A stretch of DNA of 64,000 nucleotides, from contig JAGBSH010000028.1 in the NCBI GenBank assembly GCA_017631885.1, positions 62,001 through 126,000 of the forward strand, written 5' to 3'. Each line of letters begins with the position of its first letter. Position 1 is the first letter of the stretch. The notes beneath the pieces were generated by a model. The model had not been told where the DNA came from, did not search any database, and saw only the letters and a list, made by a program, of their open reading frames with translations. Origin of the DNA: Fibrobacteraceae bacterium. Lineage in GTDB: Bacteria > Fibrobacterota > Fibrobacteria > Fibrobacterales > Fibrobacteraceae. A program made the translations under genes and the position numbers. Shown piece after piece: positions 1 through 64,000 of the stretch.

Positions 1-411
1 AAACAATAAAACCAATAAAATGCCATCTAATCGCGACACATCTTTATTAAAGAACAACAAAACAAAAGAAATGGCTGTTGCTAGTAACAATAATGGAATA
101 TCCAGCCGAATAGCAGATTTAGGAATTACTATTGGGAAAATTATCGCCGTAAGCCCCAATATTAAAGCAATATTTCCAATATTAGAACCATAAGCATTTC
201 CAAGAGCAAGTTCAGGAGAGCCGCCTAAAGCCGCAAACAAAGACACCGCTAATTCGGGAGCCGATGTTCCAAACCCCACAACAATCATCCCTATTAAAAA
301 AGAAGACAAGCCACAATATTTTGCCAGTGCAGAAGCTCCAACTACAAAACGGCCTGCACTCCAAATAAGAAGCACAAGCCCAAGGATAAAAGAAAAAATA
401 GGTAAGAACAT
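1..411 (-). CDS. Calcium/sodium antiporter, CaCA family (YrbG-like), 3' end cut off
   Basis: The first 137 codons are present, starting at the ATG at 411; the rest lies beyond the left edge. I translated this stretch from the sequence. It is very hydrophobic and carries the alpha-repeat signature of the K+-independent Ca2+/Na+ exchanger family: GFGTSAPELAVSL at about residues 47-59, followed by GSPELALGNAYGSNIGN. These acidic and polar residues line the ion site in the family. The protein should sit in the inner membrane and exchange Ca2+ for Na+ or H+. It starts 4 bases after the stop of the barrel-protein gene, so it is probably the last part of the same minus-strand operon. Family assignment is firm; the ion specificity is inferred. 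Confidence 0.85.
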   Translation of the reverse strand, partial: MFLPIFSFILGLVLLIWSAGRFVVGASALAKYCGLSSFLIGMIVVGFGTSAPELAVSLFAALGGSPELALGNAYGSNIGNIALILGLTAIIFPIVIPKSAIRLDIPLLLLATAISFVLLFFNKDVSRLDGILLVLLF

Positions 412-415
412 TTAA

Positions 416-1345
416 TTAAAGTATGTTAAAAGTAATGCCTAAAGAAAACATTGATTCAGCAAATTCTGTTGGGATACCATAAACCTTTGAAGTATTAAAC
501 ATATCTCCAAAAGCAAAATCACTACCCAAATTAAATGAAATGTATTCATTCAAATCAATGTTAAAGCCTAAAGACAAAGCAAAATTTAAAAGATTTCGCT
601 CTTCATCTAAATCATAAATGTGTTTACCAGAGTCATCTTTTATTTCTAAGCGTTCTCGAACATTGAATTGTAACTTTCCGCCAAAATCAAAAGAAAGTCT
701 AGAACCTAAAGCCCTAAATCTCAAATAAATTGGTACATCTATATTTTTATGGTAAAATGTATAACGAGCAGATTCACCAGTAGGTTTATTATCTTCATAA
801 TAATCAAACGTGTTATCTGCTTTGCGATAAGTTAACAAGGCGCCTGTAACAAAAGCCATTGTATATTCATTAATTGGTAATTGAAGCATAACACCGCCAC
901 CACCAAAATAGCCACTAAAATCATAGCCCCAAGAACTGGAAGTCATTGCATAAGGTCCAAAAAGACCTTGTACTCCAACACGTAATTTTACAGGGAATTT
1001 ATTTAGCAAACGAATAGTATCAGGCACAGTCGCTACATAAACTTCTTGAGTTTCATTAGGTTGTTCATAAACGATAACCGTTGTATGACCAGGATAATAA
1101 TCGTAGGGGTGATGGTGATAGAATCTTGGAGGAGGTGGTGAATGTGGTGGAGGTAAATGATGCGGGCTAGAAGGGCGCACTTCTTTTACTTCTTGAGCAG
1201 AAGAACTATTTGAAGAAACTTCTGTTTTTTCTGTTGCTTTTGGGGCAAAAATTTGTGGCCGAACATCGCGTTGTTCAGAATCACTGGCAAAAACAGATGT
1301 GGCGCAAAAAATAAAACCAGAAATAAATCCAAGCCATTTACGCAT
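416..1345 (-). CDS. Putative outer-membrane beta-barrel protein with a Pro/His-rich segment
   Basis: 309 residues. A signal peptide (about residues 1-20, ending SVFA) is followed by a low-complexity linker (about 25-60) and a striking Pro/His/Tyr-rich stretch (about 60-88, with runs such as HHLPPPHSPPPP and YHHHPYDYYPG). The last 190 residues alternate polar and hydrophobic positions (LRVGVQGLFG, FSLGITFNIL) and end in a hydrophobic strand, as expected for an 8-stranded OmpA- or OprF-type barrel. The start is supported by AGGAGTG shortly before the ATG. It lies between pilT and the antiporter gene in the same direction. I do not recognise a specific family; a role in the outer membrane is an inference from the signal peptide and strand pattern. 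Confidence 0.6.
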   Translation of the reverse strand: MRKWLGFISGFIFCATSVFASDSEQRDVRPQIFAPKATEKTEVSSNSSSAQEVKEVRPSSPHHLPPPHSPPPPRFYHHHPYDYYPGHTTVIVYEQPNETQEVYVATVPDTIRLLNKFPVKLRVGVQGLFGPYAMTSSSWGYDFSGYFGGGGVMLQLPINEYTMAFVTGALLTYRKADNTFDYYEDNKPTGESARYTFYHKNIDVPIYLRFRALGSRLSFDFGGKLQFNVRERLEIKDDSGKHIYDLDEERNLLNFALSLGFNIDLNEYISFNLGSDFAFGDMFNTSKVYGIPTEFAESMFSLGITFNIL

Positions 1346-1360
1346 TTTTCACTCCTACAA

Positions 1361-2464
1361 CTACATCCAACCTCTTTCAGAAGTTCCAGAAATACCACGA
1401 ACTTTCAAGTCAAAGTCATCTGGGTTCGTTGCAGCATTAATAGCTGTTTCGTATGAAATCTGTTCTGTCTGATAAAGATGCAAAAGTGCCTGGTCAAATG
1501 TTTGAGTCTGATACTGCATGTGACCATCAGCAATAGCTTGTTCAATCATTTCAATTTTATCTTTATCCGCAATGTATTCCTTGACTGCCCCAGTATTGAT
1601 AAGAATTTCTGCTGCAGGAACTCGACCTTTTCCATCTTTTGTAGGGAGAAGGCGCAAAGAAATAACGCCAGCAAGACATTCGGCGAGCAACAAACGAATT
1701 TCTTCGTGCTGGTGAGGCGGGTACATTGACAAAACACGGTGAATGGTTTCCGTTGCATTCGTAGTATGGATTGTCGCAAAAACCATATGCCCTGTATCTG
1801 CTGCAGTAAGAGCAATCTGCATGGTTTCTAAATCACGGATTTCACCTACAAGCAAAACATCTGGGTCTTGGCGGAGTGCTGCTTTCAAAGCATTTGCATA
1901 AGACAAAGTATCCACACCAATTTCACGTTGCGAAACAATTGACTTTTTATCGCTATGCAGATATTCGATAGGGTCTTCAACCGTAATTACGTTAACTTGT
2001 TCCGTTCTATTAATGTGGTCAATCATTGCTGCAAGACAAGTAGATTTACCAGAACCCGTTGTTCCTGTTACCAAGAGCAAACCACGCTTTCTTAAAGCCA
2101 ATTCTTTAATAATGGGAGGCAACTGCAATTCATCAAATGCAGGAATTTTTGCTTTAATATGGCGAACTACCATAGCAATTGTGCCACGCTGGCGGAAAAC
2201 GTTTACACGGAAACGCCCCATATCACGAGCACCAACAGCAAAGTCACATTCTTTGGTTTCTTCAAAACGACGCTTTTGATCACGATTCATAATATCATCA
2301 AGAAACATATCCATTGTAGGAGCATCTATCCTGACATCAAATAATTGTGTCAAAGCACCGTTTATACGAAAAACAGGCGGAACCCCAACACGAACATGCA
2401 AGTCCGAAGCTTTGTTGTTCACCATTTCACGAAGAAGTTGTTCAATGCGGAGTTGTTCTGCCAT
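1361..2464 (-). CDS. pilT: Type IV pilus retraction ATPase PilT
   Basis: 367 residues, the usual PilT length. The protein is a cytoplasmic hexameric AAA-like motor that depolymerises the pilus and powers twitching motility. Visible motifs are the N-terminal PAS-like part with DLHVRVGVPP (21-30), the Walker A GTTGSGKST (about 134-142), the Asp box EDPIEYLH, the Walker B region PDVLLVGEIRD and the His box GHMVFATIHTT. The start codon overlaps the stop of the TPR gene, so the two are translationally coupled. The remaining pilus assembly genes are at 32.4-38.1 kb; pilB, pilC and the pilins are not in the window. Confidence 0.96.
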   Translation of the reverse strand: MAEQLRIEQLLREMVNNKASDLHVRVGVPPVFRINGALTQLFDVRIDAPTMDMFLDDIMNRDQKRRFEETKECDFAVGARDMGRFRVNVFRQRGTIAMVVRHIKAKIPAFDELQLPPIIKELALRKRGLLLVTGTTGSGKSTCLAAMIDHINRTEQVNVITVEDPIEYLHSDKKSIVSQREIGVDTLSYANALKAALRQDPDVLLVGEIRDLETMQIALTAADTGHMVFATIHTTNATETIHRVLSMYPPHQHEEIRLLLAECLAGVISLRLLPTKDGKGRVPAAEILINTGAVKEYIADKDKIEMIEQAIADGHMQYQTQTFDQALLHLYQTEQISYETAINAATNPDDFDLKVRGISGTSERGWM

Positions 2465-4350
2465 TAGTTTTCCCTATTACCAAATTTTTCATCACATGCT
2501 TTTTGAACTTCAGACAAACGATTTGCTATTTGTTCGTCTTCAGGATTCTTTTCATGAAGATCTTGATAAATATCTAAAGACTTTTGCAACAAGCCTTGTT
2601 CAAAATAAATTTCAGCTAAAGTCGCCGTATTTAAATGTTCATCAATATTTTCGCCATTATCTTCTAATGAAGCTTGAGCGTCTTTTAATAAAGCAGAAGC
2701 TACTTCATCTTCTGAATCACCTGACATCAAAAAGTCTACTTTATCTTGACCTAATGACAAGTCTTCTTCTTCATCTTCTGCGGCGTTAAAAAGAGTATCA
2801 AAAGCACCTTTTTCTGAAGCATCATCTTGAGCTACTTGAGTTTCTGTAGAAAGTGACGGCAATTCTAAATCATCGTCATCATCACCAAAAAGTGCGTCTA
2901 AAGAAGAACTGACTTCGGCAGAAAGTTCAGAAGGCACTTCTCTTTTTTCAACAGCTGATGTTTGAATTTCTGGTTCTACAGATTTAGCTTCTGGCAAAGT
3001 CAATTCATCGTCATCCACTAATTCTTCTTTACCAAACAAGGTATCAAAAGCATTAGCCACACCACTTTCATCTTTTACTTCTGTATTACCCAACAAATCA
3101 GAAAGTGATTCTGTAGGTTCTTCATCTAAATCCATTGCCAAGGAATCTTCTGGCAAATCAACAGCAACTTCTTCAGAAACAGATTCTGCAGATTTTTCAA
3201 ATGCAGACGGTGCTTCTTCTGGGAGTTCATCTTCGCCTAAAAGAGAATCAAACGCAGTATCTAAGCCAACTTCTTCAGAAACTGATTCTGCTGACTTTTC
3301 AAATGCTGATGGTGATTCTTCTGGGAGTTCATCTTCACCTAAAAGAGAATCAAACGCAGTATCTAAGCCAACTTCTTCTGATGCAGATTCTGCTGACTTT
3401 TCAAATGCTGATGGTGATTCTTCTGGGAGTTCATCTTCGCCTAAAAGAGAATCAAATGCCGAATCTAATTCTACAGATTCTTCTGGAACAACTTCTGCTG
3501 ATTTTTCAAAAGATGATTCAAAATTCTGTTGAACCTCTTCTGCTGGTTCAGGGTCTTCTAAACTTTCTGGAATTTCAAGTCTAGAGAATGGAGACGCTGG
3601 TTTAGATTCTTCCAATGATTCTTCTTCAAAGAAGTCATCGTCAGCACTACCAAAGAAATCTGAAATGGCAGAAGAAACGTCTGAACCAGACATAGCTTCA
3701 TCATCAATAGAGAGAGGGATATCTTGAGCAGCAGAATCTTGTAAATCAACTTGTTCCAAAGCATCATTCAAAGAATTTTCTAACGCTTCAGAGAGAGAGT
3801 CTTCTTCTACAGCATCTTCTTGACCAAGTGCATTGAAAATCTGGAACGGATCTTCGTCTGCAGCTTGTTCTTCTTCTGGCATAAGCAAGAAACCTTCCGA
3901 AGAATCATCTTCTGGCAAGAACAACGATTCTTCTGTTTCTTCTACTGCTGGTTCTTCTACAGGTAATACCGCATATTCTTCTTTCCAGAACATATCAAGC
4001 GGATCAATGTCATGCACCAAACGGTAATACTTGTTTCTTGAGACTTCATCACCTTGCTTTTCATAGATTTCGCCTTTACGACGCAATGCAGACAAGCATG
4101 TCGGTTGCATCTGCAAAATCATATCGCAAGCTTCTAAAGCAGCATCTAAATTACCTTGCTCAAGAAGAATAACCGAGCGAATCAAATGAGCTTGAAGCAT
4201 ATCCGGGTATTCTCGCAAACCACTATCAAGGATTTGCATTGCGGCATCGAGATTCCCTGCCCCACGTTCCAAATCAGCGAGCCAGACAAAAAGTCGACTC
4301 TTTTTCTTTTTTCCGATTATTTTTTTCAATGATTCAAGAGTTACGGCCAT
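2464..4350 (-). CDS. Acidic TPR protein with repeated FDxLxG motifs
   Basis: About 628 residues if translation begins at 4350, which I prefer to an ATG at 4383 because AGAGAGGAAG stands just before it and the later start avoids overlap with the upstream gene. The N-terminal 130 residues and the last 60 read as TPR repeats (GNLDAAMQILDSGLREYPD; EIYFEQGLLQKSLDIYQDL). The long middle part is highly acidic and built from a 34-residue unit (102 bp, about 3190-3490) with the core AFDSLLGEDELPEE; looser copies of the FDxLxG core continue on both sides. There is no signal peptide, so it is probably cytoplasmic. Its stop overlaps pilT, which suggests a pilus-related scaffold or regulator, reminiscent of FimV-like acidic TPR proteins, but I cannot name the family. 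Confidence 0.75.
   Translation of the reverse strand: MAVTLESLKKIIGKKKKSRLFVWLADLERGAGNLDAAMQILDSGLREYPDMLQAHLIRSVILLEQGNLDAALEACDMILQMQPTCLSALRRKGEIYEKQGDEVSRNKYYRLVHDIDPLDMFWKEEYAVLPVEEPAVEETEESLFLPEDDSSEGFLLMPEEEQAADEDPFQIFNALGQEDAVEEDSLSEALENSLNDALEQVDLQDSAAQDIPLSIDDEAMSGSDVSSAISDFFGSADDDFFEEESLEESKPASPFSRLEIPESLEDPEPAEEVQQNFESSFEKSAEVVPEESVELDSAFDSLLGEDELPEESPSAFEKSAESASEEVGLDTAFDSLLGEDELPEESPSAFEKSAESVSEEVGLDTAFDSLLGEDELPEEAPSAFEKSAESVSEEVAVDLPEDSLAMDLDEEPTESLSDLLGNTEVKDESGVANAFDTLFGKEELVDDDELTLPEAKSVEPEIQTSAVEKREVPSELSAEVSSSLDALFGDDDDDLELPSLSTETQVAQDDASEKGAFDTLFNAAEDEEEDLSLGQDKVDFLMSGDSEDEVASALLKDAQASLEDNGENIDEHLNTATLAEIYFEQGLLQKSLDIYQDLHEKNPEDEQIANRLSEVQKACDEKFGNREN
3190..3490 (-). 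repeat. 102-bp tandem repeats inside the acidic TPR gene
   Basis: Near-identical in-frame units of 102 bp encode FEKSAES..EEVGLDTAFDSLLGEDELPEE. For example, the string gcagtatctaagccaacttc recurs exactly 102 bases apart, from about 3254 and 3356. About three units can be aligned and a fourth has decayed. The array could expand or contract without shifting the reading frame. Confidence 0.85.
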
Positions 4351-4360
4351 AACTTCCTCT

Positions 4361-4606
4361 CTAAAGAATAATCCCTTCATCAACTAACAACACTGGAATC
4401 CCCGAACGCACAGGATACGCGCGTGTAGAATCAGCTGTAATTAAAAAACCTTCTGCAATTTCTGTTACAGGCAAATTGCCAACATTATTTACTTTTTGGG
4501 CTTGAATATCTGCGTTCAAACGTTCAACTAATTCAGCTTCGGCTTCTCGTAAAGGTTGCCGAGTTTCTGGACAGCACAAAATTTTCAAAAGTTCTGCATT
4601 TACCAT
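4361..4606 (-). CDS. Trm112-like / UPF0434 small protein
   Basis: 81 residues from the ATG at 4606, preceded by AGGAAAC; a longer reading from a TTG at 4627 has weaker support. The pattern ELLKILCCPETRQPL near the N-terminus and a C-terminal YPVRSGIPVLL match the Trm112/YcaR (UPF0434) fold. Only the first Cys pair is present (CC..); the second zinc pair is missing, as in many bacterial members. Eukaryotic Trm112 activates methyltransferases; the bacterial role is not settled. It is the first gene of the operon leading to the acidic TPR protein and pilT. Confidence 0.8.
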   Translation of the reverse strand: MVNAELLKILCCPETRQPLREAEAELVERLNADIQAQKVNNVGNLPVTEIAEGFLITADSTRAYPVRSGIPVLLVDEGIIL

Positions 4607-4681
4607 AAGTTCATGTTTCCTAATCAATTACGAAAAATCACAACAATCCAATTTAACAAAATATCCCTAAAGCAAATGGCT

Positions 4682-4721
4682 TTTAAAAAAAACAAACCTA
4701 TCAAAAAGAAGTTTTTTGATA
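4682..4721 (-). terminator. Rho-independent terminator after the glycosyltransferase operon
   Basis: Read on the minus strand, TATCAAAAA(A) pairs with TTTTTGATA around a CTTC loop (4699-4721), followed by GG and a run rich in T. It lies about 110 bases past the stop of the last glycosyltransferase gene. A weaker pairing exists at about 4778-4822. Confidence 0.65.
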
Positions 4722-4827
4722 CCTAAAATTTTAAAAGCATCTTTTTCAGAGATTTTCTATGAATTTCGCAATTTTTAGAAAAATCCTTCCTTAAAAATAT
4801 GTTCTTTTTTTTAAAAAAGGAATGGAT

Positions 4828-6369
4828 TTAATTAAGATATTGCAAATTTACGAGAGCAAAATCGTTTTTTGCATCAGAACCAACTAGCAAATAGACCTTT
4901 AAGCCCTGTTCTAAGAGTTCTTTTAAATCAAATTTTTCATGATTTCCTGAAAAATTGGAATGGATCCAAATTTCTTTACAACCTGTCCGATGGCAAATTC
5001 CTGGTATTTCTTCTAATTTTCCTAACAAATACTGCCGATTTTCTTCAGTAATTTCTGTTGGATTTCCTGAAACACAGCCTAAAATTTCAGCACCAGCCAA
5101 TAACGAAGAACTACTAAACCAAGAGGATAATGAATCACCTGTTCCCCCAAGCAATATCGCACGGTGTCTTTGTTTAGTAAAAATTCTATAAAAATACAAC
5201 ACCCAGAAAAACAACCTACGCCACAAAAGTAAAGAAATTAAAATTCCAGCCACTAAAGCCAGAAATGGAAATGCAATTAAACCTTTCCAAAAACAAGTTC
5301 CAAAAAATACTAGCGAAACCAAGCCTAAAACAGGTAAATGTGAAAGAATATTCAAATTTTTATTGGCATATTCCCCAAGAAGCAACAATGTCAAAACAAG
5401 AATTCCTGTAAAAGAAACAACTATTGGGTAAGGATATTCTTGTCCAAAAACTAATCCACTTACTAAAAATGCCGAAACGATACAAAAAATATCCGGAAGC
5501 GCTTTCCAGGATTTTGGTAATAATCTTGAAAAAACTCCTATAAAGGCGGCAAAAATAATCCCTAATGCGACAATAAAATAAGGCAAGTGAAACCGTTTAT
5601 GCTTTTTCACAAAAATAAGCATCGCTTGATAAAAATTTATATAAGAACGGAAACGCCTTGTTTTACTACTTTGCCCTCTGAAATGCAAAATAGTTGCATC
5701 TGGGTTATAATAATTTTTATACCCTTTTTGTTGGACGCGCAAACAAAGATCTAAATCTTCTCCATACATGAAATAGTCTTTATCAAACCCGCCAATTTCA
5801 CGATAAAGACTAGAAGAAATACAAAAAAAAGACCCGCTAATTGCATCTACTTCTGCTTCTTTATCTTGGTCAAGATAAGTCATGTTATAAGAAGCAAAAA
5901 ATTTACTCTTTGGAAAAAGATGGGAAAAACCTAGTGTTTTAAAAATGGCACTTAATGGCGACGGGAAATTACGGCGACACCCCCCTTGCAAAGTTCCGTT
6001 TTCATTTAAAATCCGACACCCTACTGTCCCAGCTTCTTTATGACACAACATAAAAGAGAGCATCTTTTTAAAGGCATCTTTAGACACAATTGTATCTGGA
6101 TTTACAAAGAACAAATACGGATTTTTAGCTTTTTCTACGGCTAAATTACAGCCTTTTCCAAAGCCAAGATTTTCTTTTGATTCTAACCATTCAACTTGCG
6201 GGAACGCGTTACGTTCTGCTTCTTGCATGGGTTCAGAAGACCCGTTTTCAAGAACTATAACTTGGCCTTCAAGATCTTCTAATGCTTCTTGAATACTATG
6301 AAGACACGCCGGAAGAAAATCCCGAGAATTATAAGCTATAATAACAACAGAACATGCTGGAAAATTCAT
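4828..6369 (-). CDS. GT2 glycosyltransferase with a C-terminal membrane region
   Basis: 513 residues. The first 260 form a GT-A family 2 domain of the rhamnosyltransferase/WbbL type: SVVIIAYNSRDFLPACL at the start, the DxD-like FFVNPDTIVS near residue 95, and the acceptor-side FMYGEDLDLCLRVQQKGYK near residue 205. After it come several hydrophobic segments (about 265-400), then a soluble tail with a nucleotide-binding-like start (HRAILLGGTGDSL). The tail resembles the CoA-binding-like part seen in bacterial sugar transferases, but I cannot fix its role. Its start overlaps the previous stop (TAATG). As last gene of the operon it probably adds a sugar to a lipid-linked or protein-linked glycan; donor and acceptor are unknown. 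Confidence 0.8.
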   Translation of the reverse strand: MNFPACSVVIIAYNSRDFLPACLHSIQEALEDLEGQVIVLENGSSEPMQEAERNAFPQVEWLESKENLGFGKGCNLAVEKAKNPYLFFVNPDTIVSKDAFKKMLSFMLCHKEAGTVGCRILNENGTLQGGCRRNFPSPLSAIFKTLGFSHLFPKSKFFASYNMTYLDQDKEAEVDAISGSFFCISSSLYREIGGFDKDYFMYGEDLDLCLRVQQKGYKNYYNPDATILHFRGQSSKTRRFRSYINFYQAMLIFVKKHKRFHLPYFIVALGIIFAAFIGVFSRLLPKSWKALPDIFCIVSAFLVSGLVFGQEYPYPIVVSFTGILVLTLLLLGEYANKNLNILSHLPVLGLVSLVFFGTCFWKGLIAFPFLALVAGILISLLLWRRLFFWVLYFYRIFTKQRHRAILLGGTGDSLSSWFSSSSLLAGAEILGCVSGNPTEITEENRQYLLGKLEEIPGICHRTGCKEIWIHSNFSGNHEKFDLKELLEQGLKVYLLVGSDAKNDFALVNLQYLN

Positions 6370-7082
6370 TACGCTAATCCCAAACGCAATTTAATAACTA
6401 AGAAAAATGCTTCAGATATAATCCCACCACTCATTTTAGATTCACCTTTTGTTCGGTCTGTAAAAATAATTGGTATTTCTTCTACACGCATTTTCTTTTT
6501 CCAAACTTTAAAAGTTGTTTCTATCTGAAAGCAATAACCATCGCTTTTCATATTTGAAAAATCTAAAGCTTCAAGTGCTGAACGGCGGAAACATTTAAAG
6601 CCTCCCGTTGCATCACTCACCGGCAAACGAGTAACCAAACGAGAATAGACATTTGCTCCATAACTTAAAATCAATCGCCTTAAATCCCAATTCACGACAC
6701 TTATACGACGATTCATATAACGGCTGCCTAATACCAAATCTGCGTCAGCTATTTTATCTAAGAAACGTGTTAAATCATTTGGAGAATGGCTAAAATCAGC
6801 ATCCATTTCAAAAACAAATTGATAGTCTCGTTCTAAAGCCCATTTAAAACCAGCAACATAAGCAGAGCCAAGTCCTTGTTTACCTGCTCTACGCATTAAA
6901 TGCACTCGTGGCTCTGTTTTTGAAAATTCCTCTACTAAATCACCAGTTCCGTCAGGAGAAGCATCATCAACAACCAAGATTTCAAAACAAGAATCCTGTG
7001 AAAGAATAGCAGGAATAATGGAGAGAATATTCTCTTTTTCGTTGTAAGTTGGGATTACAACAAGACTTTTCTCATATGCCAT
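6369..7082 (-). CDS. Polyprenol-phosphate mannose synthase-like GT2
   Basis: 237 residues. The whole protein matches the soluble dolichol-phosphate mannosyltransferase (DPM1/Ppm1) subgroup of GT2: SLVVIPTYNEKENI at the start, ILVVDDASPDGTGDLVEEF around residues 35-53, and the DxD motif FEMDADFSHSP near residue 93. It lacks the two C-terminal membrane helices of GtrB-type relatives and ends at residue 237, close to the DPM1 length. Such enzymes load mannose from GDP-mannose onto a polyprenyl phosphate at the inner face of the inner membrane, making the donor for GT-C mannosyltransferases. A GT-C-like DUF2723 gene is two genes upstream. Mannose as the sugar is inferred. Confidence 0.83.
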   Translation of the reverse strand: MAYEKSLVVIPTYNEKENILSIIPAILSQDSCFEILVVDDASPDGTGDLVEEFSKTEPRVHLMRRAGKQGLGSAYVAGFKWALERDYQFVFEMDADFSHSPNDLTRFLDKIADADLVLGSRYMNRRISVVNWDLRRLILSYGANVYSRLVTRLPVSDATGGFKCFRRSALEALDFSNMKSDGYCFQIETTFKVWKKKMRVEEIPIIFTDRTKGESKMSGGIISEAFFLVIKLRLGLA

Positions 7083-8009
7083 TTAGTTATCCCCCGGAAT
7101 TGATTCTGCAATAGGATAAATCACATTTTTTTTGCTATTAACCATTTCTGCAAGCAAGCCTAAAGAAACAAACTGGACTCCCATAACAGCAGAAAAACCT
7201 GCAAGCATCAAGAGTGGGCGCACATGCAAAGCCCCTGTCTGTAACCATTCTAAAGCAAAATAGCCACCTATTCCTAAGCCAATTATGATAAATAAAAGCC
7301 CGATAACCCCAAAGAAATGCAAGGGCTTTCCAGCAAATTTTTGCATAAAGACTAAAGAAATTAAGTCCAAAAATCCAGAAACCAAACGAGAAACACCATA
7401 TTTAGAAACTCCGTGAATGCGAGCTCTGTGTTCTACAGGCATTTCTGTGATTCTAAAGCCTTGCCACTTGGCCATAACAGGAATAAAACGATGGTAATCA
7501 CCATAAAGGTCAATATGCTTAACAACCGCACGACGATAAACTTTTATTCCACAATTAAAATCATGAAGGCGTTTACCGCACACTAAAGAGACTGTTAAAT
7601 TGAATAATTTAGATGGCCATGTTTTATGCCAAGGATCAAGACGCTTAATTTTCCAACCAGAAACTAAATCATAACCTGATTCTAAAATTTCAATCATTTT
7701 AGGAATTTCTCTTGGATCATCTTGTAAATCACCATCTAGTGTTGCAACATATTCACCTTTAGCTAGAGAAAATCCTAGTGAAAGTCCTGCTGCTTTTCCA
7801 CAATTAAATTGAAAGCGTTTGGCTTGCAAACAAGTGTATTTTTTTGACAAATCCAAAAGAACTTGCCATGTGGCATCCCGGCTGCCATCATCAATGACAA
7901 TCACCTCATAACTTTTACCTAAAGGTGATAAAGCTTTTTCTATTTCTTCAAAGAGAAGCGGTAAATTTTCCGCTTCATCCTTAACCGGAATGACAAGACT
8001 CAAATCCAC
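7083..8009 (-). CDS. GT2 polyprenyl-phosphate sugar synthase, GtrB/DPM type with two membrane helices
   Basis: 308 residues, read from a GTG at 8009 with a strong AAAGGAGT ribosome site that overlaps the end of the preceding gene. The GT2 core has LSLVIPVKDEAENLPLL, VIVIDDGSRDATW and the DxD in ATLDGDLQDDP. The C-terminal 90 residues hold two hydrophobic helices (about 230-253 and 265-290), the GtrB/ArnC-like arrangement that anchors the enzyme to the membrane. The family transfers a sugar from a nucleotide donor to undecaprenyl phosphate. Together with the next gene the operon has two related but differently built lipid-sugar synthases, perhaps for two different sugars. Confidence 0.83.
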   Translation of the reverse strand: MDLSLVIPVKDEAENLPLLFEEIEKALSPLGKSYEVIVIDDGSRDATWQVLLDLSKKYTCLQAKRFQFNCGKAAGLSLGFSLAKGEYVATLDGDLQDDPREIPKMIEILESGYDLVSGWKIKRLDPWHKTWPSKLFNLTVSLVCGKRLHDFNCGIKVYRRAVVKHIDLYGDYHRFIPVMAKWQGFRITEMPVEHRARIHGVSKYGVSRLVSGFLDLISLVFMQKFAGKPLHFFGVIGLLFIIIGLGIGGYFALEWLQTGALHVRPLLMLAGFSAVMGVQFVSLGLLAEMVNSKKNVIYPIAESIPGDN

Positions 8010-8012
8010 AAG

Positions 8013-11000
8013 TTACTCCTTTTTAGAAGAATCAGCACTTGTTGTTAAAGAATCAACTGAAGATTCTTCTTTAACTTCTTGAACAACAGGAATAGAATCC
8101 GGCCAGCGTTTTACATCTTCTAAAGCAGATTCTAAACGCATTCTACCTTCTCTGTCATAAGCAGGCAATGTATTTAAACCACGTTCTAACAAAGCCTTAG
8201 CTTCTGCTTTTTTATTAGCAGCTTGGTAAACAAAGAATGCAGTCCAATAACAACGCCATTCTCCTGGGAATTGCTTAATACCCAAATCTGTATAACGGAT
8301 TGCTTCATTTACAAGAGAATCCATCTGGTTTTTCACAGTTTGTGTGTGCGGCAATTTACGCAATAGATCCAACTGTTCGCGGTATTTTGTAGCGATTTGC
8401 AAATACAAGAAGAAATAGCTACTCAATAAGCGAGAAGTTTCACTATTGATATAAGCCGTTCCATCGCCTAAACCACGATACTTATAAACACTATCAATCA
8501 ATGCTTGTGTTCGCACTGCATCAAAAGCATTTTTCTTTGGTTCTAAATCGCCACGAATAAGGTTATAAATCAAACCTTCTTGAACCATATATTTTTCAAT
8601 ACCTAAAAAGTTAGAAGCACCAACGGTTGTTGAAAAATGAAGTGGCTTATCAAAATTATTCAATGCAAGATCCAAAACCAGTTTATGCTGAGTAAGCATT
8701 AAACCATTACGATTTTTATTTGCCCATTCTTCAAAGGAATCCCAAATTTGGTATTGCGATTTGTAAATGAAAAGAGAGTCTCTTGAAGCTGTTGAATCAC
8801 TTTCAATAGCTGCTATTTTCTGTTCTAAAGACTTTTTATTTTCTGTTGCTTTAGAAAGCCAAGTCTGGACAAAATTATTTGGGTTCTTGTAATACTCACC
8901 TTCTAAGACCATGTCTTTATCAATTGAAGCGTGGTCATAGCTTAGTTTTAAAACCGGTTCATTATCAAGCATTTGCTTAATATACCAGTCTGTATTGCCA
9001 AGACTCAAATTAACAACACGAACATCTTTGCGGATACCAGCCACTTCTTGCGCAAACCAAAGTGGGAATGTATCGTTATCTCCATTTGTAAAGAGAATTG
9101 CATTTTTACGACAACTATTCAGCAAGTTATAAGCGTAATCCCAAGGGACCCAAAGGCCCGAACGATTGTGTTCTGTGTAATTTGAAAGTAAAGGAACAAA
9201 GAAAGATACACAAGAAAGAGCTACTGCCAAAGGCAACGCAAAAGCCATTGCTTTTGCAGCAAGAAGCCAGACTAAAATACCAGCCCCTATACCAAACATA
9301 ATACTCATGAAAATAAATGCTGGTGTATAGAAATAATCACGTTCACGAACTTCTAAATGAACTGGCGTCGGGAATTGAATGTATTGTCCAATTCTTTCAT
9401 AAGCCTGCCATGCCGGGTTTGCATAAGCCGCACGTAAACGTTGTTCTGCGTTTTGGATTTCTTGAGCAGAAAGTTTACGTTGTTTTGCTGCTTCAAAAGC
9501 ATATTCTGCATTTGCTATTTCTTGTCTTGCATCTATCAATTTATGAGGATCAGGAACACTTCCTACTTTTAATCCACTCATTTGTAGAGTTTGAACGGTT
9601 TTTTGAGCATGAGCAACCCATGCATCATAATCGCGTTTTTCCATGCGGGTTCCATCCGCGAAATTGATATAGAAAAGAAGGCCAAGAGAACAAAGTGCAT
9701 AAAGAACAGAAAGGAAAATTCCATAATTTCTATGACGTTTGTAAGCAAATACGCAAACAGCAACCAAAAGTCCATTAAACAACAAGAACCAAACCAATTG
9801 CATAAATGTTTGATCTCCCATTGCAGCCATTTGTGTAGGAAAACTAATTCCAAAACGTTTTAATGGGGCGTTATCTTGCATATCAAACGCATAAGAGCCA
9901 TTATAGAAATTAACTTCACCCACTTTAAACGGCAAATATTGAGCTATTTGGTAACCACCCAATCCCATGTGTGGGAAACTTAAGAATTGATGGGCTAAAG
10001 AAGAGCGTCTATGGAAAGCACGAGATATCATACTTTCTGAACCGTATTGTTTACGTTCAATAAAATTATTGAAAGCTACCCAATTTTCATCTTCTAAAAG
10101 GTTGCCTAATTGTAAATTCCCTTGTTCATCACGAATATTGATTTCTGGGTTATTTTCATCAATAACTGGATTCAATTCCGAACGAATTGGAATGTAAAGG
10201 TGTGTGCTATACCCAATTAAAGCCACTACTGTAAAAGCTAAAGAAAGCTTTATCGCATGTTGGATTTCTGCTTTAAATGGTTTTGCAAAAGTTAGAACAA
10301 CTAAAGCTATCAGTAAAAATAAGGACCATTCAACAAAAGAAGACACATAATAGATTACCGAACAAAGAACGACTCCTGTAATCCATATTGGTAAACGCTG
10401 TACAATTTTCTTTGGTTCTGCTAATAACAACAATACAAAAACGGCTGGAATAGTAAGCATTGTATAAAGGTGTGCCCCAACGCCTAAGAAAGCGATATAG
10501 CACATAAAAATCAAATATCTATCCGCTTTATCTTCTTCATTTCGTTTGTCATACCAGACAAGTCCTAGATAAGAAATCAAAAGCAAAATAAACATGGCAA
10601 GGCCATAAACTTCAGCTTCTACTGCATTAAACCAGAATGTATCTGAGAAGGTAAGCAAGAAACCAGCAACAAGGCCCGCACAAACAAGAGAAATTGTTCT
10701 AATTCGAGCTGAAAGTTTTTCTCGTAAAGAATCTTTAGATAAAATTTTTGACAAGAAATCCCAAGCAAATAAAACGGCAACATAAACCGTTGCTGCAGAA
10801 CTGACTACTGATATGTAGTTCACTCGTTTTGCAATTTCTTCGACAAACGGCAAAAGAATAATGACCGCTCGACCAAGAAAAACAAAAAACGGCGTTCCTG
10901 GTGGGTGTGGAATTCCAAGTGTATTAGCACAAGCAATAAATTCGCCACAATCCCAAAAACTAACTGTTGGAGCCATGGTCAAACAATAAACAACCAAAGC

Positions 11001-11057
11001 GACAAGGCAAACAAAACCCGCCGTAATGTGTTTTACCATTCGTTCAGACAATTTCAT
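8013..11057 (-). CDS. DUF2723/GT117 membrane glycosyltransferase, TMEM260-like
   Basis: 1014 residues. The first 600 hold about a dozen membrane helices, and the last 400 are soluble and probably periplasmic with some TPR-like helices. The N-terminal loop SFWDCGEFIACANTLG (about 33-48) followed by IPHPPGTPFFVFLGR is the conserved DUF2723 signature; it has an acidic pair where GT-C enzymes keep their catalytic residue in the first outer loop. The eukaryotic member TMEM260 is a protein O-mannosyltransferase. It is followed by a DPM1-like and a GtrB-like synthase that could supply the lipid-sugar donor, so I infer transfer of a sugar to exported proteins. Acceptor and sugar are unknown. Confidence 0.83.
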   Translation of the reverse strand: MKLSERMVKHITAGFVCLVALVVYCLTMAPTVSFWDCGEFIACANTLGIPHPPGTPFFVFLGRAVIILLPFVEEIAKRVNYISVVSSAATVYVAVLFAWDFLSKILSKDSLREKLSARIRTISLVCAGLVAGFLLTFSDTFWFNAVEAEVYGLAMFILLLISYLGLVWYDKRNEEDKADRYLIFMCYIAFLGVGAHLYTMLTIPAVFVLLLLAEPKKIVQRLPIWITGVVLCSVIYYVSSFVEWSLFLLIALVVLTFAKPFKAEIQHAIKLSLAFTVVALIGYSTHLYIPIRSELNPVIDENNPEINIRDEQGNLQLGNLLEDENWVAFNNFIERKQYGSESMISRAFHRRSSLAHQFLSFPHMGLGGYQIAQYLPFKVGEVNFYNGSYAFDMQDNAPLKRFGISFPTQMAAMGDQTFMQLVWFLLFNGLLVAVCVFAYKRHRNYGIFLSVLYALCSLGLLFYINFADGTRMEKRDYDAWVAHAQKTVQTLQMSGLKVGSVPDPHKLIDARQEIANAEYAFEAAKQRKLSAQEIQNAEQRLRAAYANPAWQAYERIGQYIQFPTPVHLEVRERDYFYTPAFIFMSIMFGIGAGILVWLLAAKAMAFALPLAVALSCVSFFVPLLSNYTEHNRSGLWVPWDYAYNLLNSCRKNAILFTNGDNDTFPLWFAQEVAGIRKDVRVVNLSLGNTDWYIKQMLDNEPVLKLSYDHASIDKDMVLEGEYYKNPNNFVQTWLSKATENKKSLEQKIAAIESDSTASRDSLFIYKSQYQIWDSFEEWANKNRNGLMLTQHKLVLDLALNNFDKPLHFSTTVGASNFLGIEKYMVQEGLIYNLIRGDLEPKKNAFDAVRTQALIDSVYKYRGLGDGTAYINSETSRLLSSYFFLYLQIATKYREQLDLLRKLPHTQTVKNQMDSLVNEAIRYTDLGIKQFPGEWRCYWTAFFVYQAANKKAEAKALLERGLNTLPAYDREGRMRLESALEDVKRWPDSIPVVQEVKEESSVDSLTTSADSSKKE

Positions 11058-11507
11058 TTACAAGTTCTCCTTAGAGGTCGAAGGAAAAATCCCTTGCATT
11101 TCTGCAACATGATTTAAAATGCCATTAATAAAAGAATAAGAATCTTCGGTGCTGTATTTCGCTGCAATTTGTACTGCTTCGGTAAGAACTACCTTCGCTG
11201 GAGCTTCTGCTTTATACAATAATTCAGCAAGGGCTATGCGAAGCACACAAACATCAACAAGAGCCATTCTTTCAATAGCCCAAGATTTTGAAGTTTCCGC
11301 TATAATTTTTTCAAAATCTTCTCTGTGTTCTTGAGCTATGTCAACCAAAGAAATACCATAAGCTTTCATTTCAGAAGAAAGGTCCGGACTATTATCTAAA
11401 ACACCTCCGAGACATTCTCCGGCTGTTCCTGCAGTAACTTCCATAGCATAAAGAAGTTGCATAGCGAATACTCTTGCAGAACGACGATTTACACTATATT
11501 TTTGCAT
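11058..11507 (-). CDS. nusB: Transcription antitermination factor NusB
   Basis: 149 residues, normal for NusB. It starts NRRSARVFAMQLLYAMEVT, the typical R-R-x-A-R-x-x-A-x-Q-x-L-Y helix, and has the C-terminal PAKVVLTEAVQIAAKYSTEDSYSF.NGIL pattern. NusB binds boxA RNA with NusE (S10) and supports rRNA antitermination in the cytoplasm. It directly follows ribH with a 4-base gap, the common ribH-nusB order, and its stop abuts the start of the DUF2723 gene. Confidence 0.95.
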   Translation of the reverse strand: MQKYSVNRRSARVFAMQLLYAMEVTAGTAGECLGGVLDNSPDLSSEMKAYGISLVDIAQEHREDFEKIIAETSKSWAIERMALVDVCVLRIALAELLYKAEAPAKVVLTEAVQIAAKYSTEDSYSFINGILNHVAEMQGIFPSTSKENL

Positions 11508-11511
11508 ACAA

Positions 11512-11979
11512 TTACTTTATCTGTGAATAAAGGTTAGTCAGTTGAATTGCAGCCTGAGCGACATCAGCCCCCTTGTTGCCTGCTTTCAAACCAGCACGGT
11601 TCAAAGCTTGTTCAACAGTATCTGTTGTAAGAACGCCAAATAAAACTGGAATTTTACCTTCGCTTGCAAGAGAAGCTATTCCAGAAGTCACCCCATTTAC
11701 AACCGCATCATAATGAGATGTTTCGCCACGAATTACGGCACCAAGAGCAATGATTGCATCATAAGAACCTGTATCTGCTAAACGGCGACAAACTCCAGGA
11801 ATTTCAAAAGCTCCAGGAACTTTTGCTACAAAAATGTTTTCACTAGAAACTCCAAGAGCTTCTAAACGGTCTACAGCGCCACGCAATAAAGCGTCTGTTA
11901 CCATTTCATTAAATTCAGCAACGACAATGGCAATGCGTTTACCATTTCCAGACAAATTCTTTTCAAATTCCTTGCTCAT
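11512..11979 (-). CDS. ribH: 6,7-dimethyl-8-ribityllumazine synthase RibH
   Basis: 155 residues. The enzyme condenses 5-amino-6-ribitylamino-uracil with 3,4-dihydroxy-2-butanone 4-phosphate in riboflavin synthesis. Diagnostic segments are AIVVAEFNEMVTDALL, VPGAFEIPGVCRRLA, ALGAVIRGETSHYDAV (with the catalytic His) and VLTTDTVEQALNRAG. It lies in ribE-ribBA-ribH-nusB with only two bases between it and ribBA. Confidence 0.96.
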   Translation of the reverse strand: MSKEFEKNLSGNGKRIAIVVAEFNEMVTDALLRGAVDRLEALGVSSENIFVAKVPGAFEIPGVCRRLADTGSYDAIIALGAVIRGETSHYDAVVNGVTSGIASLASEGKIPVLFGVLTTDTVEQALNRAGLKAGNKGADVAQAAIQLTNLYSQIK

Positions 11980-11981
11980 AA

Positions 11982-13190
11982 TTATTTTTCCTCAATATGG
12001 AGAACATGCCCCATTTTTTCTTTTTTTGTTTTTAAATAAAATTCATTTTCTTCATTAGGTTCGATTTCAATTGGAACGCGTTCCACAATTTCTAATCCAT
12101 AACCAGAGATTCCAGAAACCTTACTTGGATTGTTTGTTAACAAACGCATTTGTCGCACACCTAAATCAGCTAAAATTTGTGCTCCGATACCATATTCTCT
12201 GTGGTCCGGTTTAAAACCTAAATGACAATTAGCTTCTACAGTATCTAAACCTTGCTCTTGTAATTCATAAGCTCTAAGTTTATTGCAAAGCCCAATGCCA
12301 CGGCCTTCATGCCCTCGCATATAAAGCAACACGCCACCATGCTTACCAATAAAAGTCATAGCAGAAGCAAGCTGGTCTCCGCAATCACAACGTTTAGAAC
12401 CAAAAATATCACCCGTTAAACATTCACTATGCACTCGCACATAAACAGGTTTAGAATAATCTGGTGAACCTGCTACAAAAGCTATATGTTCTACGCCATC
12501 TGTAATACTACGATAACCATAAGCTTTAAAATCACCATACTTAGAAGGTATCGAAGGGCAAGCAACTCTTTCAACTAATTTTTCTTGGCGTAAGCGATAA
12601 GTTATCAAATCACGAATCGCTATCATTTTCATGCCAAATTTCTCGGCAATTTTTTTTAGTTCCGGCAAGCGAGCCATAGAGCCATCTTCATTCATTATTT
12701 CAATAAGAGCAGCTGCTGGCCGAAGACCTGCTAAACGAGCCAAATCAACTGCTGCTTCTGTATGCCCTGCTCTACGCAAAACGCCTTCTTCTTGAGCGTA
12801 TAATGGAGAAATATGGCCTGGACGCCCAAATGTAGACGGAGTTGAATTTGGGTCAGCCAAAGCTTGAATAGTCGCTGCTCTATCTTTTGCAGAAACACCT
12901 GTTGTACAGCCTTCAATTTTATCGACCATAATTGTGAATGGCGTACCAAGGATAGAAGTATTTTCAGCAGTTTGTCTAGTAAGGCCAAGTTCTCTACAAC
13001 GAGAAATAGGCAATGGCGCACAAAGAACTCCACGACCTTCTTTAAGCATGAAATTCACATGTTCAGGAGTAATTTTTTCTGCAGCGATAATAAAATCGCC
13101 TTCATTTTCGCGATCTTCGTCATCAACAACAATAAGGAATTTACCATTCCTGAAATCTTCTATCGCTTCTTCTATCGTATTCAAAGACAT
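11982..13190 (-). CDS. ribBA: Bifunctional DHBP synthase / GTP cyclohydrolase II RibBA
   Basis: 402 residues, the usual fused length. The N-terminal half is 3,4-dihydroxy-2-butanone 4-phosphate synthase, with the metal-binding acidic loop [12 protein letters not shown] (about 21-32) and the [12 protein letters not shown] segment. The C-terminal half is GTP cyclohydrolase II, with the zinc ligands in [16 protein letters not shown] and the Arg/His segment [11 protein letters not shown]. It therefore starts both branches of riboflavin synthesis from ribulose 5-phosphate and GTP. No FMN riboswitch is visible ahead of the operon. ribD is not in the window. Confidence 0.97.
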
Positions 13191-13200
13191 AAAACCAACT

Positions 13201-13887
13201 TTATCCCTTTTTTGCTTGTAACATTGCCGAAAGTATCTCTTTTACAGACATCTCACTAGAATCTTTTTCTGGAATAACCCCGACAGCAACTTCTTTTAAA
13301 AGTTCTGCCAAATAATTTCCCATATACTTTCCAAGCATATCTACTTCAACATTTACAAGAGTTCCTTCTTTCCACTCAGAAAGATTTGTTCGTTCCAGTG
13401 TTTCTGGAATAATACAAACTCGAATAAAATTTTTCCCTTTTTCAGCGATTGTCAAGCTAATGCCATTTAAAGCAATAGAACCTCTTGAAATCACATAACG
13501 GCGTAAATGCTCAGGAATTTCTAAATCCACTTCTACACCGGTTTCTCTAGGAGTAACTTGCAAAACTTTTGCACAAGCATCTACATGACCAGTTACAAAA
13601 TGGCCTCCCATAGGTGTATTCAATGCGCAAGCTTTTTCCAAATTCAATTTTGCACCAGGAGCCACATTTTGAAAAGTCGTATTTTCTAAAGTCTGATGCA
13701 TTAAACAAAAAACAGCCTCAGAATCTGTACAAGATTCAATCGTCAAGCAAACACCATCGTTTGCAATACTATCTCCAGTATGGCAATTAGCAAAAAAATT
13801 TTCAGCCAGAACACGCATAGACAAAGCGTCACCACGCCGTTCTGTGTTTAAGACAATGCCTGTTTTTTGAATAATTCCGGTAAACAT
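13201..13887 (-). CDS. ribE: Riboflavin synthase alpha subunit
   Basis: 228 residues: [10 protein letters not shown] at the start, and two lumazine-binding barrels, the second from about residue 98 with [15 protein letters not shown]. The enzyme dismutates two lumazines to riboflavin. After the second barrel there is a C-terminal extension of some 25 residues ([18 protein letters not shown]...) beyond the normal 200-210 residue length. It is the first gene of the rib-nusB-glycosyltransferase operon. The ATG has no clear Shine-Dalgarno site; instead an inverted repeat lies directly before it. Confidence 0.94.
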
Positions 13888-13890
13888 CGG

Positions 13891-13911
13891 GCAAAATTTA
13901 AAAAATTTTGC
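13891..13911 (-). other. Inverted repeat directly before the ribE start
   Basis: GCAAAATT and AATTTTGC face each other around a 5-base A/T centre, ending 4 bases before the ribE ATG where the ribosome site should be. It could form an RNA hairpin in the 5' leader or be a protein-binding site. It does not resemble an FMN riboswitch, which is much longer and GC-richer. Confidence 0.45.
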
Positions 13912-13977
13912 TTTAATAAATAAGAGAAACGCCCTAGAAGTTCATTATTTAGACTTGATTTTCAATAATTCTTTAAT

Positions 13978-14799
13978 TTAATCCAAAATTGCGGGCCAAC
14001 CATTTTGTTTAATTCCCGCTAAAGCACAAATCTGCTCATGGGCTTCTGTTCGCATTTTATCACAAGATTCCGATTTTCCTATTGTTTTATCTGGGAATAT
14101 AGGCTCACCAATACGAAGAGTAACTAAAGGGTGTTTTACTTTGAAAAATTTATAAAGCCCTGTTGGTTTTCGGTAAGAAAAAGCCATTGGAATAACCGGC
14201 AAATTATAGCTATACGCCATTGAAAACGCTCCCTTTCTAAAGGGGCGAATTGGACCATAAAAATCCCAACGACTGGCTTCTGGAAAACAATGCAGCCATT
14301 TTTTCTTTTTATGTAAATAATTAAAAGCGGCATTGAATTTTTTCATAGCTTGCGATGTATTAGGAACTGGAATTCCTCCGGCACCACGAATCATCCAAGC
14401 ATCTGAAGTTTCAAGATTTTCTTGCCTTGCCGGAAACCACATACACCGAAAACGGACCGCTTGCAAAACAGCCAAAAAATCCCAACGATAAACATGGTTT
14501 GCGACAGTCATTGCGCCATTTTTAAATTGCTTTTTATATTTTTTCAACCCCTTACGGCCTTCAATTTTTAGTCCATATCGCAATGGATTCAGCCAAAAAA
14601 CGAGCAAAAAAATGCCAGCATAAATAAAAACATGTAAGCATTTTGCTTTAAAAGAATGGTCTAAAAAAGGATATTCTGAATCTACTTGAACTTCTTTAAT
14701 TTTTACGGGTGAAAGCATATAGGAACGATGCGAATCTGGATAAGTTTTTTCCAAATACGGTTCATAAACATTTTCATTAACTATATGCTCTTGAATCAT
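13978..14799 (-). CDS. 1-acyl-glycerol-3-phosphate acyltransferase family protein
   Basis: 273 residues. A hydrophobic segment (about 52-68) is followed by the acyltransferase core. Motif I is NHVYRWD (NHx4D, about residue 100). A glycerol-phosphate-binding FPEASRW corresponds to the FPEGTR motif (here E-A-S-R), and VIPMAFSYRKP follows. PlsC enzymes make phosphatidic acid at the inner membrane; the altered FPEASRW and the N-terminal extension of some 40 residues leave the exact acceptor open. It follows the GH5 gene by 15 bases, so they are probably co-transcribed though functionally unrelated. Confidence 0.8.
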   Translation of the reverse strand: MIQEHIVNENVYEPYLEKTYPDSHRSYMLSPVKIKEVQVDSEYPFLDHSFKAKCLHVFIYAGIFLLVFWLNPLRYGLKIEGRKGLKKYKKQFKNGAMTVANHVYRWDFLAVLQAVRFRCMWFPARQENLETSDAWMIRGAGGIPVPNTSQAMKKFNAAFNYLHKKKKWLHCFPEASRWDFYGPIRPFRKGAFSMAYSYNLPVIPMAFSYRKPTGLYKFFKVKHPLVTLRIGEPIFPDKTIGKSESCDKMRTEAHEQICALAGIKQNGWPAILD

Positions 14800-14814
14800 A
14801 AAACCCTTTTAAAA

Positions 14815-16428
14815 TTACAAGTCCTTTATCACCAAAATACCGCTTTTTTCAATTTTGGGATAAGGGCGCATGCCTTCTCCACCACGGCCTTTATCAAGAA
14901 CTTCTAGCAAAACACCTTCTGATGAATACAAATGCAATTCCCAAGGACCATTCGGAGAATTGAAATAGCCAGAATTTTTTTGAACATTTCTGTGGAAACT
15001 AGAATTTAAGCGATCTGCAACGCTACGTGCTTGCACTAAAGAAATGTCAGCAAGTTCCCAATTGATACTTGAACCACCCATGTCAAATACAAGAACTGCA
15101 TTTTTATCAGATTCTTCTTTCATGGTGAATTTCCAGCTAAATTCTTGCCAGCTAGAACTCAAATCCAAAATACGACCATTAGCATAAGGCGTGTATTCGT
15201 CGCTATCTTTTTTTATGTCAACATTCAATGTTCTTGGGCTATCAGCCTTTGCTCTCATACTAAAAACGTAAGTTGTCCCTAAACGCAAAGACAAATTCTG
15301 CTTAAACTGTAAAGACCAACTATCTTTCCCAGCATTTTCTATTTCAAATCGCACAATGCCCTTACTTGGAATTACATTGACTTTTCCACCCCAGAAATCT
15401 GGTTTCCAATGGTTTAAAGGATCTGCTGCATCTGAAAAAGTTCCATTCAAAACTAAATTCGAAGCCCTACCAGAAGTTCCTGTAACAAAGTCTCCTTCTG
15501 TAATAAAAGTAGGGATAGAACTTGTATTTTGAATACTCAAGGAACTATCAATACAAACAAAACGGCCCCAATCTACCAATGTATTGTAAGAACCATGCGT
15601 TGTCATATCCATTTCACGACTATCAAAATTCCCTGGGCCCCAACTCCAAGCCAGCCAGCCGATATTTAGTCGTTCTGCTTCTGCCATAATATGCCTATAA
15701 GGAATATACTTAGCCCCTTTCACAGCAACTGGTGCAAATTCCCCCACTATCAACGGCAAATTTAATTCAACTGAGCGTTCTAAAACACCAGTCACCCGTT
15801 CTTCTACTGAAGCATAACCCGTTTCTTCGGCATTATGCTTTTCTGAAGGCCACCACATATGAATAGAAAACATCAAATTGTGTTCTGGATCCGCTTGTAA
15901 AAGTCTATTACCTACAGCAAAAATATTCTTAGAACTTTGTCCCCACGCATCGGCATCAATAATCAAAGGAACTCGAATTCCGGCAGCCCGCATTTTAGTT
16001 ATCATCATGCAATAAGCTTCAAAAAATTCTTCTGAATCAATTTCTTCTGAACCGACTTCATTACCAATATTTAAAAGCAAATATTCCTGATGGTTAGAAA
16101 TCATTTGAAGGACTTCATCTCGAAGCCAGAAATTCAAAAGTTCAGGTAATTTATCCCAACGACCAGTTGCATCGTGCAATTCAGGCATCGGAATCATATT
16201 ATTTGCGATACATTCTCGGATAATATTGTCTAAATCACTTACGCGCCCTAACATATTCCATACAATACGAACAACATTGGCGCCTGTTTTTGCAATTTCT
16301 GGTAAAACCTTTCCTTCGCGGTCGGTCCAAATAAACATGTGATTGATACCGCGTAAAACCACTTTTTCGTTATCTTTAGAATAAAGAAAACGCCCTTGAA
16401 CAAAAAAACCTGGTTTAATACTGGCCAT
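14815..16428 (-). CDS. GH5-family (GH5_8-like) beta-mannanase with a C-terminal CBM, no signal peptide
   Basis: 537 residues. Residues 1-300 form a GH5 barrel close to bacterial beta-mannanases: GANVVRIVWNM, MPELHDATGRW, acid/base Glu in LLNIGNEVG, IDADAWGQSS, SIHMWW, nucleophile Glu in LIVGEFAPV, and GWLAWSWGPGN. Residues about 320-465 look like a CBM4/9-type beta-sandwich (VLNGTFSDAADPLNHWKPD ... FSMRAKADSPRTLNVDI). There is no signal peptide: the ATG has a good AAGGA ribosome site and an in-frame TAA stands four codons before it. The enzyme is therefore predicted cytoplasmic, which is odd for a CBM-carrying hydrolase. Mannan as substrate is inferred from similarity. Confidence 0.83.
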   Translation of the reverse strand: MASIKPGFFVQGRFLYSKDNEKVVLRGINHMFIWTDREGKVLPEIAKTGANVVRIVWNMLGRVSDLDNIIRECIANNMIPMPELHDATGRWDKLPELLNFWLRDEVLQMISNHQEYLLLNIGNEVGSEEIDSEEFFEAYCMMITKMRAAGIRVPLIIDADAWGQSSKNIFAVGNRLLQADPEHNLMFSIHMWWPSEKHNAEETGYASVEERVTGVLERSVELNLPLIVGEFAPVAVKGAKYIPYRHIMAEAERLNIGWLAWSWGPGNFDSREMDMTTHGSYNTLVDWGRFVCIDSSLSIQNTSSIPTFITEGDFVTGTSGRASNLVLNGTFSDAADPLNHWKPDFWGGKVNVIPSKGIVRFEIENAGKDSWSLQFKQNLSLRLGTTYVFSMRAKADSPRTLNVDIKKDSDEYTPYANGRILDLSSSWQEFSWKFTMKEESDKNAVLVFDMGGSSINWELADISLVQARSVADRLNSSFHRNVQKNSGYFNSPNGPWELHLYSSEGVLLEVLDKGRGGEGMRPYPKIEKSGILVIKDL

Positions 16429-16530
16429 AAAAAATCCTTAAAAAGTTCACTCTAAAATATATTAAAAAGATTCTTTTGGCTAAAAAATCTTCAAGTTGTA
16501 AGGCCAGAAACTTTTCAAATTTGGAATAAA

Positions 16531-16592
16531 AACAAAAAAAACTGTTCAAAAAACAAGTAGTCCAAACGAAATACTCTATTTTTGAACAGTTT
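16531..16592 (-). terminator. Terminator after the GH30 gene
   Basis: On the minus strand AAACTGTTCAAAAA pairs with TTTTTGAACAGTTT across a loop of some 25 bases, followed by an uninterrupted T run. It ends the CE6-GH30 transcript 16 bases after the GH30 stop. Confidence 0.75.
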
Positions 16593-16607
16593 AAAAAGAA
16601 ATAAAAC

Positions 16608-18692
16608 TTATTTCACTTGATTCAAACGAATAAGTTTAGAAGTGTTTTTACCTCGCAACAGATAAATGCCTTGATTGAAACTTAGAGAACTATTTTTTAA
16701 CAAGTTTGCGGCCTCTTCAAGGTTCATCGCTTTTATACTTGTCAAACGCTTGCCTTGTAAATCAAATACGTCAAAATAACTTTCTGTAGCTGGGGTAAAC
16801 TTTATGCTTTTTTCAATCGCTGTTGAACTTGAATCGCCACCGATTGGTTCTGGGTCTTTGGCATTTTCCCCTTTTACAAAGGTAAAGTAATCAACATCCA
16901 TCCAATCACCAACAACAGTAAAGCGTAAAATATGTTCGCCCAAAGGTAGTGTAACATTAGCGCTTACTTTGTTGTAATCATCATAATTTTCTTCGCCTTC
17001 ATTTTGTGGAACAGAAATTACATCTGTAAGAGGTTCTCCGTCTAAAGAAAGTTGAAAACTTGAAGTCGCATTAGCCGAAGCAACTGCTGCAAACATAGTG
17101 TAAGAACCGGCTTCTTTAACATTGATGGTGTATTCTAACCATTCGTCAGCTTGGTTATAACCAACAATAACGCCTGTTCCTTTTTTGTACAAATCAACTC
17201 CTGTGTCTTTGCGATAATCTGAATCGCCATGGTTTTCAGAATCTTTATCGCTATAAGTTTTATTTGCTGAACCAGTCCCTGGAATATCAAAGTTTTCGGC
17301 TTCAATTTTACCTGGAAGTTCTTGCACTAAACCACCAAATGGTTCGCGTGGGATTTTTATTTGTTGCCCTACGCCTACAAGAGTCATAATACAATCTTTA
17401 TTCATTGTTATAGTAACACTTCCATTTTTAACTTCAACTTCACCTTCTTTGGTTGCATTTTTTGTTTCACTCGTTGTAAAAACTTCAAATGACTCAATTT
17501 TAGTGCCTGGGACATTTACTGTTACAGTTTTATTTTGCCCGTAATCTCGATTTATTAAAACAACTATCACAGAATCACCATCAGCACTTTTGTAAGCAGA
17601 AGCATAAACATTTGCTTCTGGCTTTGCTGTTGCACCAACACGAATAGCGCCTGGCCGCACAAAACGAGCAAATTGAGAAAGAACATAACCGCGCTTGCTA
17701 ACTTTACCAATTTCATTTGACGGAATAGAAAGTTTGTTACCAAAATCCTTTTCCATTATCAAGCCATAACAACGACGGATATACCACCAAGTATATTGAC
17801 TAAAATTCCCGACAACCATCGCTCTATGGATTTCATACCCCACATCAAGAGCACGAACCGTATCTAGTTTATTCACATTAGCTTGATCACCAGTATTCAT
17901 AACAACGCGCCAATAGTTTCCACTCCCTTGGCTTTCTGTGTAATGTTCTGTCATCCAGCGTTCTACATTTTTTTGGTCAGCAAGGCTATAAGCAAAAAAG
18001 TCATCGCTTGTATTTGCTTCACTTGCATAAAAGTGAGCCCCTAAAATATCCCAGTTTTTTAAGACATTTGCATCATTTAAAACTTTATTATAAAGATTTT
18101 TTTGGTAAGCAAATGATTCTGCAGAAATTACCTTTGTTCCATGTTTTCTTAATTGATTTGCATAATCTCTGGTATAGTTATAAATTTCATCAGCACTCCA
18201 ACACGTCCATTCGCCACACCAATCTGGTTCATTTTGAAAACTAATGGCATACAAAGGCGCCCCTTGATTTTTCATGTATTCAGCAAAGCTATTCAAATGA
18301 TCAGTGTAAGCCTGATAATTACTTGCACTAATATGAGCGCCTCCACCTGCAAACTTAGAAGTCCATGGCGTTGCATACACAATAGCTCCACGTGCTTGCG
18401 CTAATTTAGCAACAGCAAGTTCTCTATTAAATTCACTTTCATTAGCATTTACTGGGATACGTAAAACAGTAAGCCCAAGTTGCCCATCTCCACTACCAAA
18501 AGCAAGGTCGGCATCAGCTTCACTAAGGCCATTTCCGCCTTGCCAAGTATTGTGAACCATTCCACCAAAGCCACGAATGACTTGATGTTCTTCATCTAAA
18601 TCCACATTGACTGTTGAGGCACAAGTTAAACTCCAAAACCCTACAACACCAACGGAGATTCCAATTTTTTTAACAATTTTTTGAATTGTCAT
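16608..18692 (-). CDS. Secreted GH30 (GH30_8-like) xylanase with CBM6
   Basis: 694 residues from the ATG at 18692, chosen because AAAGGAGAT precedes it; an upstream ATG at 18719 overlaps the previous stop and has no such site. A signal peptide (1-27, ending TCAS) leads into a GH30 barrel: IRGFGGMVHNTW, acid/base Glu in SFQNEPDW, nucleophile Glu in RWMTEHYT, and TWWYIRRCYG, the loop whose Arg contacts glucuronate in glucuronoxylanases. A CBM6 follows (about 449-608) and then a 70-residue tail (about 625-694) with FDVFDLQGKR and GIYLLRGKNTSKLIRL, similar to Fibrobacter C-terminal basic or sorting tails. It would cut acetyl-stripped glucuronoxylan outside the cell, beside the CE6 esterase encoded just upstream. 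Confidence 0.92.
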   Translation of the reverse strand: MTIQKIVKKIGISVGVVGFWSLTCASTVNVDLDEEHQVIRGFGGMVHNTWQGGNGLSEADADLAFGSGDGQLGLTVLRIPVNANESEFNRELAVAKLAQARGAIVYATPWTSKFAGGGAHISASNYQAYTDHLNSFAEYMKNQGAPLYAISFQNEPDWCGEWTCWSADEIYNYTRDYANQLRKHGTKVISAESFAYQKNLYNKVLNDANVLKNWDILGAHFYASEANTSDDFFAYSLADQKNVERWMTEHYTESQGSGNYWRVVMNTGDQANVNKLDTVRALDVGYEIHRAMVVGNFSQYTWWYIRRCYGLIMEKDFGNKLSIPSNEIGKVSKRGYVLSQFARFVRPGAIRVGATAKPEANVYASAYKSADGDSVIVVLINRDYGQNKTVTVNVPGTKIESFEVFTTSETKNATKEGEVEVKNGSVTITMNKDCIMTLVGVGQQIKIPREPFGGLVQELPGKIEAENFDIPGTGSANKTYSDKDSENHGDSDYRKDTGVDLYKKGTGVIVGYNQADEWLEYTINVKEAGSYTMFAAVASANATSSFQLSLDGEPLTDVISVPQNEGEENYDDYNKVSANVTLPLGEHILRFTVVGDWMDVDYFTFVKGENAKDPEPIGGDSSSTAIEKSIKFTPATESYFDVFDLQGKRLTSIKAMNLEEAANLLKNSSLSFNQGIYLLRGKNTSKLIRLNQVK
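16761..17355 (-). repeat. CBM6 module repeat, copy 1 (in the GH30 gene)
   Basis: This 595-bp segment aligns without any gap to 18881-19475 (constant offset of 2120 bases) and differs only by scattered, mostly silent changes. It encodes the CBM6 with its flanks, from the PREPFGGLVQELPGK linker to the start of the tail domain. The identity stops abruptly at both ends, which marks it as a moved or converted module. Confidence 0.92.
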
Positions 18693-18718
18693 TTTTATCT
18701 CCTTTTTTTTTGAAATCA

Positions 18719-20341
18719 TTAGCGAAAAGCATTCACTTTTGCCACGTTTCCATTTGCTCTACTGCGAATTAAAGCCAAACCTTGAATACGTGTAGAGCCT
18801 TTAATTGAACCAGAAAGCCAGATTTTTGAAGCTTCTACAATACTTCTGGCTGTAAAACTGGCAACTTTTTTACCACTTAAATCAAATACGTCAAAATAAG
18901 TTTCTGTATCTGGGGTAAAGTTTATGTTATTAACAATCGCTGTTGAACTTGAATCGCCACCAATTGGCTCTGGGTCTTTTGCATTTTCCCCTTTCACAAA
19001 AGTAAAGTAATCAACATCCATCCAATCACCAACAACTGTAAACCGTAAAATATGTTCGCCTAAAGGTAATGTGACATTTGCATTTACTTTATTATAATCT
19101 TCATAGTTTTCTTCGCCTTCATTTTGTGGAACAGAAATTACATCTGTAAGAGGTGCACCATCTAAAGACAATTGAAAACTTGAAGTCGCATTAGCCGAAG
19201 CAACTGCTGCAAACATAGTGTAAGTACCTGCTTCTTTAACATTGATTGTGTATTCTAACCATTCATCGGCTTGGTTATAACCAACTATTACACCTGTTCC
19301 TTTTTTGTACAAATCAACTCCTGTGTCACTGCGATAATCTGAATCGCCATGGTTTTCTGAATCTTTATCGCTATAAGTTTTATTTGCTGAACCAGTCCCT
19401 GGAATATCAAAATTTTCTGCTTCAATTTTACCAGGAAGTTCTTGCACTAAACCACCAAATGGTTCGCGTGGGATTAAAACGGCTGGTTCACGAGAGATAT
19501 GTTGTAACATTACTTGAGCATAGCGTTCACCCATGCCTCTGTAGCCTTCAACTGTAAAATGCAAACGATCACTTGCTCCAGGAAGGTTATCCGATTTTAC
19601 AACATAAGCATTATTGATATATTGTGGCAATTTATTAACTCTATCACTCATACCATCACAAGCGCCGCCATCAAGCATTTCACCGGCTACAAATGGGACT
19701 TCATCGGCATTCAAGCCAAGTTCTGTGATAATTGTATTATAAGTAATAGCTACGCGACTTTCCCAATCAGAAAGGCCACCATCGGTTTCACCTTGGTGGA
19801 AAATAATCCCTTTAATAACGCCAACTTCTTGGGCTTTTTTGGCAATTTCAAGAATGCGCCCCATAGCATTGCCATCACTGCCGTAATCTTTTGCCCAATT
19901 TACAAGCCAACTTTCTGATGAAGAAAGATAAGATTGGTATTCATTTAATTGATAAAGTTTAATACTTGTTCCACCAACAGCAACAGGAATAATGCCTATA
20001 GTTACATCAGGCAAGCTATCTGCCATATGACGGCCAAACCAATCTGCTACAGAAAGACCTTCATAACAATGAAACATCGGCGGGATAGCTGGGTAAATTT
20101 CGCCAACTGTTGGACGATTTAAGTTAGAACAAGATGTGGTGGCAAACATTTTAAAACGAGGGTGTTCTTGCTTATCGTAATCTGTAAAATCTTTGGCAGC
20201 TCCAGCCATATTAGATTGCCCATATGCAATGTAAATATGAAAATTTGGGTCTGGTGCCGCCATTACACTTATTGAGAAAAGTCCAATTACAGCCAAAGCT
20301 TTAATTGAAGAAGATAAAACCTTTTTTTTCCAAGCAAACAT
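18719..20341 (-). CDS. Secreted CE6 acetyl-xylan esterase with CBM6
   Basis: 540 residues. A signal peptide (1-28, ending VMAA) is followed by an SGNH-like CE6 esterase domain (about 30-285) with the nucleophile Ser in YIAYGQSNMAG, the oxyanion Gly in PVAVGGTSI, FHQGETDGG, and the catalytic Asp-His in SDRLHFTVEG. CBM6 occupies about 292-450, and a tail of about 75 residues (FDVFDLSGKKV) closes the protein. The architecture matches Fibrobacter succinogenes Axe6 esterases, which remove acetyl groups from xylan. A strong AAGGAG site precedes the ATG. It is the first gene of a two-gene operon with the GH30 xylanase, a pairing that makes sense because deacetylation exposes xylan to the hydrolase. 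Confidence 0.93.
   Translation of the reverse strand: MFAWKKKVLSSSIKALAVIGLFSISVMAAPDPNFHIYIAYGQSNMAGAAKDFTDYDKQEHPRFKMFATTSCSNLNRPTVGEIYPAIPPMFHCYEGLSVADWFGRHMADSLPDVTIGIIPVAVGGTSIKLYQLNEYQSYLSSSESWLVNWAKDYGSDGNAMGRILEIAKKAQEVGVIKGIIFHQGETDGGLSDWESRVAITYNTIITELGLNADEVPFVAGEMLDGGACDGMSDRVNKLPQYINNAYVVKSDNLPGASDRLHFTVEGYRGMGERYAQVMLQHISREPAVLIPREPFGGLVQELPGKIEAENFDIPGTGSANKTYSDKDSENHGDSDYRSDTGVDLYKKGTGVIVGYNQADEWLEYTINVKEAGTYTMFAAVASANATSSFQLSLDGAPLTDVISVPQNEGEENYEDYNKVNANVTLPLGEHILRFTVVGDWMDVDYFTFVKGENAKDPEPIGGDSSSTAIVNNINFTPDTETYFDVFDLSGKKVASFTARSIVEASKIWLSGSIKGSTRIQGLALIRSRANGNVAKVNAFR
18881..19475 (-). repeat. CBM6 module repeat, copy 2 (in the CE6 gene)
   Basis: Partner of 16761-17355, same orientation, 595 bp with no gap. 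The translated modules differ at only a few residues (for example KDTGVDLYKKG versus SDTGVDLYKKG, and DGEPL versus DGAPL). Confidence 0.92.
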
Positions 20342-20375
20342 AAAAACTCCTTGTATAAGGTAATAATAGGAGCTA

Positions 20376-20404
20376 TTTAGGCCAAAATGTTTAATTTGCC
20401 TAAA
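20376..20404. promoter_or_regulatory. Inverted repeat in the CE6-GH30 promoter region
   Basis: TTTAGGC and GCCTAAA are separated by 15 A/T-rich bases, 35-63 bases before the CE6 start. The position overlaps the likely core promoter (a TATTAT-like box lies nearby on the minus strand), so a repressor site is possible. No regulator gene is adjacent. Confidence 0.35.
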
Positions 20405-20410
20405 ACTTCA

Positions 20411-20425
20411 TGGACAAATAATCCA
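20411..20425. promoter_or_regulatory. TGGA-N7-TCCA inverted repeat before the CE6 gene
   Basis: TGGACAAATAATCCA, 70-84 bases before the CE6 ATG. The same TGGA-N7-TCCA form occurs 85-99 bases before the CE1 esterase ATG (32294-32308). It may be a shared binding site for a regulator of hemicellulose esterases; this rests on two sites only. Confidence 0.35.
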
Positions 20426-20553
20426 CAGTATTCAAAAAAAGCCCCTTTATGGAATAAAATCGTTGTTTTTTAAATAAATATGAATGACTTTTTGCTTTTT
20501 TGTACGAAAAATTTCTTTATGTACCCATAGTTTTATGATATAGCTTTGTCGAC

Positions 20554-20575
20554 GATTCGAAATTTATTTCGAATC
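20554..20575. other. Perfect 22-base palindrome in the CE6-fabF intergenic region
   Basis: GATTCGAAAT and ATTTCGAATC surround a TT centre. There is no T run beside it, so it is not an obvious terminator; a dimeric regulator site is possible. The rest of the 321-base gap (20342-20662) holds the promoter-side repeats, the fabF terminator and otherwise A/T-rich sequence with no gene. Confidence 0.4.
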
Positions 20576-20611
20576 ACCTTTCCATAAAAATTTTAAACAA
20601 TATTTACACAC

Positions 20612-20646
20612 AAAAAAAAGCGATACTTTAAAAAGTACCGCTTTTC
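20612..20646 (-). terminator. Terminator after fabF
   Basis: On the minus strand GAAAAGCGGTACTTT pairs with AAAGTATCGCTTTT (one mismatch) and a run of T follows. It lies 17 bases beyond the fabF stop. Confidence 0.8.
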
Positions 20647-20662
20647 AAGTTTTTTTGAAAAA

Positions 20663-21895
20663 TTATGGACGACCGAAAATCACTACGCTGTTATGACCAC
20701 CAAAACCAAAACTATTGGACATTGCGTAATCAAATTTGTGATCCACAGAACCATTTTCACAAACATCTAATAAAATTTCAGGGTCTTTTTCTGTAATGTT
20801 TACAGAACCATGAACTTTTTGTGCTTCTAACGATTTGATGGAGATAATGCCTTCAATTGCAGAAGCGGCGCCAAGCATGTGACCAACCATACCTTTAGAT
20901 GAGTTGACTTTCAAATGAGAAACATTTCCTCCAAATACCTGGTAAATGGCATTGCATTCTGCAATGTCGCCAAGTGGAGTTGATGTTCCGTGCGTATTGA
21001 CATAGCCAATATCTGCTGGTGTAAGTTGTGCGTCTTTTAATGCGGCTTCAATAGCAAGTTTAACTCCTTCACCATCGTTACGTGGAGCAGAAATATGGTA
21101 AGCATCTGCACTCATGCCAACGCCTTTGATGGTAGCAAGAATTTTTGCACCGCGTTTTTCAGCATGGCTACGGCTTTCAAGAACCATAATAGCAGCACCT
21201 TCACCAATTACAAAGCCATCTCTTGCTTTATCAAATGGGCGAGACGCTTCTTGTGGAGCATCGTTTCTGCGGCTAAGGGCGTGCATATTGGCAAAACCAC
21301 TTAAAGAAACATAGCTAACAGATTCTTCAGAACCACCAGCAAGCATAACATCGGCACGACCTAAACGAATTTGGTCTGCTGCAGCAATGAGAGCATGGTT
21401 AGAAGAAGCACAAGCAGATGTAGTTGTAAAGTTTGGTCCCATAAATCCAAAGCGAATTGAAACTTCACCAGCTGCCATATTGGTAATAGCCATCGGAATA
21501 AAGAACGGAGATACGCGACGTGGGCCTTTGTTTGATAAAGTAGCAGATGTATCATAGTAAACATCCATGCCACCCATACCAGAAGCAAGAATAACACCAG
21601 CTCTAGATTTATCAAGAGAATCTACGTTTAAACCGGAATTTTTCACAGCATCTGATGCTGCAGAAACTGCATATTGGATATTGCGAGAATAACGCTTTTG
21701 GTCTCTATCATTAAAATAAGGAGAAGCATCGAATTCTTTTACTTCTGCAGCAAAATGAACTTCATAAGCAGAGGTGTCAAAATGTGTAATAGTTGTAACA
21801 CCTGATTTTCCTGCAAGAAGATTTTCCCACAAAATTTCAGGAGTATTTCCCAATGCACTCACACAACCCATACCCGTAACAACAACTTCTTCCAT
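20663..21895 (-). CDS. fabF: 3-oxoacyl-ACP synthase II (FabF)
   Basis: 410 residues, the family length. The catalytic triad is visible: Cys162 in TTSACASSNHA, His in YVNTHGTSTPLGD and His in KGMVGHMLGAAS; NSFGFGGHN closes the C-terminus. The enzyme condenses malonyl-ACP with acyl-ACP in fatty acid elongation. AAAGGAAATC precedes the ATG. It is transcribed alone, with its own terminator; no acpP or fabG is next to it. Confidence 0.95.
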   Translation of the reverse strand: MEEVVVTGMGCVSALGNTPEILWENLLAGKSGVTTITHFDTSAYEVHFAAEVKEFDASPYFNDRDQKRYSRNIQYAVSAASDAVKNSGLNVDSLDKSRAGVILASGMGGMDVYYDTSATLSNKGPRRVSPFFIPMAITNMAAGEVSIRFGFMGPNFTTTSACASSNHALIAAADQIRLGRADVMLAGGSEESVSYVSLSGFANMHALSRRNDAPQEASRPFDKARDGFVIGEGAAIMVLESRSHAEKRGAKILATIKGVGMSADAYHISAPRNDGEGVKLAIEAALKDAQLTPADIGYVNTHGTSTPLGDIAECNAIYQVFGGNVSHLKVNSSKGMVGHMLGAASAIEGIISIKSLEAQKVHGSVNITEKDPEILLDVCENGSVDHKFDYAMSNSFGFGGHNSVVIFGRP

Positions 21896-22134
21896 AAGAT
21901 TTCCTTTTGTTGAATTTGACGGGCAAAAATGTAAAAAAAGAATTTTTTTTTGAAAACCCCAAAAAAGCCTGTTTTTCTATTCAATACCTTTATAAAAAAA
22001 AAGTCATTCATTAAAATTTCTCAATTTGCGAAATTTGACTTAAATATGGCAAAAATACTTGAAATAACATTTATTTCTATTCTCTTTTTAATAAAATCTA
22101 TACGCTTTTTTATAAATAGTTTATTTTTCTTTTT

Positions 22135-23436
22135 ATGAAACTTTTAGCCAAATTATCATTTTTACTTTTTTTGCCTGTTTTTATACAAGCTGAAAATTTA
22201 ATTGTCGGTTATTACCCAGATTGGGGTAAATGGAATACTCCAACTTATACTTGGAAAGAAGTCCCGTATGAAAAAATGACCCACGTCCTTTGGAGTTTTA
22301 TTTCCCCGGATTCTTTAGGAAATCTACGAGGTAATGCTATTGACGATCCTGCTGATTTAGATTCTATGGTTGCTTCGGCTCATAAAGTCAATACGAAAGT
22401 CATTATTTCCCTTGGTGGTGCTGGTTCTTGTGAATATTTTGCAAGCGTCAGTAAAGATCAAAACCTTAGAGCTAATTTTGTTCACAATTTAATGAACTTT
22501 ATAAAAGACCATAATCTTGATGGCGTTGATATGGATTGGGAATATTCTTCTGTTCCTGTTGCAAGTGAAGATACTATAGCTTATAACCGCTTACTTGCAG
22601 ATATTCGTGATTCTCTCCCACAAGAAAAAACTCTTTCTGCCGCCATCCCTTGTTCTGGTTATTATGGCAAATATTTTAACGTAGACGCCATGAAAGATAA
22701 ACTTGACTGGTTTGGATTTATGACTTACGATATCACTGGTTATTGGGACGACCGCGCAAGGTATAATTCACCTCTTTACCCAAACGGCAATAGAACTACT
22801 TGGTCTTGGAAAGAAACGGCTAAATATTGGGGCGACAGAGGAGTTCCTGCCGAAAAAATGGTTTTTGGAATCCCGTTCTTTGGTTTTGAATTTGATGCAG
22901 CGACAGGACCTGCATCTACTTTCAATGGGAATGCCACTTACGTAGAATACAAAAACATTTGTTGCAAAACAGACCAAGAATATTTCTTTGATTCTGTTGC
23001 GGCAGTTCCTTATGCTATTTCATCTGGTTCTTACACAACATTTGACGACCCAAAATCAGCATCGCTTAAAACCCAATGGGTAAAAGACAACCAATACGCA
23101 GGTGTTATGATATGGGAACTTTCTCATGATATTATGGAAGATGGAACCCAACCAATGCTTTCTGCTATTTACGAAACTATGCAAGGGACTTACAACTTTA
23201 TTCCTTTCAAAAAAGTTTCTCAAAAATCAGGTTTAACTTTTGCTAATGGCATTTTAAATTTTGCAAAAGAAAATCAAAATTTCAAAAACATTTCTGTTTC
23301 AGTTAGAGATGTTTCTGGTAGAGAAGTTTTAATCCGTTCTATAAAATCAGGCGGATCATTAGATCTTTCTATTTTAACAGCTGGACAATATTTCGTAATT
23401 TCTCCTTTTGGTGCTTTAAAAGTTCAAATTCATTAA
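22135..23436 (+). CDS. Secreted GH18 chitinase-like glycosidase
   Basis: 433 residues. A signal peptide (1-19, ending IQAE) is followed by a GH18 barrel: VGYYPDWGKW, KVIISLGGAGSC, and the catalytic DGVDMDWEY (residues 129-137; Glu136 is the proton donor). GFMTYDITGYW and VMIWELSHD complete the barrel. The last 75 residues (FKNISVSVRDVSGREVLI ... LDLSILTAGQYFVIS) look like the C-terminal sorting-type beta domain found on secreted proteins of Bacteroidota and relatives. The substrate is probably chitin or a GlcNAc-containing glycan such as peptidoglycan or fungal wall. It is transcribed divergently from fabF across 239 bases. Confidence 0.9.
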   Translation: MKLLAKLSFLLFLPVFIQAENLIVGYYPDWGKWNTPTYTWKEVPYEKMTHVLWSFISPDSLGNLRGNAIDDPADLDSMVASAHKVNTKVIISLGGAGSCEYFASVSKDQNLRANFVHNLMNFIKDHNLDGVDMDWEYSSVPVASEDTIAYNRLLADIRDSLPQEKTLSAAIPCSGYYGKYFNVDAMKDKLDWFGFMTYDITGYWDDRARYNSPLYPNGNRTTWSWKETAKYWGDRGVPAEKMVFGIPFFGFEFDAATGPASTFNGNATYVEYKNICCKTDQEYFFDSVAAVPYAISSGSYTTFDDPKSASLKTQWVKDNQYAGVMIWELSHDIMEDGTQPMLSAIYETMQGTYNFIPFKKVSQKSGLTFANGILNFAKENQNFKNISVSVRDVSGREVLIRSIKSGGSLDLSILTAGQYFVISPFGALKVQIH

Positions 23437-23482
23437 AAGAGTTTTTCTAGATTTAACTTGAAATTTTAAATATGGATTTTTT

Positions 23483-24028
23483 ATGGCAATATCACACCCG
23501 AATTTAGTCTGGATGGATCTTGAAATGTCTGGTCTTGACCCAGATACCAATGTTATTTTAGAAATCGCAACAATCGTTACAGATGCTCATTTAAATGTTT
23601 TAGCAGAAGGTCCTGTTTTACCTGTTCACCAGCCAGAAAACATTTTAACTGGAATGGATGATTGGAATACAAGACACCACACGCAGAGTGGTTTAGTAGA
23701 TCGTTGCAGAAAATCGCCTTACTCTGTAAGTGATTGCGAAGCTATTACTTTAGACTTTTTACGCCCTTATACGAAAGAACGCTCTAATATTCTTTGTGGC
23801 AATTCTATTACTCAAGACAGACGTTTTCTTTATCGCTATATGCCGAAACTTTCTGAATGGCTTTGTTACCGCAACGTAGATGTTTCCTCTATCAAAGAAC
23901 TTTCTTATCGCTGGTACCCAAATCTTGCTCCTTTTGAAAAGCAAGAAAAACACCAAGCTCTAGATGATATCAGAGAAAGTATTGCGGAACTAGAATATTA
24001 CAAAAAGACCATTTTTAAAGAATTTTAA
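23483..24028 (+). CDS. orn: Oligoribonuclease Orn
   Basis: 181 residues, typical. This DEDDh 3'-5' exonuclease degrades 2-5-mer RNA and finishes pGpG left from c-di-GMP breakdown. Seen motifs are WMDLEMSGLDPDTNVILEIA (DE), CGNSITQDRRFLYRYMP (D) and HQALDDIRESIAEL (H-x4-D). The next gene starts 3 bases after its stop, so orn, the transpeptidase and lgt form one operon. Confidence 0.96.
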   Translation: MAISHPNLVWMDLEMSGLDPDTNVILEIATIVTDAHLNVLAEGPVLPVHQPENILTGMDDWNTRHHTQSGLVDRCRKSPYSVSDCEAITLDFLRPYTKERSNILCGNSITQDRRFLYRYMPKLSEWLCYRNVDVSSIKELSYRWYPNLAPFEKQEKHQALDDIRESIAELEYYKKTIFKEF

Positions 24029-24031
24029 TCA

Positions 24032-25327
24032 ATGAAACGCTTTCCTCTTTGGCTTCGTGTTTTATTAAGGCTCGTTCTAGCCATTTTGTTGTTTTGGAGT
24101 TTTATGCAATTAGGGCGTTTTATGTCCGGTGCTACTTCAGAGCCATATTACGAAGAAGAAATCACACAAGAAAAAACAATTGAATCTCAAGACACGAAAG
24201 CACAAAAAGAATCTGAAAAAGAAATTACGCCCAAAGAAAAAAATATTCCTATTGAAGAAAAACCAAAAGTAATTGAAAAACAAGATTCTGCAATAGATTC
24301 AACTCATATTCTTTCGCAAAAAAATGTCTATATGGCAAAAAAGATGGACTATTTATTGCGGACTTTTAAACCGGCCCATGCTCTCTATCTTATGGTAGAT
24401 GCTAAAACAAATGAAATTATTGCCTGGGGTGAATCAAAAGACCAAGTGGTTCAAGCATCTCCCGATTATTTATCCCGTTCTACATTCCCAGCAGCATCGT
24501 TAATAAAAACAGTTACACTTGCTGCCGCACTTGAATCTAAACAGTATTCTTTGAATACAAAAATTCCTTTGATAGGTAACCCTCATACACTTTATAAATC
24601 TCAAATTAAACAATCCAAAAATTATAAAGGAGAAACGGTTACTTTAGAAGATGCTTATGCCAAATCATATAATCCTCCAATGGCTTTGGTGGGCTATCAA
24701 GTAGGCGCCTCTCGTTTAAGAAAAGCCGCAAAGCAACTAGGTTTTAACCAGAATTTTTCACACAATGCCCCTAATCGTTCTGATTTTTCTCCGCCAGATA
24801 CAGGCTATGGTTTAGCAGAAGCAGCTAGCGGTTTTACGGGCGAAACAACACTTTCGCCTCTACTTGCCGCGGCACAAATTCGTTCTATCCTTTATGGGCT
24901 TCCCTTAGAAATTCCTCATGCTGAAAATTTGGCTCCTTACGCTCCAAGAAAAGCATTAGCGCTCCCTGTCTCTAAATTTTCAGAAAACACTTATTATGGT
25001 TTACGCGAAGCTATGGTTCGTTCTATAACTAATGGGACAGCAAAGAAAAATATTTCTACACGTTATATGGCAAAGAAAATCTATAATGAACTCCAGATTG
25101 GCGGAAAAACTGGCACCGTTGATGGGCTTTCTCCTGCTGGGCGTTATGAATGGTTTGCTGGTTTTGCTCGTTTCAAAAACGATCCTAAAAACGGAATTAT
25201 CTTAATTGTTATGCAAGCTCATTATAATACTGAAAATGCCACTCGTTCTCAACCAGCCACTCAGGTTAGTGCGATGCTTATCAATTATTGGGCTCGTTTT
25301 CTTAAGTCACAAAGTGAGGCTAAATAA
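24032..25327 (+). CDS. Penicillin-binding transpeptidase-domain protein
   Basis: 431 residues. One N-terminal membrane helix (about 8-28) and a charged Glu/Lys linker (about 38-95) lead to a compact transpeptidase domain with the three active-site boxes: SLIK (Ser156), SYN (about 212-214) and KTG (about 359-361). No glycosyltransferase or PBP dimer domain is present, so it is shorter than PBP2 or FtsI. It probably cross-links peptidoglycan in the periplasm, but its partner is unknown; a penicillin-binding carboxypeptidase-like role is an alternative. It lies between orn and lgt. Confidence 0.83.
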   Translation: MKRFPLWLRVLLRLVLAILLFWSFMQLGRFMSGATSEPYYEEEITQEKTIESQDTKAQKESEKEITPKEKNIPIEEKPKVIEKQDSAIDSTHILSQKNVYMAKKMDYLLRTFKPAHALYLMVDAKTNEIIAWGESKDQVVQASPDYLSRSTFPAASLIKTVTLAAALESKQYSLNTKIPLIGNPHTLYKSQIKQSKNYKGETVTLEDAYAKSYNPPMALVGYQVGASRLRKAAKQLGFNQNFSHNAPNRSDFSPPDTGYGLAEAASGFTGETTLSPLLAAAQIRSILYGLPLEIPHAENLAPYAPRKALALPVSKFSENTYYGLREAMVRSITNGTAKKNISTRYMAKKIYNELQIGGKTGTVDGLSPAGRYEWFAGFARFKNDPKNGIILIVMQAHYNTENATRSQPATQVSAMLINYWARFLKSQSEAK

Positions 25328-25328
25328 A

Positions 25329-26192
25329 ATGGAACTTTCTTGGTGGAATCTTATCCCTTCACATTTTGATGGCATTGCCATTGAACTAGGCTCGTTTCCT
25401 GTTCATTGGTATGGCTTAATGTATTTATTTGCCTTTGCAACTTGTTATGTAGTTATCACTAAAACCAATAAAAAAGAAAACATTGGGCTTTCAAAAGAAC
25501 AAATAGATAATTTTTTCACTTGGATTATTGCTGGTATTATTATTGGGGCAAGACTAGGTTATGTATTTTTCTACCAACCAGCCTATTACTTAAGTCATAT
25601 ATCTGAAATTTTTCTTCCATTTAAAATGGATGCCGCAGGGTTTCATTTTACAGGAATTTCAGGAATGTCTTACCATGGTGGTTTAATTGGAGCAGTAACT
25701 TTTGCTTGTATTGCTATTAAACGTCACAAAATGCCTTTCGCTGAAACTATTAATTTAGGCTTTTTTGCCGTTCCACTCGGTTACACCTGGGGCCGTTGGG
25801 GAAACTTTGTTAATGGTGAACTCTTTGGCGAAATAACAACAAGCCCTATCGGGATGTGGTTTCCACAAGCTCATGACAGCCCGATTACGCAGCCAATACT
25901 TCACCACCCCTCTCAGCTTTACGAAATGGTTTTTGAAGGCGTTGTACTCTTTTCAATTCTTTGTTTATTGCGAAAAAAAGCCTTTTTTAGACACCAAATG
26001 GTTTCTTGCTACCTAATTGGCTATGGGGTTTTCAGATTTTGCATAGAATTTTTCCGCCGACCAGACGTTCATCTCGGAAGACTTGATTTGTTAGGAATGA
26101 GCCGTGGGCAAACGCTCTGTTCGCTTATGATTATTGCAGGCATTTCTCTTTTTATCATAACTTATAAGAAATCAAAGTCAAAAAAGCTTTAA
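25329..26192 (+). CDS. lgt: Prolipoprotein diacylglyceryl transferase Lgt
   Basis: 287 residues from the ATG at 25329; a longer reading from 25206 would run back into the transpeptidase gene and has no support. Seven membrane helices are expected. Motifs: FPVHWYGLMY near the start, YHGGLIGA, the Lgt signature GRWGNFVNGELFGE, and HHPSQLYEM. The enzyme transfers diacylglycerol to the lipobox Cys of exported lipoproteins, two of which are encoded in the window (29557-30591 and 44122-45045). It is the last gene of the orn operon. Confidence 0.95.
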   Translation: MELSWWNLIPSHFDGIAIELGSFPVHWYGLMYLFAFATCYVVITKTNKKENIGLSKEQIDNFFTWIIAGIIIGARLGYVFFYQPAYYLSHISEIFLPFKMDAAGFHFTGISGMSYHGGLIGAVTFACIAIKRHKMPFAETINLGFFAVPLGYTWGRWGNFVNGELFGEITTSPIGMWFPQAHDSPITQPILHHPSQLYEMVFEGVVLFSILCLLRKKAFFRHQMVSCYLIGYGVFRFCIEFFRRPDVHLGRLDLLGMSRGQTLCSLMIIAGISLFIITYKKSKSKKL

Positions 26193-26221
26193 AACGAACC
26201 TATTCTTTTAAGCAATAAATG

Positions 26222-26249
26222 AAATGCCTTTTAAAAGAGGCATTTTTTT
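26222..26249 (+). terminator. Terminator after lgt
   Basis: AAATGCC pairs with GGCATTT around a 10-base loop, followed by a T run, 30 bases past the lgt stop. Confidence 0.8.
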
Positions 26250-26314
26250 GTTTTTTTTCAGAGAAAAATATCCCCAAATATGCCTCTACTTTTTTATTTT
26301 TTTCCTCAGTTTAA

Positions 26315-27706
<1,392 letters not shown>

Positions 27707-27722
27707 GCTAAGTTTCACTTTT

Positions 27723-27759
27723 AAAAACAACGGGCTGCGTAGCAGCCCGTTGTTTTTTT
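27723..27759 (+). terminator. Strong terminator after gdhA
   Basis: AACAACGGGCTGC pairs perfectly with GCAGCCCGTTGTT around a GTA loop and is followed by seven T. It is one of the strongest hairpins in the window. Confidence 0.9.
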
Positions 27760-27872
27760 AAGATTTCTTTATTTAATATGAAAAAGATTTCTTTTTCTTC
27801 TCTACCATAAATTAAAGTTTCTAGAAATTCTCTTGCTCTTGATACAAATCCATAGCAAGAGAGAAACTAAGA

Positions 27873-29474
27873 CTATTTCTTTTTCTTTTTACCTTTTTGG
27901 GTTTCAAACCATTCATCAAATGTGATAGAACGATCTGTATAACCATTTGGCGTTAATTCTAAAATGCGATTAGCAACCGTTTCTGCAAATTCATGGTCTT
28001 GAGTACAGAAAATAACAGGACCTTGGAACGCTTTTAAACCATTGTTCAAAGCAGTAATAGATTCAAGATCAAGATGCGCTGTTGGTTCATCAAGCAAAAG
28101 GCAATTTGCATTTGAAAGCATCATGCGAGAAAGCATACAACGAACCTTTTCTCCACCAGAAAGCACACGTGCCGATTTAAGAGCTTCTTCACCAGTAAAA
28201 AGCATTCTACCAAGAAAACCTCTGATAAATGTCTCATCTTGTTCTTTGCTGTATTGGCGTAACCAATCTACAAGAGAAAGGTCAGAATCAAAATAAGCAT
28301 CATTATTTTTAGGGAAATAGCTATAGCTAATTGTATTACCCCATTTAAGAACGCCTTCTGGAGCAGGTGTTTCTTCAGCTATAAGTTGGAAAAATGCTGT
28401 TTTTAAAGTATCATATTCGCCAACAAGAGCAACACGATCAGAATTGCCAAGCGAGAAATTCAAATTTTTAAGAACATTACCTTCGCCAGCATCAATGGTT
28501 GCGTCTTTTAATTCCAATACAATTTTGCCTGGTTCTCTATCCATTTTAAAGTTCACCCAAGGGAACTTACGGCTAGAAGCAGGCATTTCTTCAACGGTCA
28601 TTTTATCAAGAAGTTTTTTACGGCTTGTCGCTTGTTTTGCTTTAGAAGCGTTAGAAGCAAAACGGCGGATAAAGGCTTTCAATTCTTCAATTTTTTCTTC
28701 AGCTCGACGATTCTGGTCTTTACGTTGTTTTTGGGCAAGTTGGCTTGCTGCGTACCAGAATTCATAGTTACCCGCATAAATATTGATTTTTCCGTAGTCA
28801 ATATCGCAAGTGTGAGTACAAACTCTATTCAAAAAGTGACGGTCATGCGATACAACAATAACAGTATTTTCAAAACGTTCCAAATAATCTTCTAACCAAG
28901 AGATAGATTCAAGATCTAAGTGGTTTGTCGGTTCGTCAAGTAAAAGAATGTCTGGGTTACCAAAAAGAGCTTGTGCTAAAAGCACGCGGACTTTTAAACC
29001 AGCATCTAAATCAGCCATTAAAGAAAAATGAAATTCTTCAGGAATACCAAGACCTTTTAAAAGAACAGCCGCGCCTGAATCAGCTTCATAACCTCCAAGT
29101 TCTCCAAAGCGAGTTTCTACATCCATCGCTTCCATACCTTGTTCTTCGGTCATTTCAGGAAGCGCATAAAGTTCTTCGCGTCTTTTTCCTAATTCATAAA
29201 GTTCAGTAAAACCCATCATAACCGTTTCTAAAACGGTATTTTGTTCGTATGCAAAGTGATCTTGTTTTAAAACAGCTAAACGTTCATCTGCATCTTTAGT
29301 GACTCCACCCGTATTTGGTTCTAGTTCACCAGAAAGGATTTTAAGGAATGTTGATTTACCGGCGCCATTTGCACCAATAACTCCATAACAATTACCTTTT
29401 TTAAATGAAAGATTTACGTCTTTAAAAAGAACGCGACTACCATATTGAAGACTTACATTAGATACATTGAGCAT
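27873..29474 (-). CDS. ABC-F family ATPase, YbiT-like, with a degenerate second ATP site
   Basis: 533 residues from the ATG at 29474, where similarity begins (MLNVSNVSLQYGSRVLF); an upstream ATG at 29534 only adds an unrelated 20 residues. Two ABC domains are joined by a charged linker with RFASNASKAKQATSR, as in YbiT-type ABC-F factors that act on ribosomes. Domain 1 has Walker A GANGAGKST (34-42) and Walker B LLLDEPTNHLD. Domain 2 keeps VLSGGEKVR and LLLDEPTAHLD, but its Walker A is GEYDTLKTA (352-360) and its switch His is replaced in FCTQDHEF (residue 492 is Gln). One composite ATP site therefore looks inactive. A C-terminal Lys tail ends the protein. Confidence 0.9.
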   Translation of the reverse strand: MLNVSNVSLQYGSRVLFKDVNLSFKKGNCYGVIGANGAGKSTFLKILSGELEPNTGGVTKDADERLAVLKQDHFAYEQNTVLETVMMGFTELYELGKRREELYALPEMTEEQGMEAMDVETRFGELGGYEADSGAAVLLKGLGIPEEFHFSLMADLDAGLKVRVLLAQALFGNPDILLLDEPTNHLDLESISWLEDYLERFENTVIVVSHDRHFLNRVCTHTCDIDYGKINIYAGNYEFWYAASQLAQKQRKDQNRRAEEKIEELKAFIRRFASNASKAKQATSRKKLLDKMTVEEMPASSRKFPWVNFKMDREPGKIVLELKDATIDAGEGNVLKNLNFSLGNSDRVALVGEYDTLKTAFFQLIAEETPAPEGVLKWGNTISYSYFPKNNDAYFDSDLSLVDWLRQYSKEQDETFIRGFLGRMLFTGEEALKSARVLSGGEKVRCMLSRMMLSNANCLLLDEPTAHLDLESITALNNGLKAFQGPVIFCTQDHEFAETVANRILELTPNGYTDRSITFDEWFETQKGKKKKK

Positions 29475-29556
29475 AGGGTGCAATTTAGAAAAAAAATAAA
29501 AAAGGGAAGTTCTTGCTTTTCTTGAACTTCCCAAAAAGAGATTTTAAAATTGATGT

Positions 29557-30591
29557 TTAGAGAACACCTCGATCCAAACCTTTAACAGGAATGTATTTTA
29601 CACTACCATCTTGGCTTACAATAACAGCAAGTCCTGCTAAAAAGTTAAGCCAGTTTTGATTTTCAAAATAACGAAGATCAATTTGGCCTTGTGTTGCATG
29701 AACTAATAATGGCATAACCAATTGATCGTGCGAAACGGCAATACTTATTGGGTTAGAAGCTATCATTTTTCCGATAATAACTTCATCAATAAGTTGTTGA
29801 GCGCGAGCTGCTAGTTCATAATGAGCTTCAAGATATTTTCCATTATAAGCATAATCAGCAATTAAATCATAAACCGTAATAGCTTCTTCTTCAAGAATAG
29901 CGTATGTTTCTTGATCTTTGACAAACCAACCACCATTTAATTCTGTAAGAGTAGCATGCTTAATTTCCGTTTGACCACGACCTTGAGCAATTTTATGACA
30001 AGTCTGTTCTGTGCGAAGAATTTCTGAATGGTAGTAATAAGGTTCCGTTTCTCCCATAAGTTTGGAACCAACAGAAATAGCTTGCAATTCCCCAAGTCCT
30101 GTTAAAATACCACCTTGGTCTGTACTACTAGTTCTAGCGGCATGGCGTATAACTATTGCCATTTTATCACCAGGTTGCAAAGCAGCATAAACTTTTTCAA
30201 GCCCAATAAAATCAATATATGTTTGATTTGGGTCATAAGGAGCTGTATCTGGATTTTCCATAATAGAACCAAGATACGCCTCATCACAAGTAACATCAAC
30301 ACCAGAACCAAAAGTGAGCGGAGTTGTTGTGCAAGAATAAGCGGATGCAGAAGAAACGGGGTCTACTTTATAGTCTATGTTTAAATTTATGGCAATCGAA
30401 GAAGAAGAACCAGGAACAGAAACATCCGCAGAACTTTCTGGAGCAACGGTTTCTGAACTAGGCGTGTCTGTATTTTCTATCGCTGCACTACTAGATTCCG
30501 GAACTTCATTTGTCGGCGAAGTGCTAGAAGAATCGTCAGAACAAGCAAAAAATAAAAGAGATAAAGAAGCTATGGATAGTATTTTTTTCAT
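29557..30591 (-). CDS. Lipoprotein with a histidine-phosphatase domain
   Basis: 344 residues from the ATG at 30591. The lipobox LFFAC is followed by a Ser/Thr/Pro-rich spacer (about 20-65), so it should be lipid-anchored in the envelope. The domain from about 130 onward matches the histidine phosphatase (phosphoglycerate-mutase-like) superfamily: VIRHAARTS carries the phospho-accepting His, SEILRTEQTC the second Arg, and AVSHDQLVMPLL the second catalytic His. The RHAAR form replaces the common RHGE. The substrate is unknown; extracytoplasmic members include acid phosphatases and phytases. The gene stands alone between the ABC-F and CE1 genes, and no clear ribosome site is seen. Confidence 0.8.
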   Translation of the reverse strand: MKKILSIASLSLLFFACSDDSSSTSPTNEVPESSSAAIENTDTPSSETVAPESSADVSVPGSSSSIAINLNIDYKVDPVSSASAYSCTTTPLTFGSGVDVTCDEAYLGSIMENPDTAPYDPNQTYIDFIGLEKVYAALQPGDKMAIVIRHAARTSSTDQGGILTGLGELQAISVGSKLMGETEPYYYHSEILRTEQTCHKIAQGRGQTEIKHATLTELNGGWFVKDQETYAILEEEAITVYDLIADYAYNGKYLEAHYELAARAQQLIDEVIIGKMIASNPISIAVSHDQLVMPLLVHATQGQIDLRYFENQNWLNFLAGLAVIVSQDGSVKYIPVKGLDRGVL

Positions 30592-30678
30592 ACAAATGAA
30601 TTTATAAAAATAAACAAACTTAATTTGCAATTTTTATGTAAAGAAATGTGAAAGAGACTCAATTTCTATTTAACCTTT

Positions 30679-30712
30679 AAAAAAGTTCCCGCCGGCGTAG
30701 CCGGCGGGGACA
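30679..30712 (-). terminator. GC-rich terminator after the CE1 esterase gene
   Basis: On the minus strand GTCCCCGCCGGC pairs with GCCGGCGGGAAC around a TAC loop, followed by six T. It lies about 45 bases past the esterase stop. Confidence 0.85.
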
Positions 30713-30754
30713 TCCGATTTTTCAATATAAAGCAAAACGAGTTATAAAAGAAAC

Positions 30755-32209
30755 TTATGGCATACTAAACTGTTTTAAAAAATTCCAACCTGTGTTAGCG
30801 TCACCTTCAGAATGGCCACCACCTTGAATGGTACAAAGTCCCACTTTTACGCCATCTTTACAATTTTCATAATATTCACAACCATTACCTTTATCAACGG
30901 GGGAACCAGAACAACCATTCATTTTACCCCATTCTGTCAAATTGTTTTTTGCTCCCATAAAAGTAATTGGCTTTCCGGAAACCACTTGAGAAAGGCCTCC
31001 ATTATACATCACTACATTATCATTTGTTCCGCGGAAATTAAGAATCGGGAACGGGCGAGAAGGTTTGCACAGCCCCGCATCGACAATTTCTTTTGCTAAA
31101 TCAAATGCAGAAGGCGCTGCTGCTGCAAAAATATCGGCCATAAAGCAACCCGCATAATTTGAAAATCCGCCACCCATTGAAAAACCAGCCGCATAAATTC
31201 GCTTGGTATCAATACAAGCTTGTTTTGTTATTTCAGCAATAAAATTTCTGCTGAAAGTTACATCATCGGCATCTGTACAACAAGGGCCAACGTTCCAAGC
31301 TTGTCCCATAGGACCTTGAGCTCCATCCATAAAAGCAACAATTGCACCATCTGAAAGAGCAGTCTGTGCTATTTGAGAACCTGATTCCCATTGCGAAGCA
31401 CTCCCCATAATCGGGTGATAATTTACCAAAAGAGGAACTGGTTTAGAACCGGTGTAACCACTTGGAAATTTCACAATAACTTTTCTTCCATCAATAGTCA
31501 TAGTAGTATTTGATTTAAGTGTTTTAGAAGAACAATCAACAGGCACTTCTAATTTACTGCTAGAAGATGGTGCTATACTAGAAGAACTTATTGGAAAATT
31601 AGCACTAGAACTGAAAATAATTTCATTAGAACCTTCTTCCATTTGAATCAGCACATTACTTTCATTTTCTATTTGCATTTGATATGTATAATTTTTAAAC
31701 CCTTCTTTTTGGAAAATAAATGCAGGGAGTGTAATTTCTTCTTTTAATAAAACGCCTTTTGTTCCAATCATATAAGTTTCAGCATTTCCATCAAAGTTAA
31801 CACGCAAAAATTTTGCTTTATTTGCTTTTAAATTTGAAAAATCCAAAGAAATTTGCCCATATACTTGGTGTAAAGAACGATTGTAAATAACTTTACCTAA
31901 AGCATCAATCATTGAAATTTTTAATATTTGGGCTTTAACATTATTAATATTTAAAATCCCATTGGAATACAGAACTTGAACGCGATTTTCATTCAAAGCA
32001 TTGATTGAACTCGCATCGCCAGAAATAAAAAATGTCCCATCACTCCCTGTTTCTCCTGCGACAGAAGGATAATTAAAAGACGTAATCTTTACACCAGATA
32101 AAGGTACTCCGCCTTTTGACTCCACCACTCCACTGACGCTCCAAGCAAAAACAGCAACATTTGCTAAAGCAAATAAAATTCCAAAACTAATTTGCTTAAT
32201 AAAAAACAT
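30755..32209 (-). CDS. Secreted CE1-type (feruloyl/acetyl-xylan) esterase
   Basis: 484 residues. A signal peptide (1-22, ending VFAW) is followed by a carboxypeptidase-regulatory-like domain (about 24-72: SGVKITSFNYPSVAGETGSDG), a tail-like beta domain (about 80-165: ISMIDALGKVIYNRSL), a Ser-rich linker (about 200-222) and the esterase (about 225-484). The esterase has the nucleophile Ser in AAGFSMGGGFS, Asp in RGTNDNVVMY and His in GGGHSEGD, and resembles the LpqC/PHB-depolymerase branch of CE1, which includes feruloyl and acetyl-xylan esterases. Paired Cys residues (GPCCTDADD) suggest disulfides. A strong AAAGGAG site precedes the ATG. Which acyl group is removed is not visible. Confidence 0.85.
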   Translation of the reverse strand: MFFIKQISFGILFALANVAVFAWSVSGVVESKGGVPLSGVKITSFNYPSVAGETGSDGTFFISGDASSINALNENRVQVLYSNGILNINNVKAQILKISMIDALGKVIYNRSLHQVYGQISLDFSNLKANKAKFLRVNFDGNAETYMIGTKGVLLKEEITLPAFIFQKEGFKNYTYQMQIENESNVLIQMEEGSNEIIFSSSANFPISSSSIAPSSSSKLEVPVDCSSKTLKSNTTMTIDGRKVIVKFPSGYTGSKPVPLLVNYHPIMGSASQWESGSQIAQTALSDGAIVAFMDGAQGPMGQAWNVGPCCTDADDVTFSRNFIAEITKQACIDTKRIYAAGFSMGGGFSNYAGCFMADIFAAAAPSAFDLAKEIVDAGLCKPSRPFPILNFRGTNDNVVMYNGGLSQVVSGKPITFMGAKNNLTEWGKMNGCSGSPVDKGNGCEYYENCKDGVKVGLCTIQGGGHSEGDANTGWNFLKQFSMP

Positions 32210-32293
32210 TTCGAACTCCTTTAAATCGAAATATTCGTTATTATAAAATTAGACTTATAAAAAATAAATAGACGCTTTTCTTTTTTTTATTTA

Positions 32294-32308
32294 TGGATTT
32301 TTTATCCA
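32294..32308. promoter_or_regulatory. TGGA-N7-TCCA inverted repeat before the CE1 esterase gene
   Basis: TGGATTTTTTATCCA, 85-99 bases before the ATG and upstream of a TATAAT-like box on the minus strand. Same arms and spacer length as the site ahead of the CE6 gene (20411-20425). Confidence 0.35.
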
Positions 32309-32314
32309 TATACA

Positions 32315-32347
32315 AAAAAACGATTCCTAATAGGAATCGTTTTTTTT
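32315..32347 (-). terminator. Terminator after pilQ
   Basis: AAACGATTCCTA and TAGGAATCGTTT are perfectly complementary, with T runs on either side, so it could work in both directions. It ends the pilMNOPQ operon. Confidence 0.9.
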
Positions 32348-32362
32348 AATTTCTTTTCTTAC

Positions 32363-33907
32363 TTATTCTTCAATTGCTGGAGCTTCAACAACTTCTTCTT
32401 CAACAATTTCCTCTTCAACCACTTCTTCTACAACCTCTTCTTCAACAACTTCTTCTTGTGCAGGAGCTGCTTCTTGTTTTTTAGGTTGTGGAGCTGGTTT
32501 TGCCACAGGCTTTGCTTCCACTGGTTTGGCTTCTGGAGCTGCTCCAACCTTTTCTACTGTAGGTTCTGAAGTATCTACATTACCTGTATAGTTGCGGATA
32601 ATTCTTGGAGTAACAAAGATAACCAAGTCTTTCTTGATAACTTGTTTTCTAGAATATTTAAAGAGGTTTCCAAGAATTGGAATATCTTTTAAGAAAGGAA
32701 TACCACTTTCGCTTTCCTGATTTTCATTACGGGTAAGACCACCGATAACAACTGTTTCACCATCAGCTACAACAACTTTTGTTTTAGCTTCTTGTGTAGA
32801 AATAACCACTTCACCTTTGGTGTCATAATCATAAGAGTTGTTTTCTGGGTGCAAGTCAAGAAGAATGCGATTATCGCCAGAAACGTGTGGGGTAACAGTC
32901 AACTTGATACCTGTTTCAACAAGCTGTGTAGAAGATTCACCTTCGTCGTCAATCACACGAATAGAAATCTTATCACCCATAAAGACTTGTGCTTCAGTAT
33001 TGTCCAGTGTTGAAACTTGTGGACTTGCCAAAACTTCAGTAGAAGCGTCCCCCATCAAGTTAGAAATAGCCACTTGAACATTGTTATCCAAAACGCTTGC
33101 TGTAATTGCGGTGGATGCTCCAGAAACTGCTGGAGATACCCCATTGTTTGGGAACGATTGAATTGCTCCACTTATACGGCTTCCTGTTCCACCACCAGTA
33201 GGAGTTCCTGCAACGCCAGGAGTCAAAGTGGTTGAACCCATACGAGCAGTCCAATCCACACCTAGTTCTCTTGAAAGGTTGCTGTTTACAACAACAAGCT
33301 TTGCAGAAATCATAATCTGGAGGGTTTCGACATCCAATTCTTCCAATGCATTGCCCATCTGTTCAATGCTTGATTCTGTATCGTAAACGATAATAGAGTT
33401 ACTGCGTTCTACAACACTGATTTTACCACGACTGGTTTTCATGCTTTCAAGAACTTTTACTAACTCTTCAGCTTTCGCATGGTGAACTGCAAAATTTTTA
33501 CGAATCAAAGGAGCTACTTCCTTTTCTTGCTTTTCTGCTTCAGCCATTTTCTTCTGCTTTGCTTGGTAAGTAGCAGAACGTTGGATAGAAATGTATTTGT
33601 CTTGAACTAGCCAGACTAAATCATACATTTCGCAAACTATATCCAAAGTTTCTTGCCATGTTTTCTTGGTAACCTTCAAAGAAAGCTTACCTTTAACATC
33701 TGGAGCAAGCAAAATGTCTATACCTGCTGTAACAGAAATCGAGCGGAAAACAGCTTCATAGTCTGTATCCACAAACGTGAAGTCGTACAGTTTTTTGTTA
33801 GGCACTTGCTGTTCAGCTTTTGCCGGAGAAGGATTCTCAGTTTGAGCAAACGGAGAAACCGCTGCACCAAGGAGAATTAGACTAAAAAGGTATGCTGTTT
33901 TTTTCAC
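32363..33907 (-). CDS. pilQ: Type IV pilus secretin PilQ
   Basis: 514 residues, short for PilQ. A signal peptide (about 1-21) is followed by an STN/secretin N0-like domain (about 42-105: DFTFVDTDYEAVFRSISV), an N1-type domain (about 135-200) and the secretin channel with VEIG-like TQLVETGIKLTVTPHV and the final ETVVIGGLTRNENQ. It forms the outer-membrane pore for the pilus. It lacks the N-terminal AMIN domains of classical PilQ. After the secretin domain comes an unusual tail of some 75 residues: a Pro/Lys/Ala part, then Glu/Val repeats (EEVVEEEVVEE). It overlaps the previous gene by 4 bases (ATGA). Confidence 0.92.
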   Translation of the reverse strand: MKKTAYLFSLILLGAAVSPFAQTENPSPAKAEQQVPNKKLYDFTFVDTDYEAVFRSISVTAGIDILLAPDVKGKLSLKVTKKTWQETLDIVCEMYDLVWLVQDKYISIQRSATYQAKQKKMAEAEKQEKEVAPLIRKNFAVHHAKAEELVKVLESMKTSRGKISVVERSNSIIVYDTESSIEQMGNALEELDVETLQIMISAKLVVVNSNLSRELGVDWTARMGSTTLTPGVAGTPTGGGTGSRISGAIQSFPNNGVSPAVSGASTAITASVLDNNVQVAISNLMGDASTEVLASPQVSTLDNTEAQVFMGDKISIRVIDDEGESSTQLVETGIKLTVTPHVSGDNRILLDLHPENNSYDYDTKGEVVISTQEAKTKVVVADGETVVIGGLTRNENQESESGIPFLKDIPILGNLFKYSRKQVIKKDLVIFVTPRIIRNYTGNVDTSEPTVEKVGAAPEAKPVEAKPVAKPAPQPKKQEAAPAQEEVVEEEVVEEVVEEEIVEEEVVEAPAIEE

Positions 33908-35751
33908 TTGTTACCCCCAAATTTATCGGGCAAACCCATAGAATAACGACGACTTACACCAAATTCCTGAATAAGGAATAGCACATCCGTCTGTGTGATT
34001 TTAAGAACTTTCCCGTTAAGAACTTTATCGCCTTCCTTAATGGTATAAGAGATAGATGGTGTTTTAACGTCTGACAAAATAGCCATTGGTTCATCAGATT
34101 CCCAAATGATACCAACAAGTTCTACTTGGTCAATATTTATACCATCTTCAACTAATCCCTTTACATCAACAAAAGGATCACGACGACCAAAAGAACTATA
34201 CATAACTCTGTCATCATTATTTAATGCTGCAAAACGAGCATTTACAGAATCTAAACTTTCACCTTTTTCAACAGCTAACTGTTTTAAACGTTCTGTCTGG
34301 ATAGCCGAAAGTTCATCTCGGAATGCAACAGCTCGCTTGTTCACGTAGCCTGTACGAGGGCCATACTGCACTTTTTGGTACAACCCTATCAATTCAACAC
34401 TTTCTAAAATATCACCAAAAGCAAGACGAGCAATTACTGTTGATTCTTCTGATGGTGTTTCATAAAGTTCTATTTCTTCAGCTGTTACAATCAATTCCCT
34501 TGCTACAGAAGTCAAGAAAAATGCTTGAGCTGCAGAAATAACTTTCTTACTATCTTTTTCATAACGAGCTACAAAAGAATCAATGTTTACAGGTTCTTCT
34601 TTATCCATAACCCAACGTTTTGAATGAATGCCTGTTGGCAAAGCTTTCCAATAGACATAACCATTCAACAATTTGGTTTCTTTTGTTTGAAGTAAAAGAG
34701 AACCTTCATTGACTATCATAGTCGGATGAATTCCTGTTAATAAAGAAATCTGCAAACCATCTTTTGTCCAAGTAACAGATTTCACAAAAGAATTAGCATT
34801 TACCTTAAAGACTGGAGATTTTGTAGGGCCAGGCATTGATATAATAACTGCATGTTTCTTTTCTAAAAAAGAAACTTTTTCAATATCAAGTGGCATGAGC
34901 ATTTTCAATTCAAACTGATTTTTGCCAAATCCAGAAAAAGCAGTCATTTCAGCAACGCCATCAATCAACGCAGAAACAGCAGATGACTTAGTCGTATCCA
35001 CTTTTGCAGAATCTTTTTCTTCAGCGGCTTTAAGCTTTGCAGCTTTTTCTGCTTCTAATGCAGCCTTCTTTTCTTCAGCAGCTTTAAGCTTTGCAGCTTC
35101 TTCAGCCGCTTTCTTTTCTTCTGCGGCTTTAAGCTTTGCAGCTTTTTCTGCTTCTAAAGCTGCTTTCTTTTCTTCAGCAGCTTTAAGCTTTGCAGCTTCT
35201 TCTGCCGCTTTCTTTTCTTCTGCGGCTTTAAGTTTGGCAGCTTTTTCTGCTTCTAAAGCTGCTTTCTTTTCTTCAGCAGCTTTAAGCTTTGCAGCCTTTT
35301 CCGCTTCTCGCTTATTTGCCGCAGCAATAGCAGAAAGTTTCCAAGATTTTGCTTTAACTAACGGCAAAGTAACAGAAAAATTGGCATCTTTCAGCAAAAC
35401 CGGATTTTTATCGCTTTTTAATGCCAAGCCAGCAGTCCATTCAAATTTAAGAAGTGGACCTTGGCGACCAGAATCTTTAAAAACACGCACATCTTTCAAT
35501 AATGTAGAGGCCGTATCTACAACAAATGATGTTTCCCCTAAAGAGAATTCACTTGCAGCAAAAGCAACCGTCCATTTACCAGTTTTTTCATCATATTTTT
35601 GGAAATAGCTAGGTAAATCCGCGGCATTTGCAAAACGGAATGTAAGATTGCATGATTTTTTACTGCATGAAAAAACCACATCTTTTACTTGCGCAGCAAA
35701 ACTCTGCGTAACTGCAAATAGGAAAGAAAATAAAATGATTTTATAATTCAT
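33904..35751 (-). CDS. pilP: PilP-type pilus protein with AMIN-like, Lys/Ala/Glu repeat and SH3 regions
   Basis: 615 residues, over three times a normal PilP. In order: signal peptide (1-19); AMIN-like beta region (about 22-130); TolA-like helical repeat rich in K, A and E (about 147-247); second AMIN-like region (about 260-355); bacterial SH3-like domain (about 427-480, ELYETPSEESTVIARLAFGD); and a PilP-like C-terminal domain (about 515-615) with RRDPFVDVKG and QVELVGIIW. There is no lipobox. Its place between pilO and pilQ supports a role joining the inner-membrane PilMNO complex to the secretin; AMIN and SH3 parts can bind peptidoglycan. The PilP assignment rests on context plus the C-terminal pattern. 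Confidence 0.78.
   Translation of the reverse strand: MNYKIILFSFLFAVTQSFAAQVKDVVFSCSKKSCNLTFRFANAADLPSYFQKYDEKTGKWTVAFAASEFSLGETSFVVDTASTLLKDVRVFKDSGRQGPLLKFEWTAGLALKSDKNPVLLKDANFSVTLPLVKAKSWKLSAIAAANKREAEKAAKLKAAEEKKAALEAEKAAKLKAAEEKKAAEEAAKLKAAEEKKAALEAEKAAKLKAAEEKKAAEEAAKLKAAEEKKAALEAEKAAKLKAAEEKDSAKVDTTKSSAVSALIDGVAEMTAFSGFGKNQFELKMLMPLDIEKVSFLEKKHAVIISMPGPTKSPVFKVNANSFVKSVTWTKDGLQISLLTGIHPTMIVNEGSLLLQTKETKLLNGYVYWKALPTGIHSKRWVMDKEEPVNIDSFVARYEKDSKKVISAAQAFFLTSVARELIVTAEEIELYETPSEESTVIARLAFGDILESVELIGLYQKVQYGPRTGYVNKRAVAFRDELSAIQTERLKQLAVEKGESLDSVNARFAALNNDDRVMYSSFGRRDPFVDVKGLVEDGINIDQVELVGIIWESDEPMAILSDVKTPSISYTIKEGDKVLNGKVLKITQTDVLFLIQEFGVSRRYSMGLPDKFGGNK
35010..35310 (-). repeat. Tandem repeats encoding the Lys/Ala/Glu helix of the PilP-type protein
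   Basis: In-frame units such as KAAEEKKAALEAEKAAKL and KAAEEKKAAEEAAKL alternate about three times. The nucleotide strings ttcttcagcagctttaagct and gcagctttttctgcttctaa recur with few changes. The low complexity also keeps a long antisense frame open, which is not a gene. Confidence 0.85.
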
Positions 35752-36386
35752 TATTTCTTACCTCCCTGAGGAGCTGCAGCTGGTGCTTTAGGTTTAACAA
35801 CTTTTGAAGTATAAGTAGTCAAATTAAAGGAAACAGAAACAGTAATAGGAGTCCAACCATGAGATTCTGCTTTCTGTAATTCATTTGCTATGCCGGAATA
35901 CCTTCCAAGACGCAAATCAGTAATCATTGTCGGGTAATTGAAATTTGCAATTTCAGCAAACAAATAACCTAACATGTGATAACCAGAATTAACTACAATA
36001 GAATAACGGTTCTCTATGTAGTGTTCCTTTTCAGAACGACCTTCTGGGTTAAACTTCTGGATTTGTACCCCAGAACTGCGAAGTACCGCATAAAGATCTT
36101 GCAAGCGAAGAGGTACTTTTTCTTCTTCTGGGAACATTTCCCTCAAGCGTTCAAAATCTGCTTCTGCTTCGACCAATTGCAATTCCAATTCTGCAATCCG
36201 ATTCTTTTGCAAATTGATTCGTTGCAATTCCTGTTCAGCTGCTTCTAATTCTGAACGCAACTGTTGTTCTTCAAGAACAAAAGGATTCCATACATAATCA
36301 TATATGTAGTACGCACTGCCAATCAAGAGCAAGCTGACGACCAGTGCGAAAATGGTTTTTTTGTCTTTCCAGTCTATGTTCTTCAT
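35751..36386 (-). CDS. pilO: Type IV pilus inner-membrane protein PilO
   Basis: 211 residues: one N-terminal membrane helix (about 12-30), a coiled-coil with many Glu and Leu (about 38-82) and a ferredoxin-like periplasmic domain (about 85-195) with LQDLYAVLRSSGVQIQKFNP, the usual PilO pattern. The tail is rich in Lys, Pro and Ala. PilO pairs with PilN and contacts PilP. It overlaps pilN by 4 bases, and its stop touches the next start. Confidence 0.9.
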   Translation of the reverse strand: MKNIDWKDKKTIFALVVSLLLIGSAYYIYDYVWNPFVLEEQQLRSELEAAEQELQRINLQKNRIAELELQLVEAEADFERLREMFPEEEKVPLRLQDLYAVLRSSGVQIQKFNPEGRSEKEHYIENRYSIVVNSGYHMLGYLFAEIANFNYPTMITDLRLGRYSGIANELQKAESHGWTPITVSVSFNLTTYTSKVVKPKAPAAAPQGGKK

Positions 36387-36994
36387 TCCTTAGACTCCTC
36401 CAGACCCAAATCTTCACGGATTTTCGCCTTCATTGTGAAAGTATAGGCATCTTCACCTTCTACTTTCGTATTTGTAATCGTCACAAGTGTAACCGAAGCG
36501 ATACTGACTTGCTTTTCTAATTTAACCATATATTCAGCGACTTCTGAAAAATCATACGTGGTACCACGTAATTCCATTTCATAGGCTGAAGTCTGTTGCA
36601 AAGCAGTTAGCCACATATTAGGAGGTAAAATTGCTGAAATATTTTCAAACAAAATCACCCAACGTTTTTTGCTGACTTGAATAGACTTCAAGGCATTACG
36701 CTTCTGGGTAATAATGGCAATTTTTCCATCTAATTCTTTGATTTTATCTAAAAGTGGCTTTTCTTTTTCGATTTCAGCTTTAGTCGAAGCTAAAGCATTC
36801 TGTAAAGTTTGTCTGCTATCGTTCATATAAGCAAACAACAAGAAAATACAGAATATAAAAACGATTGTTGCTACAACTGGCCAAACAACTCGCCTATCAA
36901 GAATCCATGAGAAATCTTTTTTCTGACGACGGAATTCAGCCGGCAGCAAATTGATTTCTATACAGAGATTCAAATCTTTTTTCTTTGTTGCCAT
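36383..36994 (-). CDS. pilN: Type IV pilus inner-membrane protein PilN
   Basis: 203 residues. The N-terminal cytoplasmic segment has INLLPAEFR (about 14-22), the conserved PilN motif that docks into PilM. A membrane helix (about 36-54), a coiled coil and a periplasmic domain with MWLTALQQTSAYEMELRGTT follow. It starts one base inside the end of pilM. Confidence 0.93.
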   Translation of the reverse strand: MATKKKDLNLCIEINLLPAEFRRQKKDFSWILDRRVVWPVVATIVFIFCIFLLFAYMNDSRQTLQNALASTKAEIEKEKPLLDKIKELDGKIAIITQKRNALKSIQVSKKRWVILFENISAILPPNMWLTALQQTSAYEMELRGTTYDFSEVAEYMVKLEKQVSIASVTLVTITNTKVEGEDAYTFTMKAKIREDLGLEESKE

Positions 36995-38082
36995 TAGAAT
37001 TTCCTCATTGCTAGTCCGAGAGCCGGAGCATAAATGTTGGAAAGAGCTAGAGACATTCCTTTATCTCCCACTACGGAAGAATCACACACAACATTACGGA
37101 ATGGGTTAACCGTTTCAACGCTTAAACCAAGCCTTTCACTCAAGTAAGATGTCAAATTAGGCAAGCAAGCACCGCCACCGCCTAATAAAATCTTTTCTGG
37201 ATTTTCAGCATTATCTAATGAAGAGAAATAGCGAATACCAAATTCTATTGCACTCACAATTTCTTCATACGAAATTTTCAAAGCTTCTTCTACTTCTGCT
37301 TCTGAGAAACCATCTACACAAGAAGTATCACCTGTTTCAAAAATCGTATGGCATTTTTCTGCATCAATATTAAGGTGTTTACAAAGCATGCTGATTACAG
37401 AATCCAACGCACCACTAGTCATAGTCCGATAAGAATTGAAATTTCCGTTCATCAAATAAACGGCATCCATTTTCTTTTCGCCAATGTTAAACACAATTAC
37501 AGACTTATCGTGATCTTCTGCTTCGACTGTAGCAGTATAAGCATTTGCTAAAGCAAAAGTAGAAACATCAACCGCTGAAAGTTTTTTATCAACACGAGTA
37601 AAGAAGGCAGCCCAATCTTCTAATTGAGCATTTTTCACAGCCACAGCTGCAATGTTGACTTCATCACTATTTCTTGATAAAACTTGATAATCAAGAACGT
37701 TATCAGGGTCATCAAATGGTGGTTTTGTTTGAACCATTTGCAATAAGAAAGCATCTTCATTTGCATTTTTAGGAACTTTCGCAGACATTAAATCAACAAG
37801 GACTCCAGAAGCCCCGTTGATAGAAGCAATGTATTCTGCAACACCTTCTTCTATCATGCTACGTGCGAAAAGCTTAGAAATGACTTCCTGAAGTTTTTCG
37901 GCGTCCTGAATGCTACAATCAACAACAATGCCTTCTGAAAGAGGCTCTAAATCAGCAGACAGCACAATATGCTCACCCTTGTGGGTGTGCAACATTCGAA
38001 CCATCTTAACGCTATAGTGGCCAATGTCGATTCCGACAGTTTGGCGTTCACCTAAAACGCGTGCAAGCAAACGAGAACTCAA
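36994..38082 (-). CDS. pilM: Type IV pilus actin-like protein PilM
   Basis: 362 residues. An actin/FtsA-like ATPase fold is indicated by VGIDIGHYSVKMVRM near the start, VFNIGEKKMDAVYL in the middle and KILLGGGGACLPNLTSYL near the end. It sits on the cytoplasmic face and binds PilN. The best start is a TTG at 38082 (reading SSRLLARVLGERQTVG); only a weak GCGGGG stands before it. It is the first gene of pilMNOPQ and has its own promoter at 38116-38144. Confidence 0.93.
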   Translation of the reverse strand: MSSRLLARVLGERQTVGIDIGHYSVKMVRMLHTHKGEHIVLSADLEPLSEGIVVDCSIQDAEKLQEVISKLFARSMIEEGVAEYIASINGASGVLVDLMSAKVPKNANEDAFLLQMVQTKPPFDDPDNVLDYQVLSRNSDEVNIAAVAVKNAQLEDWAAFFTRVDKKLSAVDVSTFALANAYTATVEAEDHDKSVIVFNIGEKKMDAVYLMNGNFNSYRTMTSGALDSVISMLCKHLNIDAEKCHTIFETGDTSCVDGFSEAEVEEALKISYEEIVSAIEFGIRYFSSLDNAENPEKILLGGGGACLPNLTSYLSERLGLSVETVNPFRNVVCDSSVVGDKGMSLALSNIYAPALGLAMRKF

Positions 38083-38115
38083 AATAAACCCCGCTTTAAA
38101 AGCATATACTCCTAA

Positions 38116-38144
38116 ATTCTACCTTATAATAAGCAAAATGTCAA
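38116..38144 (-). promoter_or_regulatory. Sigma70-type promoter of pilMNOPQ
   Basis: On the minus strand TTGACA (38139-38144) and TAGAAT (38116-38121) are separated by exactly 17 bases, a near-consensus housekeeping promoter. The expected transcript starts about 25 bases before the pilM TTG. Confidence 0.8.
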
Positions 38145-38171
38145 GAAGAAAATTACATAAGTTGTTAAAAA

Positions 38172-39173
38172 TCAACCGCTTACCCCCTTTTGGAGACGAT
38201 TTTGATGCCTTCTGAGCTCAAAAATGTATTGCAAAACCTTTTCATTTGTCCAAGCAAAGTCTCCAATAAACTTTGCTGAATAAGAAAAAAGGTCTGGATA
38301 ATCGGCATTTTTTTTCCCCAAATTCCTTAAAATTTGGATTTCAACCACATCTTTTCCATAACTTGGCAATTCAAATTCAATTTTCATTTCGGTTCCAGAA
38401 TTAAATTCTTCTGGCAATCCAAGACCAATACCATTAGCAGAAAGGTCAAAAAGCCTACCTTGTAATGAATAACCTTCTTGAACTTCTGCAAGAATTTCAA
38501 TATCCACTTTTTCACGAACCCACAAGCGTTGTTGTTCTCTTACAATTTTTTTTGTATGAAGAAAAACGAGTTTTTCACCTATTTTCTTTTCAAACCGCGG
38601 AAACGTGGTATAAGTCGCATCTCCAGCTCGCTTCCAACTGATTGGATAACGAACTCCTTTTTCAAAGACATCGTCTTTTAAACCTTCTCGAACAACAGTG
38701 AATATTTTTTCATTAATACTGCTTACACACAATCGTTCCACTTTGCCATTCATTTTTAAATGCACTAAAGTACCTGGTTCAAATTGCCGAGTTGAAACAA
38801 AAATGATTCCATCGTTACCAACAGTAAAACCTAGTTTTCGCCTAATGACAGTTACAGAAGATAAAGTTATTTCGCGAATAGACTCTAATTTCCGGAATTC
38901 ATAAAAACGATTTACGGCATCTTCAAATAAAGCCGAAGAATTAAACAAAGCATCTTTATTTGAAAAGACAGAACGACGAACCAGTTTATCCATCGTATGG
39001 CGTTCTTTTTCTGTTAAACGGAATTTATTTGACTTTTCTATGAAATCTGCAGAACCAAACATTTCTTCGTGTTCACGTTTTTGATTGTTTCTATGGATTT
39101 CTAACAAAATCAAAAGCACCAATAGCAAGGTGACTATTGTTCCTATCCAGACAAGAACTATAGGTTCAGGCAT
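38172..39173 (-). CDS. Membrane-anchored PilZ-domain protein
   Basis: 333 residues. One N-terminal membrane helix (about 5-25) is followed by a helical part, a YcgR-N-like beta domain (about 100-200: LGFTVGNDGIIFVSTRQFEPG) and a PilZ domain (about 210-310). The c-di-GMP motifs are present: RxxxR in QRLWVREKVD and D/NxSxxG in DLSANGIGLGLP. It should bind c-di-GMP at the inner membrane. The gene overlaps pyrX by 8 bases and ends 90 bases before pilM, so it is a good candidate regulator of the pilus encoded next to it. Confidence 0.85.
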   Translation of the reverse strand: MPEPIVLVWIGTIVTLLLVLLILLEIHRNNQKREHEEMFGSADFIEKSNKFRLTEKERHTMDKLVRRSVFSNKDALFNSSALFEDAVNRFYEFRKLESIREITLSSVTVIRRKLGFTVGNDGIIFVSTRQFEPGTLVHLKMNGKVERLCVSSINEKIFTVVREGLKDDVFEKGVRYPISWKRAGDATYTTFPRFEKKIGEKLVFLHTKKIVREQQRLWVREKVDIEILAEVQEGYSLQGRLFDLSANGIGLGLPEEFNSGTEMKIEFELPSYGKDVVEIQILRNLGKKNADYPDLFSYSAKFIGDFAWTNEKVLQYIFELRRHQNRLQKGVSG

Positions 39174-40482
39174 TCGCTATGGTTCTCCAAATTCCATTGA
39201 TATAAGTTCCAAGTATAGAAGACGGGAGTTCTTTCCCTAATAATGGAGAATTGCATACCTGACCCGCAAAATCAGATGCGCTAACCAAATGTGGCTTATC
39301 TAAAGAAAGAACAACTAGGTGTGCTTGTCGGGCAGAATCATTTTCATCATACGCTAAAGGAGCTGATGAAAGTCTAGCTGGTCCACTTGAAAGTAATTCT
39401 ATTGCTCTTGAAGCAGAAACTCGTTTAGACAATTCTTTCCATATTGCAGGTAATGCCACTTCTAATGAAAGTGCTCCAGGAACAGAATCTTCAAAATTGA
39501 CTTCTGCATCTTGACGGAGTACAGGAGTATGGTTTACGCTTATAGCATCTACTGTCCCGTCTTGGATGCCTTCCCAAAGAGCAGCCTTATCAGAGCTAGC
39601 TCTCAAAGGAGGTAATAAATGATAAGAAGAATTAAGTTCTAACAAAACAGAATCATCGAACAAGAGGTGGTATAAATTAACATCACAAGTAACATCTATA
39701 CCTTTTTGTCTTGCATCTTTAATTAACTGCAATGTTTCACCACAGGTAACCTGTTTAAAATGTACTGGAACGTTTAAGAATCTCGCTAATTCTAGAACCG
39801 TGTGAGCGGCAATAGTTTCTGCAATCCGAGGAATTCCTTTCATTCCAAGCATGTCAGAGACAGCACCTTCATGCACACACCCACTTTTTCTTAAAGACTT
39901 ATCCATTGGTGTGAAAAAGAATCGTTTTCCAGTCATTTTGCCATATTCCATAGCAAGACGCAAGAATCGAGTTGTAGGAAAGCTTACATTGCCGTCGCCA
40001 AAACCAGCTAATGCGTCTGGAGTTTCATTGGCAAAACCAGCACCTTCTGTCAGTTCTAGCATTTCAGAAAGTCTGTCACTTCCAAAACCCACGCTGTAGG
40101 AACCTAAAAATTTTATTTGGTAATTTGTCCCTGCTAAACGTTGTTGCGCCGCAAATAACTTTTCGTTATTATCTATTGGGTTTGCTGCACTTTCATATAA
40201 CCCGCCATAAAACCCACCACGATGCATTGCTTCAAGGCCTTGAGCAAAAGTATAGACATCGTCTCGTTGTGGTGCCATAAAGTCAAGAGAAAGTCCAAAC
40301 ATTGCTGGCATTACAAGAGCATTATCACAATCTATTTCGGCATCAAAATTAGTTTGCTTTGCTATTTTTGGAGATAAAAAATTTCCAGAATTTCCTAAAT
40401 ACACAGCATCTCGGTGTTCAAAAGTTTTTCCATTCCAAAATTCAACATTTTTTAAAACAACACTGCGAATAACCTTAGGCAT
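39166..40482 (-). CDS. pyrX: Dihydroorotase-like protein lacking the active site (PyrX)
   Basis: 438 residues, the type I dihydroorotase size, in the pyrB-pyrC position. The active-site residues are gone: the N-terminal zinc motif DxHxHxRxP reads FGLSLDFMAPQ; the HxCHVST-like segment reads VHFKQVTCGE; the PHHL segment reads NLYHLLFDD; and the catalytic Asp of the TDHAPH motif reads SVNHTPVL (Asn). It therefore should not hydrolyse dihydroorotate. In several bacteria such an inactive PyrC homologue (PyrX or PyrC') assembles with aspartate carbamoyltransferase and is needed for its activity. The 8-base overlap with pyrB supports this. An active PyrC should be elsewhere in the genome. Confidence 0.88.
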   Translation of the reverse strand: MPKVIRSVVLKNVEFWNGKTFEHRDAVYLGNSGNFLSPKIAKQTNFDAEIDCDNALVMPAMFGLSLDFMAPQRDDVYTFAQGLEAMHRGGFYGGLYESAANPIDNNEKLFAAQQRLAGTNYQIKFLGSYSVGFGSDRLSEMLELTEGAGFANETPDALAGFGDGNVSFPTTRFLRLAMEYGKMTGKRFFFTPMDKSLRKSGCVHEGAVSDMLGMKGIPRIAETIAAHTVLELARFLNVPVHFKQVTCGETLQLIKDARQKGIDVTCDVNLYHLLFDDSVLLELNSSYHLLPPLRASSDKAALWEGIQDGTVDAISVNHTPVLRQDAEVNFEDSVPGALSLEVALPAIWKELSKRVSASRAIELLSSGPARLSSAPLAYDENDSARQAHLVVLSLDKPHLVSASDFAGQVCNSPLLGKELPSSILGTYINGIWRTIANA

Positions 40483-41410
40483 TGAAACGACCTCCCGATA
40501 ACAAAAAGAGAACCGACATACGAACCGCTACACCATTCGTTACCTGATCAAGAATAACTGAATGTGTTCCATCTGCAACATCACTGTCTAATTCAACTCC
40601 ACGATTGATAGGACCTGGGTGCATAATCAAAGTGGAATCTTTTGCCTGAGAAAGAACTTTATCTGTGACACCAAAGAAATTTCGATACTCGCGCATACTT
40701 GGTAAAAGAGCATCGTCCATACGTTCCTTTTGTAATCGAAGAGCGATGATAGCATCGGCATCTTGAACGGCTCGTTCTACATTGCTTTCCCAAGTCACAT
40801 TGCCAAGCAATTCTTTATTGCGTGGGATAAGTGTATTTGGGCCACATAGTGTAACAGAAGCGCCCATTGTTGTCATACCCCAAATGTTTGAACGGGCTAC
40901 CCTACTATGGCGTATATCTCCAACAATCGTGATTTTTTTGTTTTCAAGTGTTCCTAATTTTTCTTCAATCGTCAACATATCAAGTAAAGCTTGAGTAGGG
41001 TGTTCATGCGCTCCATCTCCAGCATTTACAACGATTGCGTTACTATGTTCTGCTAAAAATTTAGGGACTCCTGTTCCTTTGTGACGCACCACCACGATAT
41101 CTATTTTCATAGATTCTATGTTACGTAAAGTATCAACTAATGTTTCACCTTTTTGCACACTTGAATTGGAAGTTGTAAAATTTACCACATCGGCTGAAAG
41201 ACGTTTTTCTGCTAGTTCAAAACTCGTTCGTGTTCTTGTACTATTTTCAAAAAATAGGTTCACTACAGTCATGCCACGAAGCGAAGGAACCTTTTTAACA
41301 GGCCTATCTAAAACAGCCCTAAATTGTTTGGCTGTATCTAAAATCTGCCGAAGGTCACTTTTGGAAACGCCATGCAATCCGAATAAATGTTTAATTTCTA
41401 AAGAACTCAT
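40475..41410 (-). CDS. pyrB: Aspartate carbamoyltransferase catalytic subunit PyrB
   Basis: 311 residues. It catalyses the first committed step of pyrimidine synthesis, joining carbamoyl phosphate and aspartate. Diagnostic segments are FFENSTRTRTSFELA (carbamoyl phosphate binding), NAGDGAHEHPTQALLD and MHPGPINRGVEL. It overlaps pyrR by 4 bases and pyrX by 8. No pyrI regulatory subunit is present, which fits the PyrB-PyrX type of complex. Confidence 0.97.
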   Translation of the reverse strand: MSSLEIKHLFGLHGVSKSDLRQILDTAKQFRAVLDRPVKKVPSLRGMTVVNLFFENSTRTRTSFELAEKRLSADVVNFTTSNSSVQKGETLVDTLRNIESMKIDIVVVRHKGTGVPKFLAEHSNAIVVNAGDGAHEHPTQALLDMLTIEEKLGTLENKKITIVGDIRHSRVARSNIWGMTTMGASVTLCGPNTLIPRNKELLGNVTWESNVERAVQDADAIIALRLQKERMDDALLPSMREYRNFFGVTDKVLSQAKDSTLIMHPGPINRGVELDSDVADGTHSVILDQVTNGVAVRMSVLFLLSGGRFNA

Positions 41411-41973
41411 TTTGATTCACCTACTTTAACTAAATACACTGCATTTTCATTGTCTAATGGAGAAATCCGGACTCGGACTTCTTCGCCAGGTGCTGTATCA
41501 ATTTTTAACCCGATACAATCTGGAGCTATAGGGAGTTCTCTACACCCTCTATCAATTAGGCAGCACAAGCGAATAGCTGCCGGGCGACCTAAATCAAAAA
41601 CCGCCTGCATTGCGGCCCGCACAGAGCGCCCCGTGTAAAGGACATCATCTACCAAAACAACTGTTTTTCCTTCTACAGAAGCAGGAGTTTTAAGGACCCG
41701 CATGACAGGGTTTCCAAAATGGTTTCTGTAGTGAAAATCATCTCGATAGAACGAAGCGTCTAGCTCGCCAGAAAGAACTGGTTTCCCATAACGGAGCGTA
41801 AGTCTTTGAGAAATTTCATTCGCTAAAGGAATTCCTCGAGTAGCCATGCCCATAACAATTAGATTTTCTGCTTCTGGGTGTAAACGAACCAAATCCAAAG
41901 CCATGGCATCCAAAGCCAAATTCATTGCTCTTTCATCTAGCAATTTGCGTACAATTTCACAATCGTCTTTCAA
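41407..41973 (-). CDS. pyrR: Bifunctional pyr regulator / uracil phosphoribosyltransferase PyrR
   Basis: 188 residues. The PRPP-binding loop VVLVDDVLYTGRSVRAAM and the MGMATRGIPLANEI segment identify PyrR. It starts with TTG at 41973 behind a good AAGGTGAGG site. In Gram-positive bacteria PyrR binds pyr mRNA and triggers attenuation; I see no convincing PyrR anti-antiterminator sequence in the 140 bases upstream, so its regulatory role here is open. It heads the pyrR-pyrB-pyrX-pilZ series. Confidence 0.92.
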   Translation of the reverse strand: MKDDCEIVRKLLDERAMNLALDAMALDLVRLHPEAENLIVMGMATRGIPLANEISQRLTLRYGKPVLSGELDASFYRDDFHYRNHFGNPVMRVLKTPASVEGKTVVLVDDVLYTGRSVRAAMQAVFDLGRPAAIRLCCLIDRGCRELPIAPDCIGLKIDTAPGEEVRVRISPLDNENAVYLVKVGESK

Positions 41974-42189
41974 AAAAACCTCACCTTGATGTAGCCGCCA
42001 AACGACTGAAGTTTCGTTAGCCTATAACTGAAGGTTAATTTTCACATTGAAAATCTAGATTTTTATATCGAACCGGGGAAATTAAAAAAACTTTTTTCAC
42101 AAAAATAAAGGAAATTGTCTGTTTTATTTATTTGTATGGTTTAATAATCTAAAAAGCCTTATCCACAAATTATCTTGCTATTAAATTAG

Positions 42190-42760
42190 GTTCAAACCTT
42201 GTCATTGTGCAGTAGTTTATCTCGGTCTGTATTGTTCATGACTTGTCTGATGGCGTTGTTATTGCGATGAAAAGCGCCAGCGGTTTGTTTTTTTGGGGAA
42301 TCTACCGCAAGTTTCTTGCCATTGCAAACAAACTTGCCCACAGTTCTTGCTCACGGTTCTTGTCATTGCGAACGAACTTGCCCGCGGTTCTTGCTCACGG
42401 TTCTTGTCATTGCGAGACGTGTAGAATACACGGCGTGGCAATCCCATTGCCAGTTCTACACTTGCCCGCGACTTGTCACTCGCGATGGAATGTAGTGACA
42501 GAAGCAATCTGCTTGCTAACAGATGGCCGCGAGGCGCAAGGACTCTCGCCATGACAACCCTAAACTTGTCGCGGTTCTTGCCCGCGACTTGTCCGCGGTT
42601 CTTGTCACGAGTCCCTTGTCATTGCGAACTCTGAAAGAGTGAAGCAATCTCCTCACAAGCAACACTTGTTTTTTTTGGATTACTTCGCTACGCTCGTAAT
42701 GACAAAAAACAAGATGGCCGCGTCGTCTAAAAAGACTTCTCGCCATGACAACCTAGAATG
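42190..42760. repeat. Cluster of palindromic dispersed-type repeats in a 1-kb gene-free region
   Basis: The gap 41974-42998 has no credible gene. Within it, this GC-richer part holds diverged copies of the palindromic unit GTCATTGCGA ... GCAATC: 42407-42442 (arms around ACGTGTAGAATACACG), 42619-42650 (around ACTCTGAAAGAGT), and an inverted copy at 42677-42702 (GGATTACTTCG ... CGTAATGAC). A second unit, gatggccgcg ... ctCGCCATGACAACC, occurs at 42521-42560 and 42712-42752. Similar units are dispersed in many bacterial chromosomes as REP-like elements. The flanks (41974-42180 and 42780-42998) are A/T-rich and hold the pyrR and GH8 promoter regions. Confidence 0.75.
42315..42402. repeat. 44-bp tandem repeat, two full copies and a partial third
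   Basis: Units 42315-42358 and 42359-42402 differ at about five positions; a third begins at 42403 and diverges after CTTGTCATTGCGA. Each unit contains cttgcccgcggttcttgctc and carries one half of the palindromic repeat described for the same region. Short CTTGCCCGCG and CGGTTCTTGTC strings recur again up to 42620. Confidence 0.85.
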
Positions 42761-42998
42761 CATTCGCCATGGGATGGTGCGCAAGAGCGCTTTTCTTTGT
42801 TCACAACAATATTTTTTATTTTCACTTAACTCAACTTCAAAAAAAAGATAGTCAAAATAAAGGCTCCTAAAAAACAGACTCTTTTTGCTCAAATAACCCA
42901 CCATATATTTTGCATATTGCTATCAGAAAATACCTAAAAAATCAAATAGATTTTATTTTTTCAATTTCATTTTTTTCATTCTTTATTATTTTAAAGTT

Positions 42999-44105
42999 AT
43001 GCGTAATATTTTCCTTGAATTAAATCATTCTCCTGAAGAAATTAAACTAAAACTTGAAAAAAGTTTTCATTCTCTTTTTGAAGGTAATAATGAAAACGAG
43101 CGCGTGTACTTTGAAACAAATGATGGACTTGCTTATATTGTAGATATTGGGCATAATGACATTCGTTCAGAAGGAATGAGTTATGGAATGCTTATTACTG
43201 CTTTAATGCAAAAAAAAGAGTTCTTTGATAAACTTTGGAACTTTTCAAAACGTTATTTATTAAATCACGAAGGCGAGTGGAAAGGTTACTTTTCTTGGCA
43301 AGTTTCAACTCATGATTTTAGTATGATTGACAAAGGTGCTGCCCCCGATGGCGAAGAATATTTTGCAACGGCTCTTTTACTTGCGTCTAAAATTTTTCAT
43401 GAAGAAAAATACAAAGAAGAAGCTCTTCAAATTTTAAACTCCATGGCTTATAAAAAGAGAGAAGGGATTGTCCATACCATGATGGACAAAAATACCGGAC
43501 TTGTACGTTTTTCGCCTGCAGAAGGAAATGATTTTACTGACCCGAGTTATCACACTCTTGCATTTTATCGTTTATTTGCAAAAGAATCTGGTGATTCATT
43601 TTGGGAAAATGCTTACAAAAAAAGTTTAGAATATTTAAAAAAAGCTTTACACCCAGTTACAGGTTTGCCGGCCGACTATTCTGAATTTGACGGCACACCC
43701 AAAAAGACTTCTTGGCATTCTTTAAGCCATTGTTTTTCTGGTGATGCTTGGCGAGTAATTTGGAACATTTCTTTAGATTACGAGGCTTTTTCTCATGACG
43801 CATGGGAAGGCGAATCTGTTCTAAAAATGCTTTCATTCTTTGAAAGTCAAAGACCTTATTTTTCTGATTACGAAGTAGATGGAACTAAAGCAAGTGAAAA
43901 TGCAAGAACGGCAACAACTGGCCATATCGCAATGAACGCCACAGGAACTTTAGCACTTGCTAAAAATCACCCATACATTAAAATTTTTGCAGAAGACCTT
44001 TGGAATACAGAGGCTCCTATAGGCACTTGGCGCTATTACGATGGCATGCTCTATATGATAGCTCTTCTAGCATGTTCTGGAAAATTTTCTTGGATAAACC
44101 TTTAA
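42999..44105 (+). CDS. GH8 reducing-end xylose-releasing exo-oligoxylanase-like enzyme
   Basis: 368 residues, the length of Rex enzymes. The GH8 (alpha/alpha)6 motifs are clear: DIRSEGMSYGMLITALM with the proton-donor Glu, the substrate loop KGAAPDGEEYFATALLLAS, ATTGHIAMNATGTLALA and GTWRYYDGMLYMIALL. No signal peptide is present, as in cytoplasmic Rex enzymes that release xylose from the reducing end of imported xylo-oligosaccharides. This would complete the xylan pathway begun by CE6 and GH30 outside the cell. The ATG has only a weak AAAG before it. Other GH8 activities (chitosanase, licheninase) are less likely given length and location. Confidence 0.87.
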   Translation: MRNIFLELNHSPEEIKLKLEKSFHSLFEGNNENERVYFETNDGLAYIVDIGHNDIRSEGMSYGMLITALMQKKEFFDKLWNFSKRYLLNHEGEWKGYFSWQVSTHDFSMIDKGAAPDGEEYFATALLLASKIFHEEKYKEEALQILNSMAYKKREGIVHTMMDKNTGLVRFSPAEGNDFTDPSYHTLAFYRLFAKESGDSFWENAYKKSLEYLKKALHPVTGLPADYSEFDGTPKKTSWHSLSHCFSGDAWRVIWNISLDYEAFSHDAWEGESVLKMLSFFESQRPYFSDYEVDGTKASENARTATTGHIAMNATGTLALAKNHPYIKIFAEDLWNTEAPIGTWRYYDGMLYMIALLACSGKFSWINL

Positions 44106-44121
44106 TTGAAGGAGGCGCATT

Positions 44122-45045
44122 TTGTTTCAAGCAAAAAAAATCCATTTTATTTCTTTAAGCATTGGAATTGCTTTATTATGCTCTGCTTGCGATGACATTC
44201 GCACAGAAACATATCCAAACGGAAATATCCGCTTTGAAACTCCGTATGTTGAAAACCAAAAACATGGTTTAGAAAAAGAATTTTATGAAAATGGTAAAAT
44301 AAAAAGAGAAACTCCTTATGAAAATGATAGACGTAATGGTCTTTCTAAAGAGTTCTACGAAGACGGAACAATAAAAGCAGAAACGCCTTATGTTAATGGT
44401 TATATTGAAGGTGTTGTAAAAAACTACCATTCAAATGGGCAAGTTGCCAAAGAACTCCCTTACAGTCAAAATAAACAAATTGCTTTTGGAAAACATTTTG
44501 AAGCAAATGGTGAAGTAACTACTAGCGGAAGCTATAAAGACCCGCGTGACGGTATTGCCTATGAATGGATAAAAATCGGTGAACAAACATGGATTGCTGA
44601 AAATATGAATTTTGCTACCGTAAAAGGTTCTCTTTGTATGCAATGTAATAACTGGGGAAGGCTTTATAACAAAGAAGCTTCTACGCTTGCTTGCCCAGAA
44701 AGTTTCCGTTTAGCCTCAAAAGAAGATTGGTCTAAATTAAAAGACTTTGCTGGTAAAGATGAAGGCACAAAACTAAAAGCGGGTTATGGTTGGGATCCTT
44801 TGAAAGGCACTGCTGATTTTGGAAATGGAAAAGATGAGTTTGGATTTGGAGCTAAAGCTGGCGGCGCTCACTTTGCAGCTAGCGATGTAGAAATGTCAAA
44901 ACGTAAATTTGATGACGCTGGTAAAAAAGCTTATTTCTGGACAGAAGAAGGTGAAGTGGCTGTTTTTCATTATGACAAGCCTATTATGACTTTTGAAAAG
45001 TTTAATCCAGAACATGGTGCTAGTGTTCGTTGTATTCTTAAATAA
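44122..45045 (+). CDS. Lipoprotein with YwqK/MORN-2 repeats and a FISUMP domain
   Basis: 307 residues read from a TTG at 44122 behind a strong GAAGGAGG site. The lipobox LLCSAC (about 18-23) marks a lipoprotein. Residues 28-135 contain four or five 22-24-residue repeats of the YwqK/MORN-2 type (FYENGKIKRETPYENDRRNG, FYEDGTIKAETPYVNG). Residues 140-307 match the Fibrobacter succinogenes major paralogous domain: YEWIKIGEQTWIAENMNF, CPESFRLASKEDWSKL, and GASVRCI at the end. The domain is known from large paralogous families in Fibrobacter and some Bacteroidota; its function is unknown. It probably sits on the cell surface. It follows the GH8 gene by 16 bases. Confidence 0.88.
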   Translation: MFQAKKIHFISLSIGIALLCSACDDIRTETYPNGNIRFETPYVENQKHGLEKEFYENGKIKRETPYENDRRNGLSKEFYEDGTIKAETPYVNGYIEGVVKNYHSNGQVAKELPYSQNKQIAFGKHFEANGEVTTSGSYKDPRDGIAYEWIKIGEQTWIAENMNFATVKGSLCMQCNNWGRLYNKEASTLACPESFRLASKEDWSKLKDFAGKDEGTKLKAGYGWDPLKGTADFGNGKDEFGFGAKAGGAHFAASDVEMSKRKFDDAGKKAYFWTEEGEVAVFHYDKPIMTFEKFNPEHGASVRCILK

Positions 45046-45050
45046 ATGCC

Positions 45051-46259
45051 TTGTCTATGCTTTATGTTTCTCTTTTGACATCAAAAGATATTCAGACTTT
45101 TATCACAAAAGTTCTTAAAGAAAAATGGGATTCCTTAAAAATTTCAGCAACTCTTGGGAAATCTTTTTCAGAAGAAGAACGCCGAGCCATTATGGATTAT
45201 ATTCCTTTGGTCAATAAAAGTCGTGAAAAATTCAATACGGATTCTTTTCTTTTATGTGATAAACTCGCTTTAGAACAATCAACTGCTTACGATATTAGCC
45301 AATGGAAAGCCAAATTGTGGCCTTCTTTTGGAAGCGTTCACGATTTATGTTGTGGCATGGGTGGGGATTCTTTTTTCATACCAGATTCTTTAGAAATAAC
45401 AGGAATTGATATGAGCGAAGAACGCCTTGAAATGTATACACACAATATGCAAGCTTTAAATAAAAAAGCAAATGTTCTTAAGGCTGATGTTAGAAACTTA
45501 AAGTTAAGTGTCCCTAATGCTATTGCTGATTTTTTCACCATAGACCCAGCTCGCCGAAAATTAGAATCGGAAAATCAAAGGCAATTTGAAAATTTAACGC
45601 CAAGTTTACAAGAAGTTTTAGAAATCGCAAAATCCTATAAAGGTGGTATGGTAAAACTTCCTCCTGGCTACCCTATTGATGATGTTCCTTTTGATGCTGA
45701 AATTATTTATTTAGGTTCAAGACAAGATTGCCGCGAATGCCTTGTTTTGCTTGGCAATTTAGCACAAAATCCAGGAAAAATCAGAACCGTTATTTTAGAT
45801 AAAGAAAAATCTTTTGAATTTGTTTCTGCTTTTGATAGGGCTACTTTAGAAAAAGAACAAATACTAGAAGAAGGGTCTTTACAAAAATTCATTTCTGAAC
45901 CTTGTCCGCTCTTTGTTCGCAGTAGAATTTTCACTCAATTTGCAAAAGAATGGAATGCTAAAATTTTATCAAAAGGAATTGCTTACTTAACCACAGAAGA
46001 ACCTATTTCACATATTGGTTTTTCTTCTTTTGCTGTTTTAGATTCTGTGCCATTAGGGACTTCAGCCGTTAAAAATATGCTGAAAAAACATGGCATAGGC
46101 AAACTCACTTTAAAAAAACGTGGTGTAGAAATTATTCCTGAAGAAGAAATTAAACGTTTGAAACCTAAAGGAAAAAACGAAGGCATTTTATTTTACACAC
46201 GAATCGCTGGAGAGAAAACAGCCATTTTAACCCAACGTATTCAAAACAGGACTACCTAA
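45051..46259 (+). CDS. Class I SAM-dependent methyltransferase with THUMP-like C-terminus
   Basis: 402 residues, starting with TTG at 45051 or the ATG two codons later. The SAM site is SVHDLCCGMGGDSFFIPDSL (motif I, about residues 96-115), followed by EITGIDMSEERLEMYTHN and the IDPARRK segment. The C-terminal 80 residues resemble the THUMP-like domain found with this family, which points to RNA as substrate, but no specific position is known. It starts 5 bases after the FISUMP gene and its stop overlaps the ung start. Confidence 0.8.
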   Translation: MSMLYVSLLTSKDIQTFITKVLKEKWDSLKISATLGKSFSEEERRAIMDYIPLVNKSREKFNTDSFLLCDKLALEQSTAYDISQWKAKLWPSFGSVHDLCCGMGGDSFFIPDSLEITGIDMSEERLEMYTHNMQALNKKANVLKADVRNLKLSVPNAIADFFTIDPARRKLESENQRQFENLTPSLQEVLEIAKSYKGGMVKLPPGYPIDDVPFDAEIIYLGSRQDCRECLVLLGNLAQNPGKIRTVILDKEKSFEFVSAFDRATLEKEQILEEGSLQKFISEPCPLFVRSRIFTQFAKEWNAKILSKGIAYLTTEEPISHIGFSSFAVLDSVPLGTSAVKNMLKKHGIGKLTLKKRGVEIIPEEEIKRLKPKGKNEGILFYTRIAGEKTAILTQRIQNRTT

Positions 46260-46933
46260 TGAATGTAAAACTAGAATCTTCTTGGTTGGAATTATTAGCA
46301 GATCAATTTGAACAACCTTACTTTACAAAAATCAAAGATTTTCTTTTGAAAGAAAAAACTGAAAAAAAAGTTATCTACCCTCCTGGCTCTAAAATCTTTG
46401 CTGCAATGGATTTATGTTCCGTTTCCAATACTAAAGTGGTAATTATCGGGCAAGACCCTTACCATAATCCAGGACAAGCACACGGACTTTCTTTTTCAGT
46501 TCCTTATTCTATTACCCCACCACCTTCTCTTGTGAATATTTTTAAAGAACTTGAATCAGATTTAGGTATTCCTATGCCTTCTCATGGAAATTTAGAGAAT
46601 TGGGCAAAACAAGGCATTCTTCTGTTAAATGCTACTTTAACTGTCAGGGCTCACTGTCCGGCATCACATTCTGAAATTGGTTGGCAACGTTTTACAGACA
46701 CAATAATTGCAAGACTTTCTGAAAAAAAAGAAAATCTCGTCTTTTTACTTTGGGGAAGTTATGCCATTAAAAAGAAAGTGCTTATTTCTAAACAAAAAGG
46801 TCATTTAATTCTTGAAGCACCTCACCCAAGTCCTTTATCTGCTTACCGTGGCTTTTTCGGGTGTAGGCATTTTAGCCAGACAAATGCTTTTTTAAGGTCA
46901 AAAAACATCCCTGAAATAAATTGGAATCCTTGA
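46259..46933 (+). CDS. ung: Uracil-DNA glycosylase, family 1
   Basis: 224 residues. It removes uracil from DNA. Motifs: VVIIGQDPYHNPGQAHGLSF (catalytic Asp and water-activating loop), LLLNATLTVRAHCPASH, LLWGSYA and HPSPLSAYRGFFGCRHFSQ with the catalytic His. Its start overlaps the stop of the methyltransferase gene by one base. Confidence 0.97.
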   Translation: MNVKLESSWLELLADQFEQPYFTKIKDFLLKEKTEKKVIYPPGSKIFAAMDLCSVSNTKVVIIGQDPYHNPGQAHGLSFSVPYSITPPPSLVNIFKELESDLGIPMPSHGNLENWAKQGILLLNATLTVRAHCPASHSEIGWQRFTDTIIARLSEKKENLVFLLWGSYAIKKKVLISKQKGHLILEAPHPSPLSAYRGFFGCRHFSQTNAFLRSKNIPEINWNP

Positions 46934-46972
46934 TACTTTCTATATTTTGCCATCATTGTAAAAGGATTTTCT

Positions 46973-47287
46973 ATGACAAGAAAAACCAATTTTGGACGTC
47001 TTATACTTTTTGTTGTTTTGGGTTTGCTAATAGGTGGCATTCTCGGTGAATGTTTTGGTCTTCTATTTGGTTCTCTTGGAGAACTTATGAATGCTGGTGG
47101 TCAAAACAATATTGTCCGTAATTTCTTTATTGCTGCTTTTAATCTAAATCTTGGAATTGATGAACCTATCGTTATTGACCTTTATATGGTTAAATTCGTT
47201 TTAGGTTTCGGGTTAAAACTTAATTTCGTAAGTATCATTGGTATGATAGTTTCTCTCTACATAATGAAATGGTCAGGAGACCGCTAA
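46973..47287 (+). CDS. Small membrane protein, DUF4321-like
   Basis: 104 residues. Hydrophobic helices are at about 8-34 and 68-98, with a Gly-rich start (LLIGGILGECFGLLFGSL). The pattern resembles DUF4321 proteins, whose function is unknown. Its stop overlaps the gatA start (TAATG), so it is translated with gatA. Confidence 0.7.
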   Translation: MTRKTNFGRLILFVVLGLLIGGILGECFGLLFGSLGELMNAGGQNNIVRNFFIAAFNLNLGIDEPIVIDLYMVKFVLGFGLKLNFVSIIGMIVSLYIMKWSGDR

Positions 47288-48702
47288 TGAAAGATTTAAA
47301 CATTCTCGCTCAAGAATTAGAAAACGGCACAACAACTTCTCAAAAACTTGTTGAAGAATCGTTAGCCAAAATACAAGAAACGTCTTCTTTAAACGCATTT
47401 GTTTCGGTTTTATCTGAAAGGGCATTAGAGCTTGCTAAAGAATCAGACAAGCGTCGTGCAGAAGGTAAAACTAAAAGTAAACTTGATGGTATTCCTGTTG
47501 CTGTTAAAGATAACCTTTGCCTTTATGGAACTAAAACTACAGCCGGCTCAAAAATGCTTGCTAACTTTGAAGCTCCTTATACAGCAACTGCTCTTGAAAA
47601 ATTAGAAGCTTCTGGCGCTGTGATTGTTGGTAAAACCAACATGGACGAATTCGCTATGGGGTCTTCTAATGAGACTTCTTTCTTTGGTCCTGTAGAAAAC
47701 CCTATTGCAAGTGACCGAATCCCTGGAGGTTCTTCTGGTGGTTCTGCTGTAGCGGTAGCCTCTGGTTGTGTAGCTGCTTCTCTTGGTTCTGATACTGGTG
47801 GTTCTATTAGACAACCTGCTGCTTGTACTGGAGTTGTCGGATTAAAACCTACTTATGGTCGTGTTTCTCGTTATGGTTTGATTGCTTATGCTTCTAGCTT
47901 AGACCAAATTGGACCATTTGGTACAAATGTTAAAGACTGTGCTGAGCTTCTTTCTGTTATTTGCGGTCAAGACCCTCATGACAATACAACAAGCGCAAGG
48001 CCTACTGAAGATTTTACTCAAAAATTTGACGAAGATCTTTCTAATAAAATTGTTGGCGTTCCAAAAGAATATTTTGCTTCTGGTTTAGATGAAAAGTGTA
48101 AAATAGCTATTGAAAATATGCTTACAAAAATGGAACAAAATGGAGCTAAACTCCGTGAAATTTCTCTTCCAAATATTGGGCATGCCGTTTCTAGCTACTA
48201 CATTATTGCTACGGCTGAAGCTTCTAGTAATTTAAGTCGCTTTGATGGCGTTCGCTATTCTTATCGCAGTCCAGAAGCCAAAAATCTTTTTGATCTTTAC
48301 GCTAAATCTCGCTCTGAAGGTTTTGGTAAAGAAGTCCAACGTCGTATTTTGCTTGGTTCTTATGTTTTAAGTTCTGGCTTTTATGATGCTTATTATGTTC
48401 AGGCACAAAAAGTTCGCCGTTTGATTACAGAAGATTTTGCTAAGGCTTACGAAACTTGTGATGTGATTGCAAGCCCAACAATGCCTTCACTTCCACTCAA
48501 ACGTGGCACAGGCGAAACAGACCCAATGGCAATGTATCTTTCTGACATTTATACTGTTAGTTTGAATCTTGCAGGTTTACCTGGAATTTCCTTGCCTTGC
48601 GGTTATGTAGATTCCTTGCCTGTAGGCCTTCAATTAATTGGCAAACCTTTTGAAGAATCAAATTTACTTTCTATTGCAAATGCTGTAGAGAAACTGGTTT
48701 AA
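47287..48702 (+). CDS. gatA: Asp/Glu-tRNA amidotransferase subunit A (GatA)
   Basis: 471 residues from the ATG at 47287. The amidase-signature Ser-cisSer-Lys triad is visible: IPVAVKDNLC (Lys), GSDTGGSIRQPA (both Ser), together with GGSSGGSAVAVASG. With GatB and GatC it converts misacylated Glu-tRNA(Gln) or Asp-tRNA(Asn). gatB and gatC are not in the window. It is last in the plus-strand GH8-to-gatA series and is followed by a terminator. Confidence 0.96.
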   Translation: MKDLNILAQELENGTTTSQKLVEESLAKIQETSSLNAFVSVLSERALELAKESDKRRAEGKTKSKLDGIPVAVKDNLCLYGTKTTAGSKMLANFEAPYTATALEKLEASGAVIVGKTNMDEFAMGSSNETSFFGPVENPIASDRIPGGSSGGSAVAVASGCVAASLGSDTGGSIRQPAACTGVVGLKPTYGRVSRYGLIAYASSLDQIGPFGTNVKDCAELLSVICGQDPHDNTTSARPTEDFTQKFDEDLSNKIVGVPKEYFASGLDEKCKIAIENMLTKMEQNGAKLREISLPNIGHAVSSYYIIATAEASSNLSRFDGVRYSYRSPEAKNLFDLYAKSRSEGFGKEVQRRILLGSYVLSSGFYDAYYVQAQKVRRLITEDFAKAYETCDVIASPTMPSLPLKRGTGETDPMAMYLSDIYTVSLNLAGLPGISLPCGYVDSLPVGLQLIGKPFEESNLLSIANAVEKLV

Positions 48703-48714
48703 TTTTTCTGCATT

Positions 48715-48753
48715 AAAAAATCCTCCGCGAAAATTTCGCGGAGGATTTTTTTT
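48715..48753. terminator. Bidirectional terminator between gatA and the acidic membrane-protein gene
   Basis: AAAATCCTCCGCGAAA pairs perfectly with TTTCGCGGAGGATTTT and has A and T runs outside, so it can stop both the plus-strand gatA transcript and the minus-strand nfeD-floA transcript. Confidence 0.9.
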
Positions 48754-48762
48754 GTCAAGAAC

Positions 48763-49293
48763 CTAACGATTCATTGGATTCCAGCGTCTTTTAAAACGAG
48801 GTTCCTCTAGAATTTTTGACCAAACGAATCCAGCGCGAGCCGCATTCAAAGAAAAACAAGGCTTTAAATTTTTATTCTGTCGAGAAGGCACTACATCAAA
48901 CGAAGAATCTTCTTCTTTTTCTACGCGCCGTTCAAATGCTTTACCTTGGTATTTTGCAAAAATAGATTCTTCTTTTACAACAGATTCATCAGGAATATCT
49001 TCTAACATTTCTGAAGCTACTGGTTCTTCCGTTTCAAAGAATTCATCCTCTGGAACATAAGGTTCAGAAGTGCTAGTTTCTATTTCTTCTGGATGATCTT
49101 CAGCATAACGGCGCAAAAGTTCACGCAAGTGTTCTGCAGGAGATTCAGGAACGCGTTCTTGTTCAGGGTAAATCTCTCTGTCAGAAACATCTTGTTCTAA
49201 CTCTTGCGTTTTTTGCTTAGAAGCATTTTTCTTAAGCCAAGAAAAGAGTGCCTCACCACCTATAATTAACAACAGAAAAAGAAAGGTTTCCAT
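48763..49293 (-). CDS. Acidic single-pass membrane protein, unknown function
   Basis: 176 residues. A short hydrophobic segment (about 3-18, FLFLLLIIGGEALFSW) is followed by a long acidic and probably disordered part (Glu-rich, about 28-130) and a basic C-terminus (NAARAGFVWSKILEEPRFKRRW). I recognise no domain. It follows floA by 3 bases and so is the third member of the nfeD-floA operon. The arrangement resembles small anchored adaptor proteins. Confidence 0.65.
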   Translation of the reverse strand: METFLFLLLIIGGEALFSWLKKNASKQKTQELEQDVSDREIYPEQERVPESPAEHLRELLRRYAEDHPEEIETSTSEPYVPEDEFFETEEPVASEMLEDIPDESVVKEESIFAKYQGKAFERRVEKEEDSSFDVVPSRQNKNLKPCFSLNAARAGFVWSKILEEPRFKRRWNPMNR

Positions 49294-49296
49294 CTT

Positions 49297-50286
49297 TTAA
49301 TTTCCATCTGAAGGAGACTGCGATTCAGGCAAACCACCTATATCTTTACGCATTTGCGTATCAGCTTCGATGTTTTTTAAGTTGTAATAATCCATTACGC
49401 CAAGTTTACCTTCGCGAAGCGCTACTGCCATAGCCATAGGAACTTCTGCTTCAGATTCAACTAACTTAGCACGCATTTCCATCACTTTTGCTTTCATTTC
49501 TTGTTCTGCGGCAAAAGCCATAGCCCTACGTTCTTCTGCCTTAGCTTGAGCTATTTTCTTATCGGCTTCTGCACGGTCAGTTTCAAGAATAGCACCAATA
49601 TTTTGCCCGACATCTACATCGGCAATATCAATAGAAAGAATTTCAAAAGCGGTACCAGCATCAAGGCCAGAAGCCAACACTTTTTTAGAAATCATATTTG
49701 GATTTTCAAGAACATCTTTATGGCTCAATGCACTACCAATTGAAGAAACGATACCTTCACCAACACGAGCCACAACGGTATCTTCGCCAGCACCGCCAAC
49801 TAATTTTTGAATACTAGCGCGAACCGTAATACGAGTAACTGCATGAAGCTGAATACCATCAAGAGCCACTGCACTCACCTTTGGCGTTTGAATCACTTTT
49901 GGATTTACAGACATTTGCACAGCTTCCAAAACATTTCGGCCAGCAAGGTCAATCGCTGCGGCTTGTTTAAAATTCAAATCAATATTTGCCTTATTTGCTG
50001 CAATCAAGGCCTGAACTACACGCAAAACTGCACCACCAGACATGTAATGAGCTTCTAACAAATTAGTATCTACAGGAATCCCGGCCTTGCAACTCAAAAT
50101 TCTTGCTTCAACAATTGTCTGTGGCGGAACTTTTCTTAAACGCATTCCAATCAACTGGAAAATGCTAACTCCTGCTTTAGAGAAAAGCGCTTGAAGCCAA
50201 AGACTAAAGAATTTTGCGATAAACGCTAGCAGCACAAGAACGACTATGGCTGCAATGACAATTCCAACAACTAAAATTGAATTCAT
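49297..50286 (-). CDS. floA: Flotillin-like protein FloA
   Basis: 329 residues, matching the FloA (UPF0365) family. A membrane segment (about 5-28) is followed by the SPFH domain and an Ala/Glu/Lys coiled coil ([20 protein letters not shown]). Typical strings are [36 protein letters not shown] and [20 protein letters not shown]. FloA forms membrane microdomains that organise envelope proteins. AAGGAGAAA precedes the ATG. It is paired with an NfeD-type gene, as is usual. Confidence 0.95.
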
Positions 50287-50305
50287 GGTTTCTCCTTGAT
50301 TATAA

Positions 50306-51730
50306 TTAAACTTTATGAACGAAAACTCGTCCGTCTTGAATTTTCACAACTTCTACTTTATCTCCTGGTTCTATTTCAGAATCTAAAGTTTGAACATCAA
50401 TAACTTTACCTTCAAAAATAGCATGCCCGACTGGTCGTAAAAATGTTTTGGCAACTCCTACAGTACCTACACTCAATTCTTGAACTTCTTCTGTTGGAGA
50501 TTGTGAATCTGCCAAATCCGTTTTTAACATTGGGGAATACCCTTCAGGAAGAAGTGGCACAATGTATTTTGAAAACACTAATGGAATTATCAATGCAATT
50601 CCAGCACAAGTAAGCACATAAAATAACGCCAGTAAAATAGGAGAAATATCAGAACCTAGCGAAGGTAAAAAAGCAGGAAGCGTTGTAAAATCAAATGCTA
50701 AGGCTAATGCTATTACCATACTAACAATCCCAAGCGCACCAAAAACCATTGTTCCAGGGAAAACAAAAATTTCTAGTACAAAAAGAACAACACCTACAAT
50801 AAGCAAAATCAACGGAACAAAATTTTCAATGCGACCTGCTTGCGAGCCAAAGAAAACTAAAGCTATCGCCACAATTCCAATAATTCCAAATATGCCAAAA
50901 CCTGGTGTTTTAAATTCCATATAAAGAGCGCCAAACCCAAGAATTAACAACAACCCAGAAATAGCACTAATAAAACGCGCAACTTTTTCACCTGAATGTT
51001 CTTGAACTTCACTTACTTTTTCTATAGATAATTTTTCTTCTAATGCTTTTCTTGAAGCAATAGTCCCTTTAGAAAATCCAAATTCAAGAGCTTCTTTTTC
51101 TGTCATCGTTAAAAGTTCGCCAGCACGAACTAATACTTTGGGCGTTCCCCAAACTTTCTTTTCATTTTCAGAGAAATGCTCATAATTTTTTGATTCTATC
51201 GTTAAAACGGAATCTTTATTTTTTAACTGGTAAATTTCTAATTCTGGTGTAACCATAGCGGCACTTAAAAGTTCTGGATAACCATTTCGCTGAGCTAAAT
51301 TTCTGAATTTTGCACGCAAAGGAGATTGAACTTTTTCGCCAACAATTTCAGGCGTTCCGCTAGCACCTTGGACAATTGGAGCACAATCGCCAATAGTTGT
51401 TCCTTCCATCATATAGAGTTCATTTGAGGCAAGAGCAATTAAAGAACCGGCACTAATTGCTTTATTTTTGACTACCGCAATTGTTTTTATGTCCTTAATC
51501 CCAAGAATTGTATCAACTATATCGAATGCAGCGTCTAACCGCCCGCCAAATGTATTGATTTCAAATAAGATATAATCTGGATTTTCTTGTCTGGCTTGAG
51601 ATATCGCACGCCTTACAAAATCATTCATCACTGGTTCTACATCGCCAGAAAGTGAAATCCAAACTCCAGAGGCGGCAAAAGCTTGTAAATGAAGAAAAAA
51701 AGCTAATAATAGAGTAAAAAGATAGCGCAT
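50306..51730 (-). CDS. NfeD-family membrane protein with ClpP-class serine protease domain
   Basis: About 474 residues from the ATG at 51730, chosen because the signal peptide ([19 protein letters not shown]) begins there; a longer frame from 51916 would overlap the divergent epimerase gene. The ClpP-like part (about 20-220) has [20 protein letters not shown], the catalytic Ser in [13 protein letters not shown] and a Lys in the following helix ([11 protein letters not shown]). Six or so membrane helices (about 245-390) and a soluble OB-fold NfeD domain (about 410-474) follow. The long NfeD type pairs with stomatin/flotillin partners, here FloA. It probably cleaves membrane-protein fragments. 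Confidence 0.87.
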
Positions 51731-51782
51731 ATCCTGAATGTATAAAAATAAAGCTTTCGTAACAAAAAAATTTCCTTTACTT

Positions 51783-51812
51783 TTGAAAAAAATACATTTT
51801 GGAAAGTATATT
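51783..51812 (+). promoter_or_regulatory. Likely promoter of the epimerase-mntP pair
   Basis: TTGAAA (51783-51788) and TATATT (51807-51812) are separated by 18 bases, 30 bases before the ATG, with an ACGGAG ribosome site in between. The nfeD promoter must lie in the same 111-base gap on the other strand. Confidence 0.55.
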
Positions 51813-51841
51813 ACTAAAGAATTGTTTCTTACGGAGTTTTT

Positions 51842-52744
51842 ATGCGGATTTTCCTTACTGGTGGAACTGGATTTATCGGGCATTATGTTGCCAAATCTCT
51901 TCTTTCTCATGGCCATGAACTACACATTTCTACTCGCCATCCAGAAAAAATCCCTAGTTTAGCAGAAACTAAAGGCGTTTCTTTTTTTCAAGGCGCTCTT
52001 TGTGATACTGATGTTTTGCAACAAGCTATACAAGGGTGTGACGCTTGCATTCACATTGCTCTTGGCTGGGGTGAAACGCCAACAACCATGCTTAAAAACG
52101 ATACGCTCGCAACGGCAACACTCTTAGAACTTGCAGCAAATGCAGGCTGTGAAAAATTTATTTATACTTCTAGTACGGCAGCTATGGGCCAAATGCGCCC
52201 TTCAATGGATGAAACTTGCGTAAACCTCCCTGTTGACCTTTATGGAGCAACAAAAGCTGCTGGCGAAGCTTATGTTTTAGGTTTTCGTCGCTCTGGTATG
52301 AAACGCAATATCATTAGACCTGGCTATACTTTTGGGAACCCAGCGTTTCCTGATGGTTGTTCTCAACCAGACACCCGTTTTGCTAAAATTGCTGAAGCCG
52401 TTTTAAATAACCAGCCGATTCACATTATTAAAAATGATGGCACGCAATTTATTCACGCCTCTCAACAAGCTGAAGTTTTTACAAGACTTATTGAATCTAA
52501 TCTCAACGAAGAAATATTCTTGGCTCTTGGCGAAACCTGGATTAGCTGGAAAGAAATTGCTGAAAGAGCTATTGCGCTTGTTCCTGGTTGCTCATCTCAA
52601 ATCATTGAAGAAGATTTAGGTTGGAGTGAATCTCCTATGTTTTTCTCTGTCCGGAAAATTTCTGAAGTTTTCGGTTTACAATTTGATAGCAGACCTTTCC
52701 TAGATTCTCATATCAATTATTACTTAGAAAAGCTTAAGAAATAA
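51842..52744 (+). CDS. NAD(P)-dependent epimerase/dehydratase (extended SDR)
   Basis: 300 residues. The Rossmann motif FLTGGTGFIGHYVAKSL stands at the start, STRHPEK follows beta-2 (suggesting NADP preference), the catalytic Ser/Thr lies in YTSSTAAMGQ and the Tyr-Lys pair is YGATKAAGE (YxxxK). The substrate is not clear; relatives act on nucleotide sugars or on small carbonyl compounds. Its stop overlaps the mntP start. Confidence 0.83.
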   Translation: MRIFLTGGTGFIGHYVAKSLLSHGHELHISTRHPEKIPSLAETKGVSFFQGALCDTDVLQQAIQGCDACIHIALGWGETPTTMLKNDTLATATLLELAANAGCEKFIYTSSTAAMGQMRPSMDETCVNLPVDLYGATKAAGEAYVLGFRRSGMKRNIIRPGYTFGNPAFPDGCSQPDTRFAKIAEAVLNNQPIHIIKNDGTQFIHASQQAEVFTRLIESNLNEEIFLALGETWISWKEIAERAIALVPGCSSQIIEEDLGWSESPMFFSVRKISEVFGLQFDSRPFLDSHINYYLEKLKK

Positions 52745-53301
52745 TGTCTTTTTTTGAGATTATTTTAATGGCTATAGGACTTTCGATGGATGCCTTTGCG
52801 GTATCCATTGCAAAAGGCCTTGCTTTACCCAAAATTAAAGTAAAACATATTTGTCTTGCCGGGCTTTATTTTGGTGCATTCCAGGCTTTAATGCCATTAA
52901 TTGGCTTTTTCCTAGGTTCTCATTTTAGTAAAGTTATTGAAAGTTTTGACCATTGGATTGCTTTTGCTTTACTTGCTTTTATTGGTTTTAATATGCTCCG
53001 AGAATCCTTTAGCGAAGATTCAAAAATTTCTCCTGATTTTTCTCCATGGCCAATGCTTATTCTTGCTGTAGCTACAAGTATTGATGCGTTAGCAGCAGGG
53101 GTTTCTTTTGCCATTTTGCATGTAAACATTTTGGGGACTTGCTGCATTATTGGATGTACTACTTTTTTATTTTCTGCTATTGGAGTAGCACTTGGAGTAA
53201 AACTTGGCAGTCATTGCAAAACCATTGCTGAACGCCTAGGAGGCGTTATTTTAATTTCTCTTGGTGCAAAAATTTTACTAGAACATCTTGGGGTGTTTTA
53301 A
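52744..53301 (+). CDS. mntP: Manganese efflux pump MntP
   Basis: 185 residues with six membrane helices. The two MntP repeats carry their acidic motifs in GLSMDAFAVSIAKGL and ATSIDALAAGVSFA. It exports excess Mn2+. No yybP-ykoY riboswitch is visible because the gene is translationally coupled to the epimerase gene. Its stop codon and that of the convergent proB gene are directly adjacent. Confidence 0.94.
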   Translation: MSFFEIILMAIGLSMDAFAVSIAKGLALPKIKVKHICLAGLYFGAFQALMPLIGFFLGSHFSKVIESFDHWIAFALLAFIGFNMLRESFSEDSKISPDFSPWPMLILAVATSIDALAAGVSFAILHVNILGTCCIIGCTTFLFSAIGVALGVKLGSHCKTIAERLGGVILISLGAKILLEHLGVF

Positions 53302-54441
53302 CTAAAACAGAACAAGATCATTTTTATGAACTAATTCTTCTGGAATATCAGAACCGAGAATTTCTCGCACCATTGGAGTTTTTTTGCCTAACACTAGATT
53401 AAGATTATCGCTCCCATATTGAGCAATTCCCCGGGCAATACGATTTCCTGATTCATCAAGAATTTCAATTAAATCACCAGCATCAAAATGCTTACCCACT
53501 TGAATAACTCCAACAGGTAACAAGCTGGAATGATTTTTTTGAAGCGCTTTTACGCCACCTTTATCGACAATCACACTCCCTTTAGGTGTGCTTACAAAAG
53601 AAAGCCAACGACGGCGACTATTCATTTTTTGTTTTTTACCAGCAAACAAAGTTCCTAAAGCATTTTCAAAAAGAACTTCATGAGGCAACACCTTCATACC
53701 ATTTGCTAAGAAAGCATTAGCACCGCTATTAACAACTGCACGAATAGCTTCTAATTTAGAACGCATTCCACCAGTACTTACAGCAGAGCCTGTTTCTCCT
53801 GGAGCACCAGCCAATGCAAGAACTGCAGGTGTAATTTCTGGAATAAAGCGCAACAAACGAGCTTTAGAATTCTTTTTAGGGTTATCATCAAATAAACCAT
53901 CTTCATCTGTAAAAATCAAAAGCAAATCGGCGTCTAAAAACAAAGCCACATCGCTAGAAAGTTTATCATTGTCCCCGACTTTAATTTCTGCAACTGCTAA
54001 AGAATCATTTTCATTGATAATCGGAACAATTTTTTTGGCAAGCATTGTTTTAATCGTATTCTGCAAATTTTTATATCGCGTTCTATCTCTGAAATCATCT
54101 GCTGATAAAAGAATTTGCCCGCAAGAAAGTTGTACCCAGCGAAACATTTCACGATACGCATACATTAAATCAATTTGTCCGACAGCGGCACAAGCTTGTT
54201 TTTCTGCCATAACTTTAGGCTTTTCAGCATACCCAAGTTCTGCCATGCCAGTACCAACGGCACCACTTGTGACAATAACTACTTCTTTTCCATGTTCCAT
54301 CAAGCAAGCAACAGAGTCTGCTAACTTTTGGATATAGCGGGTTCTTACACCTCCATGTTCAGAATCCACAAGGATTCTAGAACCAATTTTTACAACAATA
54401 CGTTTTGCCTCTGTTAAAATTTTTGCGCGCAATTCACTCAT
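53302..54441 (-). CDS. proB: Glutamate 5-kinase ProB with PUA domain
   Basis: 379 residues, the length of the two-domain form. The kinase part has RIVVKIGSRIL, VTSGAVGTGMAELGY, INENDSLAV and GDNDKLSSDVALFLDADLLL, with GTGGM-like STGGMRSKLEAI. The C-terminal PUA domain is at about 285-365. It starts proline synthesis by phosphorylating glutamate. AAGAGG precedes the ATG. proA is not adjacent. Confidence 0.95.
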   Translation of the reverse strand: MSELRAKILTEAKRIVVKIGSRILVDSEHGGVRTRYIQKLADSVACLMEHGKEVVIVTSGAVGTGMAELGYAEKPKVMAEKQACAAVGQIDLMYAYREMFRWVQLSCGQILLSADDFRDRTRYKNLQNTIKTMLAKKIVPIINENDSLAVAEIKVGDNDKLSSDVALFLDADLLLIFTDEDGLFDDNPKKNSKARLLRFIPEITPAVLALAGAPGETGSAVSTGGMRSKLEAIRAVVNSGANAFLANGMKVLPHEVLFENALGTLFAGKKQKMNSRRRWLSFVSTPKGSVIVDKGGVKALQKNHSSLLPVGVIQVGKHFDAGDLIEILDESGNRIARGIAQYGSDNLNLVLGKKTPMVREILGSDIPEELVHKNDLVLF

Positions 54442-54450
54442 AAAAACCTC

Positions 54451-57399
54451 TTAACGGCAAACCACTAAACGAATGCTATCTAAACGAAGCAAAGCCCCAG
54501 ATAAAGCTTTTTTCCTGTCTTGAATATTTTTCTTCATTGTAACCAATGCCGGAGTATTTTCAGAAGAGCCTCGCATAAACATAAGGTGTTTTAAACGAGC
54601 GTATTCACTATCTAAACGCTCTGTAACCTTAAGCGAAACATCTTCTACCACTTCTGCAAATTGTTCACCTACAATTTCTTTTGCTTTTGCAAAACCTTCT
54701 CCGGAGAAATAAGCCAATTTTGCCTGAATAATCGGTTGTCCTTGTGGGACTTTTGCATCTTTCAAAATCGCCGCATCTAAAGATTTTAAAAGCGAAGAAC
54801 AATCTTCTCCAGAACCATTTACCAAGCAACGCATATAAACAGAACGAGCAACATCATCTAACCCCCAATCAGAATGGACCGGGAATTCAAGAACAAAATC
54901 ATATTCCATACACATTGTCCCAGGAATACCAGAATCATTCCAAATAACGCAAGCTACAGAACCTTGTTTACCTGCTGTTGCGTAATCAATCGCTCCTTGA
55001 GCTAACGGGTGTTCAACGCTTAAAAAATCAATCCCATCATGCAACATAGCCTTTTCTCTTGAAAGCGTAACCGTTAAACAACTCTTTTGCGTTGTCGTTT
55101 CTTCGGTCATCAATAACGAATTATTCGCTTTAGGCATTCCTGGGATAGAACCATCTTCTACTTTTGGTCCTTGTACTAATAATAATGTTTCTGGTAAAGA
55201 ACCTTTTTCTATTTCTATCCCTTGCATTTTCAAAGCATCAAAAACAAATTCTGAAACAGAAGAATCAGCGTCAATCTCTTTAATTTGTTCAATTATTTTA
55301 GCGGCCGCTAAAGGATTTCTTGAATTAAATTCAAGTAATCTATCTCTACCTTTTTCAGCCATTTTACGTTCAGCATCACATTCCTTGCGAAGTTTAGGCA
55401 AGAATTTTTCAGCAAAAGGAACAAGATATGTTTTCGGGTCTAAAACCGCTTGCAAAAGGACATCTGAATATTGAATCAAGAATTTTCCACCTGTCATCAA
55501 TGGCTGACTGAAAGCTTCTAATCCTTCATTATACCATTTAAACATTACTTCTTGACCAGTTCCTTTTACATAAGGAACATAAACTTCAACATCTCGTGTC
55601 TGACCAATTCTATCTAAGCGACCAATTCTTTGTTCCACTAAAGCGGCATCCAAAGAAAGATCCCAAAGAATAATGCGATGTGCAAATTGGAAGTTTCTGC
55701 CTTCAGAGCCAATTTCGGTTGAAAGCAAAATACGAGCTCCGTCAGGTTTTGCAAAATGAGCTGAAGCTTTGTCTCTTTCTTCGATAGACATCTGTTCAAA
55801 GAAACAAGTCAAAATGGATTCATCAAAAGTATGAGCTATTTCACAAGCAATAGCCTTTAATACAGATTCATTTTCTGTAATCAACAAAACTTTTTCTTCA
55901 GATGTTGCTAGGAATTCTTTAATCCAAACAATTCGTTCATCTAATTGCCAAAACTTCGCTTGCGGCAAAAGCAAAAGTCCATTTAGATGATAATCAAGTG
56001 CATGTTCTTGGTCACCTTGGGCTAAACGTTCAATAAGCTCTTGGTATTTTTCATTTGGTTCTAAAGCTATTTCTTTTAAAATACGTTTTGGAAAGCCTCC
56101 AACACCTTTTCGCGTATTGCGGAACATCACAGAGCCTGTACCCATTGCATCAACAATACGACGCACCCATTCTCCTGCTTCTAAATTTTCAATGGTTTCT
56201 TTTTCAAGCCAAGAACGAATTGGAGATTTTTTAGGCAAAACTTTTTCTAATTCTTCCCAACTCAAAACAGCATTTGGGTCAGAAGGTAACTTAGACAAAT
56301 CTGATGCGATTTTTTTATAAGTTTCTTGCTCTTCTAAATATTTTGCGTAATCATAAAAACGAACTGGGTCAAGCATGCGCAAACGATGAAAATGCGATTC
56401 TGGTTGGAATTGCAAAGGCGTTCCAGACAACAAAAGCAAACCCTTTGTTTTAGAAACCACATCATAAACAGTCTGGTAATCTTTACTTACAAAATCATCT
56501 TCACAAAGCAAATGATGAACTTCATCAACTATAAGCAAATCCCAATCTACTTTTAACAAATCTTCTCGAAGTGCTGGAGTTCCCATTAAAAATTCCATAG
56601 TACAAATAGCATTATTTGTCGCAAGGAACGGATTCATTTTCATGCTTACCGTTGCACCACCAGAAAAAGAAATATTTTCTCGTTCTTCACTTAAAGATCT
56701 TAAAAAGGCTTCATCCACCAAAGTGAAAACCTGATTAAACCGCCGTTTCATTTCAGACATCCACTGGTGCTTTAAACTTTCTGGCAAAAGAATCAATGTT
56801 CGATCAGCCCGGCCACGTGCATGCAATGCATGCCAAATCATTCCGGCTTCAATTGTTTTACCTAACCCAACTTCATCTGAAAGCATCAAACGAGGCATTT
56901 CTGATAAACTGCATGCTCTAGAACATAAATAAAACTGATGAGGAATCATATCAATTCTTGGTCCAATCATTCCCCGAACTGGAGAAGATTTCCAAGAAAG
57001 ATTGATTTGTTGAGCACGCTGGCGTAACTGGAATTCTTTTGTTGACGATAATTCGTTATAAGCAAGAGCCTTAAAGTAATCAGCCGGGCGCAATTTCAAA
57101 ACCGATTGCATTTCGGATTCTTTTAATTTTTTTCCACCGCGACCACAGTAAATCAGCAAACCATTTTCTTCTTTAATTTCTGTTACTAAAAATGAAATAT
57201 TTCCCTTTTCATTTTTTACAATTTCACCAACACTAACTTGATAACGCTGTAATGCTGCGCCGGCACGATAAATTCTCTTCTGCTTAACAGAAGGGAATTC
57301 CATAACAATATTTTTAAATTCTACGGAAACAACTCTTCCAAGTCCCAAATCCAATTCAGCTTCGCTGAAAAAACGTTGCCCAGGTACAAAATTTTTCAT
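54451..57399 (-). CDS. rapA: RapA-like SNF2-family RNA polymerase-associated ATPase
   Basis: 982 residues, close to E. coli RapA. Two N-terminal Tudor-like beta domains (about 1-110, beginning VPGQRFFSE) precede the helicase core: Walker A LSDEVGLGKTIEAGMI (about 170), DEVH box LLIVDEVHHL (about 292), LLLSGTPLQF, and in the second lobe LLSTEIGSEGRNFQFAH and QRIGRLDRIGQTRDV. A long C-terminal part follows. RapA recycles stalled RNA polymerase. CGGAGAT precedes the ATG; proB begins 10 bases after its stop. Confidence 0.9.
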   Translation of the reverse strand: MKNFVPGQRFFSEAELDLGLGRVVSVEFKNIVMEFPSVKQKRIYRAGAALQRYQVSVGEIVKNEKGNISFLVTEIKEENGLLIYCGRGGKKLKESEMQSVLKLRPADYFKALAYNELSSTKEFQLRQRAQQINLSWKSSPVRGMIGPRIDMIPHQFYLCSRACSLSEMPRLMLSDEVGLGKTIEAGMIWHALHARGRADRTLILLPESLKHQWMSEMKRRFNQVFTLVDEAFLRSLSEERENISFSGGATVSMKMNPFLATNNAICTMEFLMGTPALREDLLKVDWDLLIVDEVHHLLCEDDFVSKDYQTVYDVVSKTKGLLLLSGTPLQFQPESHFHRLRMLDPVRFYDYAKYLEEQETYKKIASDLSKLPSDPNAVLSWEELEKVLPKKSPIRSWLEKETIENLEAGEWVRRIVDAMGTGSVMFRNTRKGVGGFPKRILKEIALEPNEKYQELIERLAQGDQEHALDYHLNGLLLLPQAKFWQLDERIVWIKEFLATSEEKVLLITENESVLKAIACEIAHTFDESILTCFFEQMSIEERDKASAHFAKPDGARILLSTEIGSEGRNFQFAHRIILWDLSLDAALVEQRIGRLDRIGQTRDVEVYVPYVKGTGQEVMFKWYNEGLEAFSQPLMTGGKFLIQYSDVLLQAVLDPKTYLVPFAEKFLPKLRKECDAERKMAEKGRDRLLEFNSRNPLAAAKIIEQIKEIDADSSVSEFVFDALKMQGIEIEKGSLPETLLLVQGPKVEDGSIPGMPKANNSLLMTEETTTQKSCLTVTLSREKAMLHDGIDFLSVEHPLAQGAIDYATAGKQGSVACVIWNDSGIPGTMCMEYDFVLEFPVHSDWGLDDVARSVYMRCLVNGSGEDCSSLLKSLDAAILKDAKVPQGQPIIQAKLAYFSGEGFAKAKEIVGEQFAEVVEDVSLKVTERLDSEYARLKHLMFMRGSSENTPALVTMKKNIQDRKKALSGALLRLDSIRLVVCR

Positions 57400-57597
57400 A
57401 TCTCCGAAATTTAGTTTTTTGTATAAATTCCGGCAAAGATTTCTTTTCTAAAAAAGCAAAAAAACTTCATAAAAAAGCACCTTTTCTTTTCTTATTTTGG
57501 CTAGAGTCCGCCTTCTTCTGAATCCTTAGATAAAATAAACTTTTCTAGGCAAAGCATTTCCTATTTTTTCTAAGAACTTTCTACATTTAGGATTATT

Positions 57598-58350
57598 ATG
57601 AATTGGTATTATATCGACGAATCTATTACTTCTGATGATAGGCGACAAGGCCCTTTTTCTAAAGAAGATATATTGGAATTGGCTGAACGCAAAATCATTA
57701 CAGAAGAAACGCTTATTTGGCACACAGGTCTTGCTGATTGGAAACTCTGGAAAGAATTAAAAGTTGAAATTGAAAAAGAACAGGCTAATGTTATTATCCA
57801 ACAAACTTTAGAAGCTTTAATTCAAGAAAAGAAACTTCAAGTTAAACAAAATCAATTTGCTGGATTTTGGATAAGGGCTTTGGCGTACTCTATCGACATT
57901 TGTATTTTGACAATTATTGCTTGTATCACAATGATTTTATTGCATTATACAGGCTTATTAGACACAGCTGCCATTAGTGCTTTTTTCTCACTATCTCCAG
58001 AAGAATTACAAGACAATGACAAACTTCTAGAACTATTTCAAGCACGTGGTATGCAACTTTTTCTATGGCTTACTTCTATTACACAGTTCCTTTATTTCTT
58101 TTTATGCAATTGGAAATTTGACGCCACTCCAGGGAAATTGCTGCTCAAAATAAAAATTATCCGTGCTGACGGAACACGCCTTGGTTTAACAGGTTCGTTG
58201 TTGCGCTTTTTTTGTGCATCTCTTTCTTCTTTTTCATTTGTTTACTTATATGGACTCGCTTACATCGTCGCGTTAGTTGACCCAGAAAAAAGAACATTTC
58301 ATGATTGGGTGGCAAAAACTCGAGTAGTCTATAAAAATTCGGAGAAATAA
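57598..58350 (+). CDS. RDD-family membrane protein with N-terminal GYF_2 domain
   Basis: 250 residues. Residues 1-55 form a GYF_2 domain (WYYIDESI..RRQGPFSKEDILELAE ... WHTGLADWKLW). Residues 85-245 are an RDD domain with three membrane helices and the conserved FAGFWIRALAYSIDI and DATPGKLLLKIKI segments. GYF_2 binds peptides; RDD proteins may be ion transporters or anchors. AGGATTATT precedes the ATG. It ends 2 bases before murA, so they share a transcript. Confidence 0.85.
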   Translation: MNWYYIDESITSDDRRQGPFSKEDILELAERKIITEETLIWHTGLADWKLWKELKVEIEKEQANVIIQQTLEALIQEKKLQVKQNQFAGFWIRALAYSIDICILTIIACITMILLHYTGLLDTAAISAFFSLSPEELQDNDKLLELFQARGMQLFLWLTSITQFLYFFLCNWKFDATPGKLLLKIKIIRADGTRLGLTGSLLRFFCASLSSFSFVYLYGLAYIVALVDPEKRTFHDWVAKTRVVYKNSEK

Positions 58351-58352
58351 CA

Positions 58353-59624
58353 ATGGACAAGTTTCTTGTACCTGCTGTACCAAAGCCTCTTGATGGCGAA
58401 GTAGAAATTGCTGGAGCAAAAAATGCCGTTCTAGCCATTATGCCAGCTGCATTACTTGCAGATGGAATCTCTGAAATTTCAAATGTTCCTCATCTCAAAG
58501 ACATGAAAACCATGTCCGATGTTTTACGTATCATCGGGTGTCGTATTGATGGAGAGAATCATAAATTACGCATTGACACAAGAGGAGCAAACCATTTAGA
58601 AGCCCCTTACGAACTAGTAAAAACAATGCGCGCCAGTTTCTATGTTTTAGGCCCTTTGGTCGCACGATTTGGCCGTTGCCGTGTATCGCTTCCTGGTGGT
58701 TGTGCTTGGGGGCCTCGCCCGATTGATTTACATTTAAAAGGATTAGAAGCTCTTGGTGCTAAAATAAACATTACTCATGGTTATGTTGAAGCTACTTGTG
58801 AAGGCCGTTTAAAAGGCGGCACATTTCATTTTCCTATTTCAAGTGTTGGCGCAACAGTTAATTTATTATTAGCAGCCACTTTAGCCGAAGGCGAAAGCAT
58901 TCTTCAAAATGCAGCTATAGAACCAGAAATAGATAACCTTGTAGATTATCTCATTTCTATGGGTGCTAAAATACAAGGTCGTGGTACAAGAACTTTAATC
59001 ATTCAAGGTGTTGAATCTTTAACCCCAGGAAAAGGTGAAACTATTGCCGACAGAATTGAAGCAGGAACATTCCTCTGTGGAGCAGTGATTACGCGTGGGC
59101 GAGTAAAAGTCACTCATATGGTGCCTGAACATATTATGTCTGTGCTAAATGTTTTCAAAGAAATTGGGTGCGATGTCACCATTGGTGATTCATGGGTTGA
59201 AGTAGATGCTAGAAACAAATCTCTAAAACCGATTAGTGTTACAACGCTCCCTTACCCAGGATTCCCAACAGATTTACAAGCTCCATTAATGGCTACCCTT
59301 GCTTCAATAGAAGGTAATAGCCTTATTCAAGATACAATCTACCATGATAGATTTACACACATTGCTGAATTAAAACGCCTTGGTGCTGACATTCAATTAA
59401 ATGGAAATACAGCGACAATCATTGGTGGAAAATCTCTTGAAGGCGCAGATGTTATGGCTTCTGACTTACGAGCTAGTGCAGCCCTTGTGCTGTCTGGCTT
59501 AATTGCTGAAGGTGAAACCACAATAAGCCGTATTTATCATCTTGACCGTGGCTATGAAGATTTTGAAGCTAAAATGGCAAAACTCGGAGCAACTGTATCA
59601 AGGATCAGACCAGAATTGGCATAA
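58353..59624 (+). CDS. murA: UDP-N-acetylglucosamine 1-carboxyvinyltransferase MurA
   Basis: 423 residues, the usual size. It adds enolpyruvate to UDP-GlcNAc, the first committed step of peptidoglycan synthesis. Seen: EIAGAKNAVLAIMPAALLA, RASFYVLGPLVARFG, the catalytic Cys in LPGGCAWGPRPIDLH (fosfomycin target) and PGFPTDLQAPLMA. A GGAGAAATAACA site precedes the ATG. Confidence 0.97.
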   Translation: MDKFLVPAVPKPLDGEVEIAGAKNAVLAIMPAALLADGISEISNVPHLKDMKTMSDVLRIIGCRIDGENHKLRIDTRGANHLEAPYELVKTMRASFYVLGPLVARFGRCRVSLPGGCAWGPRPIDLHLKGLEALGAKINITHGYVEATCEGRLKGGTFHFPISSVGATVNLLLAATLAEGESILQNAAIEPEIDNLVDYLISMGAKIQGRGTRTLIIQGVESLTPGKGETIADRIEAGTFLCGAVITRGRVKVTHMVPEHIMSVLNVFKEIGCDVTIGDSWVEVDARNKSLKPISVTTLPYPGFPTDLQAPLMATLASIEGNSLIQDTIYHDRFTHIAELKRLGADIQLNGNTATIIGGKSLEGADVMASDLRASAALVLSGLIAEGETTISRIYHLDRGYEDFEAKMAKLGATVSRIRPELA

Positions 59625-59648
59625 CATTATAAAATTTATATTAGGGCA

Positions 59649-60614
59649 ATGAGTTCTTCTAAGAAAAAAACAATACTACAAAGAATCTCTACGATTCTGA
59701 AATTTGTTGTCACTTTTTCTGGCCTAGCTTATTTATTTAATAAAATTCCTATCAGCAATGTTTTGGAAAACTGGCAAAAAGAAACTTGCCCTTGGATGGC
59801 TTTTATTTTACTATTAACCATTATTTTAATGGCAATCCAAGCCAATCGTTGGCGTGGCCTTTTATTAAACGATGGCAAAAAAATAAAATTCAGAACGTTT
59901 TATTCTTACATTGCTTTAGGTTACTTTTTCAATAATTTACTCCCTAGTGGTTTCGGTGGCGATGCTGTAAAAACAATTGCCTTTGGAAAACGTTTTGGCA
60001 ATACAGCAAATTCAGTCGCTGCCATTATTATTTCAAGAGTAATGGGACTTTTGGCTATGTTCTTAAGCTTTTTCATAGCCATTCCTTTTGTTATTTCAAA
60101 ATACAATATACCACTCCCCTACACTATTACTGTAAGCATAGTAACACTGCTTGCAATCTTAATTATTTTTGCAGGTCTTTTTTCAGATAAAATAAAAATC
60201 CCATATAAACTTTCCCAAAAAATTCCTTTTCTCTTAAAATTACAACAAGCTTTTGCTATTTATCGAAAACACCCAAAAGCTTTCTGGAAATCAGGCATTG
60301 ATTCTATAATCCTACAAGTGGTAACCATTATCATTCATTACGCTTACTTTAAAGCGGTTGGAATTAATATTGATTTAGCAACCATTACTGTTTTTACAAC
60401 CATTATGGTCACATTTACTATGCTCCCCATTTCAATAAATGGAATTGGCATACGTGAAAACATTCAAGTCAGTCTTTATTCTGGACTTTTAGGAATCGAA
60501 GCCGATATTGTTTTAGCTTCTACATTACTAGGCTATATTCCTCTTTTATTCCAAGCTTCTCAGGGTGCAATAGTATTCCTTGCACTCAAAAACAATAAAA
60601 AAAGCGAAACCTAA
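59649..60614 (+). CDS. Flippase-like membrane protein (LPG synthase TM / YbhN family)
   Basis: 321 residues with seven or eight membrane helices. It has the family strings RWRGLLLNDGKKIKFRTFYS, FFNNLLPSGFGGDAVKTIAF and LPISINGIGIRENIQVSLY. The family includes the membrane half of MprF and putative lipid flippases such as AglD; the lysyl-transfer domain of MprF is absent. It lies 24 bases after murA. The transported lipid is unknown. Confidence 0.83.
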   Translation: MSSSKKKTILQRISTILKFVVTFSGLAYLFNKIPISNVLENWQKETCPWMAFILLLTIILMAIQANRWRGLLLNDGKKIKFRTFYSYIALGYFFNNLLPSGFGGDAVKTIAFGKRFGNTANSVAAIIISRVMGLLAMFLSFFIAIPFVISKYNIPLPYTITVSIVTLLAILIIFAGLFSDKIKIPYKLSQKIPFLLKLQQAFAIYRKHPKAFWKSGIDSIILQVVTIIIHYAYFKAVGINIDLATITVFTTIMVTFTMLPISINGIGIRENIQVSLYSGLLGIEADIVLASTLLGYIPLLFQASQGAIVFLALKNNKKSET

Positions 60615-60627
60615 TTTGTCTCGCTTT
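60597..60627 (-). terminator. Terminator after panD
   Basis: On the minus strand AAAGCGA pairs with TCGCTTT across a 13-base loop and seven T follow. It overlaps the end of the convergent flippase-like gene. Confidence 0.65.
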
Positions 60628-60648
60628 AACTTTAAATTTTGTTTCAAT

Positions 60649-60999
60649 TTATTTCAAAATTTTATTTTGAGAATCAACTTTAACAACTGTCGGATTCCAT
60701 GTTTTAGCTTCTTCAGGAGTCATTGCTGCATAAGCTACAATAATCACTAAATCTCCCTTTTGAACTAATCTCGCAGCAGCACCATTCAAACAAATAACAC
60801 CAGAATCTCTACTCCCTTCTATAACATAGGTATCAAACCTTGCCCCATTTGTCACATCTAATATGCTAACTTTTTCAAAAGGAAAAAGACCTGCAGCATC
60901 CATTAAAGCACGGTCAATTGTTATGGAACCTTCGTAATTTAAATTTGCATCGGTTACTGTAGCCCGATGAATTTTACATTTCATTAATTCAACAGTCAT
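60649..60999 (-). CDS. panD: Aspartate 1-decarboxylase PanD
   Basis: 116 residues. The self-cleavage site NYEGSITID (Gly24-Ser25) that creates the pyruvoyl cofactor is clear, as are [20 protein letters not shown] and VIIVAYA. It makes beta-alanine for pantothenate and CoA. It starts one base after the stop of the preceding gene, so the two are co-transcribed. Confidence 0.97.
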
Positions 61000-61000
61000 G

Positions 61001-61747
61001 TTAGAACCGCATCATAAACATGCTGGCCACACCTTGGTCTAATGTTGGAGCAATACCAAAACTAAAACGGTTGGCATCTGGGTTATTATCCCATTGAGTT
61101 CCAAAGAAAGCATCTATAAAAGACCAAACATGAGCTCCGATTACAGGAATAAGAGCATACATCCAAACATTAGTATCTTCTGTTGCAGCCAAATAAGCCA
61201 ATGTACCAACGCCACCAACCCAAATAGCATCAATCCAAATAGCTTTTACATTTTGGCCAGAGTACCATTGGTAAAGACTTGGAACAAGCAATGAAAGGTA
61301 AGCATAATTTTGATCACCAGAACGATTACGATAAGAACGGTCAATATCAGAATCTTCAAGACCCTGTGTACGCTGTTCTAACCATTCTTGTTCAGATACG
61401 CCTAAACGAACCCAAGGTTGTTGTAAATATTCTGAAGGACGGACTCCCATTTCAACCAATTGAGTCAATTTTTCTCTAGAAATGCCTTTTTCTTTAGCTT
61501 CTTGAAATTCCCATTGGGTAAGTCCCATTTCTTCGTATTGGAAACCTTCCCATTCTCCAGATGTTGCAGTAGCTGTTCCAACAGCAGATGGAGTTTGTTC
61601 ATCAGAATCAAAAGAATCAGAAGTTTCAGAAAATTCAGAAGAGTAAGAAGAAGCCCCTTCATCAAAAGGAAAGTCTGAATCGTCCTGAGCAAAAACAAAA
61701 GCAACTGCTAGAAAAATTACTGGTAGAATTTTGGACGAAATCGACAT
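61001..61747 (-). CDS. Exported/membrane protein of unknown function
   Basis: 248 residues. A signal peptide (1-20, ending VFAQ) precedes an acidic Ser-rich stretch (about 22-60), a charged helical region (about 62-135) with two similar helix pairs ([38 protein letters not shown]), and a C-terminal part with two hydrophobic segments (about 150-175 and 180-210) ending SMFMMRF. I do not recognise a family. It is co-transcribed with panD, whose function does not explain it. Confidence 0.6.
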
Positions 61748-61771
61748 TCTGGACCTCGCAATAAAAATTTA

Positions 61772-61855
61772 TGCCGGGGGAGGGAATCGAACCCTCACAG
61801 AGTCACCTCTACCGGATTTTGAGTCCGGCGCGTCTACCAATTTCACCACCCCGGC
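61772..61855 (-). tRNA. tRNA-Leu (anticodon CAA)
   Basis: 84 bases on the minus strand. The acceptor arms GCCGGGG and CCCCGGC pair over 7 bases, the anticodon arm is CCGGA-CTCAAAA-TCCGG with anticodon CAA, a long variable arm typical of Leu follows, and the T arm contains GGTTCGATTCC. Discriminator base A; the CCA end is not encoded. It reads UUG codons. It lies between the unknown exported protein and the SPOR protein, both on the same strand. Confidence 0.95.
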
Positions 61856-61923
61856 TGGGGAAGTGCTCAAAATATAGAAAACTTTTTCTTTTTGGAAAGA
61901 GAAAGTTTCGTTTTTTTGCATTA

Positions 61924-62733
61924 TCAATCTTTTTTTACGAGAGAAAAATCCATTTCTAATGGAGAAAAAACTTTTTGCCCGTATTTTTCCGCATCTTCTT
62001 TAGAAAAAGCATTTTTTGAATGCACTAAAAACAAATTTCTTTCAGAAGATTTTTTTTCAACAATTACTGTTTCTATACCACGGCTATACAAAGCTGTTTG
62101 CAAGGCTTTTGCGTTTTCTCTTTTTGAAAAAGCACCTAATTGCAAAACATAAAGATTTTCAGAAGTACTTACTTTTTCTTGAATAACAACTGATGAATCT
62201 ACTTTTTTCTGCAAAGTATCTTTTGGAGCTATTGCAGTAGAATCAACAACGCTTATTGGATTTTTTAAACCAGCACAAAGCTCTTTTGTTTCAAGAGAAG
62301 GGTCTGACTTTTCAAGCAAAGCACACACCTGCAACAAAACAGACGAAACAGAATCTTTAGAGGTTTCTTTTGCATGGAGTAAAGACTCTCTTGCTTTTGC
62401 ATACTTTTTCAAATAAATTTCAAATTGAGCACGAGTCATTACCAAATCAGAATAAAGCGTATCTCTTGGTGAAATTTTCTGAATCAAACTATCAAGCATT
62501 TCACCTGCTTTTTGAAATTCTCTTGATTTTCCAGTTTGGCTCAAAGCAAGGATTTGCCAATAGGCACAAGCGATTTGTTTGTTTCCTTCAAGCGTTGGAC
62601 AAACTTCTGCATACGCGGTATTTGCAAGTACCCAATTTTTTGCAACATAAGCCTTTTCTGCATCTGCAAGTGTATAAGAAAAAGCAGAACAAGAAATCAA
62701 CAAGCAAAATACAAACCAGAATTTTTTATTCAT
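61924..62733 (-). CDS. SPOR-domain envelope protein with TPR-like region
   Basis: 269 residues. A signal peptide (1-23, ending AFSYTLA) is followed by helical TPR-like sequence (about 25-160: AEKAYVAKNWVLANTAYAEV), a short linker and a C-terminal SPOR domain (about 192-265: LYVLQLGAFSKRENAKALQT). SPOR domains bind denuded peptidoglycan glycans, often at the division septum. Its start overlaps the end of miaB by 8 bases. Confidence 0.85.
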   Translation of the reverse strand: MNKKFWFVFCLLISCSAFSYTLADAEKAYVAKNWVLANTAYAEVCPTLEGNKQIACAYWQILALSQTGKSREFQKAGEMLDSLIQKISPRDTLYSDLVMTRAQFEIYLKKYAKARESLLHAKETSKDSVSSVLLQVCALLEKSDPSLETKELCAGLKNPISVVDSTAIAPKDTLQKKVDSSVVIQEKVSTSENLYVLQLGAFSKRENAKALQTALYSRGIETVIVEKKSSERNLFLVHSKNAFSKEDAEKYGQKVFSPLEMDFSLVKKD

Positions 62734-64000
62734 TTGTTTCTAAAGTTCCTCGTAATGTCCAGCCACGGATGTCATCTATTTTACATTTAACGTAATCACC
62801 TGGTTTTACATTGCCTTCGGGTTTAAAAATAACCTTTTTAAAATTGTCTGTTTTTCCCATCATTTCAGAAGAATCCCTAGAAGAAAGGCGTTCAACAAGC
62901 AATGTTTCTGTGCGACCAAGCATAAGCTTATTGCGTTTAAGCGTTATGGCATTTTGAATTTCCGTCAACCTTGTGTGACGCTCTTTCTTTTCATCTTCTG
63001 TTAAAATTTCAGTTTCTTTAAAAGATTCAGTCCCGCGACGCGGACTATAGACAAACATAAATGCGGTATCAAATTGTACACGTTCTACAGCTTCTAAAGT
63101 TTCTTCAAAATCTTTTTCAGATTCACCGACAAAGCCACAGATAATATCAGTAGAAATATGATAAAGCGGGTCTGCTGAACGCAAGTAATCAATAATACCG
63201 TAATATGTTTCCATATCGTGCTGGCGTCGCATTTTTTTCAAAATAGCATTACTACCACTTTGAAGCGGTATATGAGCATGGTGGCAAACCTTTGGATTTT
63301 GCGTTAAAACTTCTAAAAGTTCTTGTGTATAATGCCTAGGATGAGGGCTTGTAAAGCGAATACGCTTAATACCTTCTATTTCAGAAACTCTATTTAAAAG
63401 CGATGCGAATGTTTCATTGCCATCTCGGTAAGCATTCACAGTCTGCCCAAGAAGCATAATTTCAGAAACGCCTTGTGCGGCCGCTTCATTTACTTCTCGC
63501 AAAATATCACTTGACAAACGATACTTTTCTGGCCCACGAACATAAGGCACAATACAATAACTACACCGCTTATTACAACCACGTTGAATTGTTATATGCG
63601 TACTAAATGGCGTTAATATTTTTGCACTTTCTCCAACATAATTTTCTTCTAAATCAAAGTCCAAAAAAGCCAAACGTTTTCTTTTGGGGAGCTCTAACAA
63701 TTCAGGAATTTTCCGGTATTGATCAGGGCCGACAATAAAATCAACAAATTTTATTTTTTTTAAAAGTTCTTCTCCCCGATTTTTTGCCATACAACCAACA
63801 ATGATTATTTTTAAATCAGGGTTTGCCTGCTTTACAGGTTTAAACTGAAAAATACGAGCAATCGCCGTTTCTTCGGCTTTTTCACGAACAGAACAAGTGT
63901 TGACAATAATAACATCTGCATTTTCTGGACTAGAAACAGAAACCGCCCCAAAACGCGCAAGCATTTGAGCAATCATTGCAGAATCGTATTCATTCATTTG
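62726..64000 (-). CDS. miaB: tRNA 2-methylthio-N6-isopentenyladenosine synthase MiaB, 5' end cut off
   Basis: The frame is still open at the right edge: it reads Q-M-N-E-Y-D-S, the continuation of the family's YGCQMNEYDS, so the true start and the first cluster Cys lie outside. Present are the second and third UPF0004 Cys (IIVNTCSVREKAEE and IVGCMAKNRGE), the radical-SAM motif QRGCNKRCSYCIVPYVRG, and a C-terminal TRAM domain. It methylthiolates A37 in tRNAs reading U-starting codons, which include the tRNA-Leu(CAA) codon UUG. Confidence 0.95.
   Translation of the reverse strand, partial: QMNEYDSAMIAQMLARFGAVSVSSPENADVIIVNTCSVREKAEETAIARIFQFKPVKQANPDLKIIIVGCMAKNRGEELLKKIKFVDFIVGPDQYRKIPELLELPKRKRLAFLDFDLEENYVGESAKILTPFSTHITIQRGCNKRCSYCIVPYVRGPEKYRLSSDILREVNEAAAQGVSEIMLLGQTVNAYRDGNETFASLLNRVSEIEGIKRIRFTSPHPRHYTQELLEVLTQNPKVCHHAHIPLQSGSNAILKKMRRQHDMETYYGIIDYLRSADPLYHISTDIICGFVGESEKDFEETLEAVERVQFDTAFMFVYSPRRGTESFKETEILTEDEKKERHTRLTEIQNAITLKRNKLMLGRTETLLVERLSSRDSSEMMGKTDNFKKVIFKPEGNVKPGDYVKCKIDDIRGWTLRGTLETNE

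Follow-up and report, generated by a model that had tools for sequence, protein, structure and literature searches.

In well-studied bacteria, AMIN domains of the secretin PilQ are usually held to attach the type IV pilus machine to the cell wall. The locus described here, from a relative of Fibrobacter, the rumen cellulose degrader of the phylum Fibrobacterota, encodes a PilQ in which no such domain is detected, next to a 615-residue protein in the position of PilP that appears to carry a domain of wall-binding type itself.

A multidomain protein in the pilP position

Within the window, the 64,000-nucleotide stretch of DNA analysed here, the genes lie on the minus strand in the order PilM, PilN, PilO, PilP-slot gene and PilQ:

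36994..38082, minus strand: PilM (PF11104, E 8.2e-31)
36383..36994, minus strand: PilN (PF05137, E 6.1e-15)
35751..36386, minus strand: PilO (PF04350, E 4.3e-14)
33904..35751, minus strand: PilP-slot gene, 615 residues, with signal peptide, N1 (AMIN-like), helix, N2, SH3 and HR (open reading frame, AlphaFold2 model, gene order)
32363..33907, minus strand: PilQ, 514 residues, with N0/STN, Secretin_N and Secretin and no AMIN (Pfam)

The PilP-slot gene overlaps pilO by 1 base and pilQ by 4 bases, and its open reading frame agrees with the preliminary description of this DNA in coordinates, strand and length. Relatives whose contigs span the locus keep the order pilO-X-pilQ, placing the gene between pilO and pilQ as is characteristic of PilP, and a search with PF04351 at E up to 10 found no second PilP candidate in the same genome. 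Along the protein, the following segments are distinguished:

35695..35751, minus strand: residues 1-19, signal-peptide-like N-terminus, no lipobox (read from sequence; pattern search)
35365..35694, minus strand: N1, residues 20-129, AMIN-like beta domain (AlphaFold2, structure matches, profile)
35083..35337, minus strand: residues 139-223, predicted single long Lys/Ala/Glu helix (AlphaFold2)
35015..35295, minus strand: 99-base (33-residue) tandem repeat in helix-coding DNA, 2.8 copies, 96% match
34609..34956, minus strand: N2, residues 266-381, beta domain, suggestive of a divergent AMIN (AlphaFold2, Foldseek, VIA, profile)
34321..34497, minus strand: residues 419-477, bacterial SH3 domain (Pfam, AlphaFold2, structure matches)
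34171..34200, minus strand: residues 518-527, YSSFGRRDPF, low pLDDT (motif comparison, AlphaFold2)
33934..34125, minus strand: residues 543-606, HR (PilP/GspC-type), expected secretin N0 binder (structure matches)

The helix, SH3 domain and PilP-type C-terminus originally described from the sequence are borne out by the AlphaFold2 model. In this full-length model, pLDDT is 89-96 in the blocks of N1 and 86-95 in N2, and drops from about 92 to below 60 in the helix; as the pTM is only 0.36, the arrangement of the domains relative to one another is not given by the model. The SH3 domain matches SH3b folds (4r0k, Z 11.9; 9ovi, Z 10.3), and the C-terminal domain matches HR folds (2lc4, Z 8.9; GspC 3oss, Z 8.7, rmsd 1.8; 2y4y, Z 8.6; 2ivw, Z 8.1). 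Sequence comparison is less telling for the HR, since its hhalign score against two proteobacterial PilP proteins, 18.3, is not significant (controls reach 17.7 in one direction and 21.6 in the other). The HMM searches proposed in the preliminary description gave a mixed outcome: SH3_3 is the sole Pfam match of the protein (residues 429-474, E 5.9e-4, 20.4 bits, below the cut-off of 27), and neither AMIN (PF11741) nor PilP (PF04351) is matched at E up to 10. Searches of Pfam, NCBIfam and PDB sequences for AMIN or PilP were likewise negative or weak.

The protein shares with canonical PilP (PF04351; Pseudomonas, Neisseria, Aeromonas) its slot between pilO and pilQ, the C-terminal HR fold and an (R/K)(S/D)PF motif ahead of the HR. 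It differs in its added AMIN-like and SH3 domains and in leaving PF04351 unmatched. Whereas the Aeromonas PilP has 177 residues and a lipobox-like LTAC, as read from its sequence, the 615-residue protein contains no lipobox; a pattern search agrees with the original description on this point, and the protein thereby departs from the inner-membrane lipoprotein character of PilP.

Resemblance of the N-terminal domains to AMIN

When taken from the full-length model, N1 (residues 19..132) aligns with the AMIN domain of AmiC (4bin) over 104 residues with a Z score of 10.1 and an rmsd of 3.0, and with Neisseria PilQ (4av2) with a Z score of 8.1. The SH3 domain fills most rows of the VIA list obtained with the whole model, and so the lack of other families matching N1 in that list is uninformative. 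The N1 profile scored 31.1 over 104 columns against a nine-sequence AMIN profile (hhalign probability 66%), and 36 control windows of similar depth scored at most 13.7. These windows came from 8 neighbouring genes, as 3 of the 11 used as a source yielded none, and the AMIN sequences were trimmed by eye, with Pfam confirmation for only some pieces. Two cysteines of N1, Cys29 and Cys34, are invariant across 23 proteins (alignment A1). The first domains of 28 deep-branching PilP proteins scored 29.1 over 67 columns against the AMIN profile, indicating that the AMIN-like trait extends past the family; class-level first domains scored 20.7, over just 27 columns. Fold and profile, two methods that rest on a predicted model and on sequence, thus provide good evidence that N1 is an AMIN-like domain.

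For N2 the indications are fainter. Foldseek with N2 alone returned no match at E <= 0.001, the best E being 0.21 with Ig-type matches on top, and its profile scored 16.1 over 38 columns against that of AMIN. In VIA, two Neisseria PilQ entries came first (Z 6.5 and 6.4), ahead of a small heat-shock protein (Z 5.2). These results are suggestive of a divergent AMIN domain in N2. Of the two AMIN-like regions that had been described, N1 is therefore upheld by fold and profile; the observation is only partly confirmed because N2 is only weakly AMIN-like.

It could be argued that N1 and N2 are beta sandwiches with no relationship to AMIN beyond a superficial resemblance, given that such sandwiches readily match one another, that N2 alone draws mostly Ig-type matches in Foldseek, and that PF11741 is unmatched in 50 PilP proteins from across the phylum at E up to 0.05 and in 17 at E up to 10. 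We regard this explanation as quite improbable. Chance resemblance accounts poorly for the Z scores of 10.1 and 8.1 between N1 and AMIN structures, or for a profile score more than twice the best of the 36 controls. Silence from Pfam also carries less weight than it might: in the Aeromonas control PilQ, Pfam found a single AMIN stretch where we assume two to be present, and so divergent AMIN domains can escape it.

Distribution of the two partners in Fibrobacterota

The PilQ of the window matches Secretin and Secretin_N in Pfam, with STN and GspD-N0 below the cut-off, and has no AMIN match at E up to 10, as the preliminary description had held. The same is true across the phylum, where none of 26 Fibrobacterota PilQ proteins matched AMIN in a scan that drew on 27 PilQ and in which the Aeromonas control was positive. 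Among 67 PilQ proteins, 29-96 residues precede N0, signal peptide included, which leaves no room for a signal peptide together with an AMIN domain. Three AMIN matches in 120 genomes of the phylum were considered as PilQ and rejected, as none is a PilQ: one is an amidase according to Pfam (L031), another an amidase on reading of its sequence (L032), and the third a 311-residue protein with two AMIN stretches (L033). An AMIN-less PilQ is, as such, already known; in the part of the proteobacterial survey drawn on here, AMIN is absent from 27 of 197 T4aP secretins and present in one to three copies in the other 170, and the authors note that AMIN loss from PilQ deserves more study (PMC7545093).

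The long multidomain PilP design is phylum-wide. A strong HR match occurs in 145 of 167 genomes, and the 615-residue protein itself is matched in 52 of 60, its own included. Counted from the first possible start codon, 66 complete PilP proteins range from 313 to 793 residues (the PilP and PilQ starts of L037 were trimmed, and its length depends on the chosen start); this number of complete proteins led us to reject an assembly artefact or chance fusion. All 66 carry the Y...RDPF motif, which resembles the RSPF/KSPF of two canonical PilP proteins, and a loose lipobox pattern is present in 6 and absent from 60. A Pfam scan covering 50 of the 66 matched SH3_3 in 26 at E up to 0.05 (best 1.5e-16) and PF04351 weakly in six (best E 0.0061), compared with 159.7 bits for the Aeromonas control. 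The structure alignment (A3) comprised the window protein and 43 others from 69 loci, chosen to be complete and varied. One genus-level clade (L024, L026, L029, L030 and L052; 380-388 residues) gave no N1 match, which suggests that N1 is dispensable there, and its PilQ is also without AMIN. Short HR proteins of 154-185 residues (L129-L132, L151) were rejected as versions of this gene, belonging instead to a separate, low-scoring system of PilO-like, HR and secretin proteins.

The helix had been proposed to span the periplasm, and at 0.15 nm per residue its 85 residues would measure about 12.7 nm. That proposal is now doubtful, as is any role for the helix as a conserved ruler, which we reject. 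In 23 relatives the segment between N1 and N2 is 29-201 residues long, and in some of them it has no Lys/Glu/Ala-rich stretch. In other families (L038-L041, L043, L044, L047 and L137) such a stretch is found immediately ahead of the HR instead, and in three of these (L039, L044 and L047) it comes after the SH3-like region, partly by reading. Given this range of lengths, the helix is better described as a variable spacer than as a fixed ruler.

PilP as a candidate wall anchor

We consider it probable that this protein acts as PilP in the type IVa pilus of Fibrobacterota and that it also carries a peptidoglycan-fixing module. By homology, its C-terminal HR would dock on the N0 domain of PilQ and so tie the secretin to the PilM-PilN-PilO inner-membrane complex. 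The module would consist of the AMIN-like N1, frequently together with N2 and, in roughly one member in two, with SH3, joined by spacers of variable length; it may bind peptidoglycan and anchor the machine against pulling. Having no lipid anchor, the protein could, as a simplest guess, be kept at the inner membrane through PilN/PilO, by way of the conserved Y...RDPF before the HR. As the pattern recurs phylum-wide, these domain types are most simply read, in functional terms, as attaching the machine to the wall via PilP and not via PilQ.

Parts of this arrangement have parallels elsewhere. OutB, an HR protein, binds both the secretin N0 and peptidoglycan (PMC9239104, as far as the sections used here go). 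GspB/OutB and GspA-GspB of type II secretion are nevertheless comparable in working mode only, as the locus here is pilMNO-X-pilQ and its protein takes the position of PilP within a pilus operon; OutB, moreover, has an N-terminal transmembrane helix and a C-terminal extension, whereas the protein described here has a signal peptide followed by folded domains in its N-terminal part. The AMIN domains of PilQ bring the machine to the septal wall, according to sections of PMC5285504. An AMIN-type domain would thus serve the same kind of machine, with likely the same wall target, but in Fibrobacterota it is carried by the partner PilP and not by the secretin. FimV uses LysM and is a protein of its own, whereas the domains considered here form part of PilP. 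TsaP also has LysM on a separate protein. Both are further wall-binding parts of T4aP systems (portions of PMC9239104 and PMC5285504). PMC12403147, which deals with FliO of flagellar export, a different machine, mentions AMIN often, and FliO may likewise carry an AMIN-type domain.

N1, N2 and SH3 might instead form a periplasmic cage or contact PilN, PilO or PilQ without binding peptidoglycan, the AMIN-like fold serving only as a scaffold. The distance of N2 from known AMIN domains, the failure to detect N1 and SH3 in some lineages each, and the existence of AMIN-less PilQ in some proteobacteria (PMC7545093, in part) are compatible with such a role, which we nonetheless hold to be unlikely, as a single protein, beside a PilQ without AMIN, combines an AMIN-like with a bacterial SH3 domain, each of a type that occurs in wall-binding proteins (passages of PMC5285504 for the former, structure matches for the latter). 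A different matter, compatible with PilP as the anchor, is history: the PilQ of this lineage may never have had AMIN, PilP having gained its AMIN-like and SH3 domains independently. The examined Fibrobacterota PilQ proteins, deep lineages included, have neither AMIN nor room for it, so that no intermediate is seen, although PilQ often carries AMIN outside the phylum (in Proteobacteria, 170 of 197 T4aP secretins in the part of PMC7545093 used). The move of peptidoglycan binding from the secretin to PilP that the preliminary description proposed would presuppose an ancestral PilQ with AMIN. We view independent gain as a serious possibility, if not the expected one.

With PilP as the anchor, the broader proposal, which we advance tentatively as a nearly balanced one, is that a wall-anchoring module resides on PilP throughout the phylum, load passing via HR-N0 and PilP to the wall whatever the length of the spacers, which could differ freely; if the ancestral PilQ had AMIN, a domain would have been transferred between partners in a whole phylum. 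Table 4 of the Fibrobacteres inventory has rows for PilM, N, O and Q and none for PilP (PMC4704652, in part), a gap that the PilP identification would fill. A PilP-borne domain across one phylum would provide, for one lineage, an answer to the AMIN-less PilQ, and Fibrobacterota may allow one to test cleanly if the secretin itself has to be attached to the wall or if attachment somewhere in the complex is enough.

The pilP-slot gene and the domains of its product

The gene in the pilP position shares 1 base with the upstream pilO and 4 bases with the downstream pilQ, and Pfam assigns its neighbours to PilM, PilN, PilO and PilQ. A search of the source genome (2.37 Mb, 98.8% complete) found no further PilP candidate; this genome carries a second secretin, on a different contig, and six T2SSE-type ATPase matches. 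Directly upstream of pilM lies a PilZ-domain protein (38172-39173, minus strand; PF07238, E 8.9e-7), through which c-di-GMP may act on the pilus operon. Elsewhere in the window, two neighbouring CBM6 proteins (16608-20341, minus strand; GH30 C-terminal type and SASA esterase) are probably plant-wall degradation genes, and a 1014-aa protein (8013-11057, minus strand) contains a TMEM260-like O-mannosyltransferase domain (E 3.3e-49).

A structure model of the PilP-slot protein was built from 44 aligned sequences; its scores (pTM 0.36, mean pLDDT 79) make the single domains usable, but not their arrangement. The open reading frame and the predicted parts of its product are as follows.

33904-35751, minus strand: PilP-slot open reading frame, 615 aa
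Residues 20-129: N1, first beta domain
Residues 139-223: helix
Residues 266-381: N2, second beta domain
Residues 419-477: SH3 domain
Residues 543-606: HR, C-terminal PilP/GspC-type domain

The chains ranked highest by Foldseek were compared using VIA-align, which itself notes that Z < 8 may reflect merely a common arrangement. The N1 region (19-132) aligns to E. coli AmiC over its AMIN part (4bin; Z 10.1, rmsd 3.0, 104 residues), and residues 23-130 align to Neisseria PilQ (4av2, Z 8.1). HR aligns to the PilP structures 2lc4 (Z 8.9), 2y4y (8.6) and 2ivw (8.1) and to GspC (3oss; Z 8.7, rmsd 1.8), bearing out the PilP-like C-terminus of the preliminary description. The SH3 domain proposed there is likewise recovered, by alignment to bacterial SH3 domains (e.g., 4r0k, Z 11.9; 9ovi, 10.3) and by the sole Pfam match in the protein (SH3_3, residues 429-474, E 5.9e-4, under the family cut-off). 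Foldseek itself placed a PilP chain from a T4aP machine model second (3jc8_Pa, E 1.5e-4) and Neisseria PilQ B2 24th (4aqz, probability 0.99, E 0.061). Folded alone, N2 (pLDDT 87, pTM 0.78) has no Foldseek match at E <= 0.001, its top chains being mostly Ig-type; in VIA-align it matches two Neisseria PilQ entries best (Z 6.5, 6.4), followed by small heat-shock proteins from 5.2 down, all with Z < 8.

AMIN-like sequence in PilP and its absence from PilQ

We compared these domains with an AMIN profile of nine sequences (AmiC, two pieces from each of two PilQ, two from locus L033 and one each from loci L031 and L032). The N1 family profile aligned to it across 104 columns with a score of 31.1 (hhalign probability 66%), against a maximum of 13.7 and a mean of 11.0 for 36 control windows from eight neighbouring genes, which were few in number, partly non-beta and up to 45 sequences deep. 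The first domains of 28 deep-branching PilP reached 29.1 across 67 columns. At class level, second domains gave 22.0 across 61 columns and first domains 20.7 across only 27. N2 scored 16.1 over 38 columns, SH3 9.9 and HR 8.1. Of the two AMIN-like regions originally proposed, the first stands, and N2 may be a divergent AMIN. Among 50 scanned Fibrobacterota PilP, Pfam detects SH3_3 in 26, PilP in 6 and AMIN in none.

The proposal that the adjacent PilQ lacks AMIN also held, and extended to the other PilQ scanned in the phylum. Pfam AMIN matched 0/26 Fibrobacterota PilQ, the single match in the 27-sequence scan being assigned by E-value to the Aeromonas control, and in 67 Fibrobacterota PilQ only 29-96 residues (median 42), signal peptide included, precede N0. 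The source genome has no Pfam AMIN match at E <= 0.001, and the three matches in 120 phylum genomes all lie outside PilQ. AMIN-less PilQ are already known, with 27/197 reported in Proteobacteria (PMC7545093). A 311-aa protein with two AMIN stretches (L033:1363-2298), in a genome without a PilP of the PilP-slot type, adjoins a protein that, read from its sequence, combines a coiled coil and a TonB-like end. The window's PilQ (32363-33907) has a long tail past the secretin domain (residues about 440-514), Lys/Pro/Ala-rich and then Glu/Val-rich.

Distribution and variation across Fibrobacterota

The PilP-slot protein was matched in 52/60 genomes and the HR profile in 147/167 phylum genomes, the source genome counted in both. 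Two of the latter (G052, G100) match HR only weakly (E 6.9e-5, 2.7e-4); the open frames concerned, 157 and 182 aa long, belong to a second secretin system, which leaves 145. Ten of the 20 genomes without an HR match are < 80% complete. Of the remaining ten, a check for PilQ covered all but G098: four from one genus (G039, G041, G043, G050) match neither the HR nor the PilQ profile and seem to have lost the pilus machine, and five others (G062, G066, G071, G086, G107) have only weaker secretin matches. A second, distant PilO-like/secretin system occurs in some lineages (L129-L132, L151, L170, L171), and in L129-L132 and L151 it includes short HR proteins of 154-185 aa, the ordinary PilP/GspC size.

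The 66 complete PilP proteins range from 313 to 793 aa (median 588), and all carry a Y...RDPF motif ahead of HR. The named records are mostly Fibrobacter or Fibrobacterales, and include Candidatus Fibrimonas termitidis; the source genome is assigned to the Fibrobacterota on the basis of these named relatives. A Lys/Ala/Glu-rich stretch, encoded in the window by a 99-base tandem repeat, links N1 to N2 in most Fibrobacteraceae proteins seen, and among 23 relatives the N1-N2 segment is anywhere from 29 to 201 residues long. Other families have a similar stretch immediately ahead of HR, and the clade including Ca. Fibrimonas termitidis has neither an N1 match nor such a stretch. The spacer is variable in both length and place. 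Antisense to the repeat, a Ser/Ala/Phe-rich 228-aa open reading frame (34922-35608, plus strand) looks like its mechanical mirror rather than a gene.

Proposed anchoring of the pilus machine

The position, domains and conservation of the protein are established, as is the lack of AMIN on PilQ. The top-ranked matches in the open-access literature yielded no description of AMIN or SH3 domains on PilP, and a Fibrobacteres inventory, in the part available, has rows for PilM, N, O and Q and none for PilP (PMC4704652). As the preliminary description had it, the window protein has no lipobox; a loose pattern occurs in 6/66 complete proteins.

By homology with PilP, GspC and OutB, for which HR-N0 binding is reported (PMC9239104), HR would bind PilQ N0. 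At the septal wall of Pseudomonas, the machine is recruited by the AMIN domains of PilQ, for which a role in withstanding retraction force is also proposed (PMC5285504). OutB, also an HR protein, offers a precedent for a secretin partner that doubles as a wall anchor (PMC9239104). In the Fibrobacterota protein, N1, perhaps with N2 and SH3, would hold peptidoglycan, such that the machine would be anchored via PilP.
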